Assembly: GCF_022828475.1 (NCBI RefSeq)
Contig: NZ_CP059557.1
Coordinates: 3,395,470-3,459,469, forward strand
Length of the DNA stretch: 64,000 nt
Source of the DNA: Saccharopolyspora gloriosae
GTDB lineage: Bacteria > Actinomycetota > Actinomycetes > Mycobacteriales > Pseudonocardiaceae
Direction of reading: 5' to 3'
Position 1 is the stretch's first letter; each line of letters opens with the position of its first letter. Below are positions 1 through 64,000 of this stretch, one piece after another. The translations under genes were made by a program, and so were the position numbers. A model generated the notes under the pieces. The model saw only the letters and a program-made list of their open reading frames with translations, did not search any database and was not told the origin of the DNA.

Positions 1-543
1 CGGCCAGCCGGTGATCGCTGGGAACCACCAGGTCGAGCGGATCGTCGAGCAGCGGGTGCTGCTCGAAGCGGTGGTCGCCCATGGGCGGCGTCTCCGCGGT
101 GTTGATCACCAACGCCAGATCGGCATCCCCCGCGAGCAGCAGGTCGAAGCAGGGCGCCGGTTCCGCTTCGATGACCCGGACGCGCACTCGGGGAAACCGC
201 CTGCGCAGATCCGCGGCCGCGGCGGGCAGCAGGTGGGTCGCGGCGGTGGAGAAGCCGCACAAGGTGAACGGCCCGGAGGGTTCGTCCACGGCCGCGGCGA
301 GTTCCGCGTAAGCGCGCTCCGCCTGCGCGTGCAGGGCCTCCGCGTGGTGCAGCACGGTCCTGGCCGCGGCGGTGAGGCGGATGCCGCGACCGGCCTGGGC
401 CACCAGCTCCACGCCGAGCTCATCGGCCAGCTGACGCAGCTGGTACGACACCGTCGAGGGGTGTAGTGCAGCGCGGCCGCGGCAGCGGTGACCGTGCCGT
501 AGTGGGCGACCATCTGCAGGACTTTCAGTTTCGGATCGACCAT
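1..543 (-). CDS. LysR-family transcriptional regulator, C-terminus outside window, apparent frameshift
   Basis: The frame starting at the ATG at 543 opens with a LysR winged-helix N-terminus (LKVLQMVAHYGTVTAAAAAL, then HYTP). It then leaves the family pattern. Adding one base in the G run at 458-461 restores STVSYQLRQLADELGVEL and a typical LysR linker and effector domain running off the left edge. What is seen is therefore one split gene: either a real one-base deletion or a homopolymer base-calling error. It is divergent from the MFS exporter that starts near 616, which is the usual arrangement for a LysR protein controlling its neighbour. The effector is unknown. A second gene at 4123 has the same kind of break. 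Confidence 0.75.
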
Positions 544-615
544 GCGACTATTTTGCACGGTTCGCTCGAGGAACGTTTGATTCCCTTCACGGTTCATGGC
601 CAGCAAGCTGTCGGC

Positions 616-2022
616 GTGCTGCCCACGAAACGATCGCGCCGCGATCCCCGAACCCCTCCCGAGTACGACCGCGGCGACCGCGCAGGTGCGGTGCGCACGG
701 GCATCTACCTGTTGGTCGTGCTCACCGCCGGGGCGTACCTGCCGAGCCCGCTGTATCCGGGTTACCAGCGGGCGTTCGAGATCAGCGATCTGACCATGAC
801 GCTGCTCTACGCAACGTTCGCCCTGGTGAGCGCGCCCGCCCTGCTGCTGTTCGGGTCCGCGTCGGACGCGCTGGGAGCTCGATCGGTGCTGCGGGCGGGG
901 GTGGTGCTGTCCGCCGCCGGTTCGCTGTGCTTCGCGTTCGCCGCGAACCCCGGGTGGCTGATGGCCGGTCGTGCCGCGCAGGGACTCGCGCTGGGTGCGG
1001 TCACCACGGCCGCCACCGCTTTGATCAACGGCAACGCGCCCGATTCGAGCAGGCATCGGGCCGCTGTCCTGGCGAGCACCGCGTTCCTGCTCGGCACGGC
1101 GGCCGGTCCGGTCGCGGCCGGTGTGCTGGCCCAGCACGTGTGGGCGCCGTTGTTCTCGCCGTACCTGCTGCACCTTGTCCTGCTGGGCTTCGGGTGGAGT
1201 CGCGTCTCGGCGCTCCCGGCGTCCGCTGGGCCGCCGTTGCGGCGGTGGAGACCCGAGCGGCCGCACATCCCGCGCGGCACGCGGCGGTCGTTCGCCACGG
1301 CCGCGGCCACCGGGTTCCTCGCCTGGACCGTGGTCGGGATTTTCCTCGCGGTCGTCCCGGTTCTGCTGGACCGGGCGGGTCACGCCGACCTGGCGGTCAT
1401 CGGATGCGTGCTGGGCGCGGTGCTGGTCTGCTCCGCGTCGGCGCAACCGTTGGTGCTCCGCTTCGGCGCCCGGCCCGCGCAGTTGGCCGGGCTCGGCGGA
1501 CTGTTCGTGAGTCTCGTGCTGCTGGCGCTGACCGGCGGCGGCTCCTTGCCGATCACGTTGGGCGCGGCCGTGGTGGCGGGTGTCGGTCACGGGTTCGCCT
1601 ACGGCGGCGCGGCCGGCACCATCGAGGACGTCGCGCCGCCCGAGGAACGCGGTGCCGTCGTCGGCGCGCTCTACGTGGCGTTCTACCTAGGCGCCGGTTG
1701 CCCCGCGATCGCCGTCGGACTGGTGACGCTGGGAAGTTCGTTGGAGACCGCGACCTCCTGGGTGACCGCGGTGGCCGGCGCGTTCGTGCCGGTGGTCGCC
1801 GTGGCGGTCGCGACGGTCGGCCATCCGCGCGATGCCCTGCCGGTCGCACCGGCACGGGCGGCGCGGTTGCGCGATCCACGCAGTCCGCTGCGGCTGATCC
1901 GCCGAAGTGAACCCCTCAGAGGTAACCGCTTTCCGGAAGGCCGTTGTGCGGCAGGCCGAGCAGGCCGATGGCGGCGGTCGCGGCGGCCGCGGCCTGCTGG
2001 TGGCCGGTCTCGCCCCAGTTGA
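616..2022 (+). CDS. MFS transporter, 12-helix drug/metabolite exporter type
   Basis: Hydrophobic protein with about twelve membrane segments. The MFS loop after helix 2 is seen as FGSASDALGARSVLRAG, and a helix-5 exporter-like segment as STAFLLGTAAGPVAAGVLA. It resembles the arabinose-efflux/YnfM-like exporters. The frame is open upstream to 466, but that part overlaps the LysR gene; GTG 616 or GTG 691 is a more likely start, and neither has a strong ribosome site. The 3' end is also uncertain: the frame runs 107 bp into the convergent Nudix gene, while another frame stops at 1908-1910, six bases short of it, so the last roughly 35 residues may be artefactual. Substrate unknown; probably controlled by the divergent LysR protein. 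Confidence 0.8.
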   Translation: MLPTKRSRRDPRTPPEYDRGDRAGAVRTGIYLLVVLTAGAYLPSPLYPGYQRAFEISDLTMTLLYATFALVSAPALLLFGSASDALGARSVLRAGVVLSAAGSLCFAFAANPGWLMAGRAAQGLALGAVTTAATALINGNAPDSSRHRAAVLASTAFLLGTAAGPVAAGVLAQHVWAPLFSPYLLHLVLLGFGWSRVSALPASAGPPLRRWRPERPHIPRGTRRSFATAAATGFLAWTVVGIFLAVVPVLLDRAGHADLAVIGCVLGAVLVCSASAQPLVLRFGARPAQLAGLGGLFVSLVLLALTGGGSLPITLGAAVVAGVGHGFAYGGAAGTIEDVAPPEERGAVVGALYVAFYLGAGCPAIAVGLVTLGSSLETATSWVTAVAGAFVPVVAVAVATVGHPRDALPVAPARAARLRDPRSPLRLIRRSEPLRGNRFPEGRCAAGRAGRWRRSRRPRPAGGRSRPS

Positions 2023-2401
2023 GCAGGTCTCCGGCCTTGCCGGGGTGCACCAGCAGCCGGAGGTAGGTGCGACCGTTGTCGGGATCCGGCTCCGGCGGGT
2101 GCACGCGGCTGATCTCGGCGACCATCCGCACCTGCGCGTACGGCGCGAAACCGTCGTCGACGCACTGGTAGCCGAGGTAGTGCGGTTCGGCGATGTCCAA
2201 CGTGACCTCTTCGTAGGTCTCTCGCCGCAGGATGTCCACGTAAGCGGACTCGCCGGGTTCCGGCCGGCCGCCGGGCAGCGAATGCTTGGCGCCGTCCACC
2301 CGGATGAGCACGCGCCCGTCCGGTGCGAACAGGAAGCCGTACACCTGGCGAACGGGTAGGCCCTTCGGGACGGCGCGGGTGTGCCAGGTGAACTTGGCCA
2401 T
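1916..2401 (-). CDS. Nudix hydrolase
   Basis: A 161-residue protein with one Nudix fold. The Nudix box is seen as GGRPEPGES followed by RRETYEEV, supplying the glutamates that bind the divalent metal for hydrolysis of a nucleoside diphosphate-linked substrate. The distance from the box glutamate to the RE pair is one residue longer than the standard pattern. The substrate cannot be read from sequence. The ATG at 2401 has a strong GGGAGGGG ribosome site upstream. The gene is convergent with the MFS gene, whose open frame overlaps its 3' end. It reads as a stand-alone housekeeping or nucleotide-sanitising enzyme. Confidence 0.85.
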   Translation of the reverse strand: MAKFTWHTRAVPKGLPVRQVYGFLFAPDGRVLIRVDGAKHSLPGGRPEPGESAYVDILRRETYEEVTLDIAEPHYLGYQCVDDGFAPYAQVRMVAEISRVHPPEPDPDNGRTYLRLLVHPGKAGDLLNWGETGHQQAAAAATAAIGLLGLPHNGLPESGYL

Positions 2402-2947
2402 GGCTGGATCCCCTCCCTGCGTGTCCCCGACGGGGCGTCCGCCGTGTGATCGAACCGATCACGTTACCGGGCCAGGGACGGCAAGTCGCGCTTCGGCGCG
2501 CGGATTTCTCCACGACCGCCCGATCCGGTCCCGCCCGGCGTGGATCATCCATTGTGGAGCGACCGGGGCGAAGCGTCCGATACGTGGAATGGGATCACTG
2601 CGCTGTTGACACCATTCGGCTGCTCTGGTCGGATGAAATCGTGTTCATCGCGACCAGGCTGACCAAGAGGCGTCACGTGGATTTCTCCCGCGTCGGCGCG
2701 CAGGGTTGTCGTCGCTGATCTGATCGTCCCGCCTCGTTCCGAGGGCGGCATCAGTTCCTTCTCTCTCCGGTGATCGCCGTTCCGGTGCCGTGCGAAGCGG
2801 CCCGGTCGCGGTTCCCGTTCCACTTCGCCGTTTTCCGCCGATCCGTTCCCGGATCGGTGATGAGCGACGGTCAAGATCCCTTTCCACGCGGTGCCCGGAG
2901 ATCGATCCCGGCGCATCGCCCCGCCTGTTCCACGACGGGAGACGAAC
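2402..2947. other. Intergenic region before sfnG: possible promoter and leader hairpin
   Basis: This stretch of about 545 bp has no convincing gene. A TTGACA hexamer lies at 2606-2611 with only a poor -10 match (TCGGAT) 17 bp further. A stem-loop at 2720-2754 (arms CTGAT/ATCAG around CCGCCTCG/CGAGGGCGG with one bulge) sits about 200 bp upstream of the sfnG start. If transcription begins near 2640, the sfnG messenger carries a leader of about 300 nt containing this hairpin. No known riboswitch class was recognised. The -10 assignment is weak. Confidence 0.3.
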
Positions 2948-4072
2948 GTGTCCGCAGACAAACCCGCCGAACCGCTGAAGTTCGCCTACTGGGTGCCCAA
3001 CGTCAGCGGTGGCCTGGTCACCAGCAACATCGAACAGCGCACCGATTTCGGATTCGAGTACAACAAGAAACTCGCGGTGCTCGCCGAGAACAGCGGGTTC
3101 GAGTACGGGCTGAGCCAGGTGCGCTACGCCTCCAGCTACGGAGCCGCGCAGCAGCACGATCCGGCGGCGTTCAGCCTCGGGCTGCTGCTGGCCACCGAGC
3201 GGCTCAAGCTCATCGTGGCCGCGCACCCCGGTTTGTGGCATCCGGCGATCCTGGCGAAGTACGGCATCACCGCGGACATCCTGTCCGAAGGACGGTTCGC
3301 GGTGAACATCGTCAGCGGCTGGTTCAAGGACGAGTTCACCGGGCTCGGCGAGCCGTGGCTGGAGCACGACGAACGGTACCGGCGCACCGAGGAGTTCATC
3401 AGGGTGCTGCGCGGCCTGTGGACGCAGCCGAACTTCGAACTCGCCGGAGACTTCTACCGGATCCGCGATTTCAGCCTGCGTCCGCAACCTTTCGAGGTTC
3501 CCGGGCGGCCGCACCCGGAGATCTTCCAGGGCGGCAATTCCTCTGCCGCGCGCACGCTGGCCGGGCGCGTCTCGGACTGGTACTTCAGCAACGGCAAGGA
3601 TTTCGAGGGTTTCAGCGAACAGGTCGCCGATGTCCGGGAACGGGCCGCCGGCAACGGGCGGACCGTTCGATTCGGACTCAATGGTTTCCTCATCGCCAGG
3701 GAGACCGAGTCCGAGGCGAAGGCCGTGCTCAAGGAGATCGTGGAGAAGGTGGACGTGGACGCCGTCGAAGGATTCCGGAAATCGGTGCAGCAGGCCGGGA
3801 AATCCACCTCCGACGGCAAGGGAATGTGGGCGGACTCCGAATTCGCCGACCTCGTGCAGTACAACGACGGATTCCGCACCGGACTGATCGGAACCCCCGA
3901 GCAGATCGCGCACCGCATCATCGAGTACAAGAAGCGCGGCGCGGACCTGCTCCTGCTCGGGTTCCTGCACTACCTCGAAGACGTCGAGCACTTCGGGAAG
4001 CACGTGCTGCCCATCGTGCGCGAGCTGGAAGCCGACCTCGACCGCACCGGCGACCCCATCGGCGTGTCCTGA
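2948..4072 (+). CDS. sfnG: FMNH2-dependent dimethylsulfone monooxygenase (SfnG type)
   Basis: A 374-residue TIM-barrel flavin monooxygenase of the bacterial luciferase-like family. The match to SfnG runs from the FAYWVPNVSGGLVTSNI start through GFEYGLSQVRYASSYGA, HPGLWHPAILAKYG, RFAVNIVSGWFKDEF and GTPEQIAHRIIEYKKRG. SfnG oxidises dimethylsulfone with FMNH2 and O2 to methanesulfinate, releasing organic sulfur for assimilation in the cytoplasm. The GTG at 2948 is preceded by GGGAGA; an upstream in-frame ATG at 2891 adds a non-family, arginine-rich leader. The next gene, 50 bp on, encodes a DszC-like flavoprotein, so the two probably form a sulfur-starvation operon. No flavin reductase is present nearby. 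Confidence 0.9.
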   Translation: MSADKPAEPLKFAYWVPNVSGGLVTSNIEQRTDFGFEYNKKLAVLAENSGFEYGLSQVRYASSYGAAQQHDPAAFSLGLLLATERLKLIVAAHPGLWHPAILAKYGITADILSEGRFAVNIVSGWFKDEFTGLGEPWLEHDERYRRTEEFIRVLRGLWTQPNFELAGDFYRIRDFSLRPQPFEVPGRPHPEIFQGGNSSAARTLAGRVSDWYFSNGKDFEGFSEQVADVRERAAGNGRTVRFGLNGFLIARETESEAKAVLKEIVEKVDVDAVEGFRKSVQQAGKSTSDGKGMWADSEFADLVQYNDGFRTGLIGTPEQIAHRIIEYKKRGADLLLLGFLHYLEDVEHFGKHVLPIVRELEADLDRTGDPIGVS

Positions 4073-4122
4073 CAGGCCGCCGCAACCCCCCGATTCTTCC
4101 CACGCAGCAAGGAGAAAACTGG

Positions 4123-5363
4123 ATGAGCACGACTGAGTCCGATGCCGTCAACGACACCGCCGGGCGCTGGGGGCAGCGGCCCGCCACTCCGGAAGGCTGG
4201 CTGGAACGAGCCCAGGACGTGGCCGCGCTGCTGGCCACCGACGCGGTCGCCCGGGACCGCGCGGGCGAGACACCGCACGCCGAAGTCCGGCTGCTCAAGG
4301 AATCCGGCCTGGTCACCCTGCTCGGACCCGTCGCACACGGCGGCGGCGGGCAGACCTGGAGCACCGCGTACAAGGTGATCCGGGAGGTAGCCAAGGGCGA
4401 CGGTTCCATCGGTCAGTTGCTCGGCTACCACTACCTGTGGGCGTGGGCGGTGCGCCTGGTCGGCACCGACGCGCAGATCGAGGCCGTCGAACAGCTCTAC
4501 ACCGAAAGCGACCTCTTCTTCGGCGGCGCGGTGAACCCGCGCGACTCCGACGTGGTGATCACCGATGAAGGCGACGAGATCGTCTACACCGGCCGCAAGT
4601 CCTTCTCGACCGGCAGCAAGGTCTCCGACCTGACGGTGCTGGAAGGAGTGCTGGACGGTACCGACAAGCACATCTTCGCCATCGTGCCCTCCGATCAGGA
4701 GGCCATCGTCTACGGCGACGACTGGGACAACCTGGGCCAGCGGCTCACCGAGTCCGGCAGCGTCGAGATCAACGGGGTGCGGGTGCCGTGGGAGTCGGCG
4801 GCCGGTTACGTCGGCAAGGAGTTCCAGCCGCTGGTCTACAACACGCTGAACACGCCCACGATCCAGCTGGTGTTCACGAACTTCTACCTCGGCATCGCCC
4901 AAGGCGCGCTGGACGCGGCGACCTCCTACACGAAGGAGAAGACCCGCGCCTGGCCGTTCGGCGGGGACAACAAGGACAGCGCCACCGAGGAGTTCTACAT
5001 CCTCGACGCCTACGGCGATCTGCAGTCGAAGCTGTGGGCGGCGGAGGCCCTGGTGGACCGCGCAGGGGAGCGCCTCGAAGCGCTGCTGCACGCGGAGCGG
5101 GCGAGCGTGACGGCGGCGGAGCGCGGTTCGGCGGCGGTGCTCATCGCCGCGGCCAAGGAGCGGATCGTGCAGACCGGCCTGGAGATCGCCACGAGGATCT
5201 TCGAGGTGACGGGGCGCGGGCCACGTCGAACTCCGCGGGGCTCGACATCTTCTGGCGCAACCTGCGCACCCACACGCTGCACGACCCGGTGGCCTACAAG
5301 CGGGTGGAGGTCGGCCGTTACACGCTGCTCGGCGAGATCCCCGAGCCGACCTGGTACACCTGA
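4123..5363 (+). CDS. Acyl-CoA-dehydrogenase-fold flavin monooxygenase (DszC/SfnC-like), apparent frameshift
   Basis: The protein follows the DszC/SfnC family: an N-terminal helical domain, then GDGSIGQLLGYHYLW and GRKSFSTGSKVSDL, and a C-terminal helical bundle. Members use reduced flavin and O2 to oxidise organosulfur compounds, matching the SfnG neighbour. The reading frame fails just before the conserved C-terminus. One extra base in the G run at 5211-5214 joins EVTG to ARATSNSAGLDIFWRNLRTH and THTLHDPVAYKRVEVGRY, ending at 5363. As written, the frame instead continues into unrelated residues and stops at 5421. Start ATG 4123 has AAGGAGA upstream. Substrate is inferred from context only. 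Confidence 0.8.
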
Positions 5364-5425
5364 TCGCCACCAGGTGAACGTCCCGTCCGCCCAACAGGAA
5401 TGGGGTGAACGCCGGCCTTGACGAT

Positions 5426-5468
5426 GAACGCCTCCTTCGCCCGGTTCCATCGGGCGGAGGAGGCGTTC
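5426..5468. terminator. Bidirectional hairpin terminator
   Basis: An 18-bp stem with one G-T pair: GAACGCCTCCTTCGCCCG against CGGGCGGAGGAGGCGTTC, with a 7-nt loop. It lies between the convergent monooxygenase gene and the small zinc-ribbon gene and could end transcripts from both sides. There is no clear U tract, as is common in actinobacteria. Confidence 0.75.
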
Positions 5469-5484
5469 ACTTCGAGCAGAGCGC

Positions 5485-5658
5485 TCAGCCGCCGAGCCAG
5501 GTGGCGACGAACTTCGCGACTCGGCTGACGCGGCGCACCCGCGGTTCCGTGCCCGCGACGCCGTGGATCTCCCATTGCTGGCCGCACTCCGGGCACGTCC
5601 ACGGACCCAGCCTGCTCGCGTCGGGCTCGCACGGGTGGCCCCGTCGTCCTCGCCGCAT
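5485..5658 (-). CDS. Small zinc-ribbon-like protein
   Basis: A 57-residue basic protein with one CPECGQQW knuckle and a further Cys in GHPCEPDASRLG, so a partial or Cys3-type zinc site is plausible. The C-terminal RVSRVAKFVATWLGG is amphipathic. The ATG at 5658 has GGAGGG about 12 nt upstream; an in-frame ATG at 5700 would add 14 glycine-rich residues. Similar short actinobacterial proteins of unknown role exist. No function can be assigned. The gene converges with the monooxygenase gene across a shared terminator. Confidence 0.5.
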   Translation of the reverse strand: MRRGRRGHPCEPDASRLGPWTCPECGQQWEIHGVAGTEPRVRRVSRVAKFVATWLGG

Positions 5659-5785
5659 CCCGCCGCCTTTCCCTCCGCAGCCGCCCGCCGCGTCCCGCAC
5701 CGGACGCGGCGATGATCAGCTCCGATGACACCACAGTGCAGCGGTAGGCGGAACCACTCCCGGCTCGGGTCATCCGCCCGGGGGC

Positions 5786-5798
5786 GGGACCTTTGGCC
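5786..5798 (+). promoter_or_regulatory. Candidate DevR-type operator upstream of devR
   Basis: The sequence GGGACCTTTGGCC lies about 240 bp before devR. It resembles the GGGAC-centred half-site known for DosR/DevR. A similar motif occurs before the formate dehydrogenase operon. This is a pattern match by eye, so confidence is low. Confidence 0.3.
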
Positions 5799-6037
5799 GT
5801 GTGACGCGGTGTGCCCGATTCGTACCGTCGAACAGGTGATGACCGAGGGGGCGACCGTAGCCACCACAACAGGACGGAACGGTCGGATGAGGACGCGAGC
5901 AACTACCACCGCCGGAGTGCGGATCAGCTGACGCCGGGCCGTCGAACGCCGACCGAGCGATGCGGCTGGGACGGCCCTTAACCTGGGGAGAAGGGGTCGG
6001 GCGCACTCGCGCCGCGGGTGGAAGCGGGGGCTGCGAC

Positions 6038-6730
6038 ATGGACACGACGGACGGCGTTCCGGAGGCATCGGGCACCGGGAGCGGCGAGACGCGCATCGCA
6101 CTCGTGGACGACCACGAAGTGGTGCGCCGCGGGATCGCCGACCTCCTCGAGGACGAACCCGACTTCATGATCGTCGCCGAGGTGGGCACGGTCCGCGAAG
6201 CCCTGGTGCGGCTGCCCCCGGCGCGTCCCGACGTCGCGGTGCTGGACGTGCGGCTGCCCGACGGCAACGGCATCGAACTGTGCCGCGATCTGCTGTCCCT
6301 GCTGCCGGGCGTGCGCTGCCTGGTGCTGACCTCGTTCTCCGACGACGAAGCGCTGCTGGACGCGATCATGGCGGGCGCCTCCGGTTACGTGCTCAAACAG
6401 GTCCTGGGCTCCGACCTGCGCTCCGCCATCCGGGAGGTCGCCGCCGGACGATCCCTGCTGGACTCCAGCACCGCATCGGCGGTGCTGGAACGGCAACGGC
6501 GCAAGCACGCGCAGGACGATCCGCTGCGCGGACTCACCGAGCAGGAACGGGCCGTGCTGGAGCTCATCGGCGCGGGCATGACGAACCGGCAGATCGCCGA
6601 GCGGATGTTCCTCGCGGAGAAGACCGTGAAGAACTACGTCTCGCAGCTGCTGTCGAAGCTGGGCATGCAACGCCGCACTCAAGCCGCCGTGCTCGCCACG
6701 GAAATCCGCCAATCCCGGCCCGGCTCCTGA
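6038..6730 (+). CDS. devR: DevR/DosR-type response regulator (NarL/LuxR family)
   Basis: A 230-residue two-domain regulator. The receiver domain shows the acidic pair D24/D25, phospho-acceptor D70 in [20 protein letters not shown] and the conserved lysine K120 in GYVLK. The C-terminal LuxR helix-turn-helix contains [20 protein letters not shown] followed by [16 protein letters not shown]. The whole length parallels mycobacterial DosR/DevR, which switches on the hypoxia/NO dormancy regulon when phosphorylated by DevS or DosT. The ATG at 6038 is preferred over 5960, which lacks family similarity. The cognate kinase is convergent and 27 bp away. Upstream DNA carries a DevR-box-like sequence, suggesting autoregulation. 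Confidence 0.92.
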
Positions 6731-6757
6731 GCTTGCGGCCTCGCGTCGGTGACGGGC

Positions 6758-9176
<2,419 letters not shown>

Positions 9177-9281
9177 TTCGTCGAGGGTGTCGTGGTCGCG
9201 GAGCAGCTCGGCATGGCTCTGATCGATCAGCCGCAGGGCCGCATCCTGGTCGCCCCGGTTGGCCGGGCGGGGAGTGAGCCG

Positions 9282-9737
9282 CTAGGCGTTCGCGGCCGAG
9301 TCCTCCGGAGGCGGGGCGAGCTCGCCGGATTCGTCGGCGGCGAGCTTGGCCAGCAGCTCGCGCAGCTGGTCGGTCTCCTCAGGGCTGAGGCGGTCCAGCA
9401 TCCGGCTGTTGATCGAGTCGGCCAGTTCGGTGGTGTCCCGGAGCACGCTGCTGCCGTCGGCGGTCAGTTCCAGCAGGCGCCGCCTGCGGTCGTAGTGGTC
9501 GACGCTGCGCACCACGAGGCCCCGCTGTTCGAGGCGGGTGAGCATCGCGGCGAGCGTCGCCTTGTCGATCGCCGCCCGTTTGCCCAGTGCGGCCTGCTCG
9601 ATGCCGGGGCTCTCCTCGATGGCGGTAAGCGCGGCGTACTGCGGCTTGGTGAGCTGCGGCGACCGCGCCTGCCAGCGCGCGCCGTGGTCCTGGATGACTC
9701 GGCGCATCAAGTGGAACACCGCGTTTTCCAGCTGCAC
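9282..9737 (-). CDS. MarR-family regulator, likely repressor of the decarboxylase operon
   Basis: A 151-residue winged-helix protein typical of MarR: helical N-terminus, LTKPQYAALTAIEES, recognition region KRAAIDKATLAAMLTRLEQR and the wing DHYDRRRRLLELTADG. The GTG at 9737 has GAGGAG seven bases upstream and is preferred over the ATG at 9773, which has no ribosome site. MarR proteins commonly repress divergent aromatic-compound genes and release DNA on binding a phenolic ligand. Here the divergent genes encode a hydroxyarylic-acid decarboxylase, and two overlapping dyads lie in the shared promoter region, so control by a phenolic acid is a reasonable inference. Confidence 0.85.
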   Translation of the reverse strand: MQLENAVFHLMRRVIQDHGARWQARSPQLTKPQYAALTAIEESPGIEQAALGKRAAIDKATLAAMLTRLEQRGLVVRSVDHYDRRRRLLELTADGSSVLRDTTELADSINSRMLDRLSPEETDQLRELLAKLAADESGELAPPPEDSAANA

Positions 9738-9842
9738 AACGCACTCCTCGGTGCCGGGTAAGTGGGCTCGCATCTTACGAGATGAGCGTCCCCGCAGAAC
9801 CGGGGATCGCGGAGGGCCGCCGAATCCGGTGATAGTATGTAC

Positions 9843-9864
9843 ACGAACGTTCGTAGACGAACGA
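9843..9864. promoter_or_regulatory. Candidate MarR operator
   Basis: Two overlapping perfect dyads lie just before the vdcB start: ACGAACGTTCGT at 9843-9854 and CGTTCGT-AG-ACGAACG at 9849-9864. They sit between the divergent marR-type gene and vdcB, where repressor binding would block vdcB transcription. The assignment to this MarR protein is inferred from position and symmetry. Confidence 0.55.
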
Positions 9865-9878
9865 AATGGAGCGTGAGT

Positions 9879-10478
9879 GTGCGGCTGATCGTCGGGATGA
9901 CCGGGGCCACCGGTGCGCCGCTCGGGGTCCGCCTGCTGGAGGCCCTGCGCGAGCAGCCCGGCGTGGAGACGCACCTGGTGCTGAGCCGCTGGGCGCGGAC
10001 CACGATCGAGCTCGAGACCGGCTATACCGCGCGGGAGGTCGGCGAACTCGCCGACGTGGTGCACGGCTCGGCCGATCAGGGCGCCTCGATCTCGTCCGGT
10101 TCGTTCCGCACCGATGGCATGGTGATCGTGCCGTGCAGCATGAAAACCCTGGCGGGCATCCGGATCGGCTACGCCGACGGGCTCGTCGGGCGCGCTGCCG
10201 ACGTGGTGCTCAAAGAACGCCGCAAGCTCGTGCTGGTGCCCAGGGAGACGCCGCTGAGCGAGATCCACCTGGAGAACATGCTCGCGCTCTCCCGGATGGG
10301 CGCCGCGCTGGTGCCGCCGATGCCCGCCTTCTACAACCACCCGGAGTCCGTGACCGACGTGCTCGACCACGTTGTGGCGCGCGTGCTCGACCAGTTCGAG
10401 CTTCCGGCACCCGGCGCCCGGCGCTGGAACGGGCTCGCCGAAGCCCGCCGAGACCGAGTTCCCGGCGCAGCGGACTGA
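9879..10478 (+). CDS. vdcB: UbiX-like flavin prenyltransferase subunit of hydroxyarylic acid decarboxylase
   Basis: A 199-residue UbiX-fold protein. The flavin-binding start RLIVGMTGATGAPLGVRLLEA, the ISSGSFRTDGMVIVPCSMKT segment and the KLVLVPRETPLSEIHLENM segment are all intact. UbiX-type enzymes prenylate FMN to make the cofactor needed by UbiD decarboxylases; VdcB/ShdB is the version encoded with VdcC and VdcD. GTG 9879 is preferred because GGAG lies 7 bases upstream; GTG 9873 is too close to it. The C-terminus (WNGLAEARRDR) is short and basic. The next gene begins 260 bp later, after a repeat element. Confidence 0.9.
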   Translation: MRLIVGMTGATGAPLGVRLLEALREQPGVETHLVLSRWARTTIELETGYTAREVGELADVVHGSADQGASISSGSFRTDGMVIVPCSMKTLAGIRIGYADGLVGRAADVVLKERRKLVLVPRETPLSEIHLENMLALSRMGAALVPPMPAFYNHPESVTDVLDHVVARVLDQFELPAPGARRWNGLAEARRDRVPGAAD

Positions 10479-10520
10479 GGAGGCTCTCCCGAGTGATCTG
10501 AGTAGGTGCCCGGGGTGGCA

Positions 10521-10690
10521 GAACCTCGGCGGCCTCCTCGCTGCCCCTTGCCGGTGTGGCCGCGATTTCTGCCGCCCTGCAACGGCGAAATCGCCGACAT
10601 CGCGAGGAAGCCGCTGAGAACCCGCCGGTAGTCGTCCTGTTCAGGCTGGTCACTGCTCAGTGGCTCCACCGCTGACAAGGCAACGACCAA
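10521..10690. repeat. Nested inverted repeat, copy A
   Basis: First of three related intergenic elements. The outer arms are 10521-10541 and 10600-10622 (consensus CTCAGCGGCTTCCTCGC and its complement). An inner pair GCGATTTC/GAAATCGC lies at 10562-10569 and 10586-10593. About 38 bases from 10535 are nearly identical to copy C at 40768. The tail to about 10690 (GCTGACAAG region) is shared with copy B. It sits between vdcB and vdcC, inside what should be one operon. Confidence 0.75.
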
Positions 10691-10738
10691 AAGATCATTC
10701 CGCAAGGACCTCTGAACAACCCACAAGAGGAGGAGAAA

Positions 10739-12163
10739 GTGGCCCACGACGACTTTCGGTCCTATTTGGACGCGCTCGATGCGGAAGGGCAGCTGCTGCG
10801 GATCACCGAGCAGGTCGATCCGGAACCCGACCTCGGCGCGGCGGCCAACGCGGTCTCCCGGCTCGGGGAAGGGGCGCCCGCGCTGTACTTCGACGACGTC
10901 ACCGGGTTTACCGACGCCCGCATCGCGCTCAACGCGCACGGTTCCTGGGCGAACCACGCCATCGCGATGGGACTGCCGCCGACGACCTCGACCCGGGAGC
11001 AGGTGCAGGAGTTCATCCGGCGCTGGGAGAACTACCCGGTGACCCCCGAACGCCGAGACGATCCGCCGTTCCTGGCGAACACCCGCAGCGGCGCGGACGT
11101 CGACCTGTTCGAGGTGCTGCCGTTGTTCCGGCTCAACGACGGAGACGGCGGCTTCTACCTGGACAAGGCCGCGGTCGTCTCGCGCGACCCGGACGACCCG
11201 GAGAACTTCGCCAAGCAGAACGTCGGCGTGTACCGGATGGAGGTCAAGGGCCGCAACGAACTCGGCCTGCAACCGGTGCCGATGCACGACATCGCGCTGC
11301 ACCTGGGCAAGGCCGAGGAACGCGGCGAGGACCTGCCGGTGGCCATCGCGCTCGGCAACGACCCGATCCTCACCATCGTCGGCGGCACCCCGCTGGGCTA
11401 CGAGCAGTCCGAGTACGAGATGGCGGGCGCGCTGCGCGGCGCACCGGCGCCCATCGCGACCGGGCCGCTGACCGGGTTCGACGTGCCGTGGGGCTGCGAA
11501 GTCCTGCTGGAAGGCGTCATCGAAGGGCGCAAGCGGGAGATCGAGGGGCCGTTCGGCGAGTTCACCGGGCACTACTCCGGCGGTCGGAACATGCCGGTGG
11601 TGCGCATCGACCGCATCTCGTTCCGCGGCGGCCCGATCTTCGAATCGCTGTACCTGGGCAAGCCGTGGACGGAGATCGACTACTTGATCGGCCCGGCGAC
11701 CTGCGTGCCGCTGTATCAGCAGCTGCGCGCGGACTTCCCCGAAGTGCAGGCCGTGAACGCGATGTACACGCACGGGCTGCTGGCGATCGTGTCGACGAAG
11801 AAGCGCTACGGGGGATTCGCCCGCGCGGTGGGGCTGCGGGCGATGACCACTCCGCACGGGCTCGGCTACACGAAGGTCGTGATCGTCGTCGACGAGGACG
11901 TGGACCCGTTCGACCTGCCGCAGGTGATGTGGGCGCTGTCGACGAAGGTGAACCCGGCCGGTGACCTGGTGAACCTGCCGAACATGTCGGTGGTGGGGCT
12001 CGATCCCGGCTCACAGCCCGCGGGCATCAGCAACAAGCTGGTGATCGACGCGACGACGCCCGTCGCTCCCGACGCGCGCGGGCACTACGGGCAGCCGGTC
12101 CGGGACCTGCCGGAAACCGGCCGGTGGGTGGAGAAGCTGCGAACTTTGTTGCGCGACAAGTGA
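10739..12163 (+). CDS. vdcC: UbiD-family non-oxidative hydroxyarylic acid decarboxylase, catalytic subunit
   Basis: A 474-residue UbiD-fold protein. Visible family segments are NVGVYRMEVKGRNELGLQ, the ALGNDP motif, EFTGHYSGGRN (region of the catalytic E-R-E set), IDYLIGPATCVPLY and the C-terminal NMSVVGLDPGSQPAGISNKL. Using prenylated FMN from VdcB, the enzyme removes CO2 from 4-hydroxybenzoate- or vanillate-type acids in the cytoplasm. GTG 10739 has a strong AAGAGGAGGAG ribosome site. It is followed by vdcD after 29 bp. The exact substrate cannot be told from sequence; VdcC (vanillate) and ShdC (4-hydroxybenzoate) are the nearest named types. Confidence 0.92.
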   Translation: MAHDDFRSYLDALDAEGQLLRITEQVDPEPDLGAAANAVSRLGEGAPALYFDDVTGFTDARIALNAHGSWANHAIAMGLPPTTSTREQVQEFIRRWENYPVTPERRDDPPFLANTRSGADVDLFEVLPLFRLNDGDGGFYLDKAAVVSRDPDDPENFAKQNVGVYRMEVKGRNELGLQPVPMHDIALHLGKAEERGEDLPVAIALGNDPILTIVGGTPLGYEQSEYEMAGALRGAPAPIATGPLTGFDVPWGCEVLLEGVIEGRKREIEGPFGEFTGHYSGGRNMPVVRIDRISFRGGPIFESLYLGKPWTEIDYLIGPATCVPLYQQLRADFPEVQAVNAMYTHGLLAIVSTKKRYGGFARAVGLRAMTTPHGLGYTKVVIVVDEDVDPFDLPQVMWALSTKVNPAGDLVNLPNMSVVGLDPGSQPAGISNKLVIDATTPVAPDARGHYGQPVRDLPETGRWVEKLRTLLRDK

Positions 12164-12192
12164 ATTCCCTTGCAGGAGGAAAGGAGCAGGCG

Positions 12193-12420
12193 ATGTGCCC
12201 GCGTTGTGCCGCCGAGGAACTGACGAGGCAGGCCGTGTCACCGGTCGCCGGGGTGTGGGAGGTGTGGCGCTGCGAGCGCTGCCACTACTTCTGGCGCAGC
12301 ACCGAACCGGAGCGCCGCACGGAGCGCGAGTCGTATCCGGCGGCGTTCCGCATGACGCAGGCGGACATCGACGAGGCCTCCGAGATGCCCGCGATCCCGC
12401 CGCGGCGCAGCGGCTCATGA
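12193..12420 (+). CDS. vdcD: Hydroxyarylic acid decarboxylase small subunit D
   Basis: A 75-residue protein with two CxxC knuckles (MCPRCAAEE and CERCHYFWRST), as in the VdcD/ShdD/EcdD subunit encoded with UbiD/UbiX-type decarboxylases. It is probably a zinc-bound accessory subunit; its precise role is not established. ATG 12193 lies behind GGAGGAAAGGAG. Its stop overlaps the start of the next gene (ATGA at 12417), which supports translational coupling of the last two genes of the operon. Confidence 0.88.
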   Translation: MCPRCAAEELTRQAVSPVAGVWEVWRCERCHYFWRSTEPERRTERESYPAAFRMTQADIDEASEMPAIPPRRSGS

Positions 12421-12674
12421 GCGAGGTCGCGCTGATGTGGGAAGTGCGGGCCGCGCCGGGGGAGCAGCGGTCGTTGCTCGACTGGGCGCGGCAGCACGCC
12501 GTGCCCGCCGTGCGCGCGGCGGGCTGCCGGGACGTGGGGCTGTACCGCTCGGAGCAGGATCGGGTGGTGCTCATCGCGCACTTCGCGGGTGAGGTGCTCC
12601 CGGTGCTGCCGGAACCTCCTGCGCACCTCGAGGCCCGCCCGGCGCACCAGTGGGCGTTCGACCGCGTGCTGTGA
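12417..12674 (+). CDS. Unknown small protein, fourth gene of the vdc operon
   Basis: An 85-residue protein starting at the ATG that overlaps the vdcD stop. The pattern MWEVRAAPGEQRSLLDWARQ and CRDVGLYRSEQDRVVLIAHF, with alternating beta and helix, resembles a small ferredoxin-like (alpha+beta barrel, ABM-like) domain such as those in monooxygenases or stress-response barrels. This is a structural guess. No catalytic residues are recognisable. Tight coupling to vdcD suggests a role with phenolic decarboxylation, for instance handling the phenol product. It is convergent with the MFS gene, with only 4 bp between them. Confidence 0.6.
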   Translation: MSEVALMWEVRAAPGEQRSLLDWARQHAVPAVRAAGCRDVGLYRSEQDRVVLIAHFAGEVLPVLPEPPAHLEARPAHQWAFDRVL

Positions 12675-12678
12675 CCCG

Positions 12679-14139
12679 TCAGGTGCGTTCTCGGGTGCAG
12701 GGGTCCTGGCAGGCGTGGTCGAGTCCGGGCAGCGGCATCGGTTCCACTCCGATGCGGTTGCCGCCGACGGTGCACCAGGACAGCACGCCGCCCAGCGCGC
12801 ACACCGCCGCCGAGATGAGCATCGCGAGTCCGAACCCGTCGGCGACGGTGCCGCCGGGCTCGGTCATGCCCGCCACCAACGGCAGCACCGCCACCGCGAC
12901 CAGCCCGGCCAGCCGGGAGATCGCGTTGTTCACTCCGGACGCCACCCCGGCGCGCTGCTGGTCGACCGAGGCCAGCACGGCGGCGGTGAGCGGCGCGACG
13001 GTGATCGACAGGCCGAGGCCGAACACGACGACGCCCGGCAGCACGCCGGTGAGGTAGCTGGAACCCGGCACCGCCAGCGTCATCAGCGCCAGTCCCGCCG
13101 CGCAACCGAACGGGCCGATCGTCATCGGCAGCCGCGGCCCGGTGCGCTGCGCCAGCGCGCCCATCCGACCCGAGATCAGCAGCATGATCACGGTGATCGG
13201 CAGGGTGGCCACCCCGGCGCGCAGCGCCGAGTAGCCCAGCGTCTGCTGCAGCTGCAGCGACAGCAGGAACAGGGCGCCGCTGAGCGCGGCGTACACGGTG
13301 AACGTGGTGAGGTTCGCGCCGGTGAACTGCCGGGAGGCGAACAGGTTCAGCGGCAGGAGCGGGTCGCGGGTGCGGCGTTCGATCAACGGGAACGCCACGA
13401 GCCCGGCGACTCCGGCGGCGAGGGCGACGGCGGTGAGCGGGTCCCAGCCGCGCGCGGGCAGCTCGATGAGCGCGTAGATGGCCCCGGCGAGGCCGATCGT
13501 GACGCTGCCCGCCCCGGCCAGGTCGGGGGTGCCCGCGCGGCCGCTGCGCGTTTCCGGGACGTGCCTGGCCGTGACGAACAGGGCGACCGCCGCCAGCGGC
13601 ACGTTGATGAAGAACACCCAGCGCCAGGACACCGCGTCGACCAGCCAGCCCCCGACGAACGGGCCGAGCGCGGAGGACACCCCGGTCAGCCCGGCCCACG
13701 TGCCCACCGCACGGCCGCGGTCGTCGGCGGAGATCGTGGAGTTGATCAGCGCGAGGCTGCCGGGGACCAGCAGCGCGCCGCCGACGCCTTGCACGAGCCG
13801 CGCCACGATCAGCGCCTCCCCGCTGGGTGCGAGCCCGCACCCGAGGGAGGCCGCGGTGAACACGACCAGCCCGATCTGGAACACCCGGCGGCGACCGTAG
13901 CGATCCCCGAGCGCCCCGCCGAGCAGCAGCAACGCGCTGAGGGTGAGCAGGTAGGCGTCGAGCACCCATTGCAGGACGGCGAACCCGCCGCCGGTGTCGC
14001 GGCCGATCGCGGGCAGCGCCACGTTCACCACCGAGCCGTCCAGGAAGGCCACCCCGGAACCGAGGATGGTGCCGACGATGATCCACCGGCCGGCGCGGCT
14101 CGCCAGCGGGATGGCGGCGGTGGTGTCCGGACTGCTCAT
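12679..14139 (-). CDS. MFS transporter, 14-helix DHA2 (EmrB/QacA) family
   Basis: A 486-residue exporter with about 14 membrane helices. DHA2 motifs are seen: LDGSVVNVALPAIGRD in helix 1, GALGDRYGRRRVFQ after helix 2, ARLVQGVGGALLVPGSLALI in helix 4 and GLTGVSSALGPFVGGWLV in helix 5. Such proteins export drugs or toxic organics with proton antiport. ATG 14139 has GGAGAGGA upstream. It is convergent with the vdc operon, so it could export phenolics, but nothing links it directly; it is equally close to the divergent rhamnosidase gene. The last 30 residues after the final helix form a short cytoplasmic tail. Confidence 0.88.
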   Translation of the reverse strand: MSSPDTTAAIPLASRAGRWIIVGTILGSGVAFLDGSVVNVALPAIGRDTGGGFAVLQWVLDAYLLTLSALLLLGGALGDRYGRRRVFQIGLVVFTAASLGCGLAPSGEALIVARLVQGVGGALLVPGSLALINSTISADDRGRAVGTWAGLTGVSSALGPFVGGWLVDAVSWRWVFFINVPLAAVALFVTARHVPETRSGRAGTPDLAGAGSVTIGLAGAIYALIELPARGWDPLTAVALAAGVAGLVAFPLIERRTRDPLLPLNLFASRQFTGANLTTFTVYAALSGALFLLSLQLQQTLGYSALRAGVATLPITVIMLLISGRMGALAQRTGPRLPMTIGPFGCAAGLALMTLAVPGSSYLTGVLPGVVVFGLGLSITVAPLTAAVLASVDQQRAGVASGVNNAISRLAGLVAVAVLPLVAGMTEPGGTVADGFGLAMLISAAVCALGGVLSWCTVGGNRIGVEPMPLPGLDHACQDPCTRERT

Positions 14140-14323
14140 GCCGTCCTCTCCGGGGGCGGGGCGGAACCGGCCGGCGCCGGCCAACCGAGGATAGGCCGCG
14201 GCGTCACCATCGGCACCCGTCGTCCGGCGGAGCATGAGCGTCCATTGTGGAGTGTTGACGTGTCCGGAGGGGGTGCGTAGAAACGCAGGCGATGACCGCG
14301 AGGGCGATGCGCTGGAGTGGCCG

Positions 14324-17275
14324 ATGACCGGAATCCGCCCGGAGCACCCGCGCATCGACGGGCGGACCGGACCGCTGCTCGGTGTCGACGACCTGGCACC
14401 GGTGCTCAGCTGGTCGTTGGCGCCAGAGGACGACGACCCTGGCGGAATGCAGACCGCGTACCACGCGGAGGTCACCGATCCGGGCGGGAAGACCTGGTGG
14501 GACACCGGGATCGTGGCCTCCGGCCACACCCGGATCCGCTACGCCGGGCCGGAGCCCGCCGCCCGGCAACGACTCCGCTGGCGCGTCCGGGTCCGCGACG
14601 AGCACGACCGCTGGTCGCCGTGGAGCGCGTGGTCCTGCTGGGAACTCGGCCTGCTCACCCGGTGCGATTGGGCCGAGGCCGGCTGGATCGCCCACCCCGA
14701 CCGGGACCCCGGCGATCCGTTGCCGATCTTCGCGCGAACGTTCACCGCGCGGCCGCCGGTGCACCGGGCGCGGCTGTACGTGTGCGGACTCGGCATCCAC
14801 GTCGTGACCCTCAACGGCCGTCCCGTGACCAGCGAAGTGCTGGCACCCGGCAACTCGAACTACCAGCGCTCCGCCGAATACCGAGTGCACGACGTGGCGG
14901 AACTACTGCACGACGGCGAGAACACGCTGGGCATCGCGCTCGGCCACGGCACCGCGCACGTGCACCGCCACGGCACCAACGGGGGAGCGCGCAGCGTGTA
15001 CTCGTGGTGGACCAGCGAGGAACCCGCCAGGGGCGCGTTGCTGGTGCCGGCGCAGCCGGGCGCCGACCGCATCCGGGTGGCCGAACCCGACGCGCACCAC
15101 GTCGGCGGCGCCGTCACCATCGGCACCCGGGAGTCCTGGGAGAGCAGGCAGGTCGTGGCCGTCGGCGACCAAGGACTGATCATCGCGCCGCCACTGGAGC
15201 ACGAGCACCCCGCCGGGACCCCGGTCGAAGGTTCGGGTGACCCGGTGGCGCAGTGGGAACCCACCGCGGGCGCGGCCGTGTCACCGCGGTTGCTGGCCCG
15301 GCTGGAGATCACCGGCCCGGACGGGCGCCGCGACATCGTGAGCGGGCCGGACTGGCGCACCGCGCTCGGCCCGGCGGTGACGGACAACTGGTTCTCCGGC
15401 ACCGACCACAACGCCCGGCGGGAACAGCCCGGCTGGGACCTGCCCGGCGCTGACCACTCCGCCGCCGCGCGCCGTCGCGACGGCACTCCCACCGGGTGGG
15501 TCGCGGCGGCCCGCACCACTCCGCCGAACGGCACCACGGAACTCGTGTGGCGCCAGGCTGCTCCGGTGCGGATCGTCCGCGAGTGGCGCCCGGCCGTGGT
15601 GCGCGAGCCGATACCCGGGCGCTGGGTGTTCGACCTCGGGCAGAACATCGCGGGCTGGCCGGAGCTGCGGCTGCCGCCGGTGCCGCCGGGCACGGTCGTG
15701 ACCGTGCGGCCCGGTGAGTCGCTGCACGCGGACGGGACCGTGGACCAGACCTCGATCCGCAACGACCGGCGCGGCACCGACGTGCTGCACACCTACACCG
15801 CGGCCGGACTGCCGGACGGGGAGCGGTGGCGACCGTCGTTCCAGTACTTCGCGATGCGGTTCCTGGAGGTCACGGCCCCGGTGCGGCCGGAGGTGCGCGG
15901 GCTGCAGCTGCGGGCCGACGCGCCGCGCGCCGGGTCCGTGCGCACCTCCGACGAGCGGGTGGACCGGCTGCACCGGATGGCGCACTTCTCGGTGGCGTCC
16001 AACCTGATGTCGGTGCTCACCGACTGCCCCGGCCGGGAGAAGCTGGCCTACGGCGCCGACTACACGCACCCGATGGGCGTGCTGTCCAGGCACTTCGACC
16101 TCGGCGCGTACCTGCGGACCATGCAACGCCACCTCGCGGAAGGGCAGGCGGGGCGCGGACCGGACGTGGGGAACGTGGCGCTGAAGGCGCCCGTCTACGA
16201 CTGGGGCTACCAGGGCGCGTTCGGCGACGAGGTCAACTGGGGCAATGCGATCGTGCTGGTGCCCTGGCTGCTGCACCGCATCTACGGCGACACCCGCACC
16301 ATGGCCGAGTACTACCCGAACATGACGGAGTTCCTCGACTACCTGCGGCGCCGCAAAACCCACGGGAACCTGGTGACGGGCGAACTGGGCGATTGGGTGG
16401 CCGCGGAGGAGACCTCCGGCGAGCTCACCGGCACGTGGGGATACCACGCCACCGCGCGTGCGCTGGCCGAGATGGCGGGAATTCTGGGTAACGTTGCGGA
16501 TTCCCGGGAGTTCGGCGCGCTCGCCGACGACATCGCCGCCGCGTTCCACCAGCGGTTCTACGTTCCCGAACTCGGCCGCTACAGCGGGGACGGCACCGAG
16601 GCGGGCGCGACGCAGGCGGCGCAGGCGATGCCGCTGGACGCGGGAATCGTGCCCGCGGTCGAACGCGACCGGGTGCTGGCCGCGCTGGTCGAACGAATCC
16701 GGACACCGGACGGCTCGCACCTGCGCGCGGGGCATCTCGGCCTCGGGCCGGTCGTGCGGGTGCTGCGCGACGCCGACCGCGACGACGTGCTGTGGGAAGT
16801 GTCCCGGCAGGACGCCGCGCCGAGCTACGGAGCGTTCTTGCAGGACACGGCGGCGAATCCGGGTGGCCTCACCACGATTCCGGAGCAGTGGGACATGCGG
16901 AACTCGCTGAACCACATGATCCTGACCCAGCTCGACGAGTGGTTCCACACCGGACTCGCCGGAATCCGCCAGGCGGCCGGGTCGGCCGGATTCCGCGCGT
17001 TGCGCATTCGGCCGAAGGTGGTGGGTGAACTGCGCTGGGTGGCGGGGCATTACACCACACCGGCCGGTCGCGTCGAGTCACGCTGGGTGCGCGATGACCG
17101 CGATTTCACGCTCACCGTGCGGATTCCGCCGAACACGACCGCGCGGGTGCACGTGCCGGGCCGGATCGCCGGGGCGAGCCGGATCCGGGACGGCTGCGGG
17201 ATATTCGAGGTGGGGCCGGGGGTGCGCACGTTCCACTCGACGTTGCCGCGACCGGATTCCCCGGAGGCTCGGTGA
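14324..17275 (+). CDS. Alpha-L-rhamnosidase, glycoside hydrolase family 78
   Basis: A 983-residue multidomain glycosidase. N-terminal beta-sandwich domains (Rha78 N, then a carbohydrate-binding-like region) precede the (alpha/alpha)6 barrel. The barrel shows LTDCPGREKLAYGADYTHPM with the family acidic residues, WGNAIVLVPWLLHRIYGD, GDWVAAEETSGEL and TTIPEQWDMRNSLNHM with the likely general-base glutamate. A C-terminal beta domain ends the protein. GH78 enzymes remove terminal L-rhamnose from plant or bacterial glycosides. No signal peptide is seen at the chosen ATG (14324, GGAG upstream), so it probably acts inside the cell on imported glycosides. The upstream frame to 14234 has no family similarity. 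Confidence 0.9.
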   Translation: MTGIRPEHPRIDGRTGPLLGVDDLAPVLSWSLAPEDDDPGGMQTAYHAEVTDPGGKTWWDTGIVASGHTRIRYAGPEPAARQRLRWRVRVRDEHDRWSPWSAWSCWELGLLTRCDWAEAGWIAHPDRDPGDPLPIFARTFTARPPVHRARLYVCGLGIHVVTLNGRPVTSEVLAPGNSNYQRSAEYRVHDVAELLHDGENTLGIALGHGTAHVHRHGTNGGARSVYSWWTSEEPARGALLVPAQPGADRIRVAEPDAHHVGGAVTIGTRESWESRQVVAVGDQGLIIAPPLEHEHPAGTPVEGSGDPVAQWEPTAGAAVSPRLLARLEITGPDGRRDIVSGPDWRTALGPAVTDNWFSGTDHNARREQPGWDLPGADHSAAARRRDGTPTGWVAAARTTPPNGTTELVWRQAAPVRIVREWRPAVVREPIPGRWVFDLGQNIAGWPELRLPPVPPGTVVTVRPGESLHADGTVDQTSIRNDRRGTDVLHTYTAAGLPDGERWRPSFQYFAMRFLEVTAPVRPEVRGLQLRADAPRAGSVRTSDERVDRLHRMAHFSVASNLMSVLTDCPGREKLAYGADYTHPMGVLSRHFDLGAYLRTMQRHLAEGQAGRGPDVGNVALKAPVYDWGYQGAFGDEVNWGNAIVLVPWLLHRIYGDTRTMAEYYPNMTEFLDYLRRRKTHGNLVTGELGDWVAAEETSGELTGTWGYHATARALAEMAGILGNVADSREFGALADDIAAAFHQRFYVPELGRYSGDGTEAGATQAAQAMPLDAGIVPAVERDRVLAALVERIRTPDGSHLRAGHLGLGPVVRVLRDADRDDVLWEVSRQDAAPSYGAFLQDTAANPGGLTTIPEQWDMRNSLNHMILTQLDEWFHTGLAGIRQAAGSAGFRALRIRPKVVGELRWVAGHYTTPAGRVESRWVRDDRDFTLTVRIPPNTTARVHVPGRIAGASRIRDGCGIFEVGPGVRTFHSTLPRPDSPEAR

Positions 17276-17440
17276 CATTCGCGTGAAATGCCGGAGTTAA
17301 CTCGCGGTTGCACTGGAATTGATCCGGCAGTGGTGGGAAAAACGCGATCTGGCGAGAAATGGTCACCGGGGTTCTCCCGCACGGCCGTCTTCGGCCACGG
17401 TATGGATCCAGTCGGCCCCGACCAGCGGACAGAGGTGCGT

Positions 17441-18931
17441 GTGAGCGCGAACAGAGCGGAGCCTGAATGTTCGGACGCCCTCACCGGGGACGTGCCCGTC
17501 CCAGGTTGGGTGCCCGAACCCGCTGAACTGTCCGATGTGGAACTCCTGCTCGACGGCGCGTTTCCGGCACTGGGCGGCTTCTTGGGCGCCGCCGATACCG
17601 AATCGGTGCGCACCCGGCGACGGCTGCGGGACGGCACGCCGTGGCCCGCGCCGATCACCCTGCCGGTGCCCGCCGAGCTCGCCACCGCCGAGAAGATCGA
17701 ACTCCGCGACGCCGAAGGCGCACCGGTCGCGGTCTTGCACAACGAAGCCCCCTGGTCGGACGGCACCACCAGCCACGCGGCCGGTTCGCTGCGCCCGGCG
17801 GCCGCCCCCGGCGGGGCGCTGCGCCGGATGCGCCCGCCGGCGGCGGAGGTCCGAGCCGGACTGCCCGCCGGTCCGGTGCTCGGGCTGGTGGTCGACGCGC
17901 CGCTGCACCACCGGGAACTCGCCCAGATCCGCGAGCTCGCGGCGGAACTCGACGCGCACGTGCTGCTGCTTCCACGGATGACGGGGCCGCGCCCGGAAAT
18001 CCTGGTGCAGGCCGTGCTCGCCGCGCGTCCGCAGCTTCCCCCGGGCACCACGATCGTCCCGGTTCCGCTGGCTCGCCGCGCCGACCCGAAGCGCGACGCG
18101 GCGCTGGCCGCGCAGGTCGCGACGGCCTACGGCGCCACCCACCTGATCGCCGAACAGCACCTCGACGACTCACCGATCACCGTGCTCGAGCCGCCCGAGA
18201 TGGTGCGCGACTCCACCGACCGCTGGGTCCGCGCCGCGCAGGTTCGGCCCGGCGGCGGGCGCAGCGGCCTGAGCGCGGACGAGCTGAGCGCCCGCCTCGA
18301 CGAGGGCGGCCCGCTGCCGTCCTGGTTCACCACCCCGGAGATCGCCGAGCAGCAGCGGCGGCTGCACCCGCCGCTGACCCGGCGCGGCTTCACGGTGCTG
18401 TTCACCGGACTTTCCGGTGCGGGCAAGTCCACGCTGGCCCGCGCGCTGCGCGACGAGCTCACCCAGCACGACCACCGGGCGGTGACCCTGCTGGACGGCG
18501 ACGTCGTGCGCCGCACCCTGTGCGAGGGGCTCGGGTTCTCCGCCGCCGACCGCAGCCGGAACGTGCGGCGGATCGGGTTCGTGGCCTCCGAGGTGACCCG
18601 CCACGGCGGAGCCGCGATCTGCGCGCCCATCGCGCCGTACGCGCAGGACCGGGACGCGGTGCGCCGGATGGTGCGCGACTGCGGCGGGTTCGTCCTGGTG
18701 TACGTGGCGACTCCGCTCGGCGAGTGCGAACGCCGCGACCGCAAGGGCCTGTACCGCAAGGCGCGCGCCGGCTCGCTGCCCGAGTTCACCGGGGTCTCGG
18801 CGCCCTACGAACCACCGGCCGACGCCGACCTGGTGCTCGACACCTCCGGGCTGTCCCAGGACGAGGCCGTCGCGGAGGTCGTGGCGCTGCTGCGGGAACG
18901 GGGCTGGGTGGGTTCGTGGACCTGGGAGTGA
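17441..18931 (+). CDS. cysC: APS kinase fused to a degenerate ATP-sulfurylase domain
   Basis: A 496-residue fusion. Residues roughly 20-280 follow the ATP-sulfurylase fold (ELSDVELLLDGAFPALGGFL, then RRRLRDGTPWPAPITLPVP and YGATHLIAEQH). The catalytic motifs are lost: the QTRNPxHxxH site reads VVDAPLHHRE and the GRDHAG site reads AEQHLDD. The C-terminal APS kinase is intact: P-loop GLSGAGKST near 323, DGDVVRRTLCEGLGFS, DRSRNVRRIGFVA and APYAQDR. It should phosphorylate APS to PAPS, while CysD/CysN downstream supply the APS. GTG 17441 has GAGG five bases before it. The stop overlaps the next gene, so it heads a six-gene sulfate-activation operon. Confidence 0.88.
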   Translation: MSANRAEPECSDALTGDVPVPGWVPEPAELSDVELLLDGAFPALGGFLGAADTESVRTRRRLRDGTPWPAPITLPVPAELATAEKIELRDAEGAPVAVLHNEAPWSDGTTSHAAGSLRPAAAPGGALRRMRPPAAEVRAGLPAGPVLGLVVDAPLHHRELAQIRELAAELDAHVLLLPRMTGPRPEILVQAVLAARPQLPPGTTIVPVPLARRADPKRDAALAAQVATAYGATHLIAEQHLDDSPITVLEPPEMVRDSTDRWVRAAQVRPGGGRSGLSADELSARLDEGGPLPSWFTTPEIAEQQRRLHPPLTRRGFTVLFTGLSGAGKSTLARALRDELTQHDHRAVTLLDGDVVRRTLCEGLGFSAADRSRNVRRIGFVASEVTRHGGAAICAPIAPYAQDRDAVRRMVRDCGGFVLVYVATPLGECERRDRKGLYRKARAGSLPEFTGVSAPYEPPADADLVLDTSGLSQDEAVAEVVALLRERGWVGSWTWE

Positions 18932-19812
18932 CCCTGACCGGTCTGCTGACCGGATCCCTGGTGGGCCTGACCGGAATGGGCGGCGGGGCGCTCACCATGC
19001 CGCTGCTGACGTTGGTGTTCGGGGTGCCGCCGCTGGCGGCGGTGTCCACCGATCTGGTCGCCAGTGCCGTCATGAAACCCGTGGGCGCGGCGGTGCACCT
19101 GCGCCGCCGCACCGTGCACCTGCCGACGGTGGGCCTGCTGTGCCTCGGGTCGCTGCCGTGCGCGGCGATCGGCTCGGTGCTGGCCGGCTCGCTCGGTGCG
19201 GGCACCGGGTCGGTGCTCAAGACGGTGAGCGCGGTGGCGGTGCTGCTGGCGGTGGCGACCCTGGTGATCCGCATGTACCTGGACCGCGGGCGCGACGATC
19301 CGGGAGGTGCGCAACGGGTCCGGCCGGTGCCCACGGTGCTGCTGGGCGCGGTCGCCGGGTTCATCGTCGGCACCACCTCGGTCGGCTCCGGTTCGATCGT
19401 GATCGTGTGCCTGCTGCTGCTCGACCGGGCGATGAGCTCGGCCCGGCTGGTGGGCACCGATCTGGTGCAGGCGGTACCGCTGGTGCTGGTGGCGGCGCTG
19501 GGGCATCTGCTGCACGGCGAAGTCCACTTCGGACTTGTGGGGTCGTTGCTGGCCGGTGCGCTGCCGGGCGTGCTCGCAGGGGCGCTGCTGTCGGCGCGGA
19601 TCCCGGACCGGCCGGTGCGGGTGCTGCTGGGCGGGATGCTCGCGGTCACCGGATCGATGCTGCTCGGGCTGGGAGCGCTCCTGGCCGCCGCACTGGGGAC
19701 GGTGGTCGCGTTGGCCGCGGCGATCACGACGTCCGGAAAGCTCTCCCGCGTTCGGGCGCCGGCCCCGGCGGGAGACCGTGTCGACGCCGGCGCAGAAGGA
19801 GGAACCGGGTGA
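18916..19812 (+). CDS. TauE/SafE-family membrane transporter, sulfur anion candidate
   Basis: A 298-residue integral membrane protein with about eight helices in two repeats. The first carries GLTGMGGGALTMPLLTLVFG and the second GTTSVGSGSIVIVCLLLLD, the family signature. TauE/SafE proteins move sulfite, sulfoacetate or related anions. Its place between cysC and cysQ points to sulfate or sulfite traffic for this pathway, but direction and substrate are inferred. GTG 18916 gives the usual MDLGVxLTGLL start and overlaps cysC by 16 bp; GTG 18928 is an alternative. The stop overlaps the cysQ start (GTGA). The C-terminal 25 residues are hydrophilic. Confidence 0.82.
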   Translation: MDLGVTLTGLLTGSLVGLTGMGGGALTMPLLTLVFGVPPLAAVSTDLVASAVMKPVGAAVHLRRRTVHLPTVGLLCLGSLPCAAIGSVLAGSLGAGTGSVLKTVSAVAVLLAVATLVIRMYLDRGRDDPGGAQRVRPVPTVLLGAVAGFIVGTTSVGSGSIVIVCLLLLDRAMSSARLVGTDLVQAVPLVLVAALGHLLHGEVHFGLVGSLLAGALPGVLAGALLSARIPDRPVRVLLGGMLAVTGSMLLGLGALLAAALGTVVALAAAITTSGKLSRVRAPAPAGDRVDAGAEGGTG

Positions 19813-20585
19813 AGGCGGACGATGATCACGAACTCGCCGCGCGGCTGGCGAACGAGGCGGGCCAGTGCCTCCTGGAGCTCCGCGAGCGCAGACGGTCCGA
19901 AGTGGACGGAAAGGCGCTCGGTGACGAAGGTGATGCCGCCGCGCACGAGCTGTTGGTGAACGCCCTGCCCGCGCAGCGGCCGCACGACGCGGTGCTGTCC
20001 GAGCACGGTGCGGCAGGCCCGCAGCGACAGACCGCCGGACGGGTGTGGATCGTGGATCCGCTCGACGGCACCAGGGAGTTCTCCGAGCCCGGCCGCACCG
20101 ACTGGGCCGTGCACGTGGCGCTCGCCGAGAACCACGACGTGCTCGCGGCCGCGGTCGCGCTGCCCGCCAGGGGCCTGGTCCTGGACACCGGCGGCCCGCC
20201 GAAGCCGCCACCGAAGCGCCCCGGCGCCCCGCGCGTCGCGGTGAGCCGCAGCCGCCCGCCGGAGTTCGTCGCCGAGGTCGCCGCCGCGATCGGCGCGGAA
20301 ACGGTGCCGATGGGCTCGGCGGGCGCGAAGATCGCCGCCGTGATCCTCGGCGACGTCGACGCCTACGTGCACGCGGGCGGCCAGTACGAGTGGGACAGCG
20401 CCGCCCCCATCGGAGTCGCCCGCGCCGCCGGATTGCACACCAGCCGCCTCGACGGTTCCGCGCTCGTGTACGACCGGCCCGACCCGTGGTTGCCGGATCT
20501 GCTGGTGTGCCGCCCGGAACTGGCCGAGCCGCTGCTGACCGCGTTGTCCCGCACGGGCTCGATACATCCCGAGGGGAGCCGCTGA
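19809..20585 (+). CDS. cysQ: 3'(2'),5'-bisphosphate nucleotidase (PAP phosphatase), CysQ type
   Basis: A 258-residue member of the inositol-monophosphatase superfamily. The metal-site motifs are GDEGDAAAH, VLSEHGA (usually SEE; His replaces the second Glu), VDPLDGTREFSEPGRTDWAV and YEWDSAAPIGVA. CysQ converts PAP, the product of sulfotransferases or PAPS reductase, to AMP, and can also dephosphorylate PAPS. This removes an inhibitor of sulfation and fits the PAPS-forming neighbours and the sulfotransferase gene downstream. GTG 19809 follows AAGGAGG. The stop TGA shares a base with the cysD ATG. The SEH variant might alter metal affinity. Confidence 0.88.
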   Translation: MKADDDHELAARLANEAGQCLLELRERRRSEVDGKALGDEGDAAAHELLVNALPAQRPHDAVLSEHGAAGPQRQTAGRVWIVDPLDGTREFSEPGRTDWAVHVALAENHDVLAAAVALPARGLVLDTGGPPKPPPKRPGAPRVAVSRSRPPEFVAEVAAAIGAETVPMGSAGAKIAAVILGDVDAYVHAGGQYEWDSAAPIGVARAAGLHTSRLDGSALVYDRPDPWLPDLLVCRPELAEPLLTALSRTGSIHPEGSR

Positions 20586-21496
20586 TGCCCGCCGAACCCG
20601 CCCTGTCCCGCCTGGACATCCTCGAGTCCGAGGCGCTGCACCTGATCCGCGAAGTAGCGGCCGAGTTCGACCGGCCCACGCTGCTGTTCTCCGGCGGAAA
20701 AGACTCCGCGGTGCTGCTGCGACTGGCCGAGAAGGCGTTCTTTCCCGCGCCGATCCCGTTCCCGGTGCTGCACGTCGACACCGGCCACAACTTCGAGGAG
20801 GTCTTGGATTTCCGGGACCGCCGGGCCGCCGAACTCGGCGTTCGCCTGGTCGTGGCCTCGGTGCAGGACTCCATCGACGCGGGCCGCGTCATCGAACAGG
20901 AAGGGCGCGGCGCCAGCCGGAACCGGGCGCAGACGGTGACGCTGCTCGACGCCATCGGTGAGCACCGGTTCGACGCGCTGTTCGGTGGCGCCCGCCGCGA
21001 CGAGGAACGGGCGCGGGCCAAGGAACGCATGCTGTCGTTCCGGGACGCCTTCGGCCAGTGGGATCCGCGCAACCAGCGCCCGGAACTGTGGAACCTCTAC
21101 AACGGCCTGATCGGGCCGGGCGAGAACGTCCGAGCGTTCCCGCTGTCGAACTGGACCGAACGCGACATCTGGACCTACATCGACCAGGACGGGGTGGAAC
21201 TGCCCGGCCTGTACTTCGCGCACCGGCGCAAGGTCTTCGAACGCGACGGCATGTACCTCGCCGACAACCCGTTCGTGCACCGAGACCCGGACGAGCCGCT
21301 CGTCGAGAAATCCGTGCGGTTCCGCACCATCGGCGACATGACCTGCACCGGCGCGGTGCCCTCCACGGCGTCCACGGTGGCCGAGGTGATCGCCGAGATC
21401 GCCGCCACGAAGGTCACCGAACGCGGCCAGACCCGCGCCGACGACCGCGCGAGCGCCGCGTCGATGGAGGACCGCAAGCGAGAGGGATACTTCTGA
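20585..21496 (+). CDS. cysD: Sulfate adenylyltransferase subunit 2
   Basis: A 303-residue PP-loop ATPase. The SGGKDSAVLLRLAEKAF motif, LHVDTGHNFEEVLDFRD, FGGARRDEERARAKER and the C-terminal DRKREGYF are all conserved. CysD joins sulfate and ATP to form APS, driven by GTP hydrolysis in CysN. It follows cysQ with a TGATG overlap and precedes cysN with the same arrangement, so all are translated from one message. Because the ATP-sulfurylase-like part of the upstream CysC fusion lacks catalytic residues, CysDN should be the working sulfurylase here. ATG 20585 has GAGGGGAG upstream. Confidence 0.95.
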   Translation: MPAEPALSRLDILESEALHLIREVAAEFDRPTLLFSGGKDSAVLLRLAEKAFFPAPIPFPVLHVDTGHNFEEVLDFRDRRAAELGVRLVVASVQDSIDAGRVIEQEGRGASRNRAQTVTLLDAIGEHRFDALFGGARRDEERARAKERMLSFRDAFGQWDPRNQRPELWNLYNGLIGPGENVRAFPLSNWTERDIWTYIDQDGVELPGLYFAHRRKVFERDGMYLADNPFVHRDPDEPLVEKSVRFRTIGDMTCTGAVPSTASTVAEVIAEIAATKVTERGQTRADDRASAASMEDRKREGYF

Positions 21497-22782
21497 TGAG
21501 CCTGCCCACCGACACCGAGCCGGAGGCCTTCGCTCCTGCCGACAGCCTGCTGCGGTTCGCCACCGCGGGTGCCGTCGACGACGGCAAGAGCACTCTGATC
21601 GGCAGGCTGCTGCACGATTCCCGCTCGCTGCTGGCGGATCAGCTGGAAATGCTGGAGCTGGCGGGCAAGGAGCGCGGCGACGACGTGCTCGACCTGGCCA
21701 TGGTCACCGACGGCCTGCGCGCGGAACGCGAGCAGGGCATCACCATCGACGTGGCGCACCGCTACTTCGAGACCGCGCGCCGGGCGTTCATCATCGCCGA
21801 CACACCGGGCCACGCCCAGTACACCCGGAACATGGTCACCGGGGCCTCCACCGCGGACCTGGCGATCGTGCTCGTCGACGCCCGCAACGGGCTCACCGAG
21901 CAGAGCCGCCGCCATGCGGTGCTGGCCGGGATGCTGCGGGTGCCGCGGCTGGTGCTGGCGGTGAACAAGATGGACCTCGTCGGCTACGACCAGGGCGTGT
22001 TCGACGAGATCACCGCGGAGTTCGCCCGGTTCACCGGCGAACTGGAGCTGCGGGACGTGGCGGCGATTCCGATTTCGGCGCTGCGCGGTGACAACGTGGT
22101 GCACCGGTCCGCGGAAACGCCCTGGTACGACGGCCCGGCGTTGCTGGAGCACCTGGAGCAGGTGCACATCGACGAGGACCGGTCGAGCGGCGACTTCCGG
22201 CTTCCGGTGCAGTACGTGATCCGGGCGCAGGGGCAGGACTACCGGGGCTATGCGGGCCAGATCAGCGGCGGCAGGGTGTGCGAGGGAGACGAGGTGCTGC
22301 ACCTGCCGTCCGGTCTGCGCACCAGGGTGACCTCGGTGGACACCGCGGACGGCGCGCTCGCCGAGGCGCGGGCGCCGCAGTCGGTGTCGGTGCGGCTGGC
22401 CGACGAGATCGACGTGGGGCGCGGCGATCTGCTGTGCGTTCCGGACGCCGCGCCCGCCGCGGCCACCGAATTGTCGGTGCGGGTGTGCTGGATGAGCGCG
22501 AAGTCCGTGCTGCGGCCGGGGGCGCGGCTGCTGCTCAAGCACACCACGCGGACGGTGAAAGCCCTGGTGGCCGAGGTTCGGCACCAGGTCGACGTCACCA
22601 CCCTGCGCCGCGATCCGGCGGCCGAGCTCGGGCTCAACGACATCGGCGAGGTGGGGCTGCGGCTGGCGCAGCCGGTGTTCTGCGACCCGTACGAACGCAA
22701 CCGGCTCACCGGCGGCGGCCTGCTGATCGACGAGGCCACGCGCGCCACCGTCGGCGCGGTGATGATCACCGAGGCGCGCTGA
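21496..22782 (+). CDS. cysN: Sulfate adenylyltransferase subunit 1 (GTPase)
   Basis: A 428-residue elongation-factor-like GTPase. G1 is AGAVDDGKSTLIGRLL, the switch region EREQGITIDVAHRYF, G3 DTPGHAQYTRNM and G4 NKMD. Beta-barrel domains follow, ending in NRLTGGGLLIDEATRATVGA. It powers APS synthesis by CysD. There is no C-terminal APS kinase domain, unlike the NodQ/CysNC fusions, because the kinase is encoded upstream as a separate fusion. The ATG at 21496 overlaps the cysD stop. A 94-bp gap follows before the sulfotransferase gene. Confidence 0.95.
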   Translation: MSLPTDTEPEAFAPADSLLRFATAGAVDDGKSTLIGRLLHDSRSLLADQLEMLELAGKERGDDVLDLAMVTDGLRAEREQGITIDVAHRYFETARRAFIIADTPGHAQYTRNMVTGASTADLAIVLVDARNGLTEQSRRHAVLAGMLRVPRLVLAVNKMDLVGYDQGVFDEITAEFARFTGELELRDVAAIPISALRGDNVVHRSAETPWYDGPALLEHLEQVHIDEDRSSGDFRLPVQYVIRAQGQDYRGYAGQISGGRVCEGDEVLHLPSGLRTRVTSVDTADGALAEARAPQSVSVRLADEIDVGRGDLLCVPDAAPAAATELSVRVCWMSAKSVLRPGARLLLKHTTRTVKALVAEVRHQVDVTTLRRDPAAELGLNDIGEVGLRLAQPVFCDPYERNRLTGGGLLIDEATRATVGAVMITEAR

Positions 22783-22876
22783 GCCTCCGGCCACCGGGGC
22801 GTCCGCTCCGGAACGTCGGCATCGGGGACAACGGAAAGGCCCGACCGCTCGGGCGAGCACAACAAGGAGCAACACC

Positions 22877-23539
22877 ATGGTGAAGATCATCGGGGCCGGG
22901 TTCGGCCGCACCGGAACGGCGTCGATCAAGTCGGCGCTGGAGCACCTCGGCTTCGGGCCGTGCTACCACATGTTCGAGGTCATCGCGGAGCCCGAGCGGA
23001 TGCAGGACTGGTCCCGCGCGCTGGACGGTCCGGTCGACTGGGGCCAGGTCCTCGGCGGCTACGAGTCCACTGTGGACTGGCCGGGTTGTACGTTCTGGCG
23101 GGAACTGATGGCGGCCTACCCCGACGCCAAGGTCCTGCTGACCACCCGCGACCCGGAACGCTGGTACGACAGCACCTACAACACGATCTACCGGTTCGTG
23201 CAGGACCCGCCCGGCGAAGCGAACGACACGTTCACCACCGAACTGCGTCCCACCATCGAGCGGATGATCTGGAACGGCACCTTCGACGGCCGGTTCGAGG
23301 ACCGCGCGCACGCCATCGAGGTCTTCGAACGGCACAACGCCGAGGTTCGCGCGAGTGTGCCCGCCGATCGGCTGCTGGAGTACCAGGTCGGCCAAGGCTG
23401 GGAGCCGCTGTGCGACTTCCTCGGCGTCGACGTGCCCGCCGAGGACTTCCCGCACATCAACGACACCGCCTCGATCCGCGACCTTGCGGAACAGGTCCAG
23501 AACGAAGGCAAATTCCCTTCTCCGTTCGCTGCTTCCTGA
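22877..23539 (+). CDS. PAPS-type sulfotransferase family protein
   Basis: A 220-residue protein of the short bacterial sulfotransferase family (Sulfotransfer_4 type). The 5'-phosphosulfate loop is GAGFGRTGTASIKSALEHLG and the 3'-phosphate region LLTTRDPERWYDSTYN. Further family segments are CTFWRELMAAYPDAKVLL and QGWEPLCDFLGVDVPAEDFP. Members are presumed to transfer sulfate from PAPS to a hydroxyl or amine of a small molecule or carbohydrate; acceptors are mostly unknown. ATG 22877 has AAGGAG upstream. It directly follows cysCQDN, so it is the obvious consumer of the PAPS and producer of the PAP handled by CysQ. No signal peptide, so cytoplasmic. Confidence 0.85.
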   Translation: MVKIIGAGFGRTGTASIKSALEHLGFGPCYHMFEVIAEPERMQDWSRALDGPVDWGQVLGGYESTVDWPGCTFWRELMAAYPDAKVLLTTRDPERWYDSTYNTIYRFVQDPPGEANDTFTTELRPTIERMIWNGTFDGRFEDRAHAIEVFERHNAEVRASVPADRLLEYQVGQGWEPLCDFLGVDVPAEDFPHINDTASIRDLAEQVQNEGKFPSPFAAS

Positions 23540-23572
23540 GAACTCTTGATCGGACGCGCGTAGGGGGCAGCG

Positions 23573-23750
23573 GAACCTCAGCGGCTTCCTCGCCGCGCTC
23601 CTGGCCGAGGTGACAGCGATGTCGCAAGCGGTTCGCCACGAGCGAGATCGCCGTCCCCTGCGAGGAAGCCGCTGAGAACCCGCCGGTGGTCGTTCTGCTC
23701 CGGTGGTCGCTGCCGAGCGGCTTCGCTGACAAGACGAAGACCACTGTTCG
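23573..23750. repeat. Nested inverted repeat, copy B
   Basis: Second copy of the element. The arm CTCAGCGGCTTCCTCGC (within 23573-23593) and its exact complement (within 23660-23680) form a 17-bp perfect stem. Between them lies an inner pair resembling GCGATGTCGC/GCGAGATCGC. The right tail (CGCCGGTGGTCGTTCTG to GCTGACAAG) parallels copy A. It occupies most of the gap between the sulfotransferase and arylsulfotransferase genes. Confidence 0.75.
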
Positions 23751-23814
23751 ACCCGAGACCTGCGCGCCGCCCGGTTCGTAGCCGGTAGCCGAAAATCCTT
23801 CGAGGAGCCAACCG

Positions 23815-25332
23815 ATGACGACCACCCCGAACGCCGCCGTGGGGAGACGCAGCGTGCTGCGCATGATGGCGGCGGCCGCCGCCGTACCCGCACTGGTGAG
23901 CACCGGCACCGCCGCCGTGGCGGCCGCCGCGCCGCGCGCCGGGACCCGGGCGGGCCACACCTTCGTGAGCCGGCCCGACCTGAACCCGCCGCAAGTGGAG
24001 ATCAGCACGCCCGCCGCCGGTGTCGAGCCCGGACACGTGCTGCTCACTCCGGCCGGGGCCAACAAGCTCAACGCCGAGGCCGCCGCGCCCCGCGCCGACT
24101 TCCAGCCCGGCGCGCTGATCATGGACGACCTCGGTCAGCCGGTGTGGTTCTCCCAGCCCGCCGAAGGCGTCATCGCCGACATGAAAGTCCAGCAGTACCA
24201 AGGGAAACCGGTGCTGACCTGGTGGGAGGGCGCCATCCACATCCCGCCGGGCTTCGGCGAAGGACGGTTCGTGGTGCTCGACGAGAACTACGAGCGGATC
24301 GCCACGGTGAGCCCGGCCAACGGCCTGCAAGGCGACATGCACGAGTTCGTGCTCACCCCGCAAGGCACCGCGTTACTGATCATCTACTCCGAGGTGCGCG
24401 CCGACACCACTCCCGTCGGCGGGGCGCCGGACGCGAAGGTGCTCGAAGGCGTCATCCAGGAGATCGACATCGCCACCGGCGACCTGCTGTTCGAGTGGCG
24501 CAGCCTGGAACACGTCACGCTCGACGAATCGTTCTACCCGGTCCCGAAGGACCCGGAGGAGTGGTTCGACTACATCCACCTCAACGCGGTCTGCGAGGAC
24601 GGTGACGCGCTGCTCGTCTCGGCCCGGTGCACGCACGCCGTGTACCGGATCGACCGGGCGACCGGTGAGGTGAACTGGCGGCTCAACGGCAAGAAGAGCG
24701 ACTTCAAGATGGGTCCCGACGCGCCGTTCGCCTGGCAGCACGACTGCCGTCGGCTGAGCGACGGCACGATCAGCCTGTTCGACAACGCCGCCGCCGCGCC
24801 CGGGCGCGGGAAGTCCCGCGCGCTGACGCTCGGCGTGGACGAAACGGCGCGCACCGCGAACGTGGTGCGCAGCCACGAAAGCCCGGAGGGGCTGCTCGCA
24901 CCGAACCAGGGCAACACGCAGGTCCTCGCCAACGGTCACCTGTTCGTCGGGTGGGGCGGCGAGCCGTACTTCACCGAGTTCGACGAGAACGGTGCGGTGC
25001 TGTTCCACGGCAAGTTCGTCGACTCCATCACGTCCTACCGCGCGTTCCGGTCGGCGTGGGTCGGCAGACCACTGGACGCCCCCGCCGTGGCCGGGCAGCC
25101 CGGAGACGACGTGACCAGCGTGTACGCCAGCTGGAACGGGGCCACCGAAGTCGCGGCCTGGCGAGTGCTCACCGGGCCGGACGAGGCGAACCTGACCCCG
25201 GTTCACGACGCCCCGCGCGTCGGCTTCGAAACTCGGGTGGACGTGCCGGGCGCGGCAGCGTTCGTCGGCGTGCAGGCGCTGGACGCCGAGGGCGCGGTGC
25301 TCGGCAGCTCGCCCGCGGTCGCGGTCGGCTGA
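23815..25332 (+). CDS. Tat-exported arylsulfotransferase-family protein
   Basis: A 505-residue protein beginning with a twin-arginine signal (GRRSVLRMMAAAAAVPALV, then an AAAP cleavage-like site), so it should act outside the membrane. The mature part matches the arylsulfotransferase beta-propeller family: GALIMDDLGQPVWFSQP, DYIHLNAV, WQHDCRRLSDGTISLFDN and NTQVLANGHLFVGWG, with the family histidines in the second and third. Classical ASST moves sulfate between aryl compounds through a sulfo-histidine and without PAPS. A C-terminal Ig-like region follows. The gene lies after the PAPS/sulfotransferase operon, separated by repeat copy B. Acceptor and donor are unknown. Confidence 0.8.
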   Translation: MTTTPNAAVGRRSVLRMMAAAAAVPALVSTGTAAVAAAAPRAGTRAGHTFVSRPDLNPPQVEISTPAAGVEPGHVLLTPAGANKLNAEAAAPRADFQPGALIMDDLGQPVWFSQPAEGVIADMKVQQYQGKPVLTWWEGAIHIPPGFGEGRFVVLDENYERIATVSPANGLQGDMHEFVLTPQGTALLIIYSEVRADTTPVGGAPDAKVLEGVIQEIDIATGDLLFEWRSLEHVTLDESFYPVPKDPEEWFDYIHLNAVCEDGDALLVSARCTHAVYRIDRATGEVNWRLNGKKSDFKMGPDAPFAWQHDCRRLSDGTISLFDNAAAAPGRGKSRALTLGVDETARTANVVRSHESPEGLLAPNQGNTQVLANGHLFVGWGGEPYFTEFDENGAVLFHGKFVDSITSYRAFRSAWVGRPLDAPAVAGQPGDDVTSVYASWNGATEVAAWRVLTGPDEANLTPVHDAPRVGFETRVDVPGAAAFVGVQALDAEGAVLGSSPAVAVG

Positions 25333-25338
25333 CTCCGC

Positions 25339-25377
25339 GGTCCGTGACCCGGCCGGGGTGCGGCCGGGTCACGGACC
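25339..25377. terminator. Perfect 17-bp hairpin after the arylsulfotransferase gene
   Basis: GGTCCGTGACCCGGCCG at 25339-25355 pairs perfectly with 25361-25377 around a GGGTG loop. It starts seven bases after the stop codon and should end the transcript. No T-run follows. Confidence 0.8.
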
Positions 25378-25503
25378 GGACGGACGCGTCGGGTGCGCTG
25401 CCGGCCGCGGCTCATCGGCTTCGCCCCTGCCAAGACGAGAACGCGGCACACCTAAGCTGAGCGGGAGTCCACCGGCCAAGGCCTACCGATCGCGAGTCCC
25501 CGC

Positions 25504-26634
25504 ATGCCCCACGCAGCCCCGGCAGGAACGTCCGCCCCCGCGGCCGTCATGAACGACCGCCTGGCCGACCTCGTGTGCATCCGCTGCGGCCGGTCGTACC
25601 CGGTGGCCGACCACACCGCGGGCTGCCCGCGCTGCCTGGAGCAGGGGACACCGGCGAACCTGCGCTGCCGCTACGACGGAGACTCGATCGGAGAGCTCGC
25701 GGTGCGCGGCGCGCGGACCCTCGGCGAGGGCTCCACGCCGCTGTTCCCGCTGCCCGCCGAGCTCGCCCCGGACGGGGTCGCGGTGTGGGTGAAGAACGAA
25801 TCGGCCAACCCGACCGGCTCGCACAAGGACCGGTTCAGCAGGGGAGCGGTGGGCCGGGCGGCCGCGGCAGGGTACGAGTCGGTGGTGGCGGCGTCCTCCG
25901 GCAACGCGGCCGTGTCGCTGGCCGCCTACGCCGCCGCCCACGGGCTCGGCTGCGACCTCGCGGTCACCCACGACGTACCCGAGCCGATCGCCGCCGCCGT
26001 GCGCGACACCGGCGGGCGGCTGCACCTGTTCGACACCGCCGAGCAGCGCTGGGACTTCGTGCGCGAGCACGACGCGGACCCCGAGCGGCTGGCGGTGACC
26101 AACCACGCCCGCCCGGTCGTGGGCAGCAGTCCCTTCGGCATCGACTCGATGCGCCCCATCGGCTGGGAGATCGTCGAGGAGCTGGGAAGGATTCCGGAGC
26201 ACGTGCTGCTGCCGACGGCGCGCGGCGATCTCGCCTTCGGCGTCCACCTCGGGCTGCGCGAAATGGCGCGGCGCCGCGAGCAGCCCGGCCCGCGGATCCA
26301 CTTGGTCGAGCCGTTCCCGCGCCTCGCCGCGGTGCTCGCGGGTGCGAACGTGCACGACTCCTTCGCGGGCGACGCCACCGCGACCCCGTCGATCGGCGGA
26401 GACTCCGCCACGGTCCAAGCGCTGCAGGTCCTGGAGGAGACCGGAGGCACCGCGATCGCCATCGACGACGGTGTCGACCAGGCTCGGATCGGCTTGGCCC
26501 GCAACGGAATCCTGCTCGAAGGCGCCAGCGCGATCGTCCTCCCCGCACTGCACGCCGCGTACGACCGGTCCCGCATCGCACCCGGCGAAACCGCGGTCCT
26601 GCTCGCGACGGCACACCCGTTCAAGGGCCTCTGA
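25504..26634 (+). CDS. Threonine-synthase-like PLP-dependent enzyme
   Basis: A 376-residue fold-type II PLP enzyme. It opens with a threonine-synthase zinc ribbon (CIRCGRSYPVADHTAGCPRC), then LGEGSTPLFPLP, the PLP lysine in NPTGSHKDRF and SSGNAAVSLAAYAA. The segment expected to bind the PLP phosphate reads LPTARGDLAFGVHLG, not the usual glycine-rich VGxGG form, so the reaction may differ from threonine synthesis. ATG 25504 or 25549 is the start; the latter begins right at the family homology. It stands alone between the arylsulfotransferase gene and a convergent epimerase gene, with no amino-acid biosynthesis context. Confidence 0.75.
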   Translation: MPHAAPAGTSAPAAVMNDRLADLVCIRCGRSYPVADHTAGCPRCLEQGTPANLRCRYDGDSIGELAVRGARTLGEGSTPLFPLPAELAPDGVAVWVKNESANPTGSHKDRFSRGAVGRAAAAGYESVVAASSGNAAVSLAAYAAAHGLGCDLAVTHDVPEPIAAAVRDTGGRLHLFDTAEQRWDFVREHDADPERLAVTNHARPVVGSSPFGIDSMRPIGWEIVEELGRIPEHVLLPTARGDLAFGVHLGLREMARRREQPGPRIHLVEPFPRLAAVLAGANVHDSFAGDATATPSIGGDSATVQALQVLEETGGTAIAIDDGVDQARIGLARNGILLEGASAIVLPALHAAYDRSRIAPGETAVLLATAHPFKGL

Positions 26635-26700
26635 ACCCGAGAACGACCAGTGCGGCGGGCTAGCGGCTCGATGCCCCTCGGATCGGCTGACCAGCGATGA

Positions 26701-26799
26701 TCAGAGCTTGCCGACGGAGTGCTGCGCCGCACCGAAGGCCACGGCCGATGTGCGGTAGCCGGGTTCCTTCAGGGCCTGCAAGTCCGGGTCGGCGTGCCG
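26701..26799 (-). pseudogene. Possible C-terminal gene fragment, unidentified
   Basis: Directly after the epimerase stop, the same frame reads HADPDLQALKEPGYRTSAVA followed by FGAAQHSVGKL and a stop at 26701. The residue composition and codon bias look coding, but there is no start codon and no gene. It may be the tail of a lost gene or a former extension of the epimerase. No family was recognised. Beyond it, 26635-26700 holds nothing visible. Confidence 0.3.
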
Positions 26800-27792
26800 T
26801 CACCGGGGGCGGGTCGTGTACACGCCGTGGGGTTGCAGGTGGTAGCCCTTGATGCCGACCGCGCGGGTGAGCGGGCTCCGGATGTCCTCATCGGCGCGCA
26901 CCAGATCGAGCACGTGGCGGAAGTCGTACCGCGGCGTCCAGCCCAGATCTTCGCGAGCGCGGTCGTTGACGTACACCCGGTCCAGGCCGGGGAACATGCG
27001 CCAGCCGCGACGGGCGAACTCCGCCACGTGGTCGGGGAACAGCCGCTCCACCACCGCGGGCGCGTCCGATCGCAACCGCCCCAGGTCGTCCGGGGAGAAC
27101 GGGGCAGTGGCGCTGACGATGTACCGTCCGAACCCGAGTTGCGGCGCCCGCGCCAGCGCGAGGCGGTGCGCGTCCACCGCGTCCTGCAGTTCGACCCGCC
27201 GGTACAGGAACTCGTTGACCTTCGCGTTCAGCCCGTCGTAGACGGCGCGCACCTCATCGCGGTCGTCGTCCTCCGGGAAGAACCGCGAGGTCCGCAACAC
27301 CACCACCGGCAGTCCGTGATCGCGATGGATCAACTCGCACACCTGCTCGGCGGCGATCTTGGTGACGCCGTAGATGTTGCGCGGCACCGGGACCACGTCC
27401 TCGGTGATCCACGCGGCGGGTTCGTCCGCCGTAGGTGTGAGCGCCCGCCCGAACGCGCTGGTGCTGCTGGTGAACACGAAGCTCCGCACCCCGGCGGCGG
27501 CCGATTCCTCCAGCAGCGCAAGGGTTCCGGACACGTTGGTGTCCACGAACGCCTGCCTGCCGTGCGAGCTCACGTGCGGCTTGTGCAGGGTCGCCGCGTG
27601 CAGCACTCCCGTCACACCGTCCAAGCAGCGGCGCAGCACCTCGCGATCGGTGATCGAGCCGGTGACGGTGGTGAACCGCGACTCCAGCACGTCGAGTCCG
27701 ACGACCTCGCGGCCTTCGGCGCGGATGCTGCGGACCAGCGCTTCCCCGAGGTGTCCGGCGCTACCGGTGACCAAGACCTTCTCATCGCTCAC
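26800..27792 (-). CDS. NAD(P)-dependent epimerase/dehydratase (extended SDR)
   Basis: A 330-residue extended short-chain dehydrogenase. The nucleotide-binding loop is VLVTGSAGHLGEALVRS, a catalytic-serine region reads FTSSTSAFG and the active-site pair is YGVTK. The C-terminal part (GRYIVSATAPFSPDDL) binds a nucleotide-sugar-like or related substrate in family members. The substrate is not predictable. GTG 27792 begins the homology; the open frame upstream to 28122 has no family similarity. No ribosome site is evident. It is flanked on both sides by apparent gene remnants, so the neighbourhood has probably been rearranged. Confidence 0.82.
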   Translation of the reverse strand: MSDEKVLVTGSAGHLGEALVRSIRAEGREVVGLDVLESRFTTVTGSITDREVLRRCLDGVTGVLHAATLHKPHVSSHGRQAFVDTNVSGTLALLEESAAAGVRSFVFTSSTSAFGRALTPTADEPAAWITEDVVPVPRNIYGVTKIAAEQVCELIHRDHGLPVVVLRTSRFFPEDDDRDEVRAVYDGLNAKVNEFLYRRVELQDAVDAHRLALARAPQLGFGRYIVSATAPFSPDDLGRLRSDAPAVVERLFPDHVAEFARRGWRMFPGLDRVYVNDRAREDLGWTPRYDFRHVLDLVRADEDIRSPLTRAVGIKGYHLQPHGVYTTRPR

Positions 27793-27911
27793 GAGAAGGC
27801 ACGCTACTTCTCGAAGACCGCTGGAGGAAACGCATTTTCCGCCGCTCCGGCGCAGGTCGCCGAGCCGGTCCGGCCGATCGCGGCCGCCATTCGATGCGTC
27901 GGTTCGAGGGC

Positions 27912-28350
27912 TCAGGCCACGATGTCCGCCCCTTCGACCACCGGCAGATCGTCGCGCACCCGCGCTTCGTCCTCGAACAGCGCGCCGCACCGAATTCCCG
28001 GGACCGTGCGCACGTGACGTCCCTGCAGCGATCGGTAGAAGTCGAGCAACCTGGCGTTGGCCGCCCACGCGCTGTAGCGCACGATGTGCACACCGGTCCG
28101 CCCCGCATGGGATCGAGCCCACAGCCCCAGACAGGCGCCGATGCCCAGCAGCAGCGGTGCCCGGCCCTCCGCGCGCTCGATCTCTCCGAGCAGCCAGGTG
28201 GACCCTTGCGGGCGTGCGTTGAGTTCCAGCACCACACCGCCGTGTGCGTCAGACCGGCGTGCGCCACGGACGCCGGCCGGAACCGGACGCCGATCCGGGC
28301 GAACCACTCACGCATCTTGACCTTGTCGGCGAGTTCCTCGTGCGGTCCGG
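27912..28350 (-). pseudogene. ATP-grasp enzyme remnant with internal deletion
   Basis: Two pieces of an ATP-grasp ligase lie in different frames. From about 28350 to 28245 the translation ELADKVKMREWFARIGVRF matches the start of the ATP-binding region. From about 28250 the other frame reads GVVLELNARPQGSTWLLGEI, then RYSAWAANARLLDFYRSLQG to 27912; the ELNARxQGSTW segment is the metal/ATP-binding end of the fold. Roughly 150 or more residues that should lie between them are missing, so the gene is broken by deletion plus frameshift rather than by a single base error. Original substrate unknown. Confidence 0.6.
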
Positions 28351-28734
28351 CGGTCCCCGCTGGCCCCGGGGCGTCCGAAGCCGCGGTGCAGAAGCCGGCC
28401 ACGGTTCCGGAACGGTCCACCGGCTGGCGACCAGCGCGCGCGGCGCCGCCGCGGCGTCCGGTGGCGGAGCGGGCAATGAGTCCATGGGGCCGCGCGCCCG
28501 GACTCCGTCCTCAGTGGACGTGATGGATGCTGGGACGATTCCCCCGCCATGTCGTTAAAGCTCGCACAGGTATCCGGACCCGGCGCTACTTCATCGATAC
28601 CGGAGAGGACATCGTTGGCACAGCGAGAGATTCGTTGATCACTCGGGTGTGTTACCGGCGACGATTTCGACCCGGTCAGCCCACCGGGGATCGTTCCGTC
28701 GTGTTCGTTGCGGGAGAGGGGGATCGGGCGGGGC
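28351..28734. other. Gap without recognised gene
   Basis: Between the ATP-grasp remnant and the universal stress gene. The frames present are short and lack family similarity; part of it (28351-28420) may be further decayed ATP-grasp sequence. The region around 28560-28680 is less GC-rich than the genes and could hold a promoter, but no clear -35/-10 pair was found. Confidence 0.3.
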
Positions 28735-29157
28735 TCACTCGCGGACGATGACCACCGGGCACTTGGCGTGCACCGCGCAGCGCTGGCTCACCGACCCGAG
28801 CAAGGTGCGGTAGAAACCTCCGTGCCCGCGGCTGCCGACCACCAGAAGCTGAGCACCATCGGCGGCTTCCAGGAGCGCTTGCGCCGAGTGCCCGTGCACC
28901 ACGGCGCGTTCCACGTCGGCACCGCCCGCCACCACGTCGACCGCGTCGTTCATGTTGCGCTGCGCGGCGTCCTGGAAGTCATCCGGCGGCATCGGGCCGC
29001 CCTCCCAGCTGTAGAACGCCGGGTACTCCCAGGCCACCACCGCGCGCACGGTCGCGCCGGTGAGCGCGGCCTGCCGCAACGCCCAGCGCAGGGCGGCACG
29101 GGACGGCTCGGAGCCGTCGACGCCCACGATGATCACGTTCTCGGTCGTGCTACCCAT
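28735..29157 (-). CDS. Universal stress protein (UspA family)
   Basis: A 140-residue single-domain UspA protein: IIVGVDGSEPSRAALRWALR at the N-terminus, and the ATP-binding signature GSRGHGGFYRTLLGSVS near the C-terminus followed by CPVVIVRE. USPs of the ATP-binding group accumulate in stress or stationary phase; several belong to the DosR regulon in mycobacteria. ATG 29157 has GAGGTGG upstream; the upstream frame to 29220 is not family-like. A GGACTTGGGCC sequence at 29271-29281 loosely resembles a DevR half-site, which would fit hypoxic control by the devR product. Confidence 0.9.
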   Translation of the reverse strand: MGSTTENVIIVGVDGSEPSRAALRWALRQAALTGATVRAVVAWEYPAFYSWEGGPMPPDDFQDAAQRNMNDAVDVVAGGADVERAVVHGHSAQALLEAADGAQLLVVGSRGHGGFYRTLLGSVSQRCAVHAKCPVVIVRE

Positions 29158-29474
29158 GCGCCACCTCGACTGGTGTGGTCCGCCGCGGCACCGAGCGGCG
29201 GCGGAGGGACGGCCTCGCACTCCAGTGTGCGATGAACGGAGAGCGGACAGAAACCCCGAATTTCCTGGACGGACTTGGGCCGACGGTGTGAACGGTGCTG
29301 CGGGCCGAACGGAACGTCGTCGAGCAGTAATCGAACTCTCCGTGTCCGGATCGCCGATCAGGGGTCACACGGCACGGTGGGTGGGTGCGATTTTCCCACC
29401 GATAAAGGGAATTCCGGCTCCTGATCCACACACGACCGGCGTCTTGCCGTGACGGGTGTGACGGGGGTTACCTC
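29158..29474. other. Divergent intergenic region, usp and subtilase promoters
   Basis: About 317 bp between two divergent genes, so it must hold both promoters. A weak DevR-like match lies at 29271-29281. A short inverted repeat, GTGGG...CCCAC, lies near 29380-29400. No open frame of interest was seen. Confidence 0.35.
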
Positions 29475-30680
29475 ATGGGGCACGTTTTCACCGAGAGCAA
29501 GGGGGCGATCATGACGACAGCCGCGAATGGAACCACGGGGCGCTACCTGGTCCTGCTGGAGGACGACGCGACCGTGCTCGGTGCCCGGGAACTCACCCGG
29601 CTCGCCGGGATCCGCACCGCCAGCACGGCCGACGCGGCCGGTGCCGGGCCGGGCGAACTCTTCAGCGGCGCCGGAGGCGTCATCCTGCACGAACTCGGCG
29701 TCGCTCTCATCGACGCCGCCGAGGACCAGATCGCCGCGCTGCAGAACTCCGTGCGGGAACGCGGCACCCCGCTGGCGGCCATCGAGGCCGAACGCAGGGT
29801 GTTCGCCATCGGATCGCCACAACCGCCCGCCGACGGCGAGGTCACGTGGGGGCTTCGCGCCGTCCGCGCCGACCGCAGCGGGCCGACGGGAGCGGGAATC
29901 CGGGTGGCCGTGCTCGACACCGGGTTCGACCAGGCGCACCCGGACTTCGCCGGGCGGGACGTCGTCACCGGATCCTTCGTGGACGGCCAGGACGTCCAGG
30001 ACGGCCACGGTCACGGGACGCACTGCATCGGCACCGCCTGCGGGCCGCGCAGCACCGACTCCGGTCCGGGTTACGGCATCGCGTCGGAGGCCTCGATCTA
30101 CGCGGGCAAGGTGCTCGGGGACGACGGCTCCGGCGGGGACAGCGGCATCCTCTCCGGCATCCAGTGGGCCATCTCCAACGGGTGCTCGGTGGTGTCGATG
30201 TCGCTCGGCGCCCCGACCCAGCCGGGCCAGCCGTTCTCCGACGCGTTCGAACGGGTCGCGCAGCGCGCGATCGAGCGCGGCACGCTGATCGTCGCGGCGG
30301 CGGGCAACGAGAGCGAACGTTCCGCCGGGAACATCGCGCCGGTAGGCCACCCGGCCAACTGCCCGTCGATCCTGGCGGTCGGGGCCGTCGACGAACAGGG
30401 CGCCGTCGCCGACTTCTCCTCCGGCACCGTCGACGAGATCGGTCAGGTCGACGTGGTCGGACCCGGAGTCGACGTGTATTCGAGCTGGCCGGGCCAGGAG
30501 CGCTACCGCAAGCTCAGCGGCACCAGCATGGCGACACCGCACGTCGCCGGCGTCGCCGCGCTGCTGGCTCAGCAGCACCCCGAGCGGGCGTGGGGCCTGT
30601 GGGCGCGTCTCGCGCAGAGCGCGCGGCGGCTTCCGCTTCCGGCCACCGACATCGGCGGGGGGCTCGTGCAGGCTCCCTGA
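29475..30680 (+). CDS. Subtilisin-like serine protease (peptidase S8), no signal peptide
   Basis: A 401-residue S8 protease. The catalytic triad is visible as Asp in RVAVLDTGFDQAHPDFAG, His in DGHGHGTHCIGTACG and Ser in LSGTSMATPHVAGVAALLA, with the oxyanion Asn in AAAGNESERSAGN. About 120 N-terminal residues resemble an inhibitor-like prodomain (GRYLVLLEDDATVLGARELT). No signal peptide or Tat motif is present, so it is either cytoplasmic or exported by an unusual route. ATG 29475 and ATG 29511 both have a GGGGG run before them; 29511 starts nearer the homology. It stands alone, divergent from the stress-protein gene. Confidence 0.85.
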   Translation: MGHVFTESKGAIMTTAANGTTGRYLVLLEDDATVLGARELTRLAGIRTASTADAAGAGPGELFSGAGGVILHELGVALIDAAEDQIAALQNSVRERGTPLAAIEAERRVFAIGSPQPPADGEVTWGLRAVRADRSGPTGAGIRVAVLDTGFDQAHPDFAGRDVVTGSFVDGQDVQDGHGHGTHCIGTACGPRSTDSGPGYGIASEASIYAGKVLGDDGSGGDSGILSGIQWAISNGCSVVSMSLGAPTQPGQPFSDAFERVAQRAIERGTLIVAAAGNESERSAGNIAPVGHPANCPSILAVGAVDEQGAVADFSSGTVDEIGQVDVVGPGVDVYSSWPGQERYRKLSGTSMATPHVAGVAALLAQQHPERAWGLWARLAQSARRLPLPATDIGGGLVQAP

Positions 30681-30869
30681 TCCGATCGGAAGGTGCGGCG
30701 GGCGCGCTTCGGCGTGCCCGCCGCATCGTCGTTCGGTCCTGGCGTCACGTGTGTCGTTCCCCCGATCCGGGTAATCCTCGCGCAGCCGGTGAGAACCGCT
30801 GAACCGGTCAAGCACGATGGAGTGATCGGCGAGGAGATCCGCACGCGATCGCTCGGGGGGACGACACAG

Positions 30870-31307
30870 ATGAGCACAGGTAACGCCGCCGAAGGAGAAG
30901 GCGACCGAAGCGCGGCCGGCTCCGGACGAGGCGAGTCCGTTCCGGCGCGGCGTTCGCAACCCAGCAGCGCGGTGGTGGAGGAAGCAGGTCGAGCACGCTC
31001 GGAGATCGGCCGAGCGCTCGACAGCGCGCGGCGCGCGGGTGAGTCGACCGGCATCCCGGACGCCCGCGCCGAACCCGCCGCGGAGTCGGCCGAGCTCTCG
31101 ACGCGGGACGCGTTGCTCGACGTCGCGGTCCGCGGGCATCGGCTCGCGGTCGTCCTCGACGGGCTCGCGCACCGCTACGCCACACCGGGCACCGCCCAGC
31201 CCCCCGACGCGCACGTGGCGTTGGATCAAGCCGCCGCGGCCGCCGAAGACCTCGGAAACTGCGTCAAAGCGGCCGCGGCGGCCATCGCCGAACGGCCTGC
31301 GGACTGA
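30870..31307 (+). CDS. Hypothetical helical protein
   Basis: A 145-residue protein of unknown family. The first 50 residues are Ser/Gly/Ala/Glu-rich and probably disordered. The rest forms predicted helices (STRDALLDVAVRGHRLAVVL, LDQAAAAAEDLGNCVKAAAA). No membrane segment, metal site or catalytic motif is seen. ATG 30870 follows a GGGGGG run; the longer frame from 30693 has no support. Convergent with the small gene at 31375. Confidence 0.5.
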   Translation: MSTGNAAEGEGDRSAAGSGRGESVPARRSQPSSAVVEEAGRARSEIGRALDSARRAGESTGIPDARAEPAAESAELSTRDALLDVAVRGHRLAVVLDGLAHRYATPGTAQPPDAHVALDQAAAAAEDLGNCVKAAAAAIAERPAD

Positions 31308-31374
31308 TCGACCTCGCCGCTTCGATCCACCGGCGACGAGCGACCCGCCTCGCACAGCGTTCGGCACCGGCCCC

Positions 31375-31707
31375 TCAGCCGCGTGCGAGCGCTCGTTCCA
31401 GTTCCGCCTTGGTCATCTTCGAACGGCCGTCGATGCCCGCCCGCCGCGCGTCCTGGTAGAGCTGGGCCTTCGTCCGCCCGAGCGGTCCGGTGCGGTTTCC
31501 GGAGCGCAGCCCGCCACGACGCTCCGGCGGCACGTCGTGCACCGACGTCCTGCTGCGCTGTTTCGCCTGGCCCTGTTGAGCCCGCTCCTTGTTCACGGTG
31601 CGGGCCGCGATCTCCTTCGCCCGGCTTTCGCTGCTGCCGTGTTCCTCGGCGTTCGCCTTGATGTGCTCGTACTGCCGTTCCTGCTTGCGGTTGGCGCCTG
31701 CGGGCAT
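31375..31707 (-). CDS. Small basic protein with SAP/Rho-N-like C-terminus
   Basis: A 110-residue, strongly charged protein. The N-terminus (NRKQERQYEHIKANAEEHGS) matches a common actinobacterial family sometimes labelled plasmid stabilisation or DUF7218. The C-terminus (LYQDARRAGIDGRSKMTKAE) is a helix-extended-helix motif of the SAP/Rho-N kind that contacts nucleic acid. The Ku protein at 44572 ends in a very similar segment. ATG 31707 follows GGAGGAGG. The role is unknown; nucleic-acid binding is the best guess. Confidence 0.65.
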   Translation of the reverse strand: MPAGANRKQERQYEHIKANAEEHGSSESRAKEIAARTVNKERAQQGQAKQRSRTSVHDVPPERRGGLRSGNRTGPLGRTKAQLYQDARRAGIDGRSKMTKAELERALARG

Positions 31708-31897
31708 GTGGTCCTCCTCCAGCGGGGCGTTCCGGTTCCGCGTTACCCGGCCGGTAGCCGTGGCACACCCGTTCGTCGTGAGCCCGGTCGAGAGTCCGTG
31801 GCGCGATCGGTGGAATCTCCGGGCGCGGGCGGCTCGGACGCGGGCTCTCGGCCTCCATTCGCGGCTACGCTGCACCGCCGATCGAACGGGGGCCGCC

Positions 31898-32896
31898 ATG
31901 ACCGCTCTGGGCCGAGGTTTCTTCAGCGAGCGCATGCCGTTGCGCCGGGTTCGAGCGCCGCGCTGGGCCGAGCAGGAAGGCACCTGGCGGCAGGCTCGTC
32001 CGGAGCTCATCAACGCGACGCTGCGGCGGGCGCTCGCGCGGCCGTCGGGGAACTGGTTCGTGCTCGCTGCGAGCCGGGAGATCACCGGTGAACGACCGTT
32101 CGGGCGCACCGTGGCGGGAGTGGAGCTGGTCGCCTGGCGGGACGGGCGCGGCACGCTCCGCATCGGACCCGGGGCCTGTCCGCACCTGGGTGCCCCGCTG
32201 AGCGAAGCGGGCGTGCACCGGGGCAGGCTGGTGTGCCGCTGGCACGGGATGTGCCTGGGCGAGGATTCGGCGGGGTGGCGGCTGTTTCCCGCGCACGATG
32301 ACGGTGTGCTCGCCTGGGTCCGCCTCGACGCGGTCGGCGGTGAGGTCCCGCTGCCCGCTCCGGTGCTGCCGCGGCGTCCGCCCCTCGACAAGAGCATCAG
32401 CGCGGTCGCCACCGCGATCGGGGTGTGCGAGGTGCAGGACGTCGTGGCGAACCGGCTCGATCCGTGGCACGGCTCGTGGTTCCACCCGTATTCGTTCGCG
32501 AACCTGACCGTGCTGCGCACCCCGGATCCGGACGAGGGCGATGTGTTCGAGGTGGCGGTGTCGTTCCGGTTGGCCAGGGGCGTGGGGGTGCCGGTGCGGG
32601 CAACGTTCAGCGCTCCGGAGCCGCGCACGATCGTGATGCGCATCGTGGCGGGGGAGGGCGTGGGCAGCGTGGTGGAGACGCACGCTACGCCGTTGGGCCG
32701 GAACTCGGCAGGCCGTCCGACGACTGCGGTGATCGAAGCGATCGCAGCGCATTCGGCACGTCCGGGTTTCCGGGCGGCGCGGTCGGCGGCGAGCGTGGTC
32801 CGGCCGCTGATGCGCTGGGCGGCGCTGCGGCTGTGGCGCGACGACCTCGCCTACGCCGAACGCAGGTACGACTTGCGCACCCGCCCGACTTCCTGA
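31898..32896 (+). CDS. Rieske [2Fe-2S] domain protein (DUF5914 type), carotenoid-associated
   Basis: A 332-residue protein. The Rieske cluster ligands appear as CPHLGAPLSEAG and CRWHG, around residues 90-115. A larger C-terminal part (DVVANRLDPWHGSWFHPYSF) follows and matches the family found in actinobacterial carotenoid clusters. It lacks a recognisable mononuclear-iron triad of the classical Rieske oxygenases, although histidines in DPWHGSWFHP could be ligands. ATG 31898 starts the homology. It converges with the crtU-type gene. A part in carotenoid oxidation or electron supply is inferred from context only. Confidence 0.75.
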   Translation: MTALGRGFFSERMPLRRVRAPRWAEQEGTWRQARPELINATLRRALARPSGNWFVLAASREITGERPFGRTVAGVELVAWRDGRGTLRIGPGACPHLGAPLSEAGVHRGRLVCRWHGMCLGEDSAGWRLFPAHDDGVLAWVRLDAVGGEVPLPAPVLPRRPPLDKSISAVATAIGVCEVQDVVANRLDPWHGSWFHPYSFANLTVLRTPDPDEGDVFEVAVSFRLARGVGVPVRATFSAPEPRTIVMRIVAGEGVGSVVETHATPLGRNSAGRPTTAVIEAIAAHSARPGFRAARSAASVVRPLMRWAALRLWRDDLAYAERRYDLRTRPTS

Positions 32897-33053
32897 CCCA
32901 CGTCACCGGCATGCCACGCAGACGCGGTCGAACAAGTTTCTGAATACTAGGGCTTCAGTGCTGAATGAAATCAATGCCGGAGAGCCACCGCGAAAGAAGG
33001 CGAGGAGCCCGGGGAGCTTCGTGCGGGTTCGGCATCGCGCCACGGCCGATGAC

Positions 33054-34571
33054 TCAGGCGAAGCGACCGGCGACGCGGAGGGCGGGGGAGCGGCCTTGCA
33101 CGGGGACGCTCCACACGTCGTGCCCGCGCAGCCCCCAGAGCCCCAGCAGCCGGTTCGCCGCGAGCATTCCACTGGTGGCGGCGCGCTCCATCAACGCCAC
33201 CGGCAGATCGACCCGCACATGGTCGCCGGCGAGCACCAGCGCCGGTTCCGGAGTGGGAATCGACGGTCGCAGCGCGAAGCCGCCGGGCGGGAACAGCGGG
33301 CAGTCCGAGCGGAGTTCGTGCCGTTCGTCGAGAACCTCGGCGCCTGTCGTTTCCGGGTACACGCGGTGCAGCTCTTCGAGCACTTGTGGGCGCAGCTCGT
33401 CGACGGTGGCGTCGGCGGGCAGCGCGTAGCAGTGCACTTCCACCACCGAACCACCGTGATCGCGAGCCCACCGGGCAGCGCTGCGCTCGTAGCGGTCCAG
33501 CACGCTGATGTTGTCCACCGGCCCGAACCCGCTGGTACCGAGGAACGCGTGCCGCTGCTCGGCAACCGGACGGTCCAGCCAGAGCCGCGAGACGAGGAAC
33601 GGCGGTGCGGTACGCGCCGAGCCGAGACGTTCCCGCCACTCGCGGTGCGCCGGCGTGGGGGAGCGTCGCACGATGCGTTGCGCCGAGCCGAGATCCGCCG
33701 CGAGCACCACGGCGTCCGCCGCGATCGCCTCACCGTCCGCCGTGTGCACCGCGAACTCACGTGGTCCCTCGTGCGATATCGACTCGACGGCGGTGCCCAG
33801 CCGGAACCGCACGCCCCGCTGGTCGAGGTGGTCCCGCAGCGGTTCCCACAACGCGGCGGGGAAGGAGTCGGTGGCGACGTCGAACAGCAGTCCTTCGCTG
33901 GAGCCGAGGAAGTACAGGTGGAACATCAGTGCCAGCTCGGCCGCCGACAGGTCCGTGGGCGGTGCGAAGAAGCTGCGGGAGAACACTTCGAACGCCAGGT
34001 GCCGTGCGGCTTCGGGGAATCCGATGCGGCGCAGGTAGTCGGCGGCATTGATGTGGTCGAGCCGGGCGTAGGACTCGGGCACTCGCACGTCGGCGAGCGT
34101 CGCCGCCGCGCGCAGGTTCATCCGCGGGACGTCTCGCCACCGGAAGGTGGGGCTGCGGGCGACGAACCCCAATGCGTTCCACGGCGGGGATTTCGGCAGC
34201 CCGGCGAAGGTGTCGAGGCGTCCGTTTGCGCTGAGCAGCGGGTACTCGGGAAGCGCGCCGAGCCCGGTGAGTTCCGGGTCCACGCGGCGCAGCAGGCCGC
34301 GCAGGTTGTAGTACTGCCGGAAGAACGCGTGGAAACCCCGGTTCATCGGCACCGTGGAACCGTCGTGGAGCGTGGTGTTCCAGCCGCCGACGCGGCCGCC
34401 GAGGTAATGCTCGCGTTCCAGCAGCACCACGTCCACGTCCCGGTCGCGCAGGCAGGCGGCGGCCGCGAGCCCGGCGATGCCGCCGCCGATCACCACGACG
34501 CGGGGAGTGGCGGCGCCGGGCCGGTCGGCTCCGGGACGGCCGGGGTGGCGGACGGCGCGCGGATCACGCAT
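33054..34571 (-). CDS. crtU: CrtU-type FAD carotene desaturase/methyltransferase (aromatic carotenoid ring)
   Basis: A 505-residue FAD oxidoreductase. The dinucleotide fold is RVVVIGGGIAGLAAAACL, followed by LLEREHYLGGRVGGW and the CrtU-like MNRGFHAFFRQYYNLRGLLR. The C-terminal FAD segment is LVLAGDHVRVDLPVALMERA. CrtU converts beta-rings to aromatic phi-rings with methyl migration, as in isorenieratene formation. The ATG at 34571 overlaps the crtT-like stop by 8 bp, giving the order crtB-crtT-crtU. No lycopene cyclase, GGPP synthase or phytoene desaturase genes lie in the window, so they must be elsewhere. Confidence 0.8.
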   Translation of the reverse strand: MRDPRAVRHPGRPGADRPGAATPRVVVIGGGIAGLAAAACLRDRDVDVVLLEREHYLGGRVGGWNTTLHDGSTVPMNRGFHAFFRQYYNLRGLLRRVDPELTGLGALPEYPLLSANGRLDTFAGLPKSPPWNALGFVARSPTFRWRDVPRMNLRAAATLADVRVPESYARLDHINAADYLRRIGFPEAARHLAFEVFSRSFFAPPTDLSAAELALMFHLYFLGSSEGLLFDVATDSFPAALWEPLRDHLDQRGVRFRLGTAVESISHEGPREFAVHTADGEAIAADAVVLAADLGSAQRIVRRSPTPAHREWRERLGSARTAPPFLVSRLWLDRPVAEQRHAFLGTSGFGPVDNISVLDRYERSAARWARDHGGSVVEVHCYALPADATVDELRPQVLEELHRVYPETTGAEVLDERHELRSDCPLFPPGGFALRPSIPTPEPALVLAGDHVRVDLPVALMERAATSGMLAANRLLGLWGLRGHDVWSVPVQGRSPALRVAGRFA

Positions 34572-35268
34572 CGGGCCGATTTCCGAGGAACGTGTGGGTG
34601 AGGGTGCGCTGCCACCCGGACATCGCCGCAGTGCGCACTCGGGCGAACCCCGCGCGCCGCATCCGCTCCGTCAGTTGCGGCGGGGTGTCGAATTCGAGCA
34701 CGCTGCGCCACAGGTAGCGGTACAGCGCGGCGTCCCCGGTGACGTACCGCCCGGCCGGGATGATCACCGTCCAGCAGATCGCGTGCCACAGCAGCCGGTC
34801 CGCGTTGCGGCGGGGCAGTGAGTAGTCGTGCACGGCCAGCGGTGCTCCGGGGCGGAGCAGGTCGAGCAGCAGCCGCAGCCCCGCGTCCGGGTCGGGGAGG
34901 TTGCGCAGCAGGTAGGCGGCGAGGATCCCGTCGAACGGGCCGTGCACCCCGGCTTCGGGCAGGCGGCGCGCGTCGGCGTGCACGAAGCGCACCGTCGCGG
35001 GCCACGGCTTGTCGCGCGCTCGGGCCAGCATGCGCGCGGAACCGTCGACCGCGGTGATCGACGCCTCGGGAAGGGCCTCGTGCAGTGCGCGGGTGGAGGC
35101 ACCGGTGCCGCAGCCGACGTCGAGCAGCCGCAGCCCGCGGCCACCGCCCGGAAGCCCGAGCCGTCGGGCGGATCGGGCGAGGTCGCGGTGGTAGCCGGGG
35201 TTCGCGGAGACCAGCGTGTCGTAGTCGCGGCCGCCTCGGTCGAACAGTGCTGTGGCCTCAGTGCTCAT
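34564..35268 (-). CDS. crtT: SAM-dependent methyltransferase of the carotenoid cluster (CrtT type)
   Basis: A 234-residue class I methyltransferase. The SAM loop is LLDVGCGTGASTRALHEAL, followed by VDGSARMLARA and HADARRLPEAG; the post-motif region reads GILAAYLLRNLPDPDAGLRL as in UbiE-type enzymes. Position between crtB and crtU equals that of crtT in streptomycete carotenoid clusters. Its exact methylation target is not settled, so the name is by context and family. ATG 35268 overlaps the crtB stop (ATGA), consistent with a coupled operon. Confidence 0.75.
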   Translation of the reverse strand: MSTEATALFDRGGRDYDTLVSANPGYHRDLARSARRLGLPGGGRGLRLLDVGCGTGASTRALHEALPEASITAVDGSARMLARARDKPWPATVRFVHADARRLPEAGVHGPFDGILAAYLLRNLPDPDAGLRLLLDLLRPGAPLAVHDYSLPRRNADRLLWHAICWTVIIPAGRYVTGDAALYRYLWRSVLEFDTPPQLTERMRRAGFARVRTAAMSGWQRTLTHTFLGNRPDA

Positions 35269-36266
35269 CGCCGGATCCTCTCCTGCGCCGCGGTGCGCGC
35301 TCGGGCGGTGACGGCGGACAGCAGTGCCGGTGCCGCCACTCCGAGGCGCCTGCCGGTGGGTACCGCGATCCGCGCGCCGAACACGCGATATCCGGACTCC
35401 ACCACGCGGTCCAGGATCTCGCCGTAGAGCACGTGCGCGGTCGCCACGCACGGCCGTGCCACCGGATCGAGCATCGGGATTCCGGCTTCGGCCTGCCGGT
35501 ACAGCGCGCGGGTGCGCGCCACCTGGTCTGCGAGCGCGCGCCGCACCGGGCCGTCCGGGCGTCCGGTGCGGCGGCACCAGTGCAGCCGCTCGGCGTCCAC
35601 GCCGAACGCGGCGAGCTCGTCGGCGGGCAGGTACACGCGGCCGCGGTCGAGGTCTTCGCCGACGTCGCGTAGGAAGTTGGTGAGCTGGAAGGCGTGTCCG
35701 AGCTTCGCTGCATGCGGTGCCGCTTGGTCGCGGGAGCAGGTGGTGCCGAGCACCGGCAGCACCTGGAGGCCGATGACTCCGGCGGAGCCGTGCACGTACT
35801 CGTCGAGCGCCGCCCGGTCCGGGTAGCCGGTGACGTGCAGGTCCATCCGCATGGAGCGCATGAAGTCGGTGAACAGCTGCGCCGGCAGCCGGTATCGGCG
35901 GGCGGTGTCGGCGACGGCGGCCAGCACCGGGCGGTCCGCCGTCCCACCGGTGAGCGCGCGGTGCAGTGCGGCGTCGATCCGGGCGATCTCCGCGGCGCGA
36001 TGCGCGTTCGCGGGGCCGGGTTCATCGACGACGTCGTCCACCCATCGGGCGAATCCGTAGAGCGCGTGCACGGCGGGTCTGCGTTCCGGGGGCAGCAGCC
36101 GGGCCGCGAGGTAGTAGGTGCGGCCGTGCGCGGCGTGGAGGTCGCGGCAATGGCGGTAGGCGGTGCGCAGTGCGGGGTGCTGGATGCCCGCGGCGTCCAG
36201 CTCGCGCCGCGCCGTCGGCGATGGATCTCGGCCGGGGCGCCGGAAAATCCCGTTCGCAACGTCCAC
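35265..36266 (-). CDS. crtB: Phytoene synthase
   Basis: A protein of about 333 residues of the squalene/phytoene synthase family. The first aspartate motif is DDVVDE in LYGFARWVDDVVDEPG, and the second is NFLRDVGEDLDRGRVYLP. It condenses two geranylgeranyl diphosphates to phytoene, the first carotenoid step. An upstream ATG at 36320 exists, but it coincides with the foot of a terminator hairpin belonging to the FAS1 gene, so GTG 36266 is the better start. It heads the crtB-crtT-crtU operon with overlapping stop and start codons. Confidence 0.9.
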   Translation of the reverse strand: MDVANGIFRRPGRDPSPTARRELDAAGIQHPALRTAYRHCRDLHAAHGRTYYLAARLLPPERRPAVHALYGFARWVDDVVDEPGPANAHRAAEIARIDAALHRALTGGTADRPVLAAVADTARRYRLPAQLFTDFMRSMRMDLHVTGYPDRAALDEYVHGSAGVIGLQVLPVLGTTCSRDQAAPHAAKLGHAFQLTNFLRDVGEDLDRGRVYLPADELAAFGVDAERLHWCRRTGRPDGPVRRALADQVARTRALYRQAEAGIPMLDPVARPCVATAHVLYGEILDRVVESGYRVFGARIAVPTGRRLGVAAPALLSAVTARARTAAQERIRR

Positions 36267-36288
36267 AGAGGAAATCGAAGCACATGGC

Positions 36289-36320
36289 GTGCGGGCGGCG
36301 CTCAGCAGCGCCGCCCGCAC
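36289..36320 (-). terminator. Hairpin terminator after the FAS1 gene
   Basis: A perfect 14-bp stem (GTGCGGGCGGCGCT and its complement) with a CAGC loop. It lies 64 bp beyond the stop of the FAS1 lipoprotein gene and immediately before the crtB operon on the same strand, separating the two units. Confidence 0.75.
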
Positions 36321-36383
36321 GTGTGCCGGGCCACCCCCCGGCGGACGGTTCGGGCGGCGCGGATGCGCCGTCCGAACCCCCCG

Positions 36384-37046
36384 TCACTGACCGGGCATGA
36401 GGACCTTGTCGACGACGAACACGGTGGCGTTCGCGGTGGGGACGTTGCCGCACAGCACGGAGGCGCCGTTGACCTTCAGGTTCTCCCCGGACCCCTCGAC
36501 GGTGAGCTGTCCTCCTTGGGCGGTGGGCACCGTCTTGGCCTGCGCGAGTCCGTCGGCGTCCATCCGCTGGGGGACCACGTGGTAGGTCAGGATGTCGGTG
36601 AGCTGCTGCTTCTTCGCCGGGTCGGTGAGCAGCGCGTCGAGGGTCTCCTTGGGGAGCGCGTCGAACGCGGGGTCGGCGGGCGCGAACACGGTGTAGGGGG
36701 TGTCGGTCTTGTTCAGGGTGTCGCCGAGATCGGCGGCCTGGACGGCGGCGGTGAGCTTGGTCAGCAGCGGGTTGTTGCTCGCTGCGGTGCCCACCGGGTC
36801 GTCGACCATGCCCTGCACGGAGCCGGGGTCGTTCGGGTCGGTGGGCACCTGGGCACAGCCGGGGCCGAACACGTCGTCGGCGGTGGTGACGCCGTCGGCC
36901 ATGGGCTGCGGCTCGGCGGGGGCGGGAGCCGGCTGCTGCGCGGGCTGTTCCATGTCGTCCTGCTCGGCCTGTCCGCATGCGGAGAGGGCGAGGGCGAGGG
37001 CGGCTGCGGTGCCGGTGATCGCGGCGGTGCGTCGACGGATCCTCAT
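36384..37046 (-). CDS. FAS1 (fasciclin) domain lipoprotein
   Basis: A 220-residue lipoprotein: basic start MRIRRR, hydrophobic core, lipobox LSAC, then a Pro/Gln-rich linker (EQPAQQPAPAPAEPQP). One fasciclin domain follows, with NNPLLTKLTAAVQAADLGDT, YTVFAPADPAFDAL, ILTYHVVPQRM and ATVFVVDKVLMPG. FAS1 domains mediate adhesion or bind small molecules at the cell surface. ATG 37046 has CAGGAGGA upstream. It follows the sulfite-oxidase-like gene on the same strand after 253 bp, an association common in actinobacteria (MPT83-type proteins near molybdo-oxidoreductases), so it may be a surface partner. Confidence 0.88.
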   Translation of the reverse strand: MRIRRRTAAITGTAAALALALSACGQAEQDDMEQPAQQPAPAPAEPQPMADGVTTADDVFGPGCAQVPTDPNDPGSVQGMVDDPVGTAASNNPLLTKLTAAVQAADLGDTLNKTDTPYTVFAPADPAFDALPKETLDALLTDPAKKQQLTDILTYHVVPQRMDADGLAQAKTVPTAQGGQLTVEGSGENLKVNGASVLCGNVPTANATVFVVDKVLMPGQ

Positions 37047-37299
37047 GCTGTGTCCTCCTGATGTTCGGGATCTCGCGGGGCGCGGATCCCTTGCCTCATC
37101 AGGTATTCGGTGTGCACGGCGTTCCGGATTGGTCATGGGCCGATATTTTTCGGAGAGTTCTCCTGAATCGGGTTCGTCCTGGGCGGGCAGGTTCGATCTG
37201 GCCGGTTGCGTGTTGGCCCGTCCTTCCCCGTGCGGCGGGTGAGCAGGTGAAGCTCGCGTCGCCGCTGGACGTGCCGGTCAAAGCGCGGGGATGTCGTCG

Positions 37300-38925
37300 T
37301 CAACGGGCGTTGCAGAACACCGAGTGCCAGCCGGTCGCCCCGTCCGGCAGCACCGGGGCGCGCTGCTGGGTCTGGGTGGTGCCGTTGTGGTCGGTGGCGC
37401 GGCATTCGATGTTGTGACCGCCCGGCGCGAGGTCGACCTCGGCTCGCCACATCCGCCAGGTCTGCCGGTTGACCTCAGTGGACAGTTGCGCGACCTGCCA
37501 CGGCCCGCGGTCGACGCGGACCTCGACGCGTTCGATGCCGATGGGCTGCGCCCATGCGATGCCCGCGATGGTGGTGCGTCCGGCGGGGATGCGGCCGAAA
37601 CCGTCGGGGTTGTCGATCCGGGACTGGACTTTGATCGGCGCGAAACGTCCCCAGCCGCGTTCGATCCAGTAGGCGGGTTTGTCGAACGTGGTCAGTTCGA
37701 GGTCGGTGAGCCATTTCGTGGCGGACACGTAGCCGTAGAGACCGGGGGTGACCATGCGAACGGGGAAGCCGTGTTCGGCGGGCAGCGGTTCGCCGTTCAT
37801 GCCGTAGGCCAGCAGGGCGCCGCGTTCGGCGTCGAGCAGCGCGTCCACCGGTGTGCCCGCGGTGAACCCGTCCACGCTGGTGCTGAACACCTGTTCCGCG
37901 CCGGGGCGGACTCCGGCGGCCAGCAGCACTTCCCGGATGGGCACGCCGGTGAACTCGGCGGTGGAGATGTAGGGGCCGCCGACGTCGTTGGACACGCAGG
38001 TCATCGTGATCGTCCTGGTCACCTGCGGGAACCGGCGCAGGTCGGCGAAGTCGAGGTCGAGTTCGCGGTCGATCATGCCGTGCACCCGAAGCCGCCAGTC
38101 CGCGATCTCGACGCGCGGGACGCTCAGCGCGGTGTCGATTCGGTAGAAGTCGCGGTTCGGGGTGATGAACGACGGGGTGCCCGCGGCGGCGAAGTCCGCT
38201 CCGGCGGGCACGGTCTGGGCGGCGGAGCCGCCGAGTGCTTGCGCGACCGTTCGCCGCGACGCTTCGGCGTCGCGGCCGCCGGTGAGCAGGGAGCCGCCCG
38301 CGCCGGTGAGCCCGGCGGTGGCGGCCACCGCGACCGAGGACACCAGGAATCGGCGTCGGTCGGTGCCTTCGGCGGGTTCGGTGAGCAGCTCGGGGTCGAA
38401 GGGTTCTTCGAGGGTGTCGTTCGGGTCGTGCTCGTCGCGCGGGGGCGGCTGCGCGCCGGCTTCGGCGGCCGCGAGTGCGGTCCGGTGCAGCAGCCGGAAA
38501 GCCGAGATCCCGGCCAGCGCCGCCACGACCGGGGCGAGCACGCCCAGCGCTCCCACATCGGGCCGGGACAGCACCGCGGCGACGCCGAGTAGCCCGAATG
38601 CTCCGATGAGGACGATTCCGGGGCGGGCGTCGCGGCGCGAGAGCACTCCGGCCGCGGCCGCGAGCGCCGCGATGACGATCGCCATCCCGCCCAGCAGCGC
38701 GATCTTGTCGGCCTGCCCGAAGGCGCTGATGGCGAACTGCTTCACCGGTTCCGGGGTGAGGTCGATCGCCGAGTTGCCCACGGCCAGCAACGGCGAGGAG
38801 CGGGGTTCGAGGAGTGCGGCGAGCAGGTGACCGGCGCCCAACGCGACCGCGGCCGCCAGGACTCCGCACCACGCCGCCACCGGCAGGCGCAGGGTGCGCG
38901 GGGATGTCGTGTTCACACCATCCAT
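37300..38925 (-). CDS. Membrane-anchored sulfite-oxidase-like molybdopterin oxidoreductase
   Basis: A 541-residue protein. About four membrane helices fill residues 10-155 ([40 protein letters not shown]). After the acidic linker there is a DRRRFLVSSVAVAATAGLTG helix, a twin-arginine-like segment. The molybdenum domain shows RDFYRIDTALSVPRV, the Cys ligand in ITMTCVSNDVGGPYI, GFTAGTPVDAL and KWLTDLELTTFDKPAYWIER. A dimerisation domain ends the protein. The catalytic part should face outside. Electron donor and acceptor are unknown. ATG 38925 or GTG 38916 is the start. Confidence 0.88.
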   Translation of the reverse strand: MDGVNTTSPRTLRLPVAAWCGVLAAAVALGAGHLLAALLEPRSSPLLAVGNSAIDLTPEPVKQFAISAFGQADKIALLGGMAIVIAALAAAAGVLSRRDARPGIVLIGAFGLLGVAAVLSRPDVGALGVLAPVVAALAGISAFRLLHRTALAAAEAGAQPPPRDEHDPNDTLEEPFDPELLTEPAEGTDRRRFLVSSVAVAATAGLTGAGGSLLTGGRDAEASRRTVAQALGGSAAQTVPAGADFAAAGTPSFITPNRDFYRIDTALSVPRVEIADWRLRVHGMIDRELDLDFADLRRFPQVTRTITMTCVSNDVGGPYISTAEFTGVPIREVLLAAGVRPGAEQVFSTSVDGFTAGTPVDALLDAERGALLAYGMNGEPLPAEHGFPVRMVTPGLYGYVSATKWLTDLELTTFDKPAYWIERGWGRFAPIKVQSRIDNPDGFGRIPAGRTTIAGIAWAQPIGIERVEVRVDRGPWQVAQLSTEVNRQTWRMWRAEVDLAPGGHNIECRATDHNGTTQTQQRAPVLPDGATGWHSVFCNAR

Positions 38926-39011
38926 TCGTAGCCGCCGCACGCGGGGATCGGTGGCTGTTGCGAGTAACGGTTCCGCGCGCTGCCGGTGGACACGCGCTCG
39001 TCGAGCACGTG

Positions 39012-39656
39012 TCAGGGCAGCTGGGCTTCGCGGACCGCCTCGTCGAGGCTGTCCAGGAGCACGACGCCGAGGGTGTTCGCCATCGAGCCGGTGGCCAGTT
39101 CGCCGCGCAGCTTCGAGGCCAGCAGCCGTACTCGTCGCGGGTCCGGCCGGGCGCTGCGCGCCGCCTCCCACAGGCGTTGGGCGGTTCGCTGCACCAGTTC
39201 GTCCTCGCCGTAGCGGGCGTGCACCGTGGGCAGTGCCAGCAGGCACACCTTGGCGACGCGGGCGATCCCGTCGAGCGAGTCGGGCGGGACGGTCGTGGGT
39301 TCGGCCGATTCGCGCGGCGCGACCACCGTGGGAGCACGGGCGGTCAGCACCGCCACGCCGGCCGATTCCCGCCATGCCCGCAGGTCGCCGTCGTGTTCGC
39401 TCACGCAGATCAGTCCGGAGCCGGTGAGCCCGGCGCGCAGCGGTAGTCCGTCGGCGTGTTCGGTTCCGGTGGCGACCAGTTCCTCGCCGCGCAGCGAGCC
39501 GACGACCTCGGCGAGTTCGTCGTGGTCCGGTGGTGGCGCGAGCACGTCGGCCTGCGCGCTGTGCAGGAATGCCGCGACCTCGGGCCGGAAGTGGTCTTCG
39601 GCGTAGAGGTAGCGCAGGAATTCCCGTGCGACCGTGTCGATCCTCGGCAACGTCAT
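39012..39656 (-). CDS. Hypothetical protein
   Basis: A 214-residue protein of no recognised family. It is mostly helical and acidic, with DTVAREFLRYLYAEDHFRPE near the start and VQRTAQRLWEAARS towards the end. No membrane segment, metal site or DNA-binding motif is seen. ATG 39656 is preferred over the frame opening at 39773, but its ribosome site is poor. It lies 86 bp upstream of the sulfite-oxidase-like gene on the same strand and could be co-transcribed with it. Confidence 0.5.
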   Translation of the reverse strand: MTLPRIDTVAREFLRYLYAEDHFRPEVAAFLHSAQADVLAPPPDHDELAEVVGSLRGEELVATGTEHADGLPLRAGLTGSGLICVSEHDGDLRAWRESAGVAVLTARAPTVVAPRESAEPTTVPPDSLDGIARVAKVCLLALPTVHARYGEDELVQRTAQRLWEAARSARPDPRRVRLLASKLRGELATGSMANTLGVVLLDSLDEAVREAQLP

Positions 39657-40020
39657 CTCCCGATTCCGCGGCCCTGCGGTGCTTCCCGGGCGCGCGTGTG
39701 CGGTGATGTTGCGCGGCACGGCCCGATCGGCCGTCTCCGCTCCCCAGTCGTGCGGCGTGCGGTGCCCCCGCACCGTCCGGTCCGGAACGTCTGTCCGTGC
39801 CGGGACGCCGCAGTCAGGCTACGGGCGCTGGAGTGCTGATCGCAGGGTCTTTCGTCACTCACATGGAGCGCGTCGACGGGGGAATTCTTCGTGATACATC
39901 GACAACCGCGTGCAATTCCGTCACATCGGTGACGTCGCAGGCGGCGTCGGCCGTCGGGGTGCTGGGGTAGGTTCGCCGCCGAAGAGTCCATTGCGCACGA
40001 TCACCATGGAAGGACCCGCC
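39657..40020. other. Divergent intergenic region
   Basis: About 364 bp between the hypothetical gene and the PPOX-fold gene. It must contain both promoters. The stretch 39860-39930 is relatively AT-rich (GGAATTCTTCGTGATACATC) and is the likeliest promoter zone. No reliable operator or open frame was found. Confidence 0.3.
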
Positions 40021-40485
40021 GTGGCTCCCACCATCGCCACCAACAAGCGCGTCGAACGTTCGGAGCTGCTGGAGTTCCTGCGGCCTCGCCACCACGCCCT
40101 GCTGGTCACCGAACGCGGCAGCGGGCGCCCGCAGATCTCTCCGGTGACCTGTGGCGTCGATTCGGAGGGCCGGATCGTGATCTCCACCTATCCGGAGCGG
40201 GCGAAGACCAGCAACGCCCGCCGTGCCGAGCAGGTGTCGGTCTGCGTGCTCTCCGACGAGTTCAACGGTGCCTGGGTGCAGGTCGACGGACGCGCCGAGG
40301 TCATCGATCAGCCGGAGAGCGTGGAGCCGCTCGTGGAGTACTTCCGCAGTATCTCCGGGGAACACCCGGATTGGGACGAGTACCGGGAGGCGATGCGCAA
40401 GCAGGGCAAATCCCTGATCCGGGTCACCATCGACGAGTGGGGTCCCATCGCCACCGGCGGTTTCCCGGCGCGCCTCGCGGAGTGA
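40021..40485 (+). CDS. PPOX-class (split beta-barrel) F420-dependent protein
   Basis: A 154-residue split-barrel flavin/deazaflavin-binding protein. Family segments are HHALLVTERGSGRPQISPVT, RIVISTYPERAKTSNARR, VSVCVLSDEFNGAWVQVDGR and SLIRVTIDEWGPI. The group includes F420-dependent reductases and biliverdin reductases of actinobacteria; the substrate is unknown. GTG 40021 lies behind GGAAGGA; an ATG at 40006 is a weaker alternative. It stands alone and is followed by a strong terminator hairpin. Confidence 0.85.
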   Translation: MAPTIATNKRVERSELLEFLRPRHHALLVTERGSGRPQISPVTCGVDSEGRIVISTYPERAKTSNARRAEQVSVCVLSDEFNGAWVQVDGRAEVIDQPESVEPLVEYFRSISGEHPDWDEYREAMRKQGKSLIRVTIDEWGPIATGGFPARLAE

Positions 40486-40523
40486 TCTGAGGGTCCGCTT
40501 TCCGCTGCGGCGCTGGATGTGAC

Positions 40524-40562
40524 GACGCCCAGGGCTTGCTGGGGGTTCAAGCCCTGGGCGTC
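40524..40562 (+). terminator. Hairpin terminator after the PPOX gene
   Basis: A perfect 15-bp stem (GACGCCCAGGGCTTG with its complement at 40548-40562) and a 9-nt loop, 39 bp after the stop codon. Confidence 0.8.
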
Positions 40563-40752
40563 CCTCGCCGCACGAGGGGGAAGTGCGACGGTCATCACAG
40601 AGTAACCCATCGGCGCTGAATAGTCACCCTCCGTGCCGAAGGATCTGGCCGCTTTTCCGGAACCTGGCGAGCTTCACCAGAACGAGCAAGACGATCTCAC
40701 TCGCAACGCCGCTCCTCTCAGAATGATTTGCATAGCGGGTCACTCGAACGCC

Positions 40753-40867
40753 AACCTCAGCGCGGCTTCCTCGCTGCCCCTTCGCCGGTGTGGCCGCGAT
40801 TTCTGATGCATCCCCGTCCCAGCGAAATCGCTGTCCGCGCGAGGAAGTCGCTAGAACCCGCCGGGTG
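40753..40867. repeat. Nested inverted repeat, copy C
   Basis: Third copy of the element. The arms are AACCTCAGCGCGGCTTCCTC (from 40753) and GCGAGGAAGTCGCTAGAACC (from 40839), less perfect than copy B. The inner pair GCGATTTC/GAAATCGC is kept. The block 40768-40805 is almost identical to 10535-10571 in copy A. It lies between convergent transcription units (PPOX gene and Clp gene), and lacks the GCTGACAAG tail of copies A and B. Confidence 0.75.
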
Positions 40868-40930
40868 GTCCGGTTGCGGACGCTGATCTCCGCGAGGACC
40901 GGAGGGCCGCGACGGTCCCTCACGCACGAG

Positions 40931-40960
40931 TCCGCTCCCGCGCCGGAGCGCGGGAGCGGA
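40931..40960 (-). terminator. Hairpin terminator after the Clp gene
   Basis: A perfect 13-bp stem (TCCGCTCCCGCGC and its complement) with a CGGA loop, 19 bp beyond the Clp stop codon. Confidence 0.75.
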
Positions 40961-40978
40961 TCAGCGTGCCGGGCGAGG

Positions 40979-43504
40979 TCAGGACGTGCCCGCCCCGGCC
41001 TCCAAAGCCGGCCGGACCTCGAAGGTCAGCTCGTCGCCGGAGGTGTCCACCTCGACCCGCTGGCCCTCGCCGAGCCTGCCCTCCAGCAGCAACTCCGAGA
41101 TCGAATCGTCGACCTCGCGCTGGATGGTGCGCCGCAGCGGCCGCGCCCCGTAGTCGGGCTCGTGGCCGTGCTCGGTGATCCAGTCCACCGCGGAGTTGCT
41201 GAAGTCGACCTCGATGTCCTGGGTGTGCAACCGCTGCCGGGTGTCGCCGAGCAGCAGCTCGGTGATCCGGTGCAGCTGGTCGGTCTCCAGCTTGCGGAAC
41301 ACCACGACCTCGTCGATCCGGTTGAGGAACTCCGGCCGGAACGATTCCCGCAGCCGCGCCATCAGCCGGTCGCGAGCCGGTTCGTCGGCCTGATCCTGTT
41401 CCCGGCTGGAGAAGCCGAGCACTCCGGAACGCTGCGAGATGATGTCCGAGCCCAGGTTGCTCGTCATGATCATCACCGTGTTGGTGAAGTCCACCGTGCG
41501 GCCCTGACCGTCGGTGAGCCTGCCGTCGTCGAGCACCTGCAGCAGCGTGTTGAACACGTCGGGATGGGCCTTCTCGATCTCGTCGAGCAGGATCACCGAG
41601 TACGGGCGCCGCCGCACCGATTCGGTGAGCTGGCCTGCCTCGCCGTAACCGACGTAGCCGGGCGGGGAACCCACCAGCCTGCTGGCGGTGTGCGCCTCCT
41701 GGAACTCGCTCATGTCCAGCCGCACCATCCGGTCCTGGTCGCCGAACAGCGACTCGGCCAGCGCCCGCGCCAGTTCCGTCTTGCCGACGCCGGTGGGGCC
41801 GAGGAACAGGAACGTGCCGACCGGGCGGTTCGGATCGCCCATTCCGGTGCGGGAGCGCCGCACCGCGCGGGAGATCGCGTGCACCGCCTCGTCCTGGCCG
41901 ACGACCCGCTGGTGCAGCTGCTCCTCCAGCTTCATGAGGCGGCTCTTCTCCTCCTCGGTGAGCTGGGTGGCGGGGATGCCGGTGGCGCGGGAGACGACGT
42001 CGGCGATCTCCTCCCGGCCGACCACGGGGATGCCGCCGTTGCCCTGCCGCTGGGAGCGGATCTGGTCGCGCACGCCGACGATCTCGTCGCGCAGCCCGGC
42101 GGCCCGCTCGTAGTCCTCCTCGGCGATGGCCTGCGCCTTGTCCCTGGCCAGCTCGTCGTAACGCTGCTCGAGTTCGCGCAGGTCGGTGTCGGGAGTCCCG
42201 GTGCGCAGCCGCTTGCGGGCGCCCGCCTGGTCGATCAGGTCGATCGCCTTGTCCGGCAGGAAACGGTCGGCGATGTAGCGGTCGGCGAGCTCGGCGGCGG
42301 CCCGGATCGCGTCGTCGTTGAACCGCACCTGGTGGTGGGCCTCGTAGCGGTCCCGCAGGCCGCAGATGATGCGCTCGGTGTCGGAGACACTGGGCTCGTC
42401 CACCGTGATCGGCTGGAACCGGCGCTCCAGCGCGGCGTCCTTCTCGATGTTCTTGCGGTACTCGTCGAGGGTGGTGGCGCCGACGACGTGCAGTTCGCCG
42501 CGCGCCAGCTTCGGCTTGAGCATGTTGCCCGCGTCCACGGCGCCGTCCGAACCGCCCGCGCCGACCACGGTGTGCAGCTCGTCGATGAAGATCACCAGCT
42601 GGTCGCGGTTGCGGCTGATCTCGTCGAGCAGCTTGTTCATCCGCTCTTCGAAGTCGCCCCGGTACCGGGTGCCCGCCACGACACCGGACAGGTCCAGTTG
42701 CACGACCCGCTTGTCCTTGAGCGTGTCCGGCACGTGGCCGTCCACGATGCGCGCGGCGAGCCCTTCGACGACGGCGGTCTTGCCGACGCCCGCCTCACCG
42801 ATGAGCACCGGGTTGTTCTTGGTGCGCCGCGAGAGCACCTCGATGGTCTGCTCGATCTCCTCGTCCCGGCCGATCACCGGGTCCAGCCCGCCATCGCGGG
42901 CGCGGGCGGTGAGGTCCTGGCCGAACTGTTCCAGCGTCGGCGTGCTCGACGTTTCGGCAGCCTCCTGTTGGCGGGACTGCGCGGGATCCGCCGGAGCCGC
43001 CTGCAGCGATTCCAGCGTGACGTGCGCAGCGGTCAGCAGCCGCCCGGCACGCGAGTCGGGGTTGGCGGCCAGCGCCAGCAACAGGTGGTCGGGGCCGATG
43101 TAGGAGGCGCCGACCGCGCGGGCGATCTGGTGCGACTCCAGCAGCGTGCGCTTCGAAGCCGGCGTCAGCGCCGGTGGCTGGTCGATCGCGTCGCCTGCGG
43201 GCAGCTGCTGCTCGATCTGCTTGCCGAGCGCGTCCACGTCCGCTCCGGCGCGCTCCAGCATGGCTCTGGGCGTCTCCGAGCGGGTCGCGGCCCACAGCAG
43301 GTGGTGGGTGTCCAGGTCACGGCCGCCGTGTTCGACGGTGAGGCGCGCTGCGGCGGCCACCAGGTCCTGGGCGTGCCCGCTCATCAGCCGGGTCAGGTCG
43401 ACTCGCCGCGGTTGCTGCGGGCCGTCTCCGCCGGAGAGGTAGCGGGCCAGGAAGTCGTCGAACGGGCTCGAACCGAACCCTCCGGAACCGAAGAAGCCGG
43501 TCAT
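40979..43504 (-). CDS. Clp protease ATP-binding subunit, ClpC-like AAA+ unfoldase
   Basis: An 841-residue double AAA+ protein. A glycine-rich start ([20 protein letters not shown]) is followed by a divergent Clp-N repeat domain. The first ATPase has [15 protein letters not shown] and [13 protein letters not shown], a UVR-like coil follows ([14 protein letters not shown]), and the second ATPase has [14 protein letters not shown] and [13 protein letters not shown]. It should unfold proteins for ClpP or act as a chaperone; it is the ClpC/ClpA-like branch, not ClpB, as it lacks the long middle coil. It is probably an accessory paralogue. ATG 43504 has GAGAGGTG upstream. Confidence 0.9.
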
Positions 43505-43655
43505 GGTCACCTCTCTAGTCCGAGAAACTCCTCGTTGTCTTCCCGCGGGTATCACCGCCTCAAACACGACGGGCACGGACGGGCATTCCGGCGTGGGCGC
43601 GGCGTATGCGCCATCCCACAGATCGGCGCGGACGGGAATTTCCTCCCGCGCCGGC

Positions 43656-44561
43656 TCACAACGGATGTGGATCGGTGTGCAGATCGGCGAGCAGGTCTCC
43701 GTCGCGCTCCACGCGGCGCAGCACCTCCTCGGCGGTGAACCGCAGGTCCCGCGCCTCGCGGCAGGAGCGCACCTCGTCCCAGGTGATCGGGGTGGAGGCG
43801 GTGGGGTGTTCGCGGGCGCGCAGCGAGTACGGCGCGACGGTGGTCTTCGCGGTGTTGTTCTGGCTCCAGTCCAAGAAGACCTTGCCGGTCCGCGCGGCGC
43901 GGTTCATCTTCGCCAGCAGCGCATCGGGGTGATCGGCGGCCAGGCGCAGCGCGAGTTCCTTCGCGTAGGCCGAGGTGCGGCCGGGTTCCTCGGTGCGCAC
44001 CGGGCAGTAGAGCTGCATTCCCTTGGCGCCGCTGGTCTTCGCGTACACCCGCAATCCGTCCGAGCTCAGCCGCTCGTGCAGCAGTTCGGCGGCCCGGCAG
44101 CACTCGACGATCGTCGCCGGCGGCCCGGGATCGAGGTCGAACACCAGCAGGTCCGGGTTGTTGCGCGAGTCGTCCTCGCCCACCGTCCACTGCGGAACGT
44201 GCAGTTCCAGCGCCGCCAGGTTCGCCGTCCACACCAGCGTCGGCAGGTCGCGGATGAGCACGTGGTGGTTCACGGCCGAACCGGAACCGTCGGCGCCGCT
44301 GACCAGCCGTGCGGTCGGCACCCAGTCCGGGGCGTGCCGGGAGACGTTCTTCTCGAAGAACGAGCCTGAATCCACGCCGTCCGGGAAGCGGATCAGGGTC
44401 ACCGCGCGGCCCCGCAGGTGCGGCAGCAGCACCGGGGAGATCCGCCGGTAGTAGTCGATCACGTCGCGTTTGCTGAACCCCGCGGCTGGGTAGAGGACCT
44501 TGTCCAGATTGGACAGCGTCAGTTCGCGGTCCTGCACCCGGACGGTCACCCGCGCCGACAT
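43656..44561 (-). CDS. ligD: Stand-alone LigD-type polymerase/primase of NHEJ
   Basis: A 301-residue archaeo-eukaryotic-primase-like polymerase corresponding to the PolDom of LigD. It shows LSNLDKVLYPAAGFSKRDVI, NHHVLIRDLPTLVWTANLAA, the catalytic aspartates in LLVFDLDPGP, KTSGAKGMQLYCPV and FLDWSQNNTAKTTVAPYSLR. It adds ribo- or deoxyribonucleotides at Ku-bound double-strand breaks. The ligase and phosphoesterase domains of full LigD are absent and must be separate genes. It follows ku after 10 bp on the same strand, giving a compact end-joining operon. Confidence 0.9.
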   Translation of the reverse strand: MSARVTVRVQDRELTLSNLDKVLYPAAGFSKRDVIDYYRRISPVLLPHLRGRAVTLIRFPDGVDSGSFFEKNVSRHAPDWVPTARLVSGADGSGSAVNHHVLIRDLPTLVWTANLAALELHVPQWTVGEDDSRNNPDLLVFDLDPGPPATIVECCRAAELLHERLSSDGLRVYAKTSGAKGMQLYCPVRTEEPGRTSAYAKELALRLAADHPDALLAKMNRAARTGKVFLDWSQNNTAKTTVAPYSLRAREHPTASTPITWDEVRSCREARDLRFTAEEVLRRVERDGDLLADLHTDPHPL

Positions 44562-44571
44562 GCCCGCCGCC

Positions 44572-45510
44572 TCACGACGCCGCCCGCGACCCGGCCGCGG
44601 CGTCGCGCACCGCCGCTTCGAGCTCGGATCGGTTCATCTTCGAACGGCCGCGGACGCCGAGTTCCTTCGCCCGCTTGTCCAGTTCGCCCTTGTTCAGCTC
44701 GGTGAGGTCGTCGCCCTTCGCCGTGCCGCCGCGTTTGCCGCGGGCCTGTTCGACGCTGCGGCGCAACGCGTCGGTGAGATCGATGACGTCGGTCGCCTGG
44801 GACGGTGCCTCCTCCGGTTCGGGGCTCACCCCGCGGGCCTTGTCGGCCAGGAGCCGTTCGACGGCTTCGGTGTAGGTGTCCTCGTAGTCCTCCGGGCGCC
44901 ATTCGCCGGTCATCGATTCGATGACCGTCTCGGCCATCTGGATCTCCTTGTCGGAGGGCGCGGATCCGCCCGGATCTCCGATGATCTCGCCGGGTTCGCG
45001 GATCTCATCGGCGAAGTACAAGGTGTTCAACGCCAGCGCCGTCTCATCGGCGCGCACCGCGGTGAGGTATTCCTTGCCGCGCAGCACGAACGTCGCGATG
45101 CCCACCTGGTTGGTCTGCTCCATGGCGCGGCGCAGCAGGTCGTAGGGGCGGTGGTTCTCCTTCGCGTTCGGCGCGAGCCAGTAGGTGCGCTGGAAGTGCA
45201 CCGGGTCGATCTCGTCGAGGTCCACGAACGCGGTGATGTCGATGGTGCGGGAGCGGCCGGGCGCGATCTCGTCCAGTTCCTGCTGATCGACGGTCACCAG
45301 CACACCGTCGACCTCGCGGCCCTTGACGATGTCGCCGTAGTCGACCTCGTCACCGGTGCGCTCGTTGACCCGCTTGTAGCGGACCCGGTCGGTGGTGCCG
45401 CGCTCGTACTGGTGGAACGACGGACTGTGGTCCTCGGTGGCGGCGTAGAGCCCGACCGGGATGGTGACCAGGCCGAAGTTGATCGAGCCCGTCCAGATCT
45501 TGCGCGCCAT
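44572..45510 (-). CDS. ku: Ku DNA end-binding protein
   Basis: A 312-residue bacterial Ku. The N-terminus is ARKIWTGSINFGLVTIPVGL, followed by SFHQYERGTTDRVRYKRVNE and IDITAFVDLDEIDPVHFQRT; the bridge region is intact. After about residue 225 comes a lysine-rich extension ending in KRAKELGVRGRSKMNRSELE, a SAP/HeH-like DNA-binding segment. Ku homodimers thread onto broken DNA ends and recruit LigD. ATG 45510. The LigD polymerase gene is next. The IS30-family element begins about 200 bp upstream and might alter ku expression. Confidence 0.95.
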   Translation of the reverse strand: MARKIWTGSINFGLVTIPVGLYAATEDHSPSFHQYERGTTDRVRYKRVNERTGDEVDYGDIVKGREVDGVLVTVDQQELDEIAPGRSRTIDITAFVDLDEIDPVHFQRTYWLAPNAKENHRPYDLLRRAMEQTNQVGIATFVLRGKEYLTAVRADETALALNTLYFADEIREPGEIIGDPGGSAPSDKEIQMAETVIESMTGEWRPEDYEDTYTEAVERLLADKARGVSPEPEEAPSQATDVIDLTDALRRSVEQARGKRGGTAKGDDLTELNKGELDKRAKELGVRGRSKMNRSELEAAVRDAAAGSRAAS

Positions 45511-45706
45511 GACGTGCCTCCCTCACCAGCCGGGCGTCCCGGCCCGCCACCCACCCACGATGCGCCGCACCGCGGCTGATCGCAGCGGACCCGCGAACGT
45601 CGGTCCAGGTCACTGCCTCATCAGCCCGGTCTCACCGGTCGATGGGGACGTGCACTCGCTCCCGCCGGTGGAGTCAACGGCCCATTCGAGAGGGGCGGAT
45701 TCTTGT

Positions 45707-47135
45707 GGTGGTCGCAACGCCTGATGGTTTATGTGGTGGTGAGTAGATCACGGAGGCGTTGGGCTGGGGTGTGCCAGCCGAGTGTTTTGCGTGGTCGGTT
45801 GTTGAGTTGTTGGGCGACGTGTTCGAGGTCTTCGGGGCTGTGGATGCGGAGGTCGGTGCCTTTGGGGAAGTATTGGCGCAGGAGTCCGTTGGTGTTCTCG
45901 TTCGTTCCGCGTTGCCAGGGTGAGTGGGGGTCGCAGAAGTAGACCGGGACTCCGGTGGTGATGGTGAACTGTTTGTGTGCGGCCATTTCGCAGCCTTGGT
46001 CCCAGGTCAGGGAGCCGCGGAGGTGTTCGGGCAGGGTTTTGATCAGGGGGATCAGGACGTCGCGGACGGCTTCGGCGGTGTGTCTGCCGGGCAGGTGTCC
46101 GAGCAGGACGTAGCGGGTGGAGCGTTCGACCAGGGTCACGATCGCGCTTTCGCTGCGGGTGCCGACGATCAGGTCGCCTTCCCAGTGGCCGGGCACGGCC
46201 CGGTCTTCGATCTGTGGTGGGCGTTCGGAGATCATCACCATGTCGTCGAATCGGGGCGTGCGCTGTTCGGGGCTGCGGTGTAGTGCGCGGCGGGTGCGTC
46301 CGGTGCGCAGCGCGTCGGCGAGTTCGCGCCGTAACCCGCCTCGTGCCTGGATGTAGATGGCTTGGTAGATCGTTTCGGGACTCACCCGCATGCCTTCGTC
46401 GTCGGGGAACTCGGTGACCAGAGCGTGACAGATTTGCTCTGGTGACCATCGTTGCTGCAGGCCGGCGGTGACGTAGTCGCGTAACGGGCCGTGTTGGGCG
46501 AGTTTGGAGGCCTTCGGGCGTGCGCGGCTGGCGGCCCATGCCCGCTGCGCCCGGTGCGGCTGATATTCGCCGGCGACGCTGCGGTTGTCGATCTCGCGTT
46601 TGACCGTGGAGGGCGACCGGCCCAAAACACGCCCGATCACCCGCAACGACTCGCCCTGCCGCCACAAGTCAGCGATCGTTTCCCGTTCCGTCACCGTCAA
46701 AAACCGGGGGTGCAGCTCAGCTTCGACCACCGCCAACGACAACACTGATCCACTAGTCACAGCGGTGTTGTAGTCGATCCTGTGCCCGTCCGGGTGCACC
46801 CGGGCATCACCGATCTTGCGGATCCCCCGATCCCAATCAGCGGCAGTGCGCACATGCACCCCGACCCGTGCCGCAGCATCCCGCCTCGACACCCCGGACC
46901 CACGCAACTCGTCGTAGACCGCCCGGCCGGGATGCCCACGCCTGCCCGGTTTCCCACGACCACGAACACCCGCCCTCTTCGCCCACCCGAACGCCGTCGC
47001 AGGAGCCACCCCGGCCACCCGAGCAGCACCCGCAATACAGCCCCCTTCACCCTCCAACACCTCGAAAAACCACGCCTTCAACCCCGCAACAACCACGACC
47101 CCACAACCCCTCAAATCCAAGGCGTTGCAAGGACC
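45707..47135. mobile_element. IS30-family insertion sequence
   Basis: A 1.43-kb element with one transposase gene. The imperfect terminal inverted repeats are GGTGGTCGCAACGCCTGATG at 45707 and GGTCCTTGCAACGCCTTGGA read inwards from 47135, sharing the GCAACGCCT core. No target duplication could be fixed with confidence. The right end lies one base before the selB stop codon; the left end lies about 200 bp upstream of ku. Ends could shift by a few bases. Confidence 0.8.
45729..47096 (-). CDS. IS30-family transposase
   Basis: A 455-residue DDE transposase. Two N-terminal helix-turn-helix regions are present (IAGAARVAGVAPATAFGWAK; TVTERETIADLWRQGESLRV with RVLGRSPSTVKREI). The catalytic residues lie in VPGHWEGDLIVG (Asp), LTWDQGCEMAAH (Asp) and RGTNENTNGLLRQYFPKG (Glu), the IS30 pattern. 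It appears full length and intact, so the element may be mobile. GTG 47096 lies inside the terminal repeats; the open frame continues upstream past the IS end and was not used. The gene stops 22 bp inside the left end. Confidence 0.9.
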   Translation of the reverse strand: MVVAGLKAWFFEVLEGEGGCIAGAARVAGVAPATAFGWAKRAGVRGRGKPGRRGHPGRAVYDELRGSGVSRRDAAARVGVHVRTAADWDRGIRKIGDARVHPDGHRIDYNTAVTSGSVLSLAVVEAELHPRFLTVTERETIADLWRQGESLRVIGRVLGRSPSTVKREIDNRSVAGEYQPHRAQRAWAASRARPKASKLAQHGPLRDYVTAGLQQRWSPEQICHALVTEFPDDEGMRVSPETIYQAIYIQARGGLRRELADALRTGRTRRALHRSPEQRTPRFDDMVMISERPPQIEDRAVPGHWEGDLIVGTRSESAIVTLVERSTRYVLLGHLPGRHTAEAVRDVLIPLIKTLPEHLRGSLTWDQGCEMAAHKQFTITTGVPVYFCDPHSPWQRGTNENTNGLLRQYFPKGTDLRIHSPEDLEHVAQQLNNRPRKTLGWHTPAQRLRDLLTTT

Positions 47136-47136
47136 G

Positions 47137-48945
47137 CTAGAACCCGCAAGGTGGGGCCGGGTGAAGGAGGCATTCACCCGAGGTGGGGGAGGGACGGAGG
47201 CGGTGGGTGCCGTCGGGCAGGTGTTCGGTGTGACCGGTGCGGGCGAGCAGTTCCAGCAGGGGCACGGCTACTCGGCGGGAGGTGCCGAGGGCCTGGCGGG
47301 CCTGGGAGAGGGTGAAGGGTTCCGGCAGCTCCCGCAGCACCTGCAGCGCACGCCGGTCGGCTCCCGGCAGCAGGAGCACCCCCGGTGCGAGCTGGAGCAG
47401 TTCGCCGGTGCGGACCGCGGCCGCCAGCGGCTCCGCGCCCAAGCCCAGTTCCGCGAGTTCGGCGGCGGTGGGGGCCGCGAACGGAGCCTCGGTGAGCGTG
47501 CGGCGCAGCCGTCGCAATGCCGCGGCGATCTCCGGCGGCCAAGGCGAGGTCCCCAGGCGCAACCGTCCGCCGCCGGTGCGGATCTCACGGGCCGTTCCGG
47601 TGCGCAGCAACGGCTCCAGCAGCGCCGGATCCGGTAGCGCGAGGTCACGCCGGGCCGCCTCGGTGGGCACACCGTCGGCGAGCGGATGCCGCGCGCGATG
47701 CTCGTCGAGCAGCCGCACCAGCCGCTCGGCGAGCTCGTCACGATGTGCCGGGTCGAGCACCCACCCGGCCGCTTCCGCGGCCGCCGCGGGGACTTCCGCG
47801 CCCATCGCGGTCAGTTCGTCGCGCCGGACGAGCCGTCGGCGCCGCAGTTCCGCGGCTCCGTCGGGGACGCCGTCCATGCCCGCCAGCTCACGCGCCCGTT
47901 CTCGCGCCGCTCCGCGGCGCCCCAGCGCCCGCGGGCGCACGTCCAGCAGCACCGCGCCACCGGCGATGTCGTGGGCGCCCGGATCCCGCAGCAGCGCCCG
48001 GTCGCCGATGCGCACCGGCAACGGCTCCCGCAACGACAGCCGCGCGGTGTCCTCGCCCAGCGGCCGGATCCGCGCCGCGACGGCGGCCGAGCCGAGGTGC
48101 AGCATCAGCTGCCGGGGAAGTTCGGCCGCGTCCCGCACCCGCACGTCGAGCAGGTCGCTGCTCAACCACCGGCGCGGGGTGAGCAGCGCGTGTCCGCGCC
48201 CCACCTGCTCCAGCGGTACGCCGCGCAGGTTCACCGCCACTCTCGCCACGGCCGCCACCTCGGCGAGCGGCTCGCCCAACGACTGCAGCGCCCGCACGGT
48301 CACGTCCCGGCCACCGGGCTCCAGCCGCAGCCGATCCCCGGTGCGCAGCGTTCCCGCGGCGAGCGTGCCGGTGACGACGGTGCCAGCGCCGCGGATCGTG
48401 AACGCCCGATCCACCCACAGCCGCACCGCCGCCGCGGCGTCCGGGGCGGGCAGCCGGTCCCCGAGGTCCGCCAGCGCCGCGTGCAACTGCGGCAGGCCCG
48501 CGCCGGTGCGCCCGCTCACGTGCACCACGGGCAGCTCGCCCAGTGCCGAATGTTGCAGCCGCCGCTGCGCCTGCTCGGTCGCGGCGGCGGGATCGGCCAG
48601 GTCGCAACGGGTCACCGCCAGCAGCCCGTGCCGCACCCCCAACGCGTGCAGCGCGTCGAGATGCTCGGTCGACTGGCGCTGCCAGCCCTCGTCGGCGGCC
48701 ACCACGAACAACACCGCCGGTACCGGACCGATCCCCGCGAGCATGTTCGGCACGAACCGCTCGTGGCCGGGCACGTCGACGAACGCCAGCACCTGCTCGC
48801 CGATAGTCGTCCAGGCGAAACCGAGGTCGATCGTCATGCCCCGCTCGCGTTCCTGCGACCAGCGGTCCGGTTCCATGCCGGTGAGCAGCCGCAGCAGCGT
48901 CGATTTGCCGTGATCGACGTGCCCGGCGGTGGCGACGACGTGCAT
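47137..48945 (-). CDS. selB: Selenocysteine-specific elongation factor SelB
   Basis: A 602-residue GTPase. G1 is GHVDHGKSTLLRLLTGMEPD, the switch region ERERGMTIDLGFAW, G3 VDVPGHERFVPNML and G4-like VTRCDLAD. EF-Tu-like barrels follow, then C-terminal winged helices (about 400-590) that bind the SECIS RNA. SelB delivers Sec-tRNA to an in-frame UGA. ATG 48945 shares one base with the selA stop, so the two are coupled. The last 14 residues are not family-like, and the stop codon abuts an IS30-family element, so the original C-terminus may have been slightly altered by the insertion. Confidence 0.93.
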   Translation of the reverse strand: MHVVATAGHVDHGKSTLLRLLTGMEPDRWSQERERGMTIDLGFAWTTIGEQVLAFVDVPGHERFVPNMLAGIGPVPAVLFVVAADEGWQRQSTEHLDALHALGVRHGLLAVTRCDLADPAAATEQAQRRLQHSALGELPVVHVSGRTGAGLPQLHAALADLGDRLPAPDAAAAVRLWVDRAFTIRGAGTVVTGTLAAGTLRTGDRLRLEPGGRDVTVRALQSLGEPLAEVAAVARVAVNLRGVPLEQVGRGHALLTPRRWLSSDLLDVRVRDAAELPRQLMLHLGSAAVAARIRPLGEDTARLSLREPLPVRIGDRALLRDPGAHDIAGGAVLLDVRPRALGRRGAARERARELAGMDGVPDGAAELRRRRLVRRDELTAMGAEVPAAAAEAAGWVLDPAHRDELAERLVRLLDEHRARHPLADGVPTEAARRDLALPDPALLEPLLRTGTAREIRTGGGRLRLGTSPWPPEIAAALRRLRRTLTEAPFAAPTAAELAELGLGAEPLAAAVRTGELLQLAPGVLLLPGADRRALQVLRELPEPFTLSQARQALGTSRRVAVPLLELLARTGHTEHLPDGTHRLRPSPTSGECLLHPAPPCGF

Positions 48946-50231
48946 CAGTCCACCGCCGTGACGGCCGCGAGCAGCACGTCGTCGTCGGCGGGCGCGACCG
49001 CGTACAGGTCCAGCAGGCACTGCCCGCGCTCCACCCTGGCCAGTACCGGAGCGCTCCCGGTGCGCAGTGCCGCCGCGAACCGGGACGGCAGCGTCACCGC
49101 CGCGCTCGGCAACTCGACGCCGGGGGCACCACCGCCGCCGACCGTGGCCGTGCTCGGCTGCGCACCGGCGTCGATGCCGCGTTCCCGCAGCGTGGCGGCG
49201 AGCAGCCGGGCGCGGTCGAGCAGTTCGGCTTCGGACCGTGCCAGCGCCCGCGCGGTAGGTGTCGCGGGGCCGCGCACGCTCGCCTCCAATGCGGCGAGGG
49301 TGAGCTTGTCCACCCGCACCGCGCGCGCCAGCGGATGCCGCTTGAGCAGCCGCACCAGCTCCGCCGAACCGAGCAGCAGCCCGGCCTGCGGGCCGCCGAG
49401 CAGCTTGTCCCCGCTGGCCGTCACCAGGTCGGCCCCGGCGGCGAGGGTGCCGTGCGCGTCGGGTTCGTCCGGCAGGACGGGATGCGCCCGCAGCAACCCG
49501 GACCCGATGTCGACGACCACCGGGACCGGCAGGTCCCGCAGCGCGGCGACCGGAACCTGCGAGGTGAACCCGGTGATGCGGAAGTTCGACGGGTGGACCT
49601 TGAGCACGAACCCGGTCTCCGGTCCGATCGCGTCCCGGTAGTCGTCGAACCGGACCCGGTTGGTGGTGCCCACTTCCCGCAGCCGCGCGCCGGTGGAGGT
49701 GAGCAGGTCGGGGAGGCGGAAACCGTCGCCGATCTCCACGAGTTCGCCGCGGGCCAGCACGATCTCGCGGCCCGCGGCGAGCGCGGTGGCCGCCAGCGCG
49801 AGCGCCGCGGCACCGTTGTTCACCACGTGCGCGTCCTCGGCGGCAGGCACCGACTCGGTCAGAGCGGCGCATGCTGCGCGCCCGCGCGGTCCGCGCCGGC
49901 CGGTCTTGAGGTCGAGTTCCACGTCGGTGGTCCCGGCCGCCGCGCACACCGCTTCCACCGCGGCGTCGGAGAGGGGAGCGCGGCCGAGGTTGGTGTGCAA
50001 CAGGACCCCGCAGGCGTTGACGACTCGCCGCAACCCGCAGGCGGAATCGGGCAGCGCGTCCCGCGCGGCGGCGATCACCTGCTCCGGCGCGAGTTCTCCC
50101 ATCCTGGCGCGACGCTGTGCGTCGTGGACCACGGTGCGGACCACGTCCCGCCCGAGCCGTTCGGCGGCGGTCACCAGCACGGGATCGTCGAGCATCCGGT
50201 CAGTGGCGGGAATCCGGCGCCGCGCGTCCAT
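48945..50231 (-). CDS. selA: L-seryl-tRNA(Sec) selenium transferase SelA
   Basis: A 428-residue PLP enzyme of the SelA family. The N-terminal tRNA-binding region has RRVVNACGVLLHTNLGRAPL, the middle part VNNGAAALALAATALAAGRE, and the PLP lysine lies in VTASGDKLLGGPQAGLLLGS. The C-terminus carries LLDLYAVAPADDDVLLAAV. SelA converts seryl-tRNA(Sec) to selenocysteyl-tRNA using selenophosphate from SelD. It precedes selB with a one-base overlap. The DUF5313 gene lies 54 bp upstream and tRNA-Sec about 540 bp upstream, on the same strand. Confidence 0.95.
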   Translation of the reverse strand: MDARRRIPATDRMLDDPVLVTAAERLGRDVVRTVVHDAQRRARMGELAPEQVIAAARDALPDSACGLRRVVNACGVLLHTNLGRAPLSDAAVEAVCAAAGTTDVELDLKTGRRGPRGRAACAALTESVPAAEDAHVVNNGAAALALAATALAAGREIVLARGELVEIGDGFRLPDLLTSTGARLREVGTTNRVRFDDYRDAIGPETGFVLKVHPSNFRITGFTSQVPVAALRDLPVPVVVDIGSGLLRAHPVLPDEPDAHGTLAAGADLVTASGDKLLGGPQAGLLLGSAELVRLLKRHPLARAVRVDKLTLAALEASVRGPATPTARALARSEAELLDRARLLAATLRERGIDAGAQPSTATVGGGGAPGVELPSAAVTLPSRFAAALRTGSAPVLARVERGQCLLDLYAVAPADDDVLLAAVTAVD

Positions 50232-50285
50232 GCGGCGCAGCCTAGGAGCAGTATCGAAGATCCGCTGGCGTGGTGCGCCGCTCGG

Positions 50286-50687
50286 TCACTGCTCGCCGCG
50301 CCACACGGCCCGGTAGCGAGCGGCGGCGTCGGCGTCCATCTGGTTGCGCACCGCCGAGGCGTGACCGGGCGGGAACCCGTGCCTGCTCAGCCGCGCGTCG
50401 ACGCTCTCGACGGAACTGGTCAGCACGATCCGCAGCACCACGAGCACGCCGAGCAGCACCGCGCCGAGCGCGATCGGCCACGAGCCACCGGCCCAGTACA
50501 GGATCGCGAACATGACGGCGATCAGCGGCAGGATGTGCAGCATTCCGCGCACGCACACCCGCAGCACCCACGTCGAGCACGTCGCGTCCCGCAGCACCCA
50601 CTCGCGGTAGTCGGCGGGCAACGTGCCGCCGAACTGGTAGTACAGCCACCGCGCCGGATTGGGCCGCTTGATCCCCACGCCCAGCAT
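50286..50687 (-). CDS. DUF5313-type small membrane protein
   Basis: A 134-residue protein with KRPNPARWLYYQFGGTLPAD, then REWVLRDATCSTWVLRVCVR, as in the actinobacterial DUF5313 family. Two central membrane segments follow (MLHILPLIAVMFAILYWAGG; IALGAVLLGVLVVLRIVL) and a charged tail (AVRNQMDADAAARYRAVWRG). The function is unknown. ATG 50687 begins the homology; the frame is open to 50735. It sits between tRNA-Sec and selA on the same strand, but the family is also found away from sel genes, so no link to selenium is claimed. Confidence 0.75.
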   Translation of the reverse strand: MLGVGIKRPNPARWLYYQFGGTLPADYREWVLRDATCSTWVLRVCVRGMLHILPLIAVMFAILYWAGGSWPIALGAVLLGVLVVLRIVLTSSVESVDARLSRHGFPPGHASAVRNQMDADAAARYRAVWRGEQ

Positions 50688-50767
50688 GGTAGGCCCTGCC
50701 GCCGAGACCTTCCGCCGGCCCGTCGGCGCAACCACGGACGGCGGCCGGGGCGTCGAGGAGCGCGGAG

Positions 50768-50863
50768 TGGCGGAGGCGGACGGGAATCGAACCCGCCTGA
50801 CCGAGGTGCTCGGCCACGTCGGTTTTGAAGACCGCGGGGGCCACCAGGCGCCCTGACGCCTCC
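50768..50863 (-). tRNA. selC: tRNA-Sec (anticodon UCA), CCA encoded
   Basis: Read on the minus strand, the gene begins GGAGGCG and ends CGCCTCCG-CCA. The anticodon loop is CTTCAAA (UCA, which reads UGA) within GCGGT...ACCGA. A long variable arm (GCCGAG/CTCGGT) and an extended D stem (GGGC/GCCC) are typical of selenocysteine tRNA, and the T arm reads CGGGTTCGATTCCCG. At 96 bases including CCA it has the expected length. It lies between selD and selA. Confidence 0.95.
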
Positions 50864-51026
50864 TTCACCCGCTCCGGGCGGTGCCCAAGGTACGTCGGGA
50901 AACAAACGTGCGCCCGCAGTCTTGCAGGGGGCACCGACCTGAACGACCCCCCTCGTCCTGCCGCGGAGCCCGCGGCGGCGGACTCGCCGGGGGCCGCCCA
51001 CGGCTCGGAATCGTATCCCGGCCCGG

Positions 51027-51140
51027 CGTTCGTTCGTCGTCGGTTCCGGCGCGGAGACGCCGATGGCCGCCTACCCGAAAGTGCGCCTGCACGCCGAGGT
51101 CGAAGGCTCTGACGACATGGATCTGTTCGCCGTACCGGCG
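51027..51140 (+). pseudogene. Possible remnant of a CocE/NonD-type hydrolase
   Basis: The frame reads ETPMAAYPKVRLHAEVEGSD, then DMDLFAVP, before losing coding character. This resembles the start of the C-terminal beta domain of CocE/NonD (X-Pro dipeptidyl-peptidase-like) hydrolases, where a YPKxRL..E..G.DDMDLF pattern is common. Nothing of the catalytic domain is present. The rest of 50864-51256 holds no recognisable gene and must include the selD promoter. Confidence 0.3.
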
Positions 51141-51256
51141 GGCGGTTCCCCTCGTACCTGCAACTTCCGCTCAAAACCGCCTGAAATCCGCGTTCGCCTC
51201 CCACACGGGGGCGGCCGTGGATGCCGGGCGCGACTGGCGGGGCTACGGTCGGTGAG

Positions 51257-52312
51257 GTGACGGAACTCGACGCACCCGCCCGGTATCGGCTCACGCAGTA
51301 CGCGCACGGTGGGGGCTGCGCGTGCAAGATCCCGCCGGGTGAGCTGGAAACCATGGTCGCCGACCTGCGCGGTGTGCCGGACCCGACGCTGCTGGTCGGA
51401 CTGGAGCACGGCGATGACGCCGCAGCGGTCCGCGTCGGTCCGCCGTCGCACGGCACCGTCCCGAGCCCGACCGCACCCGACTCGCCCGCCGCTGGAGGGC
51501 AGGCGGTGGTGAGCACCGCCGACTTCTTCACCCCGGTCGTCGACGACCCCTACGACTGGGGCCGGATCGCCGCGGCGAACGCGCTGTCCGACGTCTACGC
51601 GATGGGCGCGCGGCCGATCCTCGCGGTGAATCTGCTGTGCTGGCCACGCGATCTGCTCCCGCTGGAGCTCGCGCGCGAAGTGCTGCGCGGCGGCCTCGAC
51701 GTCGGCCGTACCGCCGGCTGTCCCGTCGCGGGCGGCCACAGCGTCGACGACCTGGAACCGAAGTACGGCATGGCCGTCACCGGCATCGGCGACCCGGATG
51801 CGTTGCTGCGCAACGACTCCGGGCGTCCCGGCACGCCACTGTCACTGACCAAACCCCTGGGGATCGGGGTGCTCAACACGCGGCACAAGGCGACGGGGGA
51901 GGTGTTCCCGCATGCGGTGTCGGCGATGACCGAGCTCAACGCCACGGCCTCGGTGGCGGCGCGCGAGGCGGGGGCGCGGTGCGCCACCGACGTGACCGGA
52001 TTCGGGTTGCTCGGGCACTTGATGAAACTGGCCAGGGCCAGCGGAGTGTCCGCGGTCGTTGACTCGGCGGCGGTGCCTTACCTGGACGGGGCGCGGGAGG
52101 CGTTGCGTGACGGCCACGTCAGCGGCGGCACCCGGCGCAACCTGGACTGGGTGCGCCCGCACTGCGACCTCACCGCGATCGGCGAGGACACGGCGTTGCT
52201 GCTGGCCGACGCGCAGACCTCCGGCGGATTGCTGGTGGCGGGGGAGATCCCCGGCGCACCCGTCATCGGAGAATTGGTGCCGCGCGCGGAGCAGTGGATC
52301 ACGGTGCGCTGA
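51257..52312 (+). CDS. selD: Selenide, water dikinase SelD
   Basis: A 351-residue selenophosphate synthetase. The active-site segment is YAHGGGCACKIPPGEL; C21 and K24 correspond to E. coli Cys17 and Lys20, so this is the cysteine form, not a selenoprotein. ATP-binding parts include LEHGDDAAAV, STADFFTPVVDDPYDWGRIA and DVTGFGLLGHLMKLARASG. It makes selenophosphate for SelA. GTG 51257 begins the homology with a weak GGTGAG site. It is divergent from the tRNA-Sec/selA/selB unit, so the sel genes form two facing transcription units. Confidence 0.95.
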   Translation: MTELDAPARYRLTQYAHGGGCACKIPPGELETMVADLRGVPDPTLLVGLEHGDDAAAVRVGPPSHGTVPSPTAPDSPAAGGQAVVSTADFFTPVVDDPYDWGRIAAANALSDVYAMGARPILAVNLLCWPRDLLPLELAREVLRGGLDVGRTAGCPVAGGHSVDDLEPKYGMAVTGIGDPDALLRNDSGRPGTPLSLTKPLGIGVLNTRHKATGEVFPHAVSAMTELNATASVAAREAGARCATDVTGFGLLGHLMKLARASGVSAVVDSAAVPYLDGAREALRDGHVSGGTRRNLDWVRPHCDLTAIGEDTALLLADAQTSGGLLVAGEIPGAPVIGELVPRAEQWITVR

Positions 52313-52491
52313 CCCCGGCGATCGTGTGCGTCTCGGCGGATGAATCGCACGTCGGGAGCGCGGACCGCCGCGTCTCACCGCTGCGCGCTGCTGAGCCGGC
52401 CCGGCCCGCGCAGTGCCCACCGCGGATCTGGACCTGGTGGGTGTCGCGCTGCACGAGGGGCGCAACGCGGTCGACAAGGTGTGCAAGGGAC
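52313..52491. other. Gap between convergent selD and TetR genes
   Basis: A coding-like + strand segment from about 52413 reads ADLDLVGVALHEGRNAVDKV and then CKGLSLHP, ending at 52508 inside the 3' end of the TetR gene. It has no start and no recognised family, so it may be a gene fragment. No terminator hairpin was identified. Confidence 0.3.
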
Positions 52492-53154
52492 TCAGCTTGC
52501 ACCCGTGAACGCGGCGCCGGTCTCTTCGGTGGCAGTCCGCAGGCCCGCGGCCGTCTCGTCGAGGAGACCGGCGAGGATGTCCGGCAGCGAGGTGCCGTCG
52601 GTGCGCACCAGCCATTCCCGCATCGCCGAGCCGAAGCACGTCATCATCAGCATCGCCCACGTGTACAGCCGCGGCTCGGGGCAGGACCCGTCGCCGCAGT
52701 GCTCGGCGAGGGCCGCCGCCACGTCGTGCACCCAGCGCCGGTGCATCAAGTGGGACTCGTATTCCCCGGTGGCCTCCAGCGAGTCCAGCAGCTGCGCGCG
52801 CATCAGGTGCTGCCGGCGGTCGGCCTGGATCCGTTCGGCCGTGTCGAACATGGCCGCGGCGAGCTTGCGCATCGGATGCTCCCCGGCGGGCCTGGACAGC
52901 AGCACTTCGCGGAGCCGCTCTTGCTCGCGCAGGTGGTCGCCGAACAGGACGGCGTCCTTGCTGGGGAAGTGGCGGAAGAAGGTGCGCGGCGCGATGTCGG
53001 CGGCCTCGGCGATCTGTTCCACGGTGGTGGCGTCGAAGCCCTGCTCGGTGAACAGCCGCAGCGCCGCCTCCTCGATGCCCGCGCGGGTGCGCGCGGTCCG
53101 GCGCCGACGGCGGTCGGCGGGCTCGGCGGGGGAGTGGACGGGTGCGGCGGTCAT
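52492..53154 (-). CDS. TetR-family regulator
   Basis: A 220-residue repressor. The N-terminal helix-turn-helix region is TRAGIEEAALRLFTEQGFDA followed by TTVEQIAEAADIAPRTFFRH and FPSKDAVL. The C-terminal ligand domain is helical and specific to this protein. It is divergent from the DHA2 exporter at 53274, the classical arrangement in which the exporter's substrate relieves repression. ATG 53154 is chosen; the open frame reaches a TTG at 53190. A TGTCA-N4-TGACA dyad sits in the shared promoter region. Confidence 0.88.
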   Translation of the reverse strand: MTAAPVHSPAEPADRRRRRTARTRAGIEEAALRLFTEQGFDATTVEQIAEAADIAPRTFFRHFPSKDAVLFGDHLREQERLREVLLSRPAGEHPMRKLAAAMFDTAERIQADRRQHLMRAQLLDSLEATGEYESHLMHRRWVHDVAAALAEHCGDGSCPEPRLYTWAMLMMTCFGSAMREWLVRTDGTSLPDILAGLLDETAAGLRTATEETGAAFTGAS

Positions 53155-53199
53155 GCGACCCAGGTTCACCTGGAGTTCGGGGAACGTCAACGGTGACTG

Positions 53200-53232
53200 A
53201 TGTCATGAGTGACAAATGGCAGTACTGACATA
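53200..53232. promoter_or_regulatory. Candidate TetR operator/promoter
   Basis: The dyad TGTCATGAGTGACA (53201-53214) is followed by AGTACTGACAT, giving repeated TGACA/TGTCA half-sites. It lies between the TetR gene and the exporter gene, where both promoters must be. Confidence 0.45.
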
Positions 53233-53273
53233 ACGTGGGCGGGTAAGTCGTACGCGCCAACTGAGGAGATCTC

Positions 53274-54944
53274 GTGTCCGGTACCAACCCCGAGTCGGCT
53301 TCGGGCGGTGCGCACCCCACCGTCGACGGCCCGGCCACCGAAGGCGAGCGCCGCGCCGCCGCCGACGGCATCGACCTGGGGGTTTATCGCCGCCGCTGGA
53401 CCACGTTGCTGGTCCTGTGCCTGGCGTTGTCGGCGACGATGCTGGCGAACACCTCCCTCGGTGTCGCGCTGCCGTTCCTGTCGCAGGACCTCGGCTCGTC
53501 GTTGTCGGACCAGCAGTGGTTCAGCAACGCCTACGCGCTGGTGTTCGCCGGGCTGCTGTTCACCACCTCGACGCTGGCCGACCGCTACGGGCGCAAGCTG
53601 ATGCTGCAGGCGGGGCTCATCCTGTTCGGCACCGTATCGCTGTACGTGTGGCTGTTCGTGGGCTCCAGCGCGGAGCTGATCGCCGCGCGCGGCCTGCTCG
53701 GCCTCGGCGGCGCGATGATCATGCCTGTGACGCTGTCCATCCTGACCAGCGTGTTCCCCAGCTCGGAGCGGACCAAGGCCGTCGGGGTGTGGGCCGCGGT
53801 CTCCGGCGCGGGCACCGCGCTCGGCCCGGTGATCGCCGGGCTGCTGCTGGAGTTCACCACCTGGCACGCGGTGTTCGCGATCAACATTCCGGTCGTGGTG
53901 GTCGCCGTCATCGCGGGCATCCGATACGTGCCGAAGAACGCGGGCAGCGCGGCCCCCGCCGAAGGCGGCCACGGTGGCATCGACATCGGTGGCGCGATCC
54001 TGTCCACCGCGGGCATCACCATCGTCGTCTACGGCCTCATCGACGCCCAGCACGTCGGCTGGACCGCCCCGCGCACGCTGATCATGGTCGCGGTGGGCCT
54101 GGTGCTGATCGGGCTGTTCGTGCTGTGGGAGCGCCGGGCGAAAGACCCGATGCTGGACATGAACCTGTTCCGCAATGCCGGGTTCTCCGCGTCGGCGGTC
54201 GCGCTGACGCTGGTGTTCTTCGCGATGATCGGCGTGTTCTTCTCGCTGAGCCAGACCCTGATCCTGGTGTTCGGCTACTCCCCGCTGGGCTCCTCGGTGG
54301 CCATGCTGCCGATGTCGATCATGATGGTGCTGGTGGCCCCGCAGGTCGCAGGCATCGTGGAGCGGTTCGGCCCGCGTGTCACCATCGCGGCCGGCCTGGT
54401 GCTGGCCGCCGCGGGCATGGCCGGTCTGAGCACGCTGCGGGTCGACTCCGGGTACTGGCACCTGTTGTTGCCGTTGGCGCTCACGGCGGGCGGCATGTCG
54501 CTGGCGATGGCCCCGGCCACCGACCAGCTGATGGCCAACGTCCCGCGCGAGCGCGCGGGCATGGGCTCCGCCACCAACGACGTGACCCGTGAGGTCGGTG
54601 CCTCGCTGGGCGTCGCGGTGCTCGGCAGCGTGCTCGGCAGCAGCTACGCGAGCCACCTCGGCCCGGCGGTCGCGGGCCTGCCCGAGGACGTGCGGGCGAT
54701 GGCCGAGCAGTCGCTGCCCGGTGGCCTGCAGGTCGCGGCGTCGCTGGGGCAGCAGGGCGCGGGCCTCGCACAGCAGGTGATGACCTCGTGGATGAGCGGC
54801 ATGCAGTTCGCGAACCTCGCCGGAGCGGGGCTGATCCTGGCCGCCGCGCTGGTCGCGTGGATCTGGATGCCCCGCAAGGCCGCGCACACCGTCTCCACCG
54901 AACACCACGAGCAGGAGGAGTCCGCCGAGAACGTGAGCGGCTGA
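53274..54944 (+). CDS. MFS transporter, 14-helix DHA2 (EmrB/QacA) family
   Basis: A 556-residue exporter with about 14 membrane helices. Motifs are TMLANTSLGVALPFLSQDLG, LADRYGRKLMLQAGLILFG, ARGLLGLGGAMIMPVTLSIL and AVSGAGTALGPVIAGLLLE. The C-terminal tail is charged and Glu-rich. It should extrude drugs or toxic metabolites using the proton gradient. GTG 53274 follows GAGGAG. It is divergent from a TetR regulator and lies between selD and the formate dehydrogenase operon, apparently an unrelated insertion in the selenium block. Confidence 0.92.
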   Translation: MSGTNPESASGGAHPTVDGPATEGERRAAADGIDLGVYRRRWTTLLVLCLALSATMLANTSLGVALPFLSQDLGSSLSDQQWFSNAYALVFAGLLFTTSTLADRYGRKLMLQAGLILFGTVSLYVWLFVGSSAELIAARGLLGLGGAMIMPVTLSILTSVFPSSERTKAVGVWAAVSGAGTALGPVIAGLLLEFTTWHAVFAINIPVVVVAVIAGIRYVPKNAGSAAPAEGGHGGIDIGGAILSTAGITIVVYGLIDAQHVGWTAPRTLIMVAVGLVLIGLFVLWERRAKDPMLDMNLFRNAGFSASAVALTLVFFAMIGVFFSLSQTLILVFGYSPLGSSVAMLPMSIMMVLVAPQVAGIVERFGPRVTIAAGLVLAAAGMAGLSTLRVDSGYWHLLLPLALTAGGMSLAMAPATDQLMANVPRERAGMGSATNDVTREVGASLGVAVLGSVLGSSYASHLGPAVAGLPEDVRAMAEQSLPGGLQVAASLGQQGAGLAQQVMTSWMSGMQFANLAGAGLILAAALVAWIWMPRKAAHTVSTEHHEQEESAENVSG

Positions 54945-54995
54945 CCTCCACACCCGGCGATCGGGGTCGCCGGAGCGGGATCGTGCTCGGTCAGC

Positions 54996-55007
54996 GGGAT
55001 CTTTCGG
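54996..55007 (+). promoter_or_regulatory. Candidate DevR-type operator before the fdh operon
   Basis: GCGGGATCTTTCGGGGG contains GGGATCTTTCGG, close to the GGGACCTTTGGCC found before devR. It lies about 100 bp before the fdhA start, a suitable place for activator binding. A visual match only. Confidence 0.3.
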
Positions 55008-55101
55008 GGGCTCGCTGAGCTTGCGTCGATCACACGGCGGGTGTCCCATGGGCCGAGTCCCATGAGGCACCCGCCGTTGTCGTCGCGGGAGGAGGGCGCC
55101 C

Positions 55102-58100
55102 ATGCCGCAGTGGCTGAACTGGCCGGTGCTCCGCCAGCTGAGCGGCCCCGACGGGCTGGGGCGCGGCACCGCGGCACGATCCCCGCGCACCGAGGCGCTG
55201 CGATCCCGCACCGAGCAGGCCGACGAAGTCGTGCGATCGGTGTGCCCGTACTGCGCGGTGGGCTGCGGGCAGCAGGTGTTCGTGCGCGACGGCGAGATCA
55301 CCCAGATCGAAGGTGACCCGGACTCGCCCATCAGCCGCGGCAGGCTGTGCCCGAAGGGGTCCGCGAGCCGCGAACTGGTCACCTCGCCCGGCAGGCAGAC
55401 CAAGATCCGCTACCGGCGCCCGCACGGCACCGACTGGGAGGACCTGGACCTCGACACCGCGCTGGACATGATCGCCGACCGCGTGCTGGCCACGCGGGAC
55501 GCCACCTGGCAGCAGGCCGACGACCAAGGCCGCCCGCTGCGCCGCACCATGGGCATCGCGAGCCTCGGAGGAGCGACCCTCGACAACGAGGAGAACTACC
55601 TCATGAAGAAGCTCTACACCGCCCTGGGCGCGATCCAGGTGGAGAACCAGGCGCGCATTTGACACTCCTCCACGGTTCCCGGTCTGGGGACCTCGTTCGG
55701 GCGCGGAGGGGCCACGACCTTCCTGCAGGACCTGGCCAACGCCGACTGCATCCTCATCCAGGGCTCCAACATGGCCGAGGCGCACCCCGTCGGCTTCCAG
55801 TGGGTGATGGAGGCGAAGCGGCGCGGGGCCACGGTGATCCACGTCGATCCGCGGTTCACCCGCACCTCCGCCGTCGCCGACCGGCACGTGCCGTTGCGCG
55901 CGGGCAGTGACATCGCGTTCCTCGGCGGCCTGATCCACCACGTGCTGGAGAACGACGCCTACTTCCACGACTACGTCGTGAACTACACCAACGCCGCGAT
56001 GATCGTCGGTGCCGAGTTCGAGGACACCGAGGACCTCGACGGCGTGTTCTCCGGTTTCGACGCCACCGAAGGCGCCTACGATCCGGCGAGCTGGCAGTAC
56101 GAGGGGACGCAGGCGATGCCCGCGGTGGCCGGGCACGGCCCGGAGAGTTCGCCCGGCCGCGGCGAACCGAAGTCCACCGCGCACGGCCGGGAACGGGCGC
56201 GCAGCGGCCCGGAGCGCGCGGGCTCGGGCGGTCCCGTCTACCACGGCGAACCGGAGACCGACCCGACGCTGCGTCACCCGCGGTGCGTGTTCCAGCTGCT
56301 GCGCAAGCACTTCGCTCGCTACACCCCGGACATGGTCGAACGGGCCTGCGGCGTGCCCGCGGCGGAATTCCTGCGCGTGGCCGAGGCGCTGACCGCCAAC
56401 TCCGGACGCGAACGCACCAGCACCATCGCCTACGCGGTCGGCTGGACGCACCACACCGTGGGCGTGCAGTACATCCGCGCCGCTTCGATCCTGCAGCTGC
56501 TGCTGGGCAACATCGGCCGCCCCGGCGCGGGAATCCTCGCGCTGCGCGGACATGCGAGCATCCAAGGCTCCACCGACATCCCCACGCTGTTCAACCTGCT
56601 GCCCGGCTACATCCCGATGCCGCACGCGCACACCGACCACGACCTGGAGTCGTTCGTCGCGCAGGACGAGAACGCGCGCGGCTACTGGGGGAACATGCGC
56701 TCCTACGTGGTGAGCCTGCTCAAGGCCTGGTGGGGCGAGGCGGCGACCCCGGACAACGACTTCCGCTTCGACCACCTGCCCCGCCTCACCGGTGATCACG
56801 GCAGCTTCCAGACGGTCGCCGACCAGATCGACGGGAAGGTCAAGGGCTACTTCGTGATCGGGGAGAACCCGGCGGTGGGCTCCGCCAACGCACGCCAGCA
56901 GCGAATGGGGCTGGCGAACCTGGACTGGCTGGTGATCCGCGACCTCAACATGATCGAAACCGCGACGTTCTGGCGGGACGGCCCGGAAATCGAGAACGGC
57001 GAACTGTCCACGGAGGACATCGGAACGGAGGTGTTCTTCCTGCCCGCCGCCGCGCACACCGAGAAGGACGGCACGTTCACCAACACCCAACGGCTGCTGC
57101 AATGGCACCACAAAGCCGTCGAACCCCGCGAAGACCAGCGCAGCGACCTGTGGTTCTACTACCACCTCGGTCGCAGGCTCCGGGACAAGCTCACCGCGCG
57201 ACAGCCGCAGCGCAGCGCCGGGCAACGGGAACGCGACCGCGCGCTGCTGGACCTCACCTGGGACTACCCGACCCACGGCGACCTCGACGAGCCGAGCGCG
57301 GCGGCGGTGCTGCGCGAGATCAACGGCACCGACGAGACCGGCGCCGCCCTGCCCGGATACGCGCGGCTGAAATCGGACGGATCCACCTCCTGCGGCTGCT
57401 GGATCTACAGCGGCGTGTTCGCCGACGAGATCAACCAGTCCGCCCGCCGCAAACCGGGCCACGAGCAGAGCTGGGTCGCCCCCGAATGGGGCTGGGCATG
57501 GCCCGCGAACCGGCGCACCCTCTACAACCGCGCCTCCGCCGACCCGCAGGGGAGGCCCTGGAGCGACCGCAAGGCCTACGTCTGGTGGGACGCCGACGCG
57601 CAGGCGTGGACGGGGCACGACATCCCCGACTTCGACAAGAACAAGCGCCCCGACTACCGGCCCGCCGCCGACGACGCCACCGGTCCCGCGGGCATCGCGG
57701 GCACCGATCCGTTCATCATGCAGAGCGACGGCCGCGGCTGGCTCTACGTCCCCGCGGGCCTCGTCGACGGCCCGCTGCCCGCGCACTACGAACCGCAGGA
57801 ATCGCCGCTGGCCAACCCGCTGCACGACCAGCAGCGCAACCCCGCCCGGCAGACCTATCAGCGCCCGGAGAACCGCTACCAGCCCAGCGGGGCCGAACCC
57901 GGCGCCGAGGTCTACCCGTACGTGTTCACCACGTTCCGGCTCACCGAGCACCACACCGCGGGCGGCATGAGCCGCTGGCTGCACCACCTCGCCGAACTCG
58001 CACCGGCGATGTTCCTGGAGGTCTCCCCGGAACTCGCCGCCGAACGCGGCCTCGAACACCTCGGCTGGGCCACCGTCGTGACCGCCCGCAGCGCCATCGA

Positions 58101-58416
58101 AGGCAGAGTGCTAGTGACTCGCCGGATCCGGCCGCTGCGCTTCGGCGACCGCACCCTGCACCAGATCGGCCTGCCCTGGCACTGGGGACCGAACGGGCTG
58201 ACCACCGGAGACGCCGCGAACGAACTGATCGGCGTGTCCCTGGACCCGAACGTGCACATCATGGAGACCAAGGCGGGCACCTGCGACATCCGGCCCGGCC
58301 GCCGCCCACGCGGCCCGGCGCTCGCCGCCTACGTCGCCGACTACCGCAGACGGGCCGGCATCACCGACCGCACCGGCACCGAACACGCCGACGATCCCCG
58401 CGAGAGCGGGAGTTGA
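55102..58416 (+). CDS. fdhA: Formate dehydrogenase catalytic subunit, selenocysteine-containing
   Basis: A 1104-residue molybdopterin enzyme if the in-frame TGA at 55660-55662 is read as selenocysteine (residue 187). Both halves are in one frame and join as NQARI-Sec-HSSTVPGLGTSFGRGGAT, the usual active-site context. The N-terminus binds a 4Fe-4S cluster through C48, C51, C55 and C83 (VCPYCAVGCG, GRLCPKG). Molybdopterin segments follow, ending with a C-terminal guanylate domain (GLPWHWGPNGLTTGDAAN). There is no Tat signal, so it is probably cytoplasmic. It oxidises formate to CO2. ATG 55102 follows GGAGGAGGG. fdhB and a NrfD-type subunit follow. Confidence 0.93.
55660..55700 (+). promoter_or_regulatory. 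SECIS element with Sec UGA codon
   Basis: After the UGA (55660-55662), GGT-T-CCC (55674-55680) pairs with GGGACC (55687-55692), leaving a bulged U at 55677 and the loop GGTCTG. The loop sequence, bulge and distance from UGA (bulge at +15) are the same as recalled for the E. coli fdhF SECIS. SelB should bind here. Confidence 0.85.
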
Positions 58417-58430
58417 GAGGGAGTGACGTC

Positions 58431-59321
58431 GTGGCCGACCGGACCGAGCAGCACCGCCTCAGCGGCCCGCTGGCCGACCCCGCCGCGGACGCCGGGTACA
58501 CCGGCCACCCCGAGCGCGTCGGGTTCTTCACCGACACCAGTGTGTGCATCGGCTGCAAGGCGTGCGAAGTGGCGTGCAAGGAGTGGAACCTGCTGCCCGC
58601 GGACGGCATGGAGCTCACCGGCATGTCCTACGACAACACCGGCGACCTCGGCGCGAGCACCTGGCGGCACGTGGCGTTCGTCGAGCAGGAGGTGACCACC
58701 ACCGACCTCGGCATGCCGGGAACGGGACCGCCCGGCGCGGAGGGTGACGGCGGCGTGCGGTGGCTGATGTCCTCCGACGTGTGCAAGCACTGCACCCACG
58801 CCGCCTGCCTCGATGTGTGCCCGACCGGCGCGCTGATCCGCACCGAGCACGGCACCGTGCTCGTCCAGGACGACATCTGCAACGGCTGCGGCTACTGCGT
58901 GCCCGCCTGCCCCTACGGCGTGATCGACATCCGGCCGGGCGACGGCGGGGCGTTCAAGTGCACGATGTGCCAGGACCGGCTCGGCGCCGGTCTCGCCCCG
59001 GCCTGCGCCACGGCGTGCCCCACCGAGTCCATCCAGTTCGGGCCGCTCGACGAACTCCGCGAACGCGCCGCCCTCCGCGTCGACGAACTGCACGAGCGCG
59101 GGGAGACCGGGGCTCGGCTCTACGGCCACGAGCCCGACGACGGCGTCGGGGGAGACGGGGCCTTCTTCCTGCTGCTCGACGAACCGGAGGTGTACGGCCT
59201 GCCACCGGATCCGGTGGTGACCACCCGGGACCTGCCGTCGATGTGGCGCCACGCCGGTGCGGCCGCGGGCGCGGCGGCGGTGCTCATCGCGGCCTGCTTC
59301 GCCGGAAGCTCGCGGCGATGA
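58431..59321 (+). CDS. fdhB: Formate dehydrogenase iron-sulfur subunit
   Basis: A 296-residue ferredoxin-like electron-transfer subunit with four 4Fe-4S cysteine groups: CIGCKACEVACKEW, CKHCTHAACLDVCPTGAL, CNGCGYCVPACPYGV and CTMCQDRLGAGLAPACATACP. A single C-terminal membrane helix (HAGAAAGAAAVLIAACFAG) may anchor it. It passes electrons from FdhA to the membrane subunit. GTG 58431 has GAGGGAG seven bases upstream and lies 14 bp after the fdhA stop. Its own stop overlaps the next ATG. Confidence 0.93.
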   Translation: MADRTEQHRLSGPLADPAADAGYTGHPERVGFFTDTSVCIGCKACEVACKEWNLLPADGMELTGMSYDNTGDLGASTWRHVAFVEQEVTTTDLGMPGTGPPGAEGDGGVRWLMSSDVCKHCTHAACLDVCPTGALIRTEHGTVLVQDDICNGCGYCVPACPYGVIDIRPGDGGAFKCTMCQDRLGAGLAPACATACPTESIQFGPLDELRERAALRVDELHERGETGARLYGHEPDDGVGGDGAFFLLLDEPEVYGLPPDPVVTTRDLPSMWRHAGAAAGAAAVLIAACFAGSSRR

Positions 59322-60244
59322 GCCCCCGTCGTGGCGCCGAGTCGGTGGTACCGGACGCCGAATTCCGCTCGTACTACGGCCGCCAGATCATCAAGACCCC
59401 GACGTGGAAGGTGCCGGACGTTCCGGCGTACCTCTTCCTCGGCGGCCTCGCCGGTGCCTCCGCGACCATGGCGGCACTGGCTGACCTGACGGGACGGCCC
59501 CGGCTGCGCAGATCCGGGCTGCTGGCCGCGGCGACCGGCGCGGGCGCCAGCGTCATCGCGCTCGTCCACGACCTGGGCAGGCCCGCCCGGTTCCTGAACA
59601 TGCTGCGCGTGATCAAACCGACTTCCCCGCTCAGCGTCGGCTCGTGGATCCTCGCGCCGTTCTCCGGAGTGGCCGCGGCGGCCGCCGCCAGCGAGGTCAC
59701 CGGGCTGCTGCCCCGCCTCGGCAGGCTCAGCGGGGCGCTGTCCGGTCTGGTGGCGCCCGCGATGACGACCTACACGGCGGTGCTGCTGGCCGACACCGCG
59801 GTGCCCGGCTGGCACGAGGTGCACCGTGAACTGCCGTTCGTGTTCGCGGGCAGCGCCGTGTCCACCGCGGGCGGCATCGCGCTGCTGACCGTGCCCACCG
59901 ACGAGGCCGGACCGGCGCGGCGCATGGCGGTGGCGGGAGCGGCCCTGGAACTGGCCGCGGAGGAACTCATGCTGCGCGACGCCGGCCTGGTCGCCGAGGC
60001 CTACCGCACGGGCGCACCGGGTACGGTGCTGCGCGCGGCGAAAGCGCTGACCTGCGCGGGAGCCGTGGTGGTCGCGGTGGCGGGACGGAATCGGCGCATC
60101 GCGGCGGCAGCGGGCCTGTGCCTCGGCCTCGCAGGGGCCGCCACCCGCTACGGCATCTTCGAAGCCGGACGGGTCTCAGCTCGTGACCCGAAGTACACGG
60201 TCGTCCCGCAGCGGCAACGGCTCTCCCGCACCGAGCCGGAGTGA
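59318..60244 (+). CDS. NrfD/PsrC-type membrane subunit of formate dehydrogenase
   Basis: A 308-residue integral membrane protein with about eight helices. The start reads EFRSYYGRQIIKTPTWKVPD before the first helix (VPAYLFLGGLAGASATMAAL); HDLGRPARFLNMLRVIKPTS is the conserved loop of the NrfD family. It probably passes electrons from FdhB to menaquinone, replacing the cytochrome b subunit of FdnI-type enzymes. The ATG at 59318 overlaps the fdhB stop (ATGA), so the operon is fdhA-fdhB-nrfD. FdhD and FdhE maturation genes are not in the window. Confidence 0.9.
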   Translation: MSPRRGAESVVPDAEFRSYYGRQIIKTPTWKVPDVPAYLFLGGLAGASATMAALADLTGRPRLRRSGLLAAATGAGASVIALVHDLGRPARFLNMLRVIKPTSPLSVGSWILAPFSGVAAAAAASEVTGLLPRLGRLSGALSGLVAPAMTTYTAVLLADTAVPGWHEVHRELPFVFAGSAVSTAGGIALLTVPTDEAGPARRMAVAGAALELAAEELMLRDAGLVAEAYRTGAPGTVLRAAKALTCAGAVVVAVAGRNRRIAAAAGLCLGLAGAATRYGIFEAGRVSARDPKYTVVPQRQRLSRTEPE

Positions 60245-60561
60245 TCTTCCGAAACCGTCCGAACCGCATCGGGCGGCCATGTAGGGTTCGCCCATGCTTG
60301 ATCGGCCGGAGCTCGGACGCCGGCCCCACCTGCGCCGCGCTCACACCGGGCGGAACGCCCTGGGGCAGGACGGCGCGGCACCGGCCGATCGCTTCCCGGT
60401 AAGGGGAATCCCTCTGGCTTCCCACCGCCGACCGTGCCGTGGTGGACGCCGTCGTAGCGTGGGGCGTCCCGCGCGCCCTGAAAACTCGGCCGTGCGAGGG
60501 AAGTGACCGCCTGCACCGGCGGCAGGCGCCGATACGTCAGTTCGCACAAGGAGAGTTCACC
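60245..60561. other. Intergenic region before the ABC transporter
   Basis: About 317 bp with no convincing gene. A small hairpin, CGCCTGC-ACCGGCG-GCAGGCG, lies near 60510-60531, about 30 bp before the ABC ATPase start, and could influence its translation. No known riboswitch was recognised. Confidence 0.3.
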
Positions 60562-61263
60562 ATGACCGCCGCGTCGAGGTCCGGGACCGAGTCGATGCTC
60601 ACCGGCACCGGACTGGTCTGTTCGTTCGGCCCTACCCCGGCGCTGCGCGGCGCTGAGCTGGGGGTCGATGCGGGCGAGGTCGTCGCCGTCGTGGGCTCGT
60701 CCGGTTCCGGCAAGTCGACGTTGTTGCACTGCCTGGCAGGCGTGATCGCCCCCGAGTCGGGGCAGGTCCGCTTCCGCGGCCGCGACATCACCGCGATGTC
60801 CGACGAGGAGCGCAGCGCGCTGCGCCGCACCGAGTTCGGGTTCGTCTTCCAATTCGGCCAGCTCGTCCCGGAACTGAGCGTGCTGGAGAACATCGCCCTG
60901 CCGTTGCGGCTCAACGGCGTCGCCCGCCGCAAAGCGGAGACCCGAGCGCGCGAGTGGGCGGAGAAGCTCGAAGTGGCCGGACAGCTCGACAAGCGCCCCG
61001 GCGAGATCTCCGGGGGACAGGGCCAACGTGCCGCACTGGCCCGCGCTCTCGTCGCCGACCCCTCGGTGATCTTCGCCGACGAGCCCACCGGTGCGCTCGA
61101 CTCCGTGGGCGGTGAACAGGTGATGCGGCTGCTCGCGGACGCCGCCGCCGAGTCCGGCACCGCCGTGCTGCTGGTGACCCACGAGGCGAGCGTCGCCTCC
61201 TACGCCGACCGGGAGGTCGTGATCCGCGACGGCCGGACACTGCTCGAGGAGACCGCACGATGA
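60562..61263 (+). CDS. ABC transporter ATP-binding protein (LolD/MacB type)
   Basis: A 233-residue ATPase. Walker A is VVGSSGSGKSTLLHCLAG, the Q-loop region FGFVFQFGQLVPELSVLENI, the signature EISGGQGQRAALARALVADP and Walker B VIFADEPTGALD. An LVTHEA H-loop follows. It pairs with FtsX-like permeases that work as mechanotransmitters or extrude lipids, peptides or antibiotics. ATG 60562 has AAGGAG. The stop overlaps the permease ATG. Confidence 0.92.
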   Translation: MTAASRSGTESMLTGTGLVCSFGPTPALRGAELGVDAGEVVAVVGSSGSGKSTLLHCLAGVIAPESGQVRFRGRDITAMSDEERSALRRTEFGFVFQFGQLVPELSVLENIALPLRLNGVARRKAETRAREWAEKLEVAGQLDKRPGEISGGQGQRAALARALVADPSVIFADEPTGALDSVGGEQVMRLLADAAAESGTAVLLVTHEASVASYADREVVIRDGRTLLEETAR

Positions 61264-63608
61264 GCAGGCTGCGCACCTGGGCCGCCGATCTCATCCTCGG
61301 CGTGCGGCTGGCCATCGGTGATCGCCACTCTCCGTGGGGCCGGCTCGCGCTGATGACCGTCGGCGTCGGCATCGGTGTCGCGGTCCTGCTGGCCAGTGCG
61401 TCGATGCCGGCCTGGATGGACGGCAGGGACGCCCGCATCGCGCCGCGCAACATGCAGGCCGCCAGCTCTGCCCAGTCCCACACCCCCGCCGCGGTGCTCG
61501 GCATCGACGCAACGACCTCGTTCCACGACAAGAGGATCGAAGGAAGGAAGCTGCAGCCGCAGCGGCCGGACGCGCCGTTGCCCGCAGGCCTGCACCGGTA
61601 CCCGGCGCCGGGTGAACTGGTGGTGTCCCCGGCGCTCCAGGCATTGCTCGAGGAACCCGGGTCCGAGCTGCTGCGGCAACGGCTCGACGGACGCATCGTC
61701 GACCAGATCGGCCCGGAGGGACTGCTGGTTCCCGGCGAGCTGTACTACTACGCCGGCACCACCGGACTGACGGAGTGGAACGCCACCCATCGCGTCGACG
61801 ACCACTTCGGGGAGGCCCGTGAGCCGGGCAGCTTGCCCCAGGACGCCTGGCTGATGTGGGTGATGGGCGTTTCCGTGCTGCTGCTGCCGGTGGTGGTGTT
61901 CGTGGTGAGCACGGCCCGGCTCGCGGAGGCCGCGCGGCAGCGGCGGCTCGCCGCCCTGCGGCTGGTCGGCGCCAGTGCCTGGCAGGTACGCCGCATCGCC
62001 TCAGGGGAGAGCCTCGTCGGATCGGTCGCCGGGGTCGTCGCAGGCTGGGCGATGTTCCTGAGCGCCCGTGCGATCGCCGGGAGCATGGACGTCGTCACCG
62101 AACTGATCACCGTCACCGACATCACCCCCGTGTGGTGGATGGCGGTGCTGATCACCCTCGGGGTGCCTGTGGTGACGGTGCTCGTCTCGCTGGCGTCCTT
62201 GCGCGGCGCGGTCCGGGAACCGTTGCGGTGGGTCCGGCAGGGCTTGCCGGTGCGGCGGCGGCTGTGGGTGCGGTGCGTTCCACTCGTCGCCGGCGTCGCG
62301 GGCGTCCTCGCGACCCGCGCGATGCCGTGGAACGATCAGGACATCGTCGTGTACGGGCTGGTCGGTTCGATCTCGCTGATTCTCGTGTCGGTTCCGCTGC
62401 TGCTGCCGTGGACGTTGGACGCGCTGGCCCAGCGGTCGCGCGGCGGACCGGTGGCGTGGCAGCTCGCGCTGCGCAGGCTGCACTTCACCAGCGGCACCGC
62501 CGCGCGCTCGGTGAGCGCCATCGCCGTTGTGGTCACCGGCGTGATCGGCCTCCAGACCTTGATCGCCACGTCGGAACAGTCGGCGGCGGAAAGCCGGTCG
62601 AAGGCCGTCGCGCAACCGAACATCACGGTGACGGCCACTGAGGATCTGCAGGGGCGCGACGGCCTCACCCCCTCGCTCGCCGAAATCCGGTCGATTCCCG
62701 GAGTGCGCGCCGTGTCCGGCGACCATTCGGTGGACCTGAGATCCGGGGGGACGGACCCCCGCTGGTTGTCGGTGAAGATCGCGGATTGCGCGACGATCGC
62801 TCGTCTCGCTCAGGTCGACGACTGCGCCGACGGAGCCGCGTACCGAACCGACCAGGGCCGCGGTCAGAGCGCCGACGTCGATTCGAGCGGGCTGCGAGTC
62901 GACGAGGGTGACCTGTGGGAGATCTACACCCGTGGCACCATCGCCAACGGCGCCGGCACGGTGGCCTGGCAGGTTCCTCCGTTGCAGGACGTCGGGGCGA
63001 CCGCCGATCGGATGATGGGCACGGAGCTGCTGCTGACGCCCGCCGCCGCCACCGGCATTCCGATGGAGACCCGTTCGGTGGAGCTCGACGTCGAGGTCGA
63101 CGACGACGCCCCGCCGGAATTGATCGAGTCGGTGCGCAACGTGGTGGCCGCAAACCTGACCGCCGGGTCGGTGGAGCCTCCCCGGACCAATCAGGACAAC
63201 TCGGATGAGCAGATCCGCGCGATCAAGTACGCGTTGCTGCTCGGAGCATTGGTCACGTTCTCCCTGATCGGGTGCAGTCTGCTGGTCACCGCGATCGAGC
63301 AGATCCAGGAACGGACCCGGCCGATGGCGGTGCTCGGTGCCGTCGGCGCCCGGCGCAGCACGCTGGTGTGGTCGGCGTTCCTGCAGAACGCGGTGCCGAT
63401 GTTGCTCACCGCGGTGCTCGCGGTGCCCGTCGGTCTGGGATTGGGGGCGTTGCTCATCGTGACGCTCCTGGAGACCTTCCCGGTCTTCGACTTCGTCGGG
63501 ATTGGCGCGGTGTTGAGCTTCGCCGCGGTCTCGGTGCTGGTCGTGACCGCGTTGACCGCTCCGGCGCTGTCCCGCGCCATGAGTTCCGAAGGCCTGCACA
63601 CGGAGTAG
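61260..63608 (+). CDS. FtsX-type ABC transporter permease
   Basis: A 782-residue permease. The first helix (LALMTVGVGIGVAVLLASAS) is followed by a large extracytoplasmic domain at about 45-195. Two FtsX cores follow: the first with MWVMGVSVLLLPVVVFVVS and RRLAALRLVGASAWQVRRIA, the second near the C-terminus with YALLLGALVTFSLIGCSLLV and RPMAVLGAVGARRSTLVW. A second external region lies between them (about 450-650). This is the long two-core permease used by actinobacterial LolD-type pairs; the cargo is unknown. The ATG overlaps the ATPase stop by four bases. Confidence 0.9.
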   Translation: MSRLRTWAADLILGVRLAIGDRHSPWGRLALMTVGVGIGVAVLLASASMPAWMDGRDARIAPRNMQAASSAQSHTPAAVLGIDATTSFHDKRIEGRKLQPQRPDAPLPAGLHRYPAPGELVVSPALQALLEEPGSELLRQRLDGRIVDQIGPEGLLVPGELYYYAGTTGLTEWNATHRVDDHFGEAREPGSLPQDAWLMWVMGVSVLLLPVVVFVVSTARLAEAARQRRLAALRLVGASAWQVRRIASGESLVGSVAGVVAGWAMFLSARAIAGSMDVVTELITVTDITPVWWMAVLITLGVPVVTVLVSLASLRGAVREPLRWVRQGLPVRRRLWVRCVPLVAGVAGVLATRAMPWNDQDIVVYGLVGSISLILVSVPLLLPWTLDALAQRSRGGPVAWQLALRRLHFTSGTAARSVSAIAVVVTGVIGLQTLIATSEQSAAESRSKAVAQPNITVTATEDLQGRDGLTPSLAEIRSIPGVRAVSGDHSVDLRSGGTDPRWLSVKIADCATIARLAQVDDCADGAAYRTDQGRGQSADVDSSGLRVDEGDLWEIYTRGTIANGAGTVAWQVPPLQDVGATADRMMGTELLLTPAAATGIPMETRSVELDVEVDDDAPPELIESVRNVVAANLTAGSVEPPRTNQDNSDEQIRAIKYALLLGALVTFSLIGCSLLVTAIEQIQERTRPMAVLGAVGARRSTLVWSAFLQNAVPMLLTAVLAVPVGLGLGALLIVTLLETFPVFDFVGIGAVLSFAAVSVLVVTALTAPALSRAMSSEGLHTE

Positions 63609-63737
63609 CCCGCACCGGGCCGTCACCTCCGCGCATTCGCGCGCCGCGACATATCTATCGGCACGATGTCTTCAGTGTCGACTGAAATTAATCCGAAGCG
63701 ACTGAAGACCGACAAGAACAGCAACGAAGCAAGAGGC

Positions 63738-63845
63738 CTACTTCAGCCGTCGGCGGCGCAGATCGGTGCGGATGTCCCACGCCGTCCACCAGACGCCGCC
63801 CAGCGCCACCGCGCCCAGCAGGAACAGCAGCAGGTACTCGCTCAT
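63738..63845 (-). CDS. 35-residue membrane protein
   Basis: ATG 63845 is preceded by GGGAG seven bases upstream. The protein MSEYLLLFLLGAVALGGVWW plus TAWDIRTDLRRRRLK has one membrane helix and a strongly basic tail, as in small membrane regulators or subunits. It is convergent with the ABC permease. No family was recognised. Upstream (63846-64000) nothing else is visible, so a partner gene may lie beyond the window. Confidence 0.55.
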   Translation of the reverse strand: MSEYLLLFLLGAVALGGVWWTAWDIRTDLRRRRLK

Positions 63846-64000
63846 GGCAGGGCTCCCGGAACGGTCCTCGGAAAGATCGTCCGCGGACTCGGCCGGATTC
63901 GCCGCCGCGGGACACCGTGTCCAGTGGTCTCGGCACCGGACACGGCTCCGAGCCTAGTGACGTCCGCCTCCTGATCGCCGGATGGAAACGGGCGCCCGCG

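Follow-up and report, generated by a model that had tools for sequence, protein, structure and literature searches.

A stop codon that appears to be read as selenocysteine in a formate dehydrogenase gene of Saccharopolyspora gloriosae

Described selenocysteine-containing formate dehydrogenases

Among bacterial selenoproteins, formate dehydrogenase (FDH) alpha subunits and SelD have been described as the most widespread, and the accessible part of the same source reports sel genes lying near, or in one operon with, the FDH alpha gene (PMC5029168). In Actinomycetospora chiangmaiensis DSM 45062, three selenocysteine (Sec)-containing FDH systems are reported and formate removal depends on selenite; the part of that report available to us gives FDH1 as a membrane-bound enzyme with Sec in its alpha subunit (1078 residues), together with beta and gamma subunits, and lists SelA and SelB with the cluster (PMC7176365). 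A full protein set for selenocysteinyl-tRNA is stated for S. erythraea (PMC2206050, in the text available), and in Geodermatophilaceae Sec at UAG codons, together with a CUA tRNA, has been reported (PMC5330540, likewise).

The locus analysed here lies in a window of 64,000 nucleotides, by which we mean the whole stretch of DNA under study. Actinomycetospora and Saccharopolyspora are placed in the same NCBI family and, compared by published description, the locus is like A. chiangmaiensis FDH1 in having a predicted Sec alpha subunit with sel genes nearby, whereas one close FDH gene with an in-frame TGA was found in this genome as against the three Sec FDH systems described in the available text for A. 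chiangmaiensis (PMC7176365). The UAG-Sec FDH of Geodermatophilaceae type is an orthologous gene with the same active-site codon position and the same hairpin (locus L034 and 11 of 80 named loci), but it goes with a CUA tRNA, as seen in the one tRNA examined (genome G050), where the window has UGA with UCA. Annotators already know the actinobacterial FDH family, for which NCBI maintains a model, NF041513; FdhA from the window matches positions 4 to 1067 of its 1067 positions, and no distinguishing feature was seen in this comparison. A Sec FDH beside sel genes is a known arrangement, present here in another species.

The fdhA reading frame and the fdhABC operon

The DNA sequence suggests that this soil actinobacterium produces a formate-oxidising enzyme in whose gene one stop codon is decoded as selenocysteine, the 21st amino acid. 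We put at about 95% the probability that the product of fdhA is the catalytic subunit of a molybdenum FDH linked to the membrane (FdhA, FdhB and NrfD-like FdhC) and that its residue 187 is selenocysteine inserted by SelB/SECIS decoding. This reading is built on gene structure, homology, conservation of a hairpin and the presence of decoding genes that co-occur with fdhA; molybdenum as the metal and delivery of the formate electrons to the membrane are predicted from known families. The features are collected in Table 1.

Table 1. Features of the selenocysteine-decoding and formate dehydrogenase cluster (window positions)
Feature	Position	Strand	Basis
selB, Sec-specific elongation factor	47137..48945	-	TIGR00475 274 bits (cut-off 242); Pfam SelB winged helix and beta-barrel domains
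selA, selenocysteine synthase	48945..50231	-	TIGR00474 410 bits (cut-off 268)
tRNA-Sec, anticodon UCA	50768..50863	-	ARAGORN; Rfam RF01852 72 bits (gathering score 47)
selD, selenophosphate synthetase; Cys, not Sec, in the active-site motif; start mechanically chosen	51221..52312	+	TIGR00476 366 bits (cut-off 125)
fdhA, formate dehydrogenase alpha subunit, 1104 residues, predicted Sec at 187	55102..58416	+	ORF, NF041513, TIGR01553
In-frame TGA, predicted to be read as selenocysteine	55660..55662	+	TGA in 32/60 genomes and 67/80 named loci
Predicted SECIS hairpin	55667..55709	+	Rfam SECIS_3 match, conservation, covariation
fdhB, iron-sulfur beta subunit	58431..59321	+	Best model FDH-beta, 177 bits (below cut-off 335)
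fdhC, NrfD-type membrane subunit	59318..60244	+	Pfam NrfD 41 bits (cut-off 25.8)

From its ATG, the fdhA frame contains only two stops, the TGA at codon 187 and the terminal TGA (58414-58416). A mechanical ORF list reports the gene as two pieces, 55102-55662 (186 aa) and 55771-58416 (881 aa), just as the preliminary description had said a gene caller would. Its proposal of a single FDH gene split by an in-frame UGA is borne out, as the frame is open on both sides and the two halves adjoin on NF041513, the 186-aa half covering positions 4-185 and the 917-aa half positions 187-1067 (model length 1067). G+C content at codon positions 1/2/3 is nearly equal 5' (0.688/0.516/0.935) and 3' (0.686/0.509/0.923) of the TGA, and hence both sides look coding and in one frame. 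What follows is chiefly a matter of annotation, in that fdhA should be called as a single selenoprotein of 1104 residues. One might instead take the UGA for a true stop after which the second half restarts, for example at ATG 55771, to give a two-piece enzyme, since both halves are ORFs with start codons. However, that start loses the conserved HSSTVPGLGTSFGRGG directly after the TGA, which is present in orthologues, Cys orthologues run unbroken across the codon, and the SECIS hairpin and the sel genes would be left unexplained, so that we consider a two-piece enzyme very improbable.

The joined FdhA scores 1966 bits against NF041513 (actinobacterial formate dehydrogenase, cut-off 1400). Its earlier attribution to the FdhF/FdnG family stood for FdnG, with 926 bits against the FDH-N alpha model TIGR01553 (cut-off 814), but not for FdhF, with 341 bits against TIGR01591 (cut-off 666). 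The Pfam domains PF04879, PF00384 and PF01568 (4Fe-4S, molybdopterin and dinucleotide-binding) were each found above cut-off, and cysteines 48, 51, 55 and 83 are compatible with a 4Fe-4S site. In a search of solved structures, FdhA aligned over two long stretches both with PDB 1kqf (E. coli FDH-N, FdnGHI; E 4e-204) and with PDB 1h0h (E 2e-212), the latter presumably from Desulfovibrio gigas, residues about 336-380 lying between the two aligned stretches. The Sec motif is in register with 1h0h, residue 187 standing opposite the X of QARIXHS, which we take to be Sec, and the Arg of IRAAS in FdhA is aligned with IRAMS of the same structure. The TGA is followed by CAC (His) in 93/93 distinct TGA genes; we assume that Sec or Cys, the next His and the conserved Arg have active-site roles in FDH. 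No twin-arginine motif was seen by eye at the FdhA N-terminus.

FdhB falls under the FDH-beta cut-off and the third gene encodes an NrfD-type protein, not a cytochrome b gamma subunit; the alpha subunit is therefore FdnG-like in an operon that is not FdnGHI. The NrfD-type subunit occupies the place where FDH-N has cytochrome b, which we take to be its gamma subunit, and FdhC gave no NCBIfam match. A gene for FdhD, an FDH maturation factor, is found elsewhere in the same genome (158.5 bits, cut-off 140.9).

Selenocysteine-decoding genes and the hairpin 3' of the TGA

Together with fdhABC, the genes selB, selA, tRNA-Sec(UCA) and selD form one cluster at 47137-60244, in which the selB ATG overlaps the selA stop. 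The bacterial Sec-decoding trait (selA, selB, selD and tRNA-Sec) is thus complete, each component scoring over its curated cut-off. Going by the roles known for their families, SelD would provide selenophosphate, SelA would convert Ser-tRNA(Sec) to Sec-tRNA(Sec), and SelB would bring the latter to the ribosome and bind the hairpin just 3' of UGA 55660, which would then be decoded in this strain as Sec and not as stop. Formate oxidation via FdhA should, on this prediction, require selenium. Between selD and fdhA (52492-54944) lie a divergent TetR-like regulator (minus strand) and a DHA2-like MFS transporter (plus strand), for both of which the NCBIfam matches shown are under curated cut-offs.

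The hairpin 3' of the TGA is the predicted SECIS element. Its apical stem pairs 55674-55680 with 55686-55692 around the loop GGUCU (55681-55685), and its lower stem pairs 55667-55671 with 55705-55709; the middle pair of this lower stem is not general. Rfam SECIS_3 matches at 55657-55718 with 35.7 bits (E 5.1e-5), below the gathering score of 63. The preliminary description had pointed to this hairpin, which is indeed present, conserved and covarying. In folding energy, however, it does not surpass shuffled sequences (three stretches, with z 0.00, 0.65 and 1.69), and for this reason pair counts were used as evidence instead. On the 30 distinct rows among 33 Sec-type rows from relatives, 93.3% of cells were paired and the covariation score was 0.180 versus 0.103 in 500 shuffles, none of which scored as high, whereas sliding the structure by 1 to 3 columns left just 46-66% paired. 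For two of the five measures the observed value was also reached by shuffles, namely pair changes on both sides (2; 162/500) and further pair types (9; 117/500). Imposed on the five Cys rows, the same structure was at chance level (53.3% paired versus 55.2% in shuffles). In the named loci, which overlap partly with the relatives from the 60 genomes described below, the six apical pairs 28-44 to 33-39 are formed in 66/66 distinct Sec rows, pairs 27-45 (36/66 rows) and 22-60 (13/66 rows) are not general, and the loop reads GGTCT in 50 rows, AGTCT in 10 and AGTTT in 6. A scan with the 33-row hairpin model gave the FDH site as the sole match in its own genome at E <=0.001, a result that applies to hairpins of this type, selenoproteins with different ones being possible.

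Distribution among relatives and codon context

We compared 60 genomes including the window's own, a set weighted towards the genus and family, with no correction for kinship. At the orthologous codon, TGA stands in 32 genomes, including 6/6 of the genus, TAG in one (G050) and TGC in five; a further genome (G033) has a divergent FDH with QARV-TGA-HG and a hairpin model match of 58.9 bits, and the remaining 21 have distant matches only, or none. The earlier remark on the rarity of selenoproteins in this order was not upheld in this sample, as 34/60 genomes have a Sec-type FDH of this kind; the same weighting applies here, and the order used in the genome sampling may extend beyond the one that NCBI defines. 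Both selA and selD occur in 34/34 Sec-type genomes, 1/5 Cys-type genomes and 4/21 without the gene (34/34 versus 5/26 others, Fisher p 8e-12, uncorrected for kinship); 4/5 Cys orthologues are accordingly in genomes without the pair. tRNA-Sec of at least 60 bits was found in 33/34, 1/5 and 4/21 genomes, respectively, the one Sec-type genome without it being G048 (82% complete, 440 contigs). The 60-bit line is our own, placed in the gap from 64.2 to 51.5 bits, and was chosen because the Rfam cut-off also let in other tRNAs, one of them a tRNA-Ser in G050. selB scored above cut-off in 35/60 genomes and was omitted from the co-occurrence table because its model also matches other elongation factors.

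Of 587 relatives in named genomes, 80 loci were retained, with TGA in 67, TAG in 11 (Blastococcus, Geodermatophilus and Modestobacter) and TGC in 2. The closest of these 80 is Saccharopolyspora sp. NFXS83 (94% identity). Near the gene in the 46 TGA loci longer than 23 kb, selA was found in 32, selB in 29, selD in 26 and tRNA-Sec in 22. One FDH that occurs with UGA, UAG or a Cys codon at this position, with and without sel genes, offers a natural series of retention, exchange and loss of a Sec codon.

These data bear on two further explanations of the in-frame TGA. Near-cognate tRNAs, such as that for Trp, can read through UGA, and the codon might be passed in this way without Sec insertion. 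Against this stand the tRNA-Sec(UCA), selA and selB genes adjoining fdhA, the occurrence of selA and selD in every Sec-type genome, and the Sec-type tRNA of the UAG genome G050, whose anticodon CUA matches its codon; we give ordinary read-through as little credence as the two-piece enzyme. Least probable of all, and rejected, is a pseudogene, a Cys-type gene whose TGA would be due to nonsense mutation or faulty sequencing, for although Cys orthologues exist (5/60 genomes, 2/80 named loci), the identical TGA recurs in 32 genomes, the SECIS is kept after the TGA and missing from Cys genes, and coding composition is intact on either side. The preliminary description had named Cys homologues combined with a TGA error, or a lack of SelB-dependent read-through, as what would speak against Sec at this codon; the recurrent TGA and the presence of selB speak the other way, and the orthologues, conserved hairpin and adjoining sel genes all support its assignment of Sec.

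Four genomes of the same family or order (G007, G021, G044 and G046) have tRNA-Sec, selA and selD, and in them neither a close relative of the FDH nor a SECIS-model match was found; one would expect these genomes to encode other selenoproteins, unless the FDH gene is absent from the assembly. G040 (L043, L157), a fragmented assembly, has a Cys-type FDH yet carries tRNA-Sec, selA and selD, with a piece of selB at a contig end. In G008, two tRNA-Sec genes above cut-off lie on contig C1, at 1034947-1035037 and 2955760-2955850, one near FDH and selA and the other near selB.

The codon preceding the Sec codon (window 55657-55659) was surveyed in 110 distinct FDH loci, with the other Ile codons, counted over a stretch beginning 150 codons upstream and ending at the following stop, as background. 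In the 93 distinct TGA genes it is ATT in 74, GTT in 13, ATA in 4 and ATC in 2, while in the background of TGA genes 3421/3536 Ile codons (97%) are ATC. Before TAG it is ATA in 11/11 distinct genes (background ATC 385/394), and before the Cys codon GTG or GTC in 6/6 Cys genes. The bias has a binomial p of 2e-112 with shared ancestry ignored. It is conceivable, though we lean somewhat against it, that the recoding signal of actinobacterial FDH genes includes the base directly 5' of the Sec codon, and that this base was retuned when the codon changed; if so, P-site codon context would be under selection for Sec decoding besides the SECIS. Pairing of the -1 base with tRNA base 37 was considered as a cause and rejected: on visual inspection, the UCA tRNA of the window and the CUA tRNA of G050 both carry A at base 37, and since U(-1) can pair with A37 and A(-1) of UAG genes cannot, no common explanation results. 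We found nothing on the 5' context of Sec codons in the parts of the literature available to us; an account may exist elsewhere.

A second selD, of Cys type, lies in the same genome outside the window (L167:6991-13270), where it is closely packed with genes for an acyl-CoA dehydrogenase, a nucleotidyltransferase and a phosphoglycerate-mutase-like metalloenzyme (apgM and PhpG matches below cut-off) and with a propionate/acetate-CoA-ligase-like gene. This run may be an uncharacterised selenophosphate-using pathway. Two selD genes occur in 3/60 genomes (G000, which is the window's own, G004 and G005), with the metalloenzyme gene about 0.7 kb after the second selD in all three, and G052, which has one selD, carries a relative of the metalloenzyme (63%) with an inner TAG.
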